The notes under the pieces were generated by a model. That model was not told the origin of the DNA, did no database searches, and saw nothing but the letters and a program-made list of their open reading frames with translations. This document shows, piece by piece, positions 1-30,891 of a stretch of DNA of 30,891 nucleotides. Origin of the DNA: a virus; the IMG/VR virus record IMGVR_UViG_3300041411_000163, positions 1-30,891 of that record; one strand, given 5' to 3'. The stretch's first letter is position 1. Each line of letters begins with the position of its first letter. The translations under genes were made by a program, and so were the position numbers.

Positions 1-126
1 CAGGCGTGGGTCGTCATCTTTCACGTTATGCAGCGTCACTAACTCTTCGCCAATAAAATCGCGAATTTTCTCCGCTACGATTTCGGTGTAACAGGTACTG
101 GAACCGTAAAAAAGACCGATTTTCAT
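1..126 (-). CDS. fldB: Flavodoxin 2, N-terminal part (cut by window edge)
   Basis: Host gene reading leftward out of the window; 42 codons are visible. The start, [15 protein letters not shown], is the flavodoxin FMN-phosphate-binding loop, and the following residues ([10 protein letters not shown], then [11 protein letters not shown]) match enterobacterial FldB rather than FldA. Flavodoxin 2 is a small cytoplasmic FMN electron carrier; in E. coli its gene belongs to the SoxRS regulon. Its first codons form one copy of the att core, so the reading frame is restored after phage insertion, but everything upstream of the ATG is now phage DNA. A TAGGT just upstream of the ATG (complement of about 132-137) could serve as a substitute ribosome site. 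Identification is confident although partial. Confidence 0.9.
113..126. repeat. attL core (14-bp repeat with attR)
   Basis: AGACCGATTTTCAT here is identical to 30765-30778. Extended leftward over the A-run, the match is 19 bp with one mismatch. It lies between host fldB codons and the integrase gene, so it is the left junction. The core contains the fldB start codon and codons 2-5. Confidence 0.88.
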
Positions 127-181
127 ATTTACCTAGCAAAAACAGTTATCTATATGTTTAACAGTAACTTACAACCACGTT

Positions 182-210
182 TAAGGTTAGTAAGGGTTAA
201 TGAGGACTAA
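182..210. repeat. Three short direct repeats beside attL (candidate excisionase sites)
   Basis: TAAGGTTAG, TAAGGGTTAA and TGAGGACTAA follow head to tail with a 9-10 bp period, overlapping the int stop codon. 186 Apl and P2 Cox bind helically phased direct repeats next to their att sites, so these are candidate sites for the Cox/Apl-like product of 1947-2231. This is inferred from position and period only. Confidence 0.4.
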
Positions 211-1243
211 CCTCTGCCGCCAATCTGCCGCCACTTTTTGCCATTGCTATTGGATTGAGTTTTATAGCTGTTTCTAAATGCTCAGGGGCAAAGTGGGCGT
301 ATCTCATCGTCATACTGATGTCATGATGCCCCAAGATTTTTTGAAGCACTAAAATGTTGCCGCCGTTCATCATAAAGTGTGCAGAAAAAGTGTGCCTCAG
401 TACATGTGTCATCTGGCCTTTGGGCAGGTGAATAGATGAATTCTTGATTGCCCTTAAAAAATTGTAATGGCAGTCATCGAACATGATTTCTTTCTTGATG
501 CCGTTAAGTTCTTTGTAAAACTCTTTCGAGATCGGCACCGTACGATTTTTCTTGCTTTTAGTATTGGTGAACGTGATTTTGCTGGGGCTTAGTTGTGACC
601 TGCGAAGATTTTGTGCCTCACTCCATCGTGCGCCGGTAGACAGGCATATTCTTATTACGCGATTCAAATCGACGTCTGCGCTACTGATTTCTAATAAACG
701 CTCTATCTGCTCCTGATCAAGCCAGGCCATTTCACGCTCAGTAGTGCTTAACTTTCTTAGCTTCTCAAGTGGATTGGGTAGGGACCATTCACCAAGCCTG
801 CTAAGTTCACTAAACATGCTGTTCAAATGAGAGTGGTCCATATTTAAAGTGGTGTTTGATGCACCATAGGGAAAGCGCTTATCTAAATAAATTTCTCCAC
901 TCAATCGCATCTTGCGATAATGGGCAAAATCATTTGCAGTGAAGTCGGTGGCGCGAGGATTTCCCAAAGCGTTAGCAATAAGTTTCAGTTTTCGGAAAAC
1001 CATTAAACCCGACGATAAAGTCTGCCCGTGCAGGTCATACCAAAGCTGAGCTAATTCTAAAAGAGATCGCTTGTCGGTTTTTTCAATGATCCACGGCCTG
1101 CTTGCTGATTCATTCATTACATATTGTTCGTAAGCAACGGCCTCCCCTTTTGTCGGGAACGACTTCCTGATTCGCTTCTTATCGCGTCCTTGTGGGTAGC
1201 ACTCACAAAGCCATTTCCCTGTCGAAAGTTTCCGCACGCTCAT
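197..1243 (-). CDS. int: Tyrosine-recombinase phage integrase
   Basis: This 348-aa protein catalyses integration and, with an excisionase, excision at the fldB att site. The N-terminal part (about 1-60) resembles the arm-binding domain of P2-type integrases, a SAM-like core-binding domain follows (about 60-165), and the catalytic domain holds R206, H280, R283 (HVLR), H306 (ILGHH) and the nucleophile Y315 (MRYAH). All five expected residues are present, so it should be active. The ATG is 2 nt after the CI stop codon and has AAGG upstream, so int is translated from the CI transcript. The gene points at attL, 70 bp from fldB. The 3' end carries the left arm repeats within its codons. Confidence 0.95.
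   Translation of the reverse strand: MSVRKLSTGKWLCECYPQGRDKKRIRKSFPTKGEAVAYEQYVMNESASRPWIIEKTDKRSLLELAQLWYDLHGQTLSSGLMVFRKLKLIANALGNPRATDFTANDFAHYRKMRLSGEIYLDKRFPYGASNTTLNMDHSHLNSMFSELSRLGEWSLPNPLEKLRKLSTTEREMAWLDQEQIERLLEISSADVDLNRVIRICLSTGARWSEAQNLRRSQLSPSKITFTNTKSKKNRTVPISKEFYKELNGIKKEIMFDDCHYNFLRAIKNSSIHLPKGQMTHVLRHTFSAHFMMNGGNILVLQKILGHHDISMTMRYAHFAPEHLETAIKLNPIAMAKSGGRLAAEVSPH
215..233. repeat. Paired TGCCGCCA repeats, left arm (candidate integrase arm sites)
   Basis: TGCCGCCA occurs at 215-222 and again at 226-233, an 11-bp period. The same pair with the same spacing and orientation lies at 30683-30701 by the other att end. Symmetric pairs flanking the att core are what tyrosine integrases use as arm-type sites. 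This pair also encodes the last residues of the integrase. Confidence 0.6.
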
Positions 1244-1245
1244 AG

Positions 1246-1809
1246 TTAGCCTTTGCGCATAACCAAAGAGACAAATCCCACAAACTTCACATCAGACATA
1301 GGGCAGTCAAAACTACCTGACTCATTGGAAATTCTTACTTTCTGCTGAGGTAGGCGCATCACTTCTCTAATAGACTTTTTGCCGTCTATATCCATCAGCC
1401 ACAATCCATCACACACGTCTTTAGCACCCTGGTCCATAAGGTATCTGCCCTTGCCAACGAAGAGTACGCAAGGTGAACTCAGATCCTCTGGATAAAGCTG
1501 CTTATCATAAAAAAGTGACTCACCTGAGGTGAGTTCACCATTCTCAAGCACAGCACTGGGAACTTTTAACGTAAGGTGGTTCTCATTTGCGTACTTTTCC
1601 CCCGTCCCAAAAGCCAGCCACTCAACATTAATTCCTGTTTCAATGGATGCTTGAATCACCCAATCGGCAGGAAAAATGTCCCTCATGTATCTGGAGGCCA
1701 TTGTGCTTTTTGCTACTCCGAGCTTGTCACACAAGGCCTGACGAGTCTTGAAGCCGTAAGCCTCAAGAAGCCGTTGTACTACTTTCTGACCACCTGTATT
1801 AAAGTCCAT
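1246..1809 (-). CDS. cI: 186-CI-like lysogeny repressor
   Basis: This protein (187 aa from the ATG at 1809; an in-frame ATG at 1818 adds three residues) is built like phage 186 CI rather than the 99-aa P2 C. It has an N-terminal helix-turn-helix domain (about 8-65, with KTRQALCDKLGVAKSTMASR as the HTH) and a C-terminal oligomerisation domain (about 95-187, including DGLWLMDIDG and SIREV). I see no Ala-Gly self-cleavage site like that of lambda CI, which fits induction through an antirepressor. It should bind operators in 1810-1946, repress the rightward early promoter and maintain its own operon with int. I favour 1809 because related repressors begin MDFxTGG; the SD is weak for either start. 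Confidence 0.9.
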   Translation of the reverse strand: MDFNTGGQKVVQRLLEAYGFKTRQALCDKLGVAKSTMASRYMRDIFPADWVIQASIETGINVEWLAFGTGEKYANENHLTLKVPSAVLENGELTSGESLFYDKQLYPEDLSSPCVLFVGKGRYLMDQGAKDVCDGLWLMDIDGKKSIREVMRLPQQKVRISNESGSFDCPMSDVKFVGFVSLVMRKG

Positions 1810-1946
1810 AGTTCTCATTGGGGTTCAATTTAGTTTGACAGGTACCCCATATCGGATCTAAATTGTCCTCGAAGTACGAATTCGGGTTCTTCTTAGGTCT
1901 GATTGGGCTTAATTAGATATCAATAAGCAAACATTGAGAGTATTGC
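1810..1946. promoter_or_regulatory. Divergent immunity/early control region with three operator-like repeats
   Basis: This 137-bp gap separates leftward cI-int from the rightward early operon, so it must hold both promoters and the repressor sites. Three imperfect direct repeats stand out: ATTGGGGTTCAATTTAG (1817-1833), ATTCGGGTTCTTCTTAG (1880-1896) and ATTGGGCTTAATTAG (1902-1916). The outer two lie close to the two start codons. Either CI or the Cox/Apl-like protein could bind them; direct-repeat geometry favours the latter. I could not pick convincing -35/-10 pairs. Confidence 0.6.
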
Positions 1947-2231
1947 ATGATGCAAAACAACATTTCAATCACGCTTCTGGTTCCTCACATGACTAAGGAG
2001 CGCTACAGCGAAGCTACTGGTCTTGATATGAGCACCATCGATCTGATGCTGGGCGATGGCCGTTTGTCTCCTTTTCGTCATCGTCTTGGTAAAGAGGGCA
2101 AGCGCGAAAAGGTTCTAATTAATCTTGTGGCGCTAAGCGCTGATGCAATTCGTTCTTATCAGGAGGCTGAGCAGCAAGCAGTAAAAGTATCCAAGTCATT
2201 GAGCCGCAATTCCTTAAAAAGTACTCAATAG
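1947..2231 (+). CDS. Cox/Apl-like excisionase and transcriptional switch protein
   Basis: This 94-aa protein is the first gene of the rightward early operon, the position of cox in P2 and apl in 186. The middle part (about 10-60), with MTKERYSEATGLDMSTIDLMLGDGRL-like spacing, looks like the small winged-helix DNA-binding fold of P2-type Cox proteins, and a charged C-terminal tail (KVSKSLSRNS) follows. Family members repress the lysogenic promoter and direct the integrase to excise. Candidate sites are the repeats at 1817-1916 and 182-210. Assignment rests on position plus weak sequence resemblance. The ATG at 1947 is followed by a second at 1950; the SD (GAGAG) is modest. Confidence 0.75.
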   Translation: MMQNNISITLLVPHMTKERYSEATGLDMSTIDLMLGDGRLSPFRHRLGKEGKREKVLINLVALSADAIRSYQEAEQQAVKVSKSLSRNSLKSTQ

Positions 2232-2259
2232 CATTATCGGAACAGGGAAGGGTGATTGC

Positions 2260-2769
2260 ATGTTTGATTTTCGAGTTTCTACACATAGCCATTTTGATGA
2301 TGCTTGCCGGGCGTTTGCACTGAAGCACAACATTATCCAGCTGGCTAATAAAGCTGGGCTGAACCCACAAACCATACGTAACAAACTCAACCCGGAGCAG
2401 GTTCACCAGTTAACCGTTCGTGAAATGCTGCTGCTGACCGATCTCACTGAAGACGCAACGCTGATCGACGGCGCACTGGCTCAACTGCAGTGCTTGCCAT
2501 GTGTGCCAGTTAACGAAATGGCGCATGAGAATTTGCCTGCTTATGTCCTGAAGGCTACTGCCGAAGTGGGGCAGCTGGCCGCCGGTGTGGTCTGCCAGGA
2601 GCAATTAACAACTGCCTGCCGCCGTAGTCTGGTCCAGAACGTACACGCAGGGATCCGCTGTCTGACTCTGGCAGCACTGGCGGTTCAGGCACGAGTGCAT
2701 TCTAACCCTGCACTTTCAGGTACTGCTGATGTGTTAAGCGGTATCGGTGCATCAATCGGGATGGTCTGA
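2260..2769 (+). CDS. cII: CII-like establishment regulator (Phage_CP76 family)
   Basis: This 169-aa protein has the same length as phage 186 CII and strong resemblance throughout: MFDF start, DEACRAFA-like helix, then NPQTIRNKLNPEQVHQLT as the DNA-binding helix-turn-helix (about 35-50), LLTDLTEDATLIDG (60-73) and the conserved LPCVPVNE (88-95). In 186 CII activates the promoter that starts CI synthesis early in infection, committing the phage to lysogeny. It lies 28 nt after the Cox/Apl-like gene with GGAAGGG upstream of the ATG. Its presence with a 186-type CI shows that the whole control module is 186-like rather than P2-like. Confidence 0.92.
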   Translation: MFDFRVSTHSHFDDACRAFALKHNIIQLANKAGLNPQTIRNKLNPEQVHQLTVREMLLLTDLTEDATLIDGALAQLQCLPCVPVNEMAHENLPAYVLKATAEVGQLAAGVVCQEQLTTACRRSLVQNVHAGIRCLTLAALAVQARVHSNPALSGTADVLSGIGASIGMV

Positions 2770-2772
2770 TAT

Positions 2773-2961
2773 ATGGCGTTTTCAGTGGCTCCGCTTCTGA
2801 AGCGGCAAAGTCCGTCACACGCATACGGCCACGGCTGGATTGCAGCAGATAAGGGCAGGCGATGGCACCCGGCAATTTCACAGGCCGAACTGCTGGCAGG
2901 ATTAACGGGTAAGAGGAAAGAATCATGGGTTACAAAGCTGAAAGTATTACTGTTCAGATGA
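2773..2961 (+). CDS. fil: Fil-like small protein (DUF2724)
   Basis: This 62-aa basic protein starts 3 nt after the cII stop codon. The GHGWI...GRRWHPAISQAELLAGL pattern (about 19-45) is typical of the DUF2724 / phage filamentation protein Fil family, which follows cII in 186 and relatives. In 186 Fil expression causes host filamentation after induction, though its target is not settled. The 3' end overlaps the next gene by 37 nt, indicating tight operon packing. The name is given by synteny and motif and is not proof of the filamentation activity here. Confidence 0.75.
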   Translation: MAFSVAPLLKRQSPSHAYGHGWIAADKGRRWHPAISQAELLAGLTGKRKESWVTKLKVLLFR

Positions 2962-3263
2962 ACGTGGGGCAGCGCGCAAGTGCGCTTAATCACATAGCTG
3001 TGCTTCGTACCATGATGTACGGCGATTGCAGTAATGAACTCAAACGCTTTATCGCAGAAATGCGTTGCAAGCGCGATGAACAGGCTGAACAGAATAGCCG
3101 CGCACTGAGCGCAATTTTCTTCCTGGCTAATATCAGCAAAGAACGTCATAGCGTTGATTTCAGTGAACTGACGAGTGACGAAGTTAAGGCGCTGATTAGT
3201 GCAATGAATCACTTAAAAGCAGTCGTGAGTTTATTTCCAAAGAATCTGACGTTACCTAATTAA
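2925..3263 (+). CDS. Early-operon protein of DUF5347 type
   Basis: This 112-aa, helix-rich, soluble protein has no obvious catalytic motif. The pattern SITVQMNVGQRASALNHIA near the start and the helix DFSELTSDEVKALISAMNHLK near the end fit DUF5347, a small family found between fil and the replication genes of P2/186 phages. The start at 2925 has GAGGAAAG just upstream. Function is unknown. A gap of about 70 nt follows, holding a small hairpin (3297-3314: CGGGCA, 6-nt loop, TGCCCG) just before the next ribosome site, which may modulate translation downstream. Confidence 0.7.
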   Translation: MGYKAESITVQMNVGQRASALNHIAVLRTMMYGDCSNELKRFIAEMRCKRDEQAEQNSRALSAIFFLANISKERHSVDFSELTSDEVKALISAMNHLKAVVSLFPKNLTLPN

Positions 3264-3332
3264 TTAACACACCGAAATTAAATGGCGTAAACCCGCCGGG
3301 CATTCTTTTGCCCGAATTCAGGAGAAAGAGAA

Positions 3333-3560
3333 ATGCGAAATATCCAGCCCCGTAATTTTAAAGCTGACGACGACGCGCTAAGCGCTCTGCTGAGCAAGGC
3401 AAAAACTGAGCAGCGTTCTGATGATGCGCTGTCCGTTTCTATCCGCCTGGCCGCACTGGCAATTCATGCCCGTCAGCAGGAAATGTCAGCGGCGGAAATC
3501 ATCGAGCTGCTGGACAAAGAAGCAGAACGCTTTGAGAACCAGGCGCAGGAGCTGCACTGA
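3333..3560 (+). CDS. DUF2732 early protein
   Basis: This 75-aa, acidic, helical protein has conserved features of DUF2732: DALSALLSKAKTEQR near residues 14-28, IRLAALAIHARQQEMSAAEI in the middle and a glutamate-rich end. It is regularly found just before the TraR-like zinc finger gene in P2-type phages; its role is unknown. AGGAGAAAGAG precedes the ATG, a strong ribosome site, and its stop codon overlaps the next start (TGATG), so the two are translationally coupled. Confidence 0.8.
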   Translation: MRNIQPRNFKADDDALSALLSKAKTEQRSDDALSVSIRLAALAIHARQQEMSAAEIIELLDKEAERFENQAQELH

Positions 3561-3787
3561 TGGCTGATTCAATGGACATGGTACAGCAGCGCGTGCAGGA
3601 AGAACTGGCGCGCAATCTGGCTAACGCTACTCACCGCCCTGCAGGGGCGAGTGAGTTTTTCTGTCTTTCGTGCGGCGAAGAAATCCCGGAGAAGCGCCGC
3701 CGCGCACTGCCGGGCGTTTCACTCTGCGTGACCTGCAAAGAAATCAGTGAGCTGAAAAGCGTGCATTACAAAGGGGCGGCATTATGA
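3560..3787 (+). CDS. TraR/DksA-family C4 zinc finger protein
   Basis: This 75-aa protein has one C4 zinc finger, C35-x2-C38 (CLSCG) and C56-x2-C59 (CVTC), in the DksA/TraR arrangement, with an N-terminal helix carrying acidic residues (MDMVQQRVQEEL). TraR-type proteins insert into the RNA polymerase secondary channel and shift promoter choice as DksA with ppGpp does. A phage copy could turn host transcription toward phage promoters during early growth, though that is inferred. It overlaps the DUF2732 stop by 1 nt and the methylase start by 4 nt. Confidence 0.88.
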   Translation: MADSMDMVQQRVQEELARNLANATHRPAGASEFFCLSCGEEIPEKRRRALPGVSLCVTCKEISELKSVHYKGAAL

Positions 3788-4590
3788 AGACCATCCTGAA
3801 ATGGGTCGGCAGCAAGTCCGGCCTGATGCCTGAGCTGATTAAGCACCTGCCCGCCGGTAATCGTCTGGTTGAGCCGTTTGCCGGTTCCTGTGCTGTCATG
3901 ATGAATACGGATTACCCGGCTTATCTGGTGGCGGATGTTAATCCCGATCTGATTAACCTTTATCGCCAGGTTAAAGAGCATACGCGCCCGTTTATTGTTG
4001 TGGCGGCCTCGCTCTTCAATCAGAACAAAACTGAAGAGAGTTATTATAAGGTTCGCAATGACTTCAATTTCACCGCGTCGCTGCCACTGCTGGAACGTGC
4101 TGCACAATTCCTCTACCTGAACCGCCATGGCTATCGTGGCCTTTGCCGATATAACAAGCGCGGTGAATTCAATAACCCTTACGGCAATTATAAAGAGCCA
4201 TATTTCCCGCTGGCCGAAATCGAAGCGTTTGCCGTAAAGGCTCAGCGCGCGACATTTGAATGTCTGGGGTACAGCGAAACCCTGAACATGGTCCGTGCCG
4301 GGGATGTCGTTTACTGCGATCCGCCGTATCACGGCACATTCACCGCTTATCACACCGATGGGTTCAGCGACGATGATCAGCACTCGCTGGCCTGCATCCT
4401 GCTGGGTATCTCTGATCGTAACCCGGTCATCGTTTCAAACAGCGATAACCTGTTTACCCGCAGTATATTCCGCGAATTTGTACTGACAAAAATCAGCGCT
4501 TCCCGCTCTGTTGGCGTGGCTGCCGGACAGGGTAAGCGCGCAGCGGAAATTATTGCTGTCCGCCATCTTCAACATATGGCTTCAATGTGA
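3784..4590 (+). CDS. dam: DNA adenine N6-methyltransferase (Dam-like)
   Basis: This 268-aa protein has the D12 class alpha methylase layout: KWVGSK (6-11), SAM-binding motif PFAGS (31-35), YLNRHGYRGLCRYN (111-124), and catalytic DPPY at 179-182. These are the features of GATC-type Dam enzymes such as those of E. coli and P1/T4, so the likely product is N6-methyladenine, probably in GATC, but target specificity cannot be read from sequence. No cognate restriction enzyme is nearby, so this is a solitary methylase, useful for protecting phage DNA or mimicking host methylation. It overlaps the preceding and following genes by a few bases. Confidence 0.93.
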   Translation: MKTILKWVGSKSGLMPELIKHLPAGNRLVEPFAGSCAVMMNTDYPAYLVADVNPDLINLYRQVKEHTRPFIVVAASLFNQNKTEESYYKVRNDFNFTASLPLLERAAQFLYLNRHGYRGLCRYNKRGEFNNPYGNYKEPYFPLAEIEAFAVKAQRATFECLGYSETLNMVRAGDVVYCDPPYHGTFTAYHTDGFSDDDQHSLACILLGISDRNPVIVSNSDNLFTRSIFREFVLTKISASRSVGVAAGQGKRAAEIIAVRHLQHMASM

Positions 4591-6593
4591 CCGATATTGC
4601 CGTAAACGCTGCTGAGTCAAATAGTGACTATCACGCTGCCCTGAAAATGCAGCGTGAGAATTATGGCGTCAGAACGCCGCGTGACATGACCCTGGCTGAG
4701 TTGAAGCTGTGGAACGCTAACCCCGATGACCACGGGTGGCGGAGCCAGTACCTGCATGACATGCCTGACTATCTAGCCGGTTATTTCGCTGACCGCTATC
4801 AAAAAATCCTTTCAGGAAAACATGGCCGTCGACGAGCCAATGCGTTTCTGCGCCAGACCATCGGCCAAAGCGTATTGCCGCGTCTGCAGCTTGTACGCAG
4901 TCGCTACCGGTTAAACGATGCGGCGCAGTTTGAGCTGCCCTTTATCAGACAGCTTGATCGCCTTCCGACGCTGGACCGCCAGGATATTCGCGATCTGGCT
5001 TATAAGGTGGCCTCCTTCCTGTCACAAAGTCTGGCTGAGTTCGTTGATAAGGTCTCCATGCCACATGAGGCGGACGAACTGGCTGTGACGCTCACCGGAT
5101 ACCGTTACATCGCTGAACTGGCTGCGCTGACAGGAACGCAGCCACCTTACTGGGCAGAGTTCTGTTCAGCTAAAGGTGAATTGCCTCTGCGCAAAGCCCA
5201 GTCTGGTCTGCTTCGCATGATGGCTCCTGAATGGTGGCGTGGCCGCCTGAAGCAGATGCGAGATTTCCAGCGTGAACACATGGCTATCGCGGTTGGGCAG
5301 GTACAGAAAGCCGCATCACCTTACGTTTCCCGCAGTACGCTGGCCGAATGGATTGAGCAGAAAAAACGTAACCGCGAATTCTTCAAACGCTTTGATCTCA
5401 TCAATCAGGAGGGGGACCGTATTGCGCTGGATGAAATGGTCAACCGCAGCGTGTCCAATCCTGCAATACGCCGCCGCGAACTGATGACACGAATGCGCGG
5501 GTTTGAAGATGTCGCCAATGAAACAGGGTGCGTAGGTGAATTTTATACAATTACAGCGCCATCACGTTATCACGCAGTTTACAGCCAGGGCGGCTTTGTT
5601 TCTCAGTGGAACGGTTCAAGCCCACGCGACACCCAGCGTTATCTCTGCCGCGTATGGGCGCGGATCCGCGCGGCTCTTGCCCGCGAAGATATTCATGTCT
5701 TCGGCTTTCGAGTTGTTGAACCTCACCACGACGGGACGCCGCACTGGCACATGCTGTTGTTTATGCTTCCTGAAAACGTCCAACGGGTTCAGCACATCAT
5801 GCGTGAGCAGGCTTATAAAGAGGATTCCGGTGAGCTGAACACGCCGCAGGCAATGAAAGCACGATTTCATGCTGAGCCGATCGACCCAGAGAAGGGTAGT
5901 GCTACAGGCTATATCGCCAAATATATTTCAAAAAACATCGACGGTTACGCGATGGAAGGCGAGAAAGATGATGAAACCGGCGCAAATATGCGCGACATGG
6001 CTAAGGCTGTTTCGGCATGGGCTTCACGCTGGCGTATTCGTCAATTTCAGCAGATCGCCGGTGCGCCTGTGACTGTCTGGCGTGAGCTGCGCCGTATGGG
6101 TGATGCACGTCTGCCAGATAAGCAGATGGATGCGGTGCTGGCGTCAGCTTCCGTTGCCAGCTGTTGGGCGTCCTATACGATGGCGCAGGGCGGGCCGTTA
6201 GTTGCGCGTGAGGATTTAGTTATCCGCCTTTGCTATGAACTTACCGAAATGGGTAATGAGTACGGCGAAGATGTTCAGCGGGTGCAGGGTATCTATTCGC
6301 CGATGGTACCGGATTCAGAAGTTATGACGCGCCTAGTCAAGTGGGAAAAGGTTGCTAAATTGGCCGAAGTGTCAGCGGAGGCTGGTTTTTCTGGCGGCAT
6401 TGCCGCCCCTTGGAGTTCTGTCAATAACTGTACGGGGCCACAGATCAGGCGGTTAGAGCTGGAACTAAAAGCCAGAGGTTTTAATGGCAGCGATGAGGAA
6501 ATTAAGCTGCTTTTACAGGGATGTAATCTCAATGCGGGAGCAAATATGCGATTGTTTTTTGATAAGGGCAGACTGCAAGAGGCAAGGCTGTAG
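4587..6593 (+). CDS. A: Rolling-circle replication initiator A (HUH endonuclease)
   Basis: This 668-aa protein starts with GTG overlapping the dam stop (ATGTGA). It carries the HUH metal-binding motif HWH at 386-388 (in EPHHDGTPHWHMLLF) and two catalytic tyrosines, Y442 and Y446, in GYIAKYISKN, the YxxxY arrangement of P2 gpA. One tyrosine nicks the origin and stays covalently bound to the 5' end; the other closes the circle after one round. In P2 the nick site lies within gene A itself; I did not find a recognisable copy here. The N-terminal ~300 residues are the conserved P2-A region. Full length, no frameshift. Confidence 0.95.
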   Translation: MTDIAVNAAESNSDYHAALKMQRENYGVRTPRDMTLAELKLWNANPDDHGWRSQYLHDMPDYLAGYFADRYQKILSGKHGRRRANAFLRQTIGQSVLPRLQLVRSRYRLNDAAQFELPFIRQLDRLPTLDRQDIRDLAYKVASFLSQSLAEFVDKVSMPHEADELAVTLTGYRYIAELAALTGTQPPYWAEFCSAKGELPLRKAQSGLLRMMAPEWWRGRLKQMRDFQREHMAIAVGQVQKAASPYVSRSTLAEWIEQKKRNREFFKRFDLINQEGDRIALDEMVNRSVSNPAIRRRELMTRMRGFEDVANETGCVGEFYTITAPSRYHAVYSQGGFVSQWNGSSPRDTQRYLCRVWARIRAALAREDIHVFGFRVVEPHHDGTPHWHMLLFMLPENVQRVQHIMREQAYKEDSGELNTPQAMKARFHAEPIDPEKGSATGYIAKYISKNIDGYAMEGEKDDETGANMRDMAKAVSAWASRWRIRQFQQIAGAPVTVWRELRRMGDARLPDKQMDAVLASASVASCWASYTMAQGGPLVAREDLVIRLCYELTEMGNEYGEDVQRVQGIYSPMVPDSEVMTRLVKWEKVAKLAEVSAEAGFSGGIAAPWSSVNNCTGPQIRRLELELKARGFNGSDEEIKLLLQGCNLNAGANMRLFFDKGRLQEARL

Positions 6594-6623
6594 CAATCAG
6601 CCTGTCTACCCTTTTGGTGGCCT

Positions 6624-6854
6624 CTAAATATCGCCAGCTAATCGCTGTCCGAGAATAACTGTCACTTCATATTTAAGCAGGGCTGCTTTCTGCTGGCATA
6701 AAGCAATCGCTTTTTGCCATTTGATCGTATCGGGTGTCAATGGGTCATGGGCTGAAAGCCGCACTTCAAGCAGTGTTCTGCCGGTTCCACGTTCACCCGC
6801 AATGAGGTATGCAGTACGCAACGGAGAGTGAAGTTCGATGCATGCTTTTCTCAT
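6624..6854 (-). CDS. Small protein of unknown function, opposite strand
   Basis: This would encode 76 aa starting MRKACIELHSPLRTAYLI. I do not recognise a family. It has a mixed alpha/beta look (ELHSPLRTAYLIAGERG, then TLLEVRLSAHDP, then a helix with KWQKAIALCQQKAALLKYEV), which reads like real protein rather than a shadow because no other gene occupies this stretch. AGGA lies about 10 nt before the ATG. It faces gene A (30-nt gap) and is divergent from the LexA-controlled pair, so its promoter must lie close to that LexA box. Confidence 0.55.
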   Translation of the reverse strand: MRKACIELHSPLRTAYLIAGERGTGRTLLEVRLSAHDPLTPDTIKWQKAIALCQQKAALLKYEVTVILGQRLAGDI

Positions 6855-6950
6855 AAGTTGTTGGTCCTCATAGCTATTAAATTTTCAAATTTACGCGAGT
6901 AGGGCCATTTTAACTTAAAAAACAGTTCACATTTGATAACTCATACTATA

Positions 6951-6966
6951 CTGTATGCATATACAG
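6951..6966 (+). promoter_or_regulatory. LexA (SOS) box
   Basis: CTGTATGCATATACAG fits the CTGT-N8-ACAG LexA consensus, and the flanking TA before and TT after extend the match. It overlaps a -10-like TATACT (6947-6952) whose best -35 partner is TTCACA (6926-6931, spacing a short 15 bp). It sits 24 nt before the 62-aa gene, so LexA should repress the pair 6990-7427 until DNA damage. Confidence 0.88.
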
Positions 6967-6989
6967 TTTTTTGTGTCGAGGGAGGACAA

Positions 6990-7178
6990 ATGAGCGATTA
7001 TCTTCTGGAGGAGATTAAAATCCAGCGCATTGATTTTATTCTAAAAAAGGTTGCTTTTGATACGTGCGATTTTGAAGAAAAAGAGATGGCTATTCACTGG
7101 TTAGTAGAATTGTCCGGTGAGTTAATGGCTGAAGTTAGAAAAGCTAAGTCATCCATAACTGAAATTGAGCGGCATTGA
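6990..7178 (+). CDS. Small SOS-controlled protein upstream of the DinI-like gene
   Basis: This 62-aa protein starts at the ATG preceded by GGGAGGACAA, a near-ideal ribosome site; a longer in-frame start (6933) would lie before the LexA box and is rejected. It is acidic and helical (LLEEIKIQRIDFIL, then DTCDFEEKEMAIHWLVELSGEL). Similar short ORFs precede DinI-like genes in other P2/186 prophages as far as I recall, without assigned function. It is in the same reading frame as the next gene, 9 nt away, separated by a single TGA (7176-7178). It may correspond to the N-terminal half of a longer Tum-like protein. Confidence 0.78.
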   Translation: MSDYLLEEIKIQRIDFILKKVAFDTCDFEEKEMAIHWLVELSGELMAEVRKAKSSITEIERH

Positions 7179-7187
7179 GAGGGACTT

Positions 7188-7427
7188 ATGCGTATTGAAT
7201 TCATGATCAATAAAGAGCAAAAAATCAGCACGGAAATTCTCTCAGCACTTGAGGCTGAGCTTTATAAAAATTTTCTTCCGATTTATTCCGATATTAGTAT
7301 CCGTATTCGCAAAGGCAGTGCGAACGGTGTTGTGCTGAGCGGAGTCAGGCAGAACGATGATAAAAAGAATGTCATGGATATTCTTCAGACCGTATGGGAA
7401 GGCGATAGCTGGCAGTATCAACACTGA
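7188..7427 (+). CDS. DinI/Tum-like protein, probable SOS antirepressor
   Basis: This 79-aa protein has the DinI fold signature: MRIEFMI first strand, a helix with ALEAELYKNF, second strand ISIRIRKGSANGVVLSG, and a final helix KKNVMDILQTVWEGDSW. Host DinI modulates RecA filaments. In phage 186 the LexA-controlled Tum protein, whose C-terminal part is DinI-like, binds CI and induces the prophage. Given the LexA box upstream and a CI without a self-cleavage site, the antirepressor role is the best inference, though a RecA-modulating role is possible. AGAGGG lies 4 nt before the ATG. Confidence 0.85.
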   Translation: MRIEFMINKEQKISTEILSALEAELYKNFLPIYSDISIRIRKGSANGVVLSGVRQNDDKKNVMDILQTVWEGDSWQYQH

Positions 7428-7815
7428 TAACGTTGCTGGCGTCAAAATACATTTTTTGCGGCTGTTAATGTATAAAAACGAGAGTAGCGAGGTGCTAGCC
7501 ATGATTGATAAGGGCAATGATTACCAAACTATCTATTGGGATCAGATGCTGTAACAGTATACCGACTTGGCTGCTTGGTTCTTTTCAGCGCTCTAAGGAA
7601 TATGAATGGGAGATGCTCTTGAGAGGATTGTTTCTGGCTTGAGCTGAAAGTTTTTATTGTGTTACTTGATATTCTGATTTTTTTGATGGACGTAACTAAA
7701 TTTGAGCAGCGAAGTGATGAAATTGAAGCAAATTATTTTCTCCCTGATTAACCGCAGGGAGTAGAGTTGCCAGGGGGCTGGCAACTTGTGAGTGAGTCGC
7801 CTCCTGCTTTTGAAC
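7428..7815. other. 388-nt stretch without a supported gene
   Basis: AT-rich DNA between the DinI-like gene and the 3' end of the DUF4145 gene. It contains only very short ORFs: one of 17 codons ending at 7554, and one of 31 codons with a hydrophobic start (GTG at 7659, or 21 codons from the ATG at 7686, ending 7751). Neither has a convincing ribosome site. Two hairpins close the region (7740-7786). It looks like the left edge of the accessory insertion. Confidence 0.6.
7740..7786. terminator. Two adjacent hairpins between converging genes
   Basis: The first is CTCCCTG (7740-7746) pairing with CAGGGAG (7755-7761) over an 8-nt loop. The second is AGTTGCCAG (7765-7773) pairing perfectly with CTGGCAACT (7778-7786) over a GGGG loop. 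They sit where the SOS pair and the DUF4145 gene converge, so a transcription stop is plausible, but neither is followed by a good T-run. Confidence 0.45.
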
Positions 7816-8556
7816 TCAATCTTCAAATTTGTCACTTAATCGCTTCGTTAGGACTTCAACTGATTCTTTCCTGCCTGAAAACAAATCGTTAACTACGTAT
7901 TCCATAATTTCAAACGCATCTTCAATGTCTTTAATTATAACTTTATCGTAGGTATGACTCCCTGCATTACCTAAAAATTTTATAGCCATAAGAGGGTCCT
8001 TAAAAGATATATATAACTCTGGTAACATCCCTAGGCGTTTATGTAGATTGATGCGTCTATCTTTGTCGTTTTTTTCAGTAACTCCCATAGCCGTAAGCAT
8101 TCGTTCAACTGAAATTCTAATGAGATTCGCTGCTGAACCGGGCTGTATCAAAAAGACAGAAAAAGCAGCTTGAAGTGGTTCGGTGATTTCTTCAGGACAT
8201 TTGGTAGGAAGCTCGAAAGGATGCAATGACGGAAAAAAGCTTTTAGGATGAAACCACTGGTAATACCCATCACCAGACATCTCGTCATCCCAATCATGTC
8301 GTTCCCATCCACTATTGCCTAAACAGGCTACAACCTCACCGCATTGTCTTCTTGAGCAGCTTGCCATGCAGCTAAAAATTGACACATCCATTTCTGGCTC
8401 AAACCAAGATTCGCTACTGTGTTTCTTGGTATCGTGTGTTTCATTAACAAGTAAACTTTCAGGAATGATAAGCAGTGTTTTCTGACCGCATTGCGGGCAG
8501 GGCCATTCCACCTGCAAGTCTTTGAAAAATGCTCCAGAAATTTTGTTAATAGACAT
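7816..8556 (-). CDS. DUF4145-domain accessory protein (candidate defence/exclusion gene)
   Basis: This 246-aa protein starts at the ATG at 8556, which has GGAG 8 nt upstream; the longer start at 8634 lacks any ribosome site. The N-terminal part has a likely zinc finger, C20-P-Q-C23, followed by more cysteines at 63, 67, 72 and 78. The C-terminal half (about 125-230) matches DUF4145: LIRISVERML (145-154), KFLGNAGSH (193-201, the conserved GN...H) and a terminal helix DAFEIMEYVV. DUF4145 appears on type I restriction subunits and in stand-alone accessory proteins; its activity is not established. It is AT-rich, on the opposite strand, and occupies the P2 tin/old position, so it is probably cargo expressed in the lysogen. 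Confidence 0.8.
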   Translation of the reverse strand: MSINKISGAFFKDLQVEWPCPQCGQKTLLIIPESLLVNETHDTKKHSSESWFEPEMDVSIFSCMASCSRRQCGEVVACLGNSGWERHDWDDEMSGDGYYQWFHPKSFFPSLHPFELPTKCPEEITEPLQAAFSVFLIQPGSAANLIRISVERMLTAMGVTEKNDKDRRINLHKRLGMLPELYISFKDPLMAIKFLGNAGSHTYDKVIIKDIEDAFEIMEYVVNDLFSGRKESVEVLTKRLSDKFED

Positions 8557-9129
8557 TCTTGGTTCTCCAAGTTCATTAGTGAGTATGTTTTTTGCGCTAA
8601 ATTTTTGATTATTGATGAAACTAAAATATGCCATAACAGCGTGTTTAAAAAGAGCAATATGAAAAGACCTATGGTATGCCGTTCATCGTTTTGCGAAACG
8701 GCAGTTACTGCATGACTATGCTGCATGGATCCGCATGATCGTTTGAGGAGCGTTTTGGCTGAGACCAGCCAGGATTGGCGGGCTTTTGCTTATGTCATGC
8801 AGCTGCATGAAAACCACTGCATAAAGCGGGCAGGCGTGGCGGGGCTACGAGCGCGCGCTATTATGTTCTGCAGTGGGAATTAGGCTATGTCAATGGCTCA
8901 TAGGTTGGTTGAAACTCAGAGGGTGGTTCGAAGCGGCTAAAAGAGAACACGCCCCACAGCATCCGGCGGAGGCGCTTAAAAAATATTTTGATAAGGATAA
9001 CAAACAGGCTGCAGGATCACGATTTTTTTGCTCAAAAAAATTAGATTGCAAATAAATAAAAGGATATATTTTTAGGTAAAAATATGATTGTTTTTTTAAT
9101 GCTAGGTATTAATTCGATGAGGAATGAAC
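8557..9129. other. 573-nt stretch around cos without a supported gene
   Basis: Holds the promoter side of the DUF4145 gene (8557-8700, AT-rich), an inverted repeat GCCGTT/AACGGC (8678-8702), the repeat-rich candidate cos region (8709-8844) and, from 9040 on, a very AT-rich leader for the next gene. From about 8845 to 9055 three frames give protein-like fragments, such as FEAAKREHAPQHPAEALKKY in the ORF opened by GTG 8873, but none has a start site or full-length gene. It may be a decayed remnant beside cos. Confidence 0.55.
8709..8844. other. cos: Candidate cos packaging site with TGCATGA repeats
   Basis: GGCGTGGCGGGG at 8833-8844 equals the first 12 bases of the 19-base cohesive end I recall for phage 186 (P2 has GGCGAGGCGGGG). 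It then diverges (CTACGAG). It lies between the early region and Q, as cos does in P2. The 125 bp before it repeat a TGCATGA-like word: 8709-8715, 8722-8728 (last base differs), 8732-8738 (first base differs), a perfect 16-bp palindrome 8795-8810 holding two inverted copies, and TGCATAA at 8818-8824. These could be terminase-binding sites. Confidence 0.6.
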
Positions 9130-10026
9130 ATGAAAAAAAACGCTGTAGCAATGAAAATAGAAAGAATCATGAGGCGAATAGCCGATAATACATTTGTTGA
9201 TAATGACATTTTAGTTTTACTGGTTACTCTTAGAGAGCTTGAAAAGGCTAGTATTCATATATTTGAAATTGGTTGCTTTGTTGCTCATTCAAATATAAGA
9301 GATAAAGGAATAATAAAGGATATTTTATTTAGAAACTACTGCATTTTTAAATTGCATTACGGAAGAGACAAGGAACTTATCCGCTCCAGAACAAGCAAGC
9401 TCCCTTATTACTTGCCTAAACTAATTCAATTGCAATGTAAAGCTATTGGAAATGAAGCATTGAGTGCGAAGTTGCAGGTAAGCATTACAAAACTGGTACA
9501 GATGATCAAAACAATATGCTCTGAAAAAACATTAAAGGTTGAAGGTGATTATTGTTACTTACAGCGGGAGCTTGATGAGTTAGAGAATAGACTTGTAAGT
9601 AATTGCTTATCTCATCTTTATACCTTTGGCGGAATAAGTTTAGATGAACTTATTAACCAAATGAGACAATTGATTAGTATAGAAAATTCAGGCATTGATA
9701 CTCAGCCTCTAGAAGACAGAAAAAGAGAAATTTTTTGTGCTATAGCATGCCTCATGCACAATGTAGATTATGTTATTTCAACCAAGGAAAAAGTTAACGC
9801 CAAAACCATTATTGATTTTCCAAAAGCGGTAGAAGTGTGCGGTGTCTTTAATTTTGAAGTATATAATGACAAGTTTGAGAAAGAGAAAGAGATCAATATC
9901 ATGTTTTCGGTTTTGCAATCCAATTTTTCTATAGAGGAAATTTTCTGTGATAACGTGACTCACGATGATATCAAAGAAGGTAATTTATTCTATATAAGTC
10001 AGGTTGGAAAAATTGGGAATTCATAA
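9130..10026 (+). CDS. Unrecognised 298-aa accessory protein (candidate defence/exclusion gene)
   Basis: I do not recognise a family. The start at 9130 is chosen because GAGGA (9119-9123) lies 6 nt before it; the ATG at 9124 touches that sequence. The protein is soluble, mostly helical and lysine-rich with no signal or membrane segment. The only motif-like stretch is CFVAHSNIRDKGII (about residues 45-58), followed by basic helices, a coiled-coil-like segment with REL and LENRL near 145-160, and a more beta-rich end. Codon use and AT-richness differ sharply from the flanking phage genes, indicating separate acquisition. It stands alone between cos and Q with its own terminator, the pattern of a moron. 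No function can be claimed. Confidence 0.75.
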   Translation: MKKNAVAMKIERIMRRIADNTFVDNDILVLLVTLRELEKASIHIFEIGCFVAHSNIRDKGIIKDILFRNYCIFKLHYGRDKELIRSRTSKLPYYLPKLIQLQCKAIGNEALSAKLQVSITKLVQMIKTICSEKTLKVEGDYCYLQRELDELENRLVSNCLSHLYTFGGISLDELINQMRQLISIENSGIDTQPLEDRKREIFCAIACLMHNVDYVISTKEKVNAKTIIDFPKAVEVCGVFNFEVYNDKFEKEKEINIMFSVLQSNFSIEEIFCDNVTHDDIKEGNLFYISQVGKIGNS

Positions 10027-10057
10027 CCCCCCCCTCAAGGGGCGGGGGTGATTTTTT
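10027..10057. terminator. Terminator between the accessory gene and Q
   Basis: A run of eight C (10027-10034), the loop TCAA and GGGGCGGGGG form a strong GC hairpin, followed by GATTTTTT on the plus strand (T-run 10052-10057). It terminates the rightward accessory gene, and as a hairpin between convergent genes may also slow leftward Q transcripts. Confidence 0.8.
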
Positions 10058-10076
10058 CAATTCAATTAGTTTTAAA

Positions 10077-11111
10077 TTAAGCTGATTCTAGGCTGTATGT
10101 TTCGAATTTGATTACTTCCTCACCTAACCAGTGATTCATTTCTTCTAAGCGCTTCTGTAATGGGATAAGTTCATTACGTACAAATACGCGGCTGGCCTTT
10201 TCCACGTCACCGAATCCGCCGGTGTTGTTCGGGATAATGCCCATCATCTGCGGCGGCACGCGGTGTGCCGCCATCATGTCATCGCGGCTCACGTTTTTGA
10301 TGTTCAGGAATTCATCCTTAGCTGCCACCTCTGACAGCGGAATGATCTGAATGCCGTCTTTCTTCCCGTTAGGTGAATACATAAACAGGTTGCGGAAGTT
10401 ACCCGGACCTTTCGCGCTTTTCATCGCTTTGCGGATGTTGTCCACGTCTTCCTGATTCTGTGCGGCGTCTGTCATATACATGATAAAGCCTGCATGGCTT
10501 CCGTTAAGATAATACTTGCGGCGAAACAGCGTGGCCGACTCATTCAGCAGAGTTGACGGAATGGCGGAGAGGTATTCCGGCAGGCCGTAAATCTCCTGAT
10601 TAAGGTCCGGCTCCATCAGGTGAAACACGCTGCCCGGCGTGAACTGGTAAGGCTGCGTGGTCAGGCCGTACTGTGCAAACCAGTAGGTGTCTAAATCGGT
10701 GCCGCGCCGGGTGAATTTTGCCAGCGATGGCTCAAGAGCAATCACGCCGCCCAGGCGGTTAGTCCGTTTCTCAAGGTAAGCGTTACCTAATACCAGATAG
10801 TCCTGAATGAAGCGGCTGAATGCCTGCCCGCTAAGCAGCCGGTGCGGAATAAACGTGCTGGTCAGGATGTTGCGCTTTACGTTCAGCGGTGAGCTGTGAT
10901 GCACGGCTGCGCGGAACGTGCGCGCCAGCCCGTCAAAACTCACCGGCGGCTCATACCACCTGTCCAGCACAACGCATTCCACGTAGTCCAGCAGTTCGCG
11001 GCGGTCCAGCACCGGGATAGGGTCCCCAAAGGTGAACGCTTCCGCCGCCGGGCCGCCGGTCATCTGCTCCGGCACGGGCTGCGTGCGCGTGCGGTTCCTG
11101 CGTTTGCTCAT
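10077..11111 (-). CDS. Q: Portal protein
   Basis: This 344-aa protein has the same length as P2 gpQ and the same start style (MSKRRNRTR). It forms the dodecameric portal ring through which DNA enters the capsid. Recognisable P2-portal features include LLDYVECVVLDRWYEPPVS (about 40-58), SRFIQDYLVLGNAYLE (near 100-115) and the conserved RDDMMAAHRVPPQMMGIIP (near 285-303). Its ATG directly abuts the stop codon of P (TAAATG), so the two are translated from one leftward late transcript. It ends facing the accessory gene across a terminator. Confidence 0.97.
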   Translation of the reverse strand: MSKRRNRTRTQPVPEQMTGGPAAEAFTFGDPIPVLDRRELLDYVECVVLDRWYEPPVSFDGLARTFRAAVHHSSPLNVKRNILTSTFIPHRLLSGQAFSRFIQDYLVLGNAYLEKRTNRLGGVIALEPSLAKFTRRGTDLDTYWFAQYGLTTQPYQFTPGSVFHLMEPDLNQEIYGLPEYLSAIPSTLLNESATLFRRKYYLNGSHAGFIMYMTDAAQNQEDVDNIRKAMKSAKGPGNFRNLFMYSPNGKKDGIQIIPLSEVAAKDEFLNIKNVSRDDMMAAHRVPPQMMGIIPNNTGGFGDVEKASRVFVRNELIPLQKRLEEMNHWLGEEVIKFETYSLESA

Positions 11112-12881
11112 TTAAAAAATCTCCATGATGTTGCGTGTGTGGGCGGATTCACCCTGCAGCGGTTCGTTTGCCAGCGCGTGCATGGCCGCCCAGGCTAAAT
11201 CCGCGTGGCTGGCTTCTTCGCTGCGGCTGGCTTCATAGGTCGGGCGGTTGCCGCTGGCCGTGGTGGCGCGGCGGATTGCCATAAATGACTGCGCGATGTC
11301 GAGGTGTCCGGCGTCGAACTCAAGCCGCCCGCCGCTGATGATGTCGAACGCCTTCAGTACCAGGGCGTTTTTCACGGTCGGGTTGTAGACAAACTCTTTC
11401 ACCGCCGGGAAAAACGCTTTTACGTTTTCATAAACTCCCAGGCCAACGCCGGTGGAGTCGATGCCGATATAGGTGACGTTATACTGCTGCGTCAGTTTTT
11501 TGATGGAATCAGCCTGCGCCCGGAAGTCCATCCCGCGCCACTGATGCCGCTCAAGGATGCGGAACTTACCCCCCGGAACGGCGGGCGGAGCCATAACCAC
11601 GCACCCGGCGCTGTCGCCGTTCTGCGTGCCCTTCGCCGGGTCGTACCCGATCCAGACTTCACGCCAGCCGAACGGGCGAAGCGCCAGTGCTTCGAAATCG
11701 TCTTTCCACACTTCCCAGCTGTCCACCATGCATTTCTGCAGCAGCTGCAGCGGGAACACGGACGCGAGATCATCCACGAATTCACACATCAGCAGGTTCT
11801 GGTATTCCGGCGGGCTGTATTCCAGGCGCAGCTGGTCGAGGTCAAACAGGTTACAGCCGCCGCGCACCGCATCCTCGACAGTAACAATCTGGCGAAACTG
11901 GCCGTCATCGCAGAAGCGGCCCGGCGACAGGTTCGGGTGCGTCAGGTCGATGTCTACGCGGTCCGCCTTCGCGCGCCCCCGGTTATAGAGCGCGCCGGAC
12001 CAGAACGGATAGGCGCTGTGCGTCAGGCTGGACGGCGTGGAAAAATAGGTTTGACGCCACTTTTTATGCAGCGCCATGCCGGACGCCACCTTGCGCAGTT
12101 CCTGAAACTTCGGGATCCAGAAATATTCATCTAGGTAAAGATTGCCGTGATAGCTCTGTGCGGTGCGGGCGTTGGTTCCTAAAAAGTACAGGCACGCGCC
12201 GTTACTCAGCGTCATCGGGTCGCCCTTAAGTTCAACGTCCGCCTCTTTGGCGAATTCGATGATGTACTGCTTAAAGACGTGCGCCTGTGCCTTGCTGGCC
12301 GACAGAAATATCTGGTTGCGCCCGGTGGTCAGCGCATCGATCAGCGCCTCGCGGGCAAAATAAAACGTCGCACCAATCTGGCGGGATTTAAGCACGTTGC
12401 GGATGCGGTGCTTGTTACCGGCTTCCCACCACTGGCGCTGATACCCGAACATCGAGCTGTGGAAAATTTCCTGCAGTTTCTCAATCTGCTCGTCGCTGAA
12501 CAGGTTCTTTTCCGGTGGCTTACGCGGGCCTTTGTTGCGGTTTTCCACATTGGGGTTCAGGTCGGCTTCATTGCCGCCGTTGTTGAATTTCCCGATCCGG
12601 GCGTGGCGCTCTGACTGCCGGGCCAGCAGGTCGATTTCTTTATAGTCCTTGCCTTCCTTTGTCTCCTTCATGACCAGCTGGCAGTAGCGTGCGGCAGTGG
12701 TCAGCTGCATCTGATCCAGCGGGCCATAGTCGCCCCACCTGTCGCGCTTTTTCCAGCTGTGAACGGTTGCGGGTTTCTCTCCCAGCATTTCAGCAATGCG
12801 GGCGATGCGGTATCCCTGAAAGTACAGCAGCAAAGCCTGTCTGCGGGGATCGAGGTCTTCGGGGGCGGGTGTCATGTTCAT
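11112..12881 (-). CDS. P: Terminase large subunit (ATPase/nuclease)
   Basis: This 589-aa protein is the packaging motor. An N-terminal helix-turn-helix (about 11-50, with FQGYRIARIAEMLGEKPATV) is typical of P2 gpP. The ATPase has a Walker-A-like SRQIGAT (166-172) and Walker B LYLDE (248-252). The C-terminal RNase H-like nuclease begins with IGYDPAKG (411-418; D414), and GIDSTG supplies a later strand. It cuts at cos and translocates DNA into the prohead together with gpM. The start codon lies 55.5 bp from the centre of an Ogr-type palindrome, and a second ATG at 12875 is possible. Confidence 0.97.
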   Translation of the reverse strand: MNMTPAPEDLDPRRQALLLYFQGYRIARIAEMLGEKPATVHSWKKRDRWGDYGPLDQMQLTTAARYCQLVMKETKEGKDYKEIDLLARQSERHARIGKFNNGGNEADLNPNVENRNKGPRKPPEKNLFSDEQIEKLQEIFHSSMFGYQRQWWEAGNKHRIRNVLKSRQIGATFYFAREALIDALTTGRNQIFLSASKAQAHVFKQYIIEFAKEADVELKGDPMTLSNGACLYFLGTNARTAQSYHGNLYLDEYFWIPKFQELRKVASGMALHKKWRQTYFSTPSSLTHSAYPFWSGALYNRGRAKADRVDIDLTHPNLSPGRFCDDGQFRQIVTVEDAVRGGCNLFDLDQLRLEYSPPEYQNLLMCEFVDDLASVFPLQLLQKCMVDSWEVWKDDFEALALRPFGWREVWIGYDPAKGTQNGDSAGCVVMAPPAVPGGKFRILERHQWRGMDFRAQADSIKKLTQQYNVTYIGIDSTGVGLGVYENVKAFFPAVKEFVYNPTVKNALVLKAFDIISGGRLEFDAGHLDIAQSFMAIRRATTASGNRPTYEASRSEEASHADLAWAAMHALANEPLQGESAHTRNIMEIF

Positions 12882-12926
12882 GCAGCCAAAATACGGCCCC
12901 GCCGCCGCCTTTTCTGCTGTCCTTCA

Positions 12927-12946
12927 TTGTGTGGTAAGCCGCACAA
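12927..12946. promoter_or_regulatory. Ogr/Delta activator site for the divergent P and O late promoters
   Basis: TTGTGTGGTAAGCCGCACAA is an inverted repeat satisfying TGT-N12-ACA, the binding element known for P2 Ogr and P4 Delta. It lies in the 142-bp gap between the divergent Q-P and O-S operons. A palindrome can serve both directions. Nearly the same sequence occurs before V and FI. Confidence 0.85.
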
Positions 12947-13023
12947 CGTCCGCGCGTTGTTTCACTACCCCCTCGCCGCAAACATAGGGCCTCAGAGCGA
13001 TTTATCACAACGGAGCCTGGACA

Positions 13024-13878
13024 ATGGCAAAGAAAGCAAAGCGTTTCCGTATCGGGGTGGAAGGTGCCACCACGGACGGGCGCACCATCGAGCGCAGCTG
13101 GCTTGAGCAGATGGCGGCAAAATACGATCCGGCGGTTTATACCGCCGTCATCAACATGGAACACATCAAGGGCTACACGCCGGATAGTCCATTCCGCCGG
13201 TTCGGTGTCGTTGATGCGCTGGACACGGAAGAAATCAAAGACGGATTGCTGAAAGGAAAGCTGGGGCTTTTTGCCACGATTTCCCCGTCGGATGATCTGA
13301 TCGATATGACCGGCAAAATGCAGAAGCTGTTCACGTCGATGGAAATCAGCCTGAAGTTTGCCGATACCGACGCACCTTATCTGGTTGGTCTGGCCGTCAC
13401 TGATGACCCGGCAAGCCTCGGCACCGAAATGCTGGCCTTCAGTGCCAAAGCGGAGCAGAACCCGCTGGCAAACCGCAAGCAGCACCCGGAAAACCTGTTC
13501 AGCGCGGCCACCGAAACGGTGATCGAACTGGAAGACGTACCGGAGGAAAAGCCCGCCCTGTTTACCCGCATCAAAGCCATGTTTGCAAAGCAGCAGCAGA
13601 CCGATGCCGCCCGCTTCAGCGACGTGCATCAGGCGGTTGAGCTGATTGCCAGCGAACAGCAGCAGTACGGCACCCGCACCGATAAGGCGCTGCAGGAGCA
13701 GACCGAACGCCTGAGCAGGCTGGAAGCGGACCTGCAGACGCGCGTCCTTGAGTTTGACGCTCAGAAAGCTGATTTCAGTGAGCTGAAAGAGCAGCTGGAG
13801 CGCGAAGACGGTCGCAAAGATTTCCGCCAGCGCACGCCGGGTGGCAACGCGCCAGCCGGACACCTGACCAACTGCTAA
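13024..13878 (+). CDS. O: Capsid scaffold and maturation protease
   Basis: This 284-aa protein combines an N-terminal serine protease and a C-terminal helical scaffold, as in P2 gpO. The catalytic residues described for P2 (Asp19, His48, Ser107) have counterparts at D18, H47 (in NMEHIKG) and S105 (in TSMEIS). The C-terminal half (about 195-275) is coiled-coil-like (EQTERLSRLEADLQTR, then FSELKEQLERE) and should organise the N shell before the protease cleaves both. First gene of the rightward late operon; GGAG precedes the ATG by about 7 nt. Confidence 0.96.
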   Translation: MAKKAKRFRIGVEGATTDGRTIERSWLEQMAAKYDPAVYTAVINMEHIKGYTPDSPFRRFGVVDALDTEEIKDGLLKGKLGLFATISPSDDLIDMTGKMQKLFTSMEISLKFADTDAPYLVGLAVTDDPASLGTEMLAFSAKAEQNPLANRKQHPENLFSAATETVIELEDVPEEKPALFTRIKAMFAKQQQTDAARFSDVHQAVELIASEQQQYGTRTDKALQEQTERLSRLEADLQTRVLEFDAQKADFSELKEQLEREDGRKDFRQRTPGGNAPAGHLTNC

Positions 13879-13894
13879 AGGAGCAGTAAACCCC

Positions 13895-14956
13895 ATGAAA
13901 AAGAATACCCGTTTTGCCTTCAACGCCTTTCTGGTGCAGCTGGCGCGCGTTTACAAAGTTGAGCAGGAAGAGCTGCACGGCAAGTTCAGCGTGGAGCCGT
14001 CCGTTGCGCAGACGCTGGAAGATACCATTCAGCAGTCAACGGCATTTCTGACCCTGATTAACGTGATCGGCGTAACTGATCAGTCAGGTCAGCTGCTGGG
14101 CCTCGGCGTCGGCAGCACCATCGCAGGCACCACCGATACCGGTGCCAAAGAGCGTGAGCCCACCGACCCGACGGATATGTCGGACATCAGCTACAAGTGC
14201 GAGCAGACCAACTTCGATACGGCCATCACCTACGCGAAGCTGGACCTGTGGGCGAAGTTTCAGGACTTCCAGACCCGCATTCGCGACGCCATCGTGAAGC
14301 GTCAGGCGCTGGACCGCATCATGATCGGCTTCAACGGCGTGAAGCGTGCCAAAACCTCCAACCGCACGGAAAACCCGCTGCTGCAGGACGTAAATAAGGG
14401 CTGGCTGCAAAAGGTCCGCGAAGATGCGCCTGATAACGTCATGGGCAGCACCACCAAAGAAGGCACAACCACCGCCGCGCCAGTGAAGGTCGGCAAGGGC
14501 GGAGCCTATGCCAACCTTGACGCGCTGGTGATGGATGCGGTGAACGAGCTTATCGATCCCATCTTCCAGGACGACGACGAACTGGTGGTGATCTGCGGAC
14601 GTGAGCTGCTGTCCGACAAGTATTTCCCGCTGGTCAACAGCGATCAGGCCAACACCGAAAAGCTGGCCGCTGACATGATCATCAGCCAGAAACGCATGGG
14701 CGGCCTGCAGGCGGTGCGCGCGCCGTACTTCCCGGCAAACGCTGTGCTGATCACCCGTCTGGATAACCTGTCCATCTACTGGCAGGAAGATTCCCGCCGC
14801 CGTTCGCTGATTGATAATCCGAAGCGTGACCGCATCGAAAACTTTGAGTCGGTCAACGAGGCGTACGTGGTGGAGGATTACCGTTGCGCGGCGCTGATCG
14901 AGAATATCGAAATCGTGGCCGCTGCTGCTGCGCAGTCAGCCGGTGCAGAGGGTTAA
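13895..14956 (+). CDS. N: Major capsid protein
   Basis: This 353-aa protein of the P2 gpN family (HK97 fold) starts MKKNTRFAFNAFLVQLARVY. Typical segments are the early EPSVAQTLEDTIQQS, the central FQDFQTRIRDAIVKRQALDR, and the late NLSIYWQEDSRRRSLIDNPK and ENFESVNEAYVVEDY. The N-terminal ~30 residues are probably removed by gpO during maturation, as in P2. It lies 16 nt after O with GGAG about 12 nt before the ATG. This should be the most abundant virion protein. Confidence 0.97.
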   Translation: MKKNTRFAFNAFLVQLARVYKVEQEELHGKFSVEPSVAQTLEDTIQQSTAFLTLINVIGVTDQSGQLLGLGVGSTIAGTTDTGAKEREPTDPTDMSDISYKCEQTNFDTAITYAKLDLWAKFQDFQTRIRDAIVKRQALDRIMIGFNGVKRAKTSNRTENPLLQDVNKGWLQKVREDAPDNVMGSTTKEGTTTAAPVKVGKGGAYANLDALVMDAVNELIDPIFQDDDELVVICGRELLSDKYFPLVNSDQANTEKLAADMIISQKRMGGLQAVRAPYFPANAVLITRLDNLSIYWQEDSRRRSLIDNPKRDRIENFESVNEAYVVEDYRCAALIENIEIVAAAAAQSAGAEG

Positions 14957-14959
14957 TTC

Positions 14960-15610
14960 ATGAGCCTGAGTCCCGCACGACAGCACCGCCAGCGCGTCCA
15001 GGCTCAACAGGCCGCCCGTCAGGGCGGCAGTGTTCGCCACGCCAGCGGCTATGAGCTGATGCTGATGCAGCTGAATGAAGACCGCCGCCGCCTCAAGGGC
15101 ATTCAGTCCACCGTGAAGAAGGCGGAAATTAAGGTCGAAGTCCTGCCGAAATACGTTGCCTGGGTGGACGGTGTGCTGGCCGCCGATGGCGCGCAGCAGG
15201 ACGACGTGCTGATGTACGTGATGCTCTGGCGTATTGATGCCGGTGACTATGCCGGTGCGCTTACCATTGGCCGCCACGCATTGAACCACGGCTGGGGAAT
15301 GCCGCAGGGCTTCAACCGCAACGTGCAGACGCTGCTGGCCGAAGAAATGGCCGACGCCGCTAAAAATGCCCTTCAGGCAAAAAACACTTTCGATTCCTCA
15401 CTGCTGCTGCAGACGCTTGATGCAATTGGCGATCGGGACATGCCCGATCAGTCACGCGCGCGCCTGCACAAGTCCATTGGCTGGGTGCTGCGCGAAAGCC
15501 AGCCCGTTTCTGCGCTGAACCATCTGCAACAGGCCATGCAGCTTGATGAACGCTGCGGTGTGAAAAAAGACATTGAGCAGCTGGAGCGGAAAATCCGTAA
15601 CGCCAGCTGA
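14960..15610 (+). CDS. M: Terminase small subunit
   Basis: This 216-aa protein begins 3 nt after the capsid gene. It is highly helical and basic at its N terminus (MSLSPARQHRQRVQ), with the family's conserved region ELMLMQLNEDRRRLKGIQS (about 34-52) and VAWVDGVL further on. In P2 the small subunit gpM recognises cos and works with gpP to make the staggered cut. The likely target here is the repeat-rich region 8709-8844. The C-terminal third contains helical repeats ending in a charged tail. Confidence 0.94.
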   Translation: MSLSPARQHRQRVQAQQAARQGGSVRHASGYELMLMQLNEDRRRLKGIQSTVKKAEIKVEVLPKYVAWVDGVLAADGAQQDDVLMYVMLWRIDAGDYAGALTIGRHALNHGWGMPQGFNRNVQTLLAEEMADAAKNALQAKNTFDSSLLLQTLDAIGDRDMPDQSRARLHKSIGWVLRESQPVSALNHLQQAMQLDERCGVKKDIEQLERKIRNAS

Positions 15611-15709
15611 TAACCGGACGTGCCCACGCGCGGGGCGGCACGGGGTGGCGACAGGCAGCGCCGCATCAAAACCCCGTCCACCGCCCACCTATTCAGGAGT
15701 AACAGAGCA

Positions 15710-16174
15710 ATGGAATTTATCGCGCCACAGAAGGCGACGGGAACGCCGGACATCATCCCCAACAATTCATTCTGGCCGGACGTTGATCTGGCGAAGTTCC
15801 GCAGCGTGATGCGCGTTGACGGCACCGTGACGCCGGAGCGTCTGCGTCAGGTGGTGCTGACCGCGATGGCGGAGGTTAACGCAGAGCTTTATCCATGGCG
15901 TGAGCGGCAGGAGCTGGCCGGGCGTAACAGTCTGGCCGACGTTCCGGCGGAGCGTCTGGCCGGTGTGAGCGTGCGGCTGCATCACTATGAAAATGCGGTG
16001 TGGTGCTGGACGCGCGCGGTGCTGAACGAGCGCTATCAGGATTTTGACGCCACCGCCTCCGCCGTGAAGCGCGGCGAAGAACTGGCTGATGCCAGCGGCG
16101 ACCTGTGGCGCGATGCGCGCTGGGCCGTCAGCCGCGTGCAGGACATGCCGCACTGCACCGTGGAGCTTATCTGA
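15710..16174 (+). CDS. L: Head completion protein
   Basis: This 154-aa protein starts at the ATG at 15710, supported by CAGGAG 10 nt upstream; the in-frame extension to 15620 is arginine-rich and not protein-like. It begins MEFIAPQKATGTPDIIPNNS and contains FWPDVDLAKFRSVMRVDGTV and VTPERLRQVVLTAM, typical of P2 gpL, which caps the packaged head at the connector before tail joining. It ends overlapping the X start (TGATG). The 99 nt before it are GC-rich and non-coding. Confidence 0.94.
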   Translation: MEFIAPQKATGTPDIIPNNSFWPDVDLAKFRSVMRVDGTVTPERLRQVVLTAMAEVNAELYPWRERQELAGRNSLADVPAERLAGVSVRLHHYENAVWCWTRAVLNERYQDFDATASAVKRGEELADASGDLWRDARWAVSRVQDMPHCTVELI

Positions 16175-16377
16175 TGAAAGTGCGTGCGCAGCAGTATGAC
16201 ACGGTGGACGCACTCTGCTGGCGTCACTACGGGCGCACGCAGGGCATGACGGAACAGGTGCTGCAGGCAAATCCGGGGCTGGCGGAGCGCGGCCCCCTCT
16301 TACCGCACGGGCTGGAGGTGGAATTGCCGGACGTGACAGCGACGGCCACCGTGCAGGCCGTCCAGCTTTGGGACTGA
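16174..16377 (+). CDS. X: Tail protein X (LysM-like)
   Basis: This 67-aa protein starts at 16174, overlapping the L stop by 1 nt. The sequence MKVRAQQYDTVDALCWRHYG and the later GLAERGPLLPHGLEVELPD form the short LysM-like fold of the P2 gpX family, a minor tail component needed for infectivity and thought to sit near the tail tip. It has the usual family length. The nearby lysis genes make this the standard L-X-Y-K order. Confidence 0.94.
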   Translation: MKVRAQQYDTVDALCWRHYGRTQGMTEQVLQANPGLAERGPLLPHGLEVELPDVTATATVQAVQLWD

Positions 16378-16380
16378 ATC

Positions 16381-16593
16381 ATGTGGGAAAAAATCAGCAC
16401 CTTTTTAACCTGGTGCATTGCGGTGGTGATGGCGTGGCTGGGCGGCATGGACCTGAAGGACGTGTCCACCGTGGCCGGTGTGTTAATCGGCCTGCTGATG
16501 GCGCTTATCAGCTGGTATTACAAACACAAAACTTACCAGCTGCTGGCAAGCGGGCGCATCACGCGGGGGGAATATGAATCTGCAGACCGTTAA
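16381..16593 (+). CDS. Y: Holin
   Basis: This 70-aa membrane protein has two hydrophobic segments (about 7-22, FLTWCIAVVMAWLGG; 29-45, VAGVLIGLLMALISWYY) and the family signature WYYKHKTYQLLASGRITRGE before the C terminus. This fits the class II type holins found in P2/HP1-like phages. It should assemble in the inner membrane and, when triggered, depolarise it, releasing the tethered endolysin. It is 3 nt after X and overlaps the endolysin gene by 20 nt. Confidence 0.9.
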   Translation: MWEKISTFLTWCIAVVMAWLGGMDLKDVSTVAGVLIGLLMALISWYYKHKTYQLLASGRITRGEYESADR

Positions 16594-17083
16594 GCGGTGC
16601 GCCGTGGGCGTGGTGCTGGCGCTGGCCGCATCAATGCCCGGCTTTCAGCAGCTGCACACCTCCGTTGAGGGGCTGCGTCTGATTGCCGACTATGAGGGCT
16701 GCCGCCTGCAGCCGTACCAGTGCAGCGCGGGAAAGTGGACCGACGGGATCGGCAACACGTCCGGCGTGGTGCCGGGTAAGTCCATCACGGAACGGCAGGC
16801 GGCGGGGAATTTCATCACCAATGTGTTACGCACTGAGGCGGCACTGGCGCGCTGCGTGGCGGTTTCCATGCCGCAGCAGGTTTATGACGCGCTGGTGTCG
16901 CTGGCGTTTAATGTCGGCACCGGCAGCGTGTGCGGCTCCACGATGGTGTCGCTGCTGAAAAAGGGTAAATGGCGCGAGGCGTGTTATCAGCTGCCACGCT
17001 GGGTGTACGTGAAAGGCGTATTCAATCAGGGGCTGGATAACCGGCGCGGGCGTGAACTGGCATGGTGCCTTAAAGGAGTCTGA
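16574..17083 (+). CDS. K: SAR endolysin (GH24 lysozyme, P1-Lyz type)
   Basis: This 169-aa muramidase has an N-terminal signal-arrest-release segment (about 9-24, weakly hydrophobic with small residues). The catalytic triad follows the E-8aa-C-5aa-T layout: E41, C50, T56 in YEGCRLQPYQCSAGKWTDG. C9 in the SAR segment, C43 and C50 parallel P1 Lyz (C13, C44, C51), where the membrane cysteine swaps a disulphide to free the catalytic cysteine once the protein leaves the membrane. The same activation is therefore likely. VSLAFNVGTG and GLDNRRGRELAWCLKG are standard GH24 segments. Confidence 0.95.
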   Translation: MNLQTVKRCAVGVVLALAASMPGFQQLHTSVEGLRLIADYEGCRLQPYQCSAGKWTDGIGNTSGVVPGKSITERQAAGNFITNVLRTEAALARCVAVSMPQQVYDALVSLAFNVGTGSVCGSTMVSLLKKGKWREACYQLPRWVYVKGVFNQGLDNRRGRELAWCLKGV

Positions 17084-17084
17084 A

Positions 17085-17459
17085 ATGCAGATGGTTAAAA
17101 AATGGTGGTTTACGGCGTTACTCACCGTCCTGCTGACGCTGGTCAGTATCAGTCACGGCAGCTTTGCGGGCTATCCGCTGGCGGTGCTGCTTTGGGCGGA
17201 GTTTATCGCATGGGCTTTCATCGGTTTTTCCGGGCTGTGCTGCGCTGCAGCTTTTACCGGCGGGGAGCGTAAACGGGTATTTGCCTGGCTGCTGAGGTTT
17301 GCGCAGCTGGCTGACCGCGTGCCGCTCAGGTGGTATCACCGCGTAGTTATCGCAGTGGTGATGTGGACAGCGGGATGGCAGCTGACGGTGCTCATGAGCC
17401 TGAACGCCTTGTTTTATCGCTGGATGATCAGGCCAGAGCTTAAGCAGGCAGCGGCATGA
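17085..17459 (+). CDS. lysA: LysA-like lysis-timing membrane protein
   Basis: This 124-aa protein starts at the ATG at 17085 preceded by AAAGGAG; starting at 17052 would overlap K by 32 nt. There are at least three hydrophobic segments (about 9-22, 30-57 and 86-110), with basic linkers such as GGERKR and LADRVPLRWYHR. P2 LysA has the same position and character and delays lysis, acting as an antiholin. It begins 1 nt after the endolysin stop and overlaps lysB by 4 nt. Confidence 0.85.
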   Translation: MQMVKKWWFTALLTVLLTLVSISHGSFAGYPLAVLLWAEFIAWAFIGFSGLCCAAAFTGGERKRVFAWLLRFAQLADRVPLRWYHRVVIAVVMWTAGWQLTVLMSLNALFYRWMIRPELKQAAA

Positions 17460-17884
17460 CGCGCGCACTGGCAGTTATCGTGCTGATCCTGCTGCTTGTC
17501 ACCGGCGTGCAGTCTTACCGGCTGAGCAGCGCCCACGGCAGGATTGATGCGCAGCAGACCACCATTGAGGGCCAGGGCAAAAAGCTGAGTCAGAAAAACA
17601 GCCAGCTGATTGCCCTGAATATCCTGACGCAGACCAGCAGCCAGGCGCAGACGCAGCTTTACGCCGCCGCCGAACGCAACAGCCAGATGCTGCGTGACCG
17701 GCAGCGAAAGATTGAGGAACTGAAACGTGAAAATGAAGACCTTCGCCGCTGGAGCGATACCGCTTTGCCTGATCCTGTTGTCCGGCTGCGCCAGCGATCG
17801 GCCCTCTCAGGAGGTGAATCTTACCGTGAGTGGCTGTCCCAAAATCACCCGCTGCCAGCTGGACCCGGCCTCGCCGCGAAGTAA
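17456..17884 (+). CDS. lysB: Rz-like inner-membrane spanin
   Basis: This 142-aa protein has one N-terminal membrane anchor (about 4-20, ALAVIVLILLLVTGVQS), then a long periplasmic coiled coil rich in Q, K and E (GKKLSQKNSQL ... RQRKIEELKRENEDLRRW) and a proline-containing tail. This is the i-spanin design: with the outer-membrane lipoprotein encoded inside it, it fuses inner and outer membranes at the end of lysis. ALPDPVVRLRQR is a common spanin end segment. It starts 4 nt inside lysA (ATGAC). Confidence 0.92.
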   Translation: MTRALAVIVLILLLVTGVQSYRLSSAHGRIDAQQTTIEGQGKKLSQKNSQLIALNILTQTSSQAQTQLYAAAERNSQMLRDRQRKIEELKRENEDLRRWSDTALPDPVVRLRQRSALSGGESYREWLSQNHPLPAGPGLAAK

Positions 17885-18017
17885 CGGCGATCTGAATGCC
17901 CTGCTGGATGAAACCGAGGCAGCCTGGGCGGCGTGCGCGGATAAGGTCGATACCATCATCAGCTGTCAGGAAAAAGACGATGAACAAGCCGCAGTCCTTA
18001 CGCAGCGCCCTGAATAA
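17727..18017 (+). CDS. lysC: Rz1-like outer-membrane lipoprotein spanin, nested in lysB
   Basis: This 96-aa protein in another frame begins inside lysB. The signal peptide FAAGAIPLCLILLSGC ends in a lipobox (LSGC), so the mature protein starts at C21 as a lipoprotein; a short periplasmic part follows with cysteines that may link dimers. Start is GTG 17727 (with GAGG at workable spacing) or ATG 17733, which gives a normal signal peptide too. It partners LysB. Its end runs 38 nt into gene R. Confidence 0.9.
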   Translation: MKMKTFAAGAIPLCLILLSGCASDRPSQEVNLTVSGCPKITRCQLDPASPRSNGDLNALLDETEAAWAACADKVDTIISCQEKDDEQAAVLTQRPE

Positions 18018-18420
18018 GTCGGTCCAGTATGTGGCCGACAACCCGGACCGCCTGCACCTGTTCGTGGACAGCGGCCAGCTGGTCGCCACGTCCGCCGCGT
18101 CCCTGTCGTGGGAGTATCGCTACACCCTGAACGTGGTGATCACCGACTTTACCGGCGACCAGAACCTGCTGATGGCCCCGGTGCTTTTGTGGCTGCGGCA
18201 AAATCAGCCCGACGCGCTGCAGAACAGCGAAGCGCGCGAAAGGCTGTTTTCGTTTGAGGTCGATATTCTGGGGAATGACCGCTGCGACATCAGTATGGAC
18301 CTGAAGCTGACCGAGCGCGTGGTAGCAACCACTGTAGACGGTAAAGTCAGCATTGAGGCGATGTCCGAGCCGGACGCGCCGGAGGAAGTCTGGACGGTGA
18401 AACGTGGCAGAACTGCATGA
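17980..18420 (+). CDS. R: Tail completion protein R
   Basis: This 146-aa protein starts at the ATG at 17980, with AGGA 8 nt upstream; the upstream in-frame extension is only the nested lysC region. It begins MNKPQSLRSALNKSVQYVAD and contains RLHLFVDSGQLVATSAASLS and FEVDILGNDRCDISMDLKLTE, hallmarks of P2 gpR. With S it finishes the proximal end of the tail so that it can join the head. It overlaps S by 17 nt. Confidence 0.94.
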   Translation: MNKPQSLRSALNKSVQYVADNPDRLHLFVDSGQLVATSAASLSWEYRYTLNVVITDFTGDQNLLMAPVLLWLRQNQPDALQNSEARERLFSFEVDILGNDRCDISMDLKLTERVVATTVDGKVSIEAMSEPDAPEEVWTVKRGRTA

Positions 18421-18853
18421 AGTGGATGCATGGCTGGCGGCGCTGCTGTCACAGCTGGAGCCTGCCGCCCGGAAAAAGATGCTGCGCGAGGTGGCACGCG
18501 ACGTGCGCCGCATTCAGCAGGCAAACATCACTGCGCAGCGCTCGCCTGACGGCACCGCATGGGAGCCGCGCCGCGTCAGTGCCCGCAGTAAAAAGGGCCG
18601 CATCCGTCGCGGCATGTTTGCGAAGCTGAAAACAGCGAAGTATCTGAAGGCGCAGGCTGGCGCGGACGCCGCTGAGGTTGCCTTTGTGCCGGGGGTTCAG
18701 AAGCTGGCCCGCGTCCATCACTACGGCCTGCGGGATCGGGTAAGCCGTCGCGGACCGATGGTGAAATATGCGGAACGTCCGCTGCTGGGCGTGAACGGCG
18801 ACGTGGAAAACACGGTGCGTGAAACCCTCCTGCGGTGGTTAAGTGAAACTTAG
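18404..18853 (+). CDS. S: Tail completion protein S (virion morphogenesis)
   Basis: This 149-aa protein starts with GTG inside the R gene. It is basic (ARDVRRIQQANITAQR) and contains SPDGTAWEPRR and ARVHHYGLRDRVSRRG, the conserved segments of the P2 gpS family. It acts with R in completing the tail. It is the last gene of the rightward operon begun at O. Its stop codon lies in a GTGAAAC-TTA-GTTTCAC palindrome shared with the 3' end of the inverted accessory gene, only 2 nt away. Confidence 0.94.
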   Translation: MAELHEVDAWLAALLSQLEPAARKKMLREVARDVRRIQQANITAQRSPDGTAWEPRRVSARSKKGRIRRGMFAKLKTAKYLKAQAGADAAEVAFVPGVQKLARVHHYGLRDRVSRRGPMVKYAERPLLGVNGDVENTVRETLLRWLSET

Positions 18854-18859
18854 TTTCAC
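18843..18859. terminator. Palindrome spanning the S and accessory-gene stop codons
   Basis: GTGAAAC (18843-18849), loop TTA, GTTTCAC (18853-18859). An outer inverted pair, TTAAGTG and CACTTAA (about 18839-18845 and 18866-18872), extends the symmetry. It sits between two converging genes. There is no T-run, so intrinsic termination is uncertain. Confidence 0.4.
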
Positions 18860-19749
18860 AAACGCCACTTAACTACTTTGCTTAAAGGGTGGTTGCTTTT
18901 AGCCCATCTGGCTAGATCACCTATTATCCCTTTTTCATCAAGAAAAATATCAGCAGTATATGGACTGATATAAGGGGACATTTCGCTAACAGGAACATCA
19001 TGCTTTATGAGTTCATCTCTGAACTCATAATTCCAGTTTGCAAGAGCTGCGATTTTTAAGGCTACATTTGTGTTCTTTAACTTATGGTAAATTTTTTTGG
19101 CATCATCCAGTTTACATCTCTCCCCTAAAGTAACGCTCATTATTGCTTCAAGAGGTATGTCCATTGTGTAGATGTCATATTTATTACCTGAAGTTTTGAT
19201 CCGCTTGCAGTCCTTTAATGATCGAGCTAAACGCCACTCTTTTTCATAATTCCATATATTTGATTTAGCGCATAGCTCTGAAATTGGTAAGGGTTCACCG
19301 CTTAGAAAGTAATCCATATGCAATTTAGGTCTGTTCTGAATATATTCAATCTCAAATGCACCTTGGAAAAACTCATGGAATTCGTCGAATTCAATTACAG
19401 CGCCAGAGTACTCACACGCATAATGCGCCCACATCAAATGAGAGCTTTGATTTTTTGTAATGCATAACATACCTACTGTACTGTCAATTTTCGATCTCAA
19501 TTCACGAGCATAAACATCATTGCAATTATCATGAGTGAATTCTGATGGAAGTAAGTATTTCTTTATATCTCTGGTTTGAGAAAGCACATCAAAACGCAAC
19601 TCGATATTTCCCTCCATCCCAATGTGCGGGTTATAAACTTCAACAGCAAGTTCGAATGGATCATTAAAAGCCCCTGGCTGAGTAAGGCGGATACTTCCTG
19701 CAAGGATTTTCTGAAGCGTGTCAATGCTGACGTATTTATAGAAGGACAT
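18856..19749 (-). CDS. DUF2971 accessory protein (candidate defence/exclusion gene)
   Basis: This 297-aa protein starts at the ATG at 19749 with CAGGT upstream; a TTG-initiated form reaching 19803 would run through the Ogr site and is rejected. DUF2971 landmarks are present in order: MSFYKYVS start, LTQPGAFNDPFE (22-33), GMLCITKNQSSHLMWAHYA (93-111), GAVIEFD (116-122) and NYEKEWR (167-173). No signal or membrane segment. The biochemical role of DUF2971 is not settled to my knowledge. The gene is AT-rich, inverted, and sits exactly between S and V, where P2 carries the non-essential orf30, so it is cargo. Its promoter must lie close to or within the Ogr-site region of V. Confidence 0.82.
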   Translation of the reverse strand: MSFYKYVSIDTLQKILAGSIRLTQPGAFNDPFELAVEVYNPHIGMEGNIELRFDVLSQTRDIKKYLLPSEFTHDNCNDVYARELRSKIDSTVGMLCITKNQSSHLMWAHYACEYSGAVIEFDEFHEFFQGAFEIEYIQNRPKLHMDYFLSGEPLPISELCAKSNIWNYEKEWRLARSLKDCKRIKTSGNKYDIYTMDIPLEAIMSVTLGERCKLDDAKKIYHKLKNTNVALKIAALANWNYEFRDELIKHDVPVSEMSPYISPYTADIFLDEKGIIGDLARWAKSNHPLSKVVKWRL

Positions 19750-19772
19750 TGCCGACCTGCTTTGTAGTGACG

Positions 19773-19792
19773 TTGTGTGAGTCTCCACACAA
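19773..19792. promoter_or_regulatory. Ogr/Delta activator site upstream of V
   Basis: TTGTGTGAGTCTCCACACAA is a perfect 7-bp inverted repeat over a 6-bp centre and satisfies TGT-N12-ACA. Its centre lies 55.5 bp from the V start codon and 33.5 bp from the DUF2971 start codon on the other side, so it marks the start of the V-G late operon and may also influence the accessory gene. Confidence 0.87.
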
Positions 19793-19837
19793 TACCATGT
19801 CAATGATTGCTTTCAATTTTGAAGGCATCTTTCCTGC

Positions 19838-20416
19838 ATGAACGAAAAAATGACTGAAATTATGCGCCTTATCACCAACCTGATCCGCACCGGCACCGTC
19901 TCCGAAGTGGACCCGGTGAACTGGCTGTGCCGGGTGAAAACGGGCGACCTCGAAACCAACTGGATCAACTGGCTCACCCTGCGCGCCGGTAATACACGCA
20001 CATGGTGGAAGCCCACCGTGGGGGAACAGGTCATGCTGCTGAGCCTGGGCGGCAACCTCGAAACTGCCTTTGCGCTACCTGCCATCTATTCCGAAGCCTA
20101 CCCGCCGCCTGACTACTCGGAAGACGGCACCACTACCGTGTTTAAGGACGGCGGCTGGTTTCAGTACGAGCCGGAAACCGGCCAGCTGCTGATAAAGAAT
20201 ATAAAAAGCGTGCGCATTGAAGCGGCAGACGGCATTCAGCTGATCACCGACGCGCTGGGGATAGAAGCCAGCCAGACCCGGATTAACAGTGACACCACGA
20301 TAAACGGTGATGTGACCCACGGCGGCGGTTCAATGAGTTCAAACGGCGTAATTGCTGACAAGCACTTGCATGACGGGGTTAAGAAAGGCAGCGATATGTC
20401 AGGAGGCCCGCAGTGA
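19838..20416 (+). CDS. V: Baseplate spike protein V
   Basis: This 192-aa protein matches the P2 gpV family, the trimeric membrane-piercing spike at the tail tip. Typical segments are LIRTGTVSEVDPVNWLCRV (about 15-33), TNWINWLTLRAGNTRTWWKP and VGEQVMLLSLGG (60-75); the later part is beta-helical with short repeats (IRIEAADGIQLITDA). The end, ADKHLHDGV, includes an HxH-like pair that may bind the tip iron, as in P2. An in-frame ATG at 19850 is an alternative start. It overlaps W by 4 nt. Confidence 0.95.
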   Translation: MNEKMTEIMRLITNLIRTGTVSEVDPVNWLCRVKTGDLETNWINWLTLRAGNTRTWWKPTVGEQVMLLSLGGNLETAFALPAIYSEAYPPPDYSEDGTTTVFKDGGWFQYEPETGQLLIKNIKSVRIEAADGIQLITDALGIEASQTRINSDTTINGDVTHGGGSMSSNGVIADKHLHDGVKKGSDMSGGPQ

Positions 20417-20769
20417 AGTATCTCGGCATGAACCGCGACACCGGCGAAGCTATTACCGACATCGAACACATTCGCCAGAGCGTGCGCGACATCCTGATCA
20501 CCCCGGAAGGCAGCCGCATTGCCCGGCGTGGTTACGGCTCGCTGCTGTCGGTGCTGATTGACCAGCCGCAGAACGACGTGATCCGCCTGCAGGTCATGGC
20601 GGCGGTGTATGTCGCCATCAGCCGCTGGGAGCCTCGCGTAAAGCTGAGCACCGTGAACCTTACCAGCGACTTTGACGGCTCTATGGTGGTTGAAATGAAC
20701 GGTCAGCGGGACGACGGCTCGCCGGTTGCTATGTCTGTACCAACGGGGGTGAACAGTGGCGGTAATTGA
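20413..20769 (+). CDS. W: Baseplate wedge protein W (gp25-like)
   Basis: This 118-aa protein starts with GTG overlapping the V stop (GTGA). It is a gp25/lysozyme-like wedge component: the conserved HIRQSVRDILITPEGSRIAR-type region (about 17-36) and YGSLLSVLIDQP (40-51) are clear. It joins J and I in the wedge that changes shape when the sheath contracts. Full length, no anomalies. It overlaps J by 14 nt. Confidence 0.95.
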   Translation: MKYLGMNRDTGEAITDIEHIRQSVRDILITPEGSRIARRGYGSLLSVLIDQPQNDVIRLQVMAAVYVAISRWEPRVKLSTVNLTSDFDGSMVVEMNGQRDDGSPVAMSVPTGVNSGGN

Positions 20770-21670
20770 TCTTTCCCAGCTGCCTGCGCCGCAGATTATT
20801 GAGGTGCCGGACTTTGAGGCGCTGCTGGCAGAGCGTAAAGAGGCGCTGATTGCGCTTTATCCGGCGGATGAACAGGCCGCCATGCGCCGCGTGCTGGCGC
20901 TGGAGTCTGAACCGATTGTGAAAAGCCTGCAGGAGAACATTTACCGGGAAATCCTGCTGCGCCAGCGCATCAACGAGGCGGCGCAGGCGGTAATGGTGGC
21001 CTACGCCATCGGCAGCGATCTGGACCAGCTGGCCGCACGCAGTAATGTGCAGCGCCTGATCGTGACCCCTGCTGACCCGGACGCGGTGCCGCCGGTGGAT
21101 GCGGAAATGGAATCAGACGACGCACTGCGCGTGCGCGTGCCGGAGGCGTTTGAGGGGCTGAGCGTGGCCGGACCGACGGGCGCGTATGAGTTCCACGCAA
21201 AAAGCGCGGATGGCCGGGTGCAGGACGTGTCCGCGACCAGCCCGTCACCGGCGACGGTACTGATCACCGTCCTGAGCCGTGAAGGCGACGGCACGGCGGC
21301 AGCGGATTTGCTGACTACAGTGGACGTCGCGCTGAGCGCAGACAGCGTGCGCCCGGTGGCCGACCGCGTGACGGTTCAGGGGGCGACAATCCGCAGCTAT
21401 AGCGTGAAGGCCAGGCTGCACCTGTTCGACGGCGTGGCCGCCGGTCCCTGCCTTGAGGCGGCAAACGCGAAGTTGGCCGCTTACCTGACCGAGCAGAAAA
21501 AGCTGGGCCGCAGCGTGCGGCGTGAGTCATACGGGGCGGTGATGCGCGTGGCCGGTGTGGACTGGGTGGAAATCACTGAACCGGCGCAGGACATCATCAT
21601 GGACCGCACGCAGGCGGGCTACTGCACCGGCACAGACATTTCCGTAGCGGGCGATCAGGGGGTGACATGA
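20756..21670 (+). CDS. J: Baseplate assembly protein J
   Basis: This 304-aa protein starts with GTG (GTGGCGGTAATT) inside W. Baseplate_J family features include LSQLPAPQIIEVPDFEALLA at the start, REILLRQRINEAAQAVMVA (about 62-80), YAIGSDLDQLAARSNVQR and the later GPTGAYEFHAKSADGRV. It forms the edge of the baseplate with W and I. It overlaps the I start by 4 nt (ATGA), in keeping with a coupled V-W-J-I unit. Confidence 0.96.
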   Translation: MAVIDLSQLPAPQIIEVPDFEALLAERKEALIALYPADEQAAMRRVLALESEPIVKSLQENIYREILLRQRINEAAQAVMVAYAIGSDLDQLAARSNVQRLIVTPADPDAVPPVDAEMESDDALRVRVPEAFEGLSVAGPTGAYEFHAKSADGRVQDVSATSPSPATVLITVLSREGDGTAAADLLTTVDVALSADSVRPVADRVTVQGATIRSYSVKARLHLFDGVAAGPCLEAANAKLAAYLTEQKKLGRSVRRESYGAVMRVAGVDWVEITEPAQDIIMDRTQAGYCTGTDISVAGDQGVT

Positions 21671-22278
21671 GCAACAGCAGCCTGATGCCGCCCGGTTCGT
21701 CTGCGCTTGAGCGCCGCCTGGCAGAAGCCTGCAGCGGCATTTCCGGGCTGAGCGTGCCGCTGCGCGACTTATGGAACCCGGCCACCTGCCCGGTGAGCTT
21801 TCTGCCCTATCTGGCCTGGGCGTTTTCGGTGGACCGCTGGGACGAAAGCTGGGCGGAAAGCGTCAAGCGGCAGGTGGTGAGCGATGCGTTTTACATTCAT
21901 CAGCACAAGGGCACCATCAGCGCCATCCGTCGCGTGGTTGAGCCGTTCGGCTTCCTGATCCGCGTTATTGAGTGGTGGAAAAACGGTGAAGCGCCGGGCA
22001 CGTTCCGACTGGACATCGGCGTGCAGGACCAGGGCATAACTGAAGAAACCTACGCGGAACTTGAGCGGCTGATAAGCGATGCGAAGCCGTGCAGCCGTCA
22101 CCTGCTGGGCATGTCCATCAACCTGCAGAGTGGCGGGACGTTGTTCACCGGCGCGGGCAGCTATGACGGTGACGATCTCACCGTCTACCCCTACACCCCG
22201 GACATTATCTCCGTCGGCGGCCAGAGCTACACGGGCGCGGCGGTTCACGTTATCGACCTGATGGAAGTGGGACCATGA
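21667..22278 (+). CDS. I: Tail protein I (baseplate)
   Basis: This 203-aa protein belongs to the Tail_P2_I family: SSLMPPGSSALERRLAEACS at the start, then PATCPVSFLPYLAWAFSVDR (about 37-56) and the family-typical HQHKGTISAIRRVVEPFGF (77-95). It connects the wedge to the tail fibre H. It overlaps H by 4 nt. The DNA here is still GC-rich like the rest of the structural block, unlike the second half of H just downstream. Confidence 0.95.
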   Translation: MSNSSLMPPGSSALERRLAEACSGISGLSVPLRDLWNPATCPVSFLPYLAWAFSVDRWDESWAESVKRQVVSDAFYIHQHKGTISAIRRVVEPFGFLIRVIEWWKNGEAPGTFRLDIGVQDQGITEETYAELERLISDAKPCSRHLLGMSINLQSGGTLFTGAGSYDGDDLTVYPYTPDIISVGGQSYTGAAVHVIDLMEVGP

Positions 22279-23315
22279 CAAAATTCTATGCCATCGTGAC
22301 CATCACCGGCGCGGCAAAGATTGCCAACGCCGTGTCGCTCGGCACAAAACTGAACATCACGCACATGGCCGTGGGCGACGGCGGCGGCACGCTGCCAACG
22401 CCGAACGCCAGCCAGACGAAGCTGGTTAACGAGGTGCGCCGCGCCGCGCTTAACTCGCTGACCGTGGACGCAGCCAACAGCAGCCAGATTATCGCGGAAC
22501 AGGTTATCCCGGAAAACGAGGGCGGATTCTGGATCCGGGAAATGGGGCTGTTCGACGGTGACGGCACGCTGATTGCCGTGTGCAACACTGCCGAAACCTA
22601 TAAGCCGCAGTTGCAGGAGGGCAGCGGGCGTACCCAGCGGCTGCGCATGATCATCATCATCAGCAGCACTGACGCCGTGACGCTGAAAGTGGACCCGTCC
22701 GTAGTGCTGGCAACGCGGCAGTACGTTGATGAATCCGTTATCACTGTCAAGCAGTACGCAGACAATGCTGCAGGAAATGCTCTTGGTAATGCGAAATCAT
22801 ATACGGACGATGAAGTCAAAAAGGCAGCAAAGACCAGCAGCGATGCATTACAAAACCACATTAAAGATGAAAATCCGCACTCTCAGTACCTTAAAGCCGC
22901 GAGTGGCCTGGCTGAATTAAAAGAGGCCGGAAAAGTTGCAGCTGCGTTAAATAACCTCGGCATTCTTGGCGCTGCATTGCGTGAAGTTGGTACGGGAAAA
23001 AGTCAAATCCCTGATATGGGTTATTTTGGCCTGTCAGCAGCGGCTCCGGGCTATCAGATTTTGCCGGGCGGACTGATATTGCAGTGGGGGATTGCGGCGG
23101 TGCCTGTTGCAGGAAGCGTAAATGTAAAGTATCCCCTTTCGATTGATGTGGGGCTGGCGCAGTTTGCCACGCCGGTTGATGTCAGTTCTACAAACAATTA
23201 CCGCGTGGGCGTAGCAACTTCGGATAAGAACGGCATAACTCTTACCTCAACCAATACGGCAAGCGTAACGGGCGTAATGTGGCTGAGCATCGGCAAACTG
23301 AATCAGCAGGTTTAA
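22275..23315 (+). CDS. H: Tail fibre protein (short H)
   Basis: This 346-aa receptor-binding fibre is about half the length I recall for P2 gpH. The N-terminal ~150 residues (TKFYAIVTITGAAKIANA, MAVGDGGGTLPTP, EGGFWIREMGLFD) are the conserved baseplate-attachment domain. A helical/collar linker follows (AAGNALGNAKSYTDDEVKKA), and the C-terminal ~90 residues, with YQILPGGLILQWGIAAVP, resemble the gp53-like distal domain of other phage fibres. Base composition drops in GC from about 22740 onward, so the distal half and gene G look like a swapped host-range cassette. Confidence 0.92.
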   Translation: MTKFYAIVTITGAAKIANAVSLGTKLNITHMAVGDGGGTLPTPNASQTKLVNEVRRAALNSLTVDAANSSQIIAEQVIPENEGGFWIREMGLFDGDGTLIAVCNTAETYKPQLQEGSGRTQRLRMIIIISSTDAVTLKVDPSVVLATRQYVDESVITVKQYADNAAGNALGNAKSYTDDEVKKAAKTSSDALQNHIKDENPHSQYLKAASGLAELKEAGKVAAALNNLGILGAALREVGTGKSQIPDMGYFGLSAAAPGYQILPGGLILQWGIAAVPVAGSVNVKYPLSIDVGLAQFATPVDVSSTNNYRVGVATSDKNGITLTSTNTASVTGVMWLSIGKLNQQV

Positions 23316-23316
23316 T

Positions 23317-23730
23317 ATGGAAAATAAATTTTATTTCGCATCTTCAACAGGTGGTTTTTATCAGTCCGCAGTGCACCGGATTATGCCTGAAGATGCGCTG
23401 GAAATAAGTGAGAAAAATTATCTTATGTTGCTGGAAGGTCAATCCGATGGCAGCGAGATTACTTCTGATGCAAAAGGATTACCGATGCTTGAGCGGCCTG
23501 CCGGCCCCTCTGCAGCGGAAAAAATATCAGCGGCAGAGGCTGAAAAATTAAGGCTTCTGTCCGTCGCTGCGCTCAGAATCGCGCCCCTGCAGGATGCGGC
23601 AGACCTTAAAACACAAATCGAAGGAGAGCAGGCCGCACTGGAGAGGTGGAAAGCCTATCGTATCCAGGTAAATCGAATTGATTCTTCGGCTGTAACGGAT
23701 ATTGTCTGGCCGGACCTGCCTGACGCCTGA
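23317..23730 (+). CDS. G: Tail fibre assembly chaperone
   Basis: This 137-aa protein begins 1 nt after the H stop codon. It has a variable N-terminal half that normally matches its fibre (FYFASSTGGFYQSAVH) and the conserved C-terminal segment of the tail fibre assembly family, ALERWKAYRIQVNRID (about 110-125). It helps the fibre fold and trimerise. Its composition matches the distal half of H, consistent with the two travelling together. A terminator hairpin follows. Confidence 0.93.
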   Translation: MENKFYFASSTGGFYQSAVHRIMPEDALEISEKNYLMLLEGQSDGSEITSDAKGLPMLERPAGPSAAEKISAAEAEKLRLLSVAALRIAPLQDAADLKTQIEGEQAALERWKAYRIQVNRIDSSAVTDIVWPDLPDA

Positions 23731-23734
23731 CAGG

Positions 23735-23760
23735 AGGCCCATAACGGGCCTTATTTCATT
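23735..23760 (+). terminator. Terminator after G
   Basis: AGGCCC (23735-23740), loop ATAAC, GGGCCT (23746-23751), followed by TATTTCATT. The tail is T-rich rather than pure T. It closes the V-G operon just before the FI control region. Confidence 0.72.
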
Positions 23761-23778
23761 GTGTGATTTTTCACACAA
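23759..23778. promoter_or_regulatory. Ogr/Delta activator site upstream of FI
   Basis: TTGTGTGATTTTTCACACAA is a perfect 7-bp inverted repeat over ATTTTT and satisfies TGT-N12-ACA. It lies about 80 bp before the FI start codon and marks the start of the FI-D late operon, which should also read into ogr. Confidence 0.88.
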
Positions 23779-23847
23779 CGCCATCAGGGTGCGTCCGCGC
23801 CCGCGACCTTTCACCATAGCGGAACCCCTTCACAGGAGAACCGCCAC

Positions 23848-25017
23848 ATGGCACAGGATTATCACCACGGCGTGCGCGTTGAGGAAATCAACGAGGGCAC
23901 CCGAACCATCACCACCGTCAGCACCGCGATTGTCGGGCTGGTCTGCACCGGCGACGACGCCGACGCGGCCACCTTCCCGCTTAACCGCCCGGTTCTTTTA
24001 ACCGACGTACTCACCGCCAGCGGTAAGGCCGGGGAATCCGGTACGCTGGCCCGCTCACTGGACGCCATCGCCGATCAGTCCAAACCCGTCACCGTCGTTG
24101 TGCGCGTGCCGCAGGGCGAAACCGAAGCGGAAACCACCGCTAACATCATCGGCGGCGTGACCGACGGCCAGCGCACCGGCATGAAGGCGCTGCTGGCCGC
24201 GCAGTCCGTGTGCGGCGTAAAGCCCCGCATTCTGGGCGTACCGGGGCACGACACAAAAGCCGTTGCCACCGAGCTACTGAGCGTGGCGCAGAGCCTGCGC
24301 GGCTTTGCCTACCTGTCCGCGTATGGCTGCAAGAGCGTTGAAGAGGCGATTGCCTACCGCAGCAACTTCAGCCAGCGCGAAGGGATGCTGATTTGGCCTG
24401 ACTTCATCAGTTTTGACACCGTGCTAAAGGCGGACGCAACGGCCTACGCTACCGCCCGCGCGCTGGGCCTGCGTGCCAAAATCGACGAGCAGACCGGCTG
24501 GCATAAAGCCCTGTCAAACGTGGGCGTGAACGGCGTCACCGGCATTTCAAAAGACGTCTTCTGGGACCTGCAGGATCCGGCCACTGATGCGGGCCTGCTG
24601 AACCAGAACGACGTGACCACGCTGATCCGCAAAGACGGCTTCCGCTTCTGGGGTTCCCGCTGCCTCAGTGATGACGCGCTGTTTCAGTTTGAGTGCTACA
24701 CCCGCACGGCGCAGGTGCTGATGGACACGATGGCAGACGCGCAGATGTGGTCCGTTGACGGCGCGCTGAACCCGTCACTGGCCCGTGACATCATCGAAAG
24801 CATCCGTGCGAAGCTGCGCAGTCTGGTGAATCAGGGCTATCTGATTGGCGCGGACTGCTGGCTGGACGAGAGCGTGAACGATAAAGACACGCTTAAAGCT
24901 GGCAAGCTGCTGATCGATTACGACTACACGCCGGTGCCGCCACTGGAAAACCTGCTGCTGCGCCAGCGCATCACTGACCAGTACCTGGTCGATTTCAGCA
25001 GCCGCGTCAGCGCATAA
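23848..25017 (+). CDS. FI: Contractile tail sheath protein
   Basis: This 389-aa protein is a P2 FI-type sheath. Recognisable stretches are [20 protein letters not shown] at the start, [20 protein letters not shown], then [20 protein letters not shown] and the conserved C-terminal [20 protein letters not shown]. It surrounds the tube and contracts to drive it through the envelope. CAGGAG lies about 10 nt before the ATG. A 12-nt gap separates it from the tube gene. Full length. Confidence 0.97.
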
Positions 25018-25029
25018 GGAGACTGAAAG

Positions 25030-25545
25030 ATGGCATTACCCCGCAAACTCAAGCACCTGAACGTGTTCAACGCAGGTAACAACTGGCAGGGGCTGGTTGA
25101 GTCCGTGACGCTGCCGAAAGTCACCCGTAAGTTCGAAAAATATCGCGGCGGTGGCATGGCCGGTGCTGTGGACATCGACATGGGCCTGGATGATGGTGCG
25201 CTGGATACGGAGTTCACCGTAGGCGGCACTGAAGCCCTGCTGTTTAAGCAGCTTGGCACCGAAACCGTGGACGGCATCCAGCTGCGCTTTACCGGCTCCA
25301 TTCAGCGCGACGATACCGGCGAAGTGCAGGCGGTCGAGCTGGTCACGCGCGGGCGCTATAAGGAGCTGGACTCCGGCGAATGGAAAACCGGTGAATCCAG
25401 CACCACCAAAGTGTCCGCAACCAACAGCTACGCAAAGCTGACCATTAACGGCGAAGTGGTTTACGAGATCGACATCGTGAACATGATCCACATCGTGGAT
25501 GGTAAGGACGTGATGGAAGCGCACCGCAACGCGCTGGGCCTGTAA
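25030..25545 (+). CDS. FII: Tail tube protein
   Basis: This 171-aa protein of the P2 FII family starts MALPRKLKHLNVFNAGNNWQ. Other conserved parts are LPKVTRKFEKYRGGGMAGAV (about 29-48), then the beta-rich ELDSGEWKTGE and the C-terminal VDGKDVMEAHRNALGL. It polymerises into the inner tube that carries DNA. AAGGAGACTGAAAG provides a strong ribosome site. A GC-rich hairpin directly after the gene may reduce expression of what follows, as expected for an abundant structural protein. Confidence 0.97.
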   Translation: MALPRKLKHLNVFNAGNNWQGLVESVTLPKVTRKFEKYRGGGMAGAVDIDMGLDDGALDTEFTVGGTEALLFKQLGTETVDGIQLRFTGSIQRDDTGEVQAVELVTRGRYKELDSGEWKTGESSTTKVSATNSYAKLTINGEVVYEIDIVNMIHIVDGKDVMEAHRNALGL

Positions 25546-25551
25546 TCACAC

Positions 25552-25586
25552 CGGCAGGCCGCGCGCCTGCCGCTTATCTCTCTTTT
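25552..25586 (+). terminator. Hairpin/attenuator between FII and E
   Basis: CGGCAGGC (25552-25559), 5-nt loop, GCCTGCCG (25565-25572): a perfect 8-bp stem. A pyrimidine tract TTATCTCTCTTTTT follows. It is likely to be partial, since E-E'-T-U-D have no other visible late promoter. Confidence 0.6.
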
Positions 25587-25601
25587 TAACGGAAAAGCAT
25601 C

Positions 25602-25910
25602 ATGACTGATAAAAACGCTCCAAATGAAAAAGTCGTTGAGCTGGATACCCCGATCCTGCGCGGCAAAACCGAAATCACCTCCGTCACCGTGCGCAAGCCG
25701 CAGTCCGGCGCGCTGCGCGGCACCCGCCTGCAGGCGCTGCTGGACATGGACGTGAACGCACTGATCACCGTGCTGCCGCGTATCACCACCCCGGCCCTGA
25801 CCACGGCGGAAATCAACGAAATGGACCCCGCCGATCTGGTGAGCCTGTCTGTAGAGGTGGTCACTTTTTTGCTGAAGAAGTCGGTCCTGTTGGATTTAGC
25901 GACGGCCTGA
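25602..25910 (+). CDS. E: Tail assembly chaperone E
   Basis: This 102-aa protein is the unshifted product of the two-part tail assembly chaperone. The start TDKNAPNEKVVELDTPILRG and the following KTEITSVTVRKPQSGALRG and MDVNALITVLPRITTP are characteristic of P2 gpE. It should coat the tape measure during tail building together with the frameshifted longer form. The slippery T TTT TTG (25865-25871) lies 13 codons before its stop. Confidence 0.94.
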   Translation: MTDKNAPNEKVVELDTPILRGKTEITSVTVRKPQSGALRGTRLQALLDMDVNALITVLPRITTPALTTAEINEMDPADLVSLSVEVVTFLLKKSVLLDLATA

Positions 25911-26044
25911 CGGTAGACGATCTGGTGGCGGACATCGCTACCGTCTTTCACTGGCCGCCCTCCGTTACCGAGTCCATGACGCTGACGGAGGTTCTGGAGT
26001 GGCGGCACAAAGCAATCCTGCGACACAGGGCCAGCGATGAGTGA
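25602..26044 (+). CDS. E': E+E' tail assembly chaperone made by -1 frameshift
   Basis: At 25865-25871 the heptamer T TTT TTG is in the correct phase for a -1 slip on the codons TTT TTG, the same sequence used for P2 E+E'. Reading on in the -1 frame from base 25871 stays open to TGA at 26042-26044, giving about 147 aa (90 from E plus 57). The extension includes DDLVADIATVFHWPPS and TEVLEWRHKAI, as in other E' domains. The stop overlaps the start of T. It has no start of its own, so it would be missed as a separate gene. Confidence 0.88.
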
Positions 26045-28742
26045 TAAAAATCTGCGTTTGCAGGTCGTGCTGGGCGCAGTCGATAAGCTGACGCGCCCCT
26101 TCCGCAGCGCCCGCGACAGCACGCGGGAGCTGGCTGGCACGCTGCGCGACACCCGCAACACCCTTAAAGAGCTGGACGCACAGGCCGGGCGTATCGACGG
26201 CTTTCGCAAGACACGCTCACAGCTTGCCATCACCGCGAATAACCTTAAAGCCGCCCGCGAAGAAGCGGCCCGGCTGGCCGTGCAGTTTACGGAAACAAAC
26301 AGGCCCACAGCTGCACAGGCCCGCGTGCTGGAGCAGGCAAAAAACCGCGCCAGCCAGCTGCAGCAGACCTACAACGGGCTGCGTCTGTCGGTGCAGCGTC
26401 AGCGTGAGGCGCTGGGCGCTGCCGGTATCGACACGAAGAAACTGAGCCAGGCACAGCGCGAACTTAAAAGTCAGTCTGACGAGGCGCGCGCCGCCATTGA
26501 CCGGCAGCAGCAGTCGCTTAAAAAGCTGGGAGAACGGCAGGCAAAGCTGAGCGCGGTACGTGAGCGATATTCCCGATCGCTTGAGGTGCGCGATCGCGTG
26601 GCCGGTGCAGGAGCGGCAACGTCTGCCGCCGGGCTGGCAATGGGTGCGCCGGTACTGGCCGCCGTGAAATCTTCAGCGGCAATGGAAGACGCCATGAAGG
26701 GCGTGGCAAAGCAGGTTAACGGACTGCGCGACGACAAAGGAAACCGCACAAAACAGTTCTATGACATGCAGGCCGCCATCAAGGCCGCCAGTGAGCAGCT
26801 GCCGATGGAAAACGGCGCGATTGACTACGCCGCGCTGGTTGAGGGCGGCGCGCGCATGGGCGTGACGAACCAGAACGACTCCTATGAGGACCAGAAACGC
26901 GACCTGATGGCCTTTGCCACCACGGCGGCGAAGGCGTCAACCGCGTTTGAGCTGCCTGCCGGTGAGCTGGCCGAAGGGCTGGGCAAGATTGCGCAGCTGT
27001 ACAAGATCCCCACGCGCAACATCGAGCAGCTGGGCGACGCGCTGAACTACCTGGACGATAACGCCATGTCCAAAGGTTCAGACATCATTGACGTGCTGCA
27101 GCGCATGGGGGGCGTTGCTGACAGGCTGGACTACCGCAAAGCGGCTGCGCTCGGTTCAACTTTCCTCAGTCTGGGCGCAACGTCGGAAACCGCCGCCAGT
27201 GCCGCGAATGCCATGGTGCGCGAGCTGTCCGTAGCCACCATGCAGAGCGACCGGTTTATGGACGGCATGGACCTGCTGAAACTGGACCCGGCAAAGATTG
27301 AAAAGCAGATGACCACGGACGCTATGGGCACCATCATGCGCGTGCTGGAGAAGGTCAACAACCTGCCGAAAGACAAGCGCCTGACGGCCATGACGATGGT
27401 TTTCGGCAAGGAGTTCGGCAAGGACGCAGCCAAACTTGCGAATAACATGCCTGAGCTGAGGCGTCAGCTGCAGCTGACGCAGGGCGACGGGGCGAAAGGC
27501 TCCATGCAGAAAGAGTCAGACATCAATAAGGACTCGCTTTCTGCACAGTGGATGCTGACCAAAACCGGCGTATCTAACACCATGAGCGGCCTGGGCGACT
27601 CCCTGCGCACGCCGCTGATGGACATCATGAACATGGTGAAGAAAGTCACCGGCGTGACCCGCCGCTGGGTGGAAAATAACAAGGAGCTGGCCGGAACGCT
27701 GGTGAAGACTGCCGCCGTTCTCTCATTACTGGTGCTGGTTGCCGGGGCTTTTCTGGTGAGCCTTGCGGCGTTTTTTGGGCCGCTTGCTTTGCTCAGGTTC
27801 AGCTTTAACGTGCTGGGGATAAAAGCATTCAGCGCCTTCGGGCTGATTAAAAGCGCCATCGGTATCGTGGGGAACGGCGTGCTGTGGCTGGGGCGGCTGA
27901 TGTTCGCAAACCCGATTCTGGCCGTTATCGGGCTGATTGCCGCCGGGGCGCTGCTTATCTGGCAGAACTGGGACACGCTGGGACCGAAACTTGCCGCCAT
28001 GTGGGACGCTATCAGCACAAATGTCAGCAGCATCTGGACCGCGATCCGCACCTACATCAGCACAAAATGGGGGGAGATTGTTTCCGACGCGAAGGCGCTG
28101 CCCGCGCGTTTTCAGGAAGCGGGTTCACAGATGATTGACGGCCTGATGGCGGGCATCAGCCAGAAATGGGATGCGATTAAAAACAAGCTGTCGTCCCTGA
28201 CCGACTACCTGCCGGACTTTCTGAAGCCGGGCGGTGATAAGACCGGCGGGCCGCAACTGCCGCGACCGGCGACAGTAAAAACGGGCGGCGGTGTATCCCT
28301 GCCGCCGGGCGGGTTCCCCGGATTTGCGGGCATGTACGACTCCGGCGGCTTTATTCCGTCCGGGAAGTTCGGCGTTGCCGGTGAAAACGGGCCGGAACTG
28401 GTCAGCGGTCCGGCGAACGTGACCAGCCGCCGGAGCACTGCACGGCTGGCAGCACTGGCTGCGCTGACGCTGGGCGGTGCCGGAGCGACGGCGGAGACGA
28501 AGCCGCTGCACCCGCTCAGCCTGCCGGTTCAGGCGTACCGGCAGGAAGCACCGCGCATGAGTGGCAGTGCTGCACAGGGAGCTGCGCCGCAGATTCACGC
28601 CTCCTTCACCATTGTGCAGCAGCCGGGGCAGAGCCAGCAGGATCTGGTTGATGAAGTGATGCGCAGGATTGAGGCAAAAGAGCGGCAGGCGCAGGCCCGC
28701 GCCCGCAGCAGTTACCGGGACAGGGGAGGACTTGAGGAATGA
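26037..28742 (+). CDS. T: Tape measure protein
   Basis: This 901-aa protein sets tail length and may help DNA through the inner membrane. The N-terminal ~200 residues are coiled coil rich in R, A, K and Q (DTRNTLKELDAQAGRIDGFR and so on). A TP901-type conserved core follows (about 210-480), then hydrophobic stretches (about 558-590 and 622-642), then a glycine/proline-rich part with FGVAGENGPELVSGPANVTS near 776-795. It starts overlapping the E' stop and ends overlapping U. The length would predict a somewhat longer tail than P2's. Confidence 0.96.
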   Translation: MSDKNLRLQVVLGAVDKLTRPFRSARDSTRELAGTLRDTRNTLKELDAQAGRIDGFRKTRSQLAITANNLKAAREEAARLAVQFTETNRPTAAQARVLEQAKNRASQLQQTYNGLRLSVQRQREALGAAGIDTKKLSQAQRELKSQSDEARAAIDRQQQSLKKLGERQAKLSAVRERYSRSLEVRDRVAGAGAATSAAGLAMGAPVLAAVKSSAAMEDAMKGVAKQVNGLRDDKGNRTKQFYDMQAAIKAASEQLPMENGAIDYAALVEGGARMGVTNQNDSYEDQKRDLMAFATTAAKASTAFELPAGELAEGLGKIAQLYKIPTRNIEQLGDALNYLDDNAMSKGSDIIDVLQRMGGVADRLDYRKAAALGSTFLSLGATSETAASAANAMVRELSVATMQSDRFMDGMDLLKLDPAKIEKQMTTDAMGTIMRVLEKVNNLPKDKRLTAMTMVFGKEFGKDAAKLANNMPELRRQLQLTQGDGAKGSMQKESDINKDSLSAQWMLTKTGVSNTMSGLGDSLRTPLMDIMNMVKKVTGVTRRWVENNKELAGTLVKTAAVLSLLVLVAGAFLVSLAAFFGPLALLRFSFNVLGIKAFSAFGLIKSAIGIVGNGVLWLGRLMFANPILAVIGLIAAGALLIWQNWDTLGPKLAAMWDAISTNVSSIWTAIRTYISTKWGEIVSDAKALPARFQEAGSQMIDGLMAGISQKWDAIKNKLSSLTDYLPDFLKPGGDKTGGPQLPRPATVKTGGGVSLPPGGFPGFAGMYDSGGFIPSGKFGVAGENGPELVSGPANVTSRRSTARLAALAALTLGGAGATAETKPLHPLSLPVQAYRQEAPRMSGSAAQGAAPQIHASFTIVQQPGQSQQDLVDEVMRRIEAKERQAQARARSSYRDRGGLEE

Positions 28743-29224
28743 TGATGACGCTGGGCTTATTCGTTTTCATGCTGAGAACGGTGCCCTATCAGGAGCTGCA
28801 GTATCAGCGCAGCTGGCGTTTCCCGTCAAACAGCCGTGTAGGGGTGAGGCCGTCGCTGCAGTTCTTAGGCCCGGACAACGACACGCTGACGCTTTCCGGC
28901 GTGCTGCTGCCGGAGATTACCGGCGGCAGACTGTCGCTGTTTGCGCTGGAGCAGATTGCAGAGCTGGGCCGCGCGTGGCCGCTTATTGAGGGCAGCGGGA
29001 CAATTTACGGCATGTTCGTGATTGAAAGCCTGAGTCAGACCAAAGCGGAATTCTTCAGCAGCGGCGTGTGCCGCCGCATTGAATTCACGCTGACGCTGAA
29101 GCGCACCGATGAATCACTGGGGGAAATGTTCGGCAGCCTCAGCGATCAGCTGTCTGCCATGCAGGGTGCAGCAGTTACCGCTGCCGGGAAGGTGAGCGCC
29201 GCAGCAGGAGGGTTATTCTCATGA
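28739..29224 (+). CDS. U: Tail protein U
   Basis: This 161-aa protein is a close match to P2 gpU in its first half: MMMTLGLFVFMLRTVPYQEL, then RPSLQFLGPDNDTLTLSGVL and LPEITGGRLSLFALEQIAEL. RRIEFTLTLKRTDESLGEMF (about 122-141) is the other conserved block. It acts at the tube tip/baseplate hub junction with D. Three consecutive ATG codons begin the gene, with GAGGA just upstream. It overlaps both T and D by 4 nt. Confidence 0.95.
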   Translation: MMMTLGLFVFMLRTVPYQELQYQRSWRFPSNSRVGVRPSLQFLGPDNDTLTLSGVLLPEITGGRLSLFALEQIAELGRAWPLIEGSGTIYGMFVIESLSQTKAEFFSSGVCRRIEFTLTLKRTDESLGEMFGSLSDQLSAMQGAAVTAAGKVSAAAGGLFS

Positions 29225-30324
29225 TGACAACCCCGTGGATTAACGGCCAGCAGAATTCCCCCGCATTCCGTCTGATGATGGACGGCGCAGACATCACGCA
29301 GAAGCTTGAAAAGCGCCTGCTGAGCCTGACGCTCACTGATAACCGGGGCTTTGAGGCGGACCAGCTGGACATCGAACTGGACGACGCAGACGGCCAGCTG
29401 CAGCTGCCGCGCCGGGGCGTCGTGCTCTCGCTGTCGCTGGGCTGGCAGGGAGAGGCACTTTTTCCGAAAGGCAGCTATACGGTTGACGAAATAGAGCACA
29501 GCGGCACGCCTGACCGGCTGACGCTGAGGGCGCGCAGCGCGGACTTCCGGCAGACGCTGAATACGAAGCGGGAGAAGTCCTGGCACAAAACCACTGCAGG
29601 CGAAATTGTCCGGGACATCGCCGGACGCCATAAGCTGAAGGCGGCAATGGGTGAAGACATGGCCGCCGCAGAAATTGACCACCTTGATCAGACCAACGAA
29701 TCAGACGCCAGCTTTCTGATGCGCCTGGCTAAACAGTGTGGCGCAGTGGCCTGCGTCAAGGACGGCAATCTGCTGTTTATCCGGCAGGGACAGGGGAAGA
29801 CGGCAAGCGGTAAGGCGCTGCCGGTGATCACCCTTCAGCGCAGGGACGGGGACAGCCACCGCTTCACCCTGGCGGACCGCGACTCTTACACCGGCGTGAT
29901 CGCCAGCTGGCTGCACACCCGCGAACCGGCAAAGAAGCCGGTGGCGAAGGTGAAGCGCAGGCGACGTAAAACCACGGCGAAGAAGAAGAAAGAGCCGGAG
30001 GCGAAGCAGGGGGATTACCTGATCGGCACGGATGAAAACGTGCTGGTACTGAGCCGCACTTACGCAAACCGGGGCAACGCAGAGCGTGCTGCCAAAATGC
30101 AGTGGGAACGCCTGCAGCGCGGTGCTGCGACGTTTTCTATTCAGCTGGCAAAGGGGCGCGCGGAGCTATATACGGAAATGCCGGTGAAGGTTAGCGGGTT
30201 CAAGCAGCAGATTGATGCCGGGGAATGGATCATCACAACGCTGACGCACAGCCTGAACGCTGATAGTGGATTTACTACCAGTGTAGAACTCGAAGTGAAA
30301 ATTGAATCATTAGAAATGGAATAA
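29221..30324 (+). CDS. D: Baseplate hub protein D (late control protein)
   Basis: This 367-aa protein of the Phage_GPD family, equivalent to the gp27-like hub, sits between tube and spike. Recognisable parts are PWINGQQNSPAFRLMMDGAD, the domain with RLLSLTLTDNRGFEADQLDI (about 30-50), and SDASFLMRLAKQCGAVACVK near 160-180. A very basic linker at about 238-262 (KKPVAKVKRRRRKTTAKKKK) is a longer lysine/arginine stretch than I would expect and may be a flexible loop. It is the last structural gene; ogr starts 78 nt later. Confidence 0.95.
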   Translation: MMTTPWINGQQNSPAFRLMMDGADITQKLEKRLLSLTLTDNRGFEADQLDIELDDADGQLQLPRRGVVLSLSLGWQGEALFPKGSYTVDEIEHSGTPDRLTLRARSADFRQTLNTKREKSWHKTTAGEIVRDIAGRHKLKAAMGEDMAAAEIDHLDQTNESDASFLMRLAKQCGAVACVKDGNLLFIRQGQGKTASGKALPVITLQRRDGDSHRFTLADRDSYTGVIASWLHTREPAKKPVAKVKRRRRKTTAKKKKEPEAKQGDYLIGTDENVLVLSRTYANRGNAERAAKMQWERLQRGAATFSIQLAKGRAELYTEMPVKVSGFKQQIDAGEWIITTLTHSLNADSGFTTSVELEVKIESLEME

Positions 30325-30402
30325 CACTTTCAAAAGTACTCAAAAGCATTACAATCCATCGGAAAGTTCGTAAAAGAGTTCAACTGCGAGGTGTATCAAA
30401 TA

Positions 30403-30621
30403 ATGATGAATTGTCCAATATGCGGGAATGCGGCTCATACTCGCAGCAGCACCCAGATCTCTAAGGAAACTAAAGAACGTTATAACCAGTGCCAGAATAT
30501 CAACTGCAGTTGCACCTTTAAGTCTTTAGAAACCGTGTCATCAATCATAATGACTCCTGGTGATGTGAAGCCAGTGCCTCCGCATCCAGGCAGAAATCAT
30601 CAGCAAATGCTTTGGCTATAA
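30403..30621 (+). CDS. ogr: Late transcription activator Ogr/Delta family
   Basis: This 72-aa protein has the same length as P2 Ogr. The zinc-binding cysteines C4, C7, C30 and C35 (CPIC ... QCQNINC) fit the CX2CX22CX4C pattern, and ERYNQCQN and the late KPVPPHPG are conserved. The start at 30403 aligns with P2's MFHC; an upstream ATG in frame would add four residues. It binds TGT-N12-ACA sites and RNA polymerase alpha to start late transcription; the three palindromes found here are its expected targets. A strong terminator follows. Confidence 0.95.
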   Translation: MMNCPICGNAAHTRSSTQISKETKERYNQCQNINCSCTFKSLETVSSIIMTPGDVKPVPPHPGRNHQQMLWL

Positions 30622-30630
30622 AAAAAAGCG

Positions 30631-30661
30631 AAAAAAAACACCCGCGAATGCGGGTTTTTTT
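30631..30661. terminator. Bidirectional terminator after ogr
   Basis: CCCGC (30641-30645), loop GAAT, GCGGG (30650-30654), then seven T (30655-30661). A run of eight A precedes the stem (30631-30638), so the hairpin works on both strands. It ends the late transcript and would also block leftward transcripts entering from the displaced fldB promoter. Confidence 0.9.
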
Positions 30662-30682
30662 CTGCCTGAAAGTTAAGAATTG

Positions 30683-30701
30683 TGCCGCCATTTTGCCGCC
30701 A
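30683..30701. repeat. Paired TGCCGCCA repeats, right arm (candidate integrase arm sites)
   Basis: TGCCGCCA at 30683-30690 and 30694-30701, an 11-bp period, in the same orientation as the pair at 215-233. It lies 63 bp inside attR. Confidence 0.6.
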
Positions 30702-30757
30702 ATAACAAATAAAAAAATACCTATCTATATGAAAAATAATAATATTTTAAGTTATAT

Positions 30758-30778
30758 TCAAAATAGACCGATTTTCAT
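30758..30778 (-). pseudogene. Six-codon remnant of fldB at attR
   Basis: From the att core copy the minus strand reads ATG AAA ATC GGT CTA TTT TGA (MKIGLF then stop). This is the original fldB start left beside its native upstream region; phage DNA supplies the stop. It probably forms a short leader peptide with no function. Confidence 0.7.
30765..30778. repeat. attR core
   Basis: AGACCGATTTTCAT, identical to 113-126. It separates the phage ogr end from the fldB-xerD intergenic DNA. Confidence 0.88.
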
Positions 30779-30880
30779 GCAGATAACACTCTGTAAATAC
30801 TGACTTTGGCGCAATTGTACCAGAAGCGCTGCTGAATCAGGCATAATGAGCATGATTTTACACCAGACGGCGGAGATAAC
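30779..30880. promoter_or_regulatory. Host fldB-xerD intergenic region
   Basis: This 102-bp host DNA should hold the divergent native promoters of fldB (leftward, now severed from its gene) and xerD (rightward). CATAAT at 30842-30847 is a possible xerD -10, but no good -35 is visible at normal spacing. GGAG lies 5 nt before the xerD GTG. Confidence 0.6.
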
Positions 30881-30891
30881 GTGCAGGACAG
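30881..30891 (+). CDS. xerD: XerD recombinase, first codons only (cut by window edge)
   Basis: GTG CAG GAC AG reads V/M-Q-D-S. E. coli xerD also begins with GTG and has KQDLARIEQ; several relatives begin with QDS-like residues. Combined with fldB on the other side and GGAG before the GTG, this is most likely xerD, the chromosome-dimer resolution recombinase. Only eleven bases are visible, so the call rests mainly on gene order. Confidence 0.65.

Follow-up and report, generated by a model that had tools for sequence, protein, structure and literature searches.

The 298-aa open reading frame (ORF) at positions 9130–10026 (plus strand, stop codon included) of the window, the whole 30,891-nucleotide stretch of viral DNA analysed here (IMG/VR record IMGVR_UViG_3300041411_000163), is a real, complete and uncharacterised cargo gene of a P2-type prophage. 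The closest annotated relatives of the prophage over the head genes are Salmonella SopEPhi, SEN8 and Fels-2 (~77%). The product is most likely a self-contained lysogenic-conversion protein, namely a nucleic-acid-binding, single-protein phage-exclusion factor expressed by the lysogen, a reading that we hold with slightly better than even confidence. The observed grounds for it are the position of the gene in a defined slot, the occurrence of its relatives in the same interval of related phages, its wholesale replacement by other cargo, the spread of the family over unrelated mobile elements and purifying selection. Cargo of such hotspots has repeatedly yielded new phage-defence proteins.

The open frame was confirmed, and a run of 298 codons without a stop would arise with a probability of ~2e-12 given the local base composition; the ORF call, a profile match to phrog_29586 and purifying selection in the relatives all identify it as a gene. 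An AGGA ribosome-binding site, read from the sequence, occupies 9120–9123 (plus strand), 6 nt before the ATG at 9130. This ATG, and not the one at 9124, was taken as the start, because the latter lies too near the AGGA and the relatives also begin with M-K/N-K. Between the gene and the convergent portal gene Q lies an intrinsic terminator-like hairpin and its T run (10026–10060, plus strand); the hairpin proper (10031–10048; -18.3 kcal/mol, z -2.2) is 3′ of the stop codon. No consensus σ70 promoter was found upstream of the gene on the plus strand. The GC content of the gene is 32.4%, compared with 55.3% for Q and 53.6% for the replication gene A (gpA). The first-pass annotation, made from the sequence without database searches, had described a gene with a good ribosome site, its own terminator and a composition far from that of its neighbours, and these features agree with that description.

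The left border of the slot is gpA (4587–6593, plus strand; Pfam Phage_GPA, 1.6e-112) and the right border is Q (10077–11111, minus strand). Between them, a block at 8706–8859 is 85–90% conserved in 73 P2-like phage records and contains a cos-like 19-mer at 8833–8851 (plus strand; GGCGTGGCGGGGCTACGAG), which is one base off its Fels-2 counterpart and bears a recognisable likeness to the annotated cosR of P2. The 298-aa gene adjoins this cos-like site on the Q side, so that its placement between cos and the portal gene was borne out. It had also been assigned to the tin/old region of P2, which is correct in that the gpA–Q hotspot is the same, but P2's own tin and old lie on the opposite side of cos. 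In the gpA–cos–Q interval of Fels-2, SopEPhi, 813R9, 500465-1 and p13P477T-2, unrelated genes stand in place of the 298-aa gene, and the same applies to ST15-OXA48phi14.1, ST13-OXA48phi12.1 and 4LV2017. The cargo of these sibling phages comprises a TIR protein, an ATP-binding protein with RloB, a reverse transcriptase, a Ymh-domain protein and hypothetical proteins. These data indicate that the gpA–cos–Q interval is a true variable cargo hotspot, as the first-pass annotation had anticipated.

The expectation of a variable anti-phage locus also agrees with published work, in which the gpA–Q interval was described as an anti-phage hotspot (Rousset et al. 2022, PMC9122126). In E. coli, 1,650 arrangements were counted in 18,150 gpA–Q loci, and defence activity was found for old-tin and for three of eight newly cloned P2-hotspot systems (PMC9122126). 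The interval also accommodates cargo other than defence genes, such as a partition system in about one quarter of the E. coli P2-like loci and a toxin in ~2% of them (PMC9122126). Position alone is therefore no proof of defence, because only three of the eight cloned systems defended and because partition and toxin cargo occurs there; the hotspot position would make a defence role likely, not certain. From the slot, the exchange of cargo and the genes found alongside, we infer a defence role with somewhat better than even confidence.

Relatives were collected by tblastn, alignment scans, a degenerate motif pattern and profile search, and more than 20 distinct related loci were obtained. The window protein matched phrog_29586, a family of unknown function, over residues 1–295 of 298 (6e-55), as did all 23 aligned members, itself included (best, 7.9e-212). 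The gene had been put forward as undescribed, yet with this family and these loci it is not unique. The nearest relatives are 32–36% identical and belong to P2-type phages, where they occupy the gpA–Q interval wherever the flanks are present (L050, L053, L055, L057, L069 and the frameshifted L043); in the phylogenetic tree, the window gene and these relatives form one clade (support 100/100). In L043 (1423–2318), the relative in the gpA–Q slot is split by the frameshift into two overlapping ORFs. The family is rare: one of 369 gammaproteobacteria sampled was positive, this being the seed genome itself, and few positives beyond the seed genomes were obtained among ~1,270 genomes sampled. One subtype (at least 99% identity) is present in 25 of 5,426 complete E. 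coli genomes, where it is annotated as hypothetical. The dN/dS ratio was 0.05–0.32 in the pairs for which it was computable, many of them with saturated dS, and these values point to purifying selection on the family.

In the 23-member alignment, R35, E46, F50, A52, H53, G60 and P92 were invariant, and V51 and R57 at least nearly so. Except for P92, these residues lie in codons 35–60 (9232–9309, plus strand), within the N-terminal helical domain. When distant N-terminal relatives were added, F22, R35, E46, A52, H53 and G60 remained conserved, and the invariant polar residues thus persist across proteins that are only 15–20% identical. The conserved core of the family is contained in CFVAHSNIRDKG, the only motif-like stretch that had been singled out from the sequence. 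Nearly all members share the motif E-x3-[FY]-x-A-H-x3-[RK]-[DN]-x-G; in L076, the spacing from H to R is one residue shorter. An AlphaFold model built from 23 sequences (pLDDT 90, pTM 0.84) predicts four helices at the N-terminus, with the motif around the end of the third helix and the loop before the fourth. These are followed by a segment of HTH-like helices (residues 95–129) and a beta hairpin (135–144) in codons 89–144 (9394–9561, plus strand), and by a C-terminal domain of helices and a four-stranded beta region in codons 150–298 (9577–10023, plus strand). The protein is predicted to be soluble, as no transmembrane-like stretch is evident in its 298 aa.

Searches with Foldseek against the PDB (two AlphaFold models) and a viral library (first model), and with VIA-align, returned no credible fold match except weak HTH-like ones. 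In the Foldseek comparison, which the first-pass annotation had suggested, no PDB fold match was significant. HTH proteins matched residues ~90–165 with Z scores of 2.2–3.1, one family member matched HTH_3 at 0.079, and the isoelectric point of residues 89–150 is 8.5. Such matches to a predicted model (Z ~3) do not prove nucleic-acid binding, and the HTH-like segment is not the common core of the family, because N-terminal relatives of 242–244 aa (L075 and L088) do without it while keeping most of the motif. Profile comparison with these shorter relatives confirmed the N-terminal domain alone as shared (E 3e-9), and any kinship of the C-terminal halves is putative. A TIGR04255 protein (3.1e-42) is encoded near the 244-aa relative (L088, 5756–6547), and group II intron-like reverse transcriptase fragments lie farther off.

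If the product is a phage-exclusion factor, DNA or RNA would be bound through its HTH-like middle, and the candidate working site would be the N-terminal patch of R35, E46, H53 and R57, which might act as a metal-independent nuclease or recognise a ligand. Incoming phage might then be blocked directly or by halting the infected cell. Nuclease chemistry is a rather doubtful guess from the residue types, and the conserved R, E and H residues could be structural instead. It is conceivable, though on the whole we lean against it, that these proteins are anti-phage effectors of a new family, each acting alone through an N-terminal catalytic domain not described before (invariant R-E-H and a near-invariant R); the family would then move among phages, plasmids and integrons, and its HTH would be an optional targeting module. 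The HTH-like middle of this confident model, together with the lack of a match to a toxin or nuclease family, would also suit a cargo transcription regulator, which would bind DNA through that segment and alter host or prophage expression as a form of lysogenic conversion other than defence. We regard such a regulator as unlikely, given that the segment is missing from the 242–244-aa relatives; invariant residues such as R-E-H-R outside the HTH are also rare in regulators.

The protein and its relatives had no match in sequence searches of Pfam, NCBIfam, PADLOC and PDB, and no PADLOC-DB 2.0 model was matched at E 1 by the window protein and 14 relatives. The statement that no family could be named therefore stands for these collections, but not for phrog_29586, which supplies a family name only and no function. 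A match to a structural phage family, which had been named as a ground for abandoning the proposal, was not obtained, and no fold or sequence relative with known function was found in the databases searched. Literature searches by PHROG number and protein accession found nothing on the family. P2 old/tin and other gpA–Q cargo resemble the window gene in slot, in being accessory genes on a conserved backbone and in being carried by the lysogen (PMC9122126), whereas the window gene lies to the right of cos and P2 old/tin to the left. Profile comparisons with Tin, Old and 11 other cargo proteins were negative (probability at most 1%), as were those with the window's other cargo. A single-gene DUF4238 system from the P2 hotspot, validated against T7 (PMC9122126), shares with the window gene the same slot, a single protein and an unknown molecular function, but showed no profile similarity to the family (hhalign probability 0.03%). 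The pEK499_p136 HEPN family (PF18736) was considered because its small helical domain has an AH motif, but the profile comparison with one member was negative (probability 0.13%). The motif order is E-x6-H-x3-R here versus R-x4-6-H in HEPN, and the HEPN fold was not among the structure matches, although a missing match does not disprove such a fold. The family is uncharacterised, and the kind of prophage cargo that it represents is already known.

The genomic settings of the relatives are diverse. In the P2 phages of the E. coli type, of whose version WP_139506986 is an example, the family gene lies on the gpA side of cos, whereas that of the window lies on the Q side. In the prophages of E. 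coli 730V1 and CUVM53, the only annotated genes after gpA and before Q are one for a DUF3850 protein, then a 67-aa ORF and the family gene, the last being the principal cargo that separates gpA from cos. Phages that otherwise match L050 at ~97% identity have different genes in this interval (ParaMORC3 with Dcm, VbhT Fic, DUF4209, a reverse transcriptase and DUF4238), and unrelated genes therefore occupy the slot even in close relatives. In P2-like phages of the Pseudomonas type, the family gene is on the opposite strand, flanked by the tail genes W and V (both named from their ORFs), and in a second clade the family gene and a resident C5-methyltransferase gene stand head to head. Further relatives were located after umuDC-like genes in a prophage, on small plasmids, including three distant ones detected by tblastn, and in chromosomes. 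One distant N-terminal relative is an ORF near a chromosomal integron integrase (TIGR02249, 4e-143), and another lies near an HsdR C-terminal fragment, T5orf172, a Gp49/HTH pair and AbiEii. A short contig (L041, 201–4014) carries an AAA_15/OLD-like ATPase, a P2-like integrase and the start (63 residues) of a 54%-identical relative; this element is possibly rearranged or satellite-like, as there is no gpA between its genes.

The members borne by small plasmids or by an integron, those beside toxin–antitoxin genes, and a single gene with its own terminator would be compatible with a toxin or growth-control protein for the maintenance of mobile elements, either solitary or with a distant antitoxin. 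This seems quite unlikely, as no partner gene recurs across the different contexts of the family, and a lone toxin would hardly be retained intact under purifying selection without an antitoxin. A role in the phage's own cycle or in counter-defence upon entry, for instance anti-restriction, is very unlikely in our estimation: the gene does stand beside cos, near the end of the packaged DNA, and adjoins the C5-methyltransferase in one clade, but the family also occurs on plasmids and in an integron, and the methyltransferase is found without the family in 337 phage records. Using three family members, tblastn detected no relative in 50,697 phage records (a collection that may miss near relatives of the window), and the gene is probably dispensable, because it is missing from these records although the backbone is common. 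Its absence from the E. coli collections searched is subject to the same limit. A restriction partner of the adjacent methyltransferase was rejected, since the pairing is confined to one clade, and so was a plasmid replication protein, considered for a 5.3-kb plasmid that carries the family without an evident rep gene, because in another carrier the rep genes are distinct from it and phages carry the family as cargo.

For the phage-exclusion reading, the E. coli members, a motif that can be mutated and the presence of the HTH-like segment in some relatives but not in others make both defence and the domain responsible for it testable. The gene had been described as alone and complete; it is complete, but two further cargo genes of the window prophage match candidate defence models. 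One (7816–8634, minus strand; 38.7% GC) encodes a DUF4145 protein; it lies between gpA and cos, on the tin/old side, and its product matches the PD-T7-4 defence model weakly (1.6e-5) as well as phrog_1305. The third cargo gene (18856–19803, minus strand; 38.5% GC) encodes a DUF2971 protein that matches PDC-S31 defence-candidate models (3.3e-34) and is located among the tail genes, where S and V appear to flank it.
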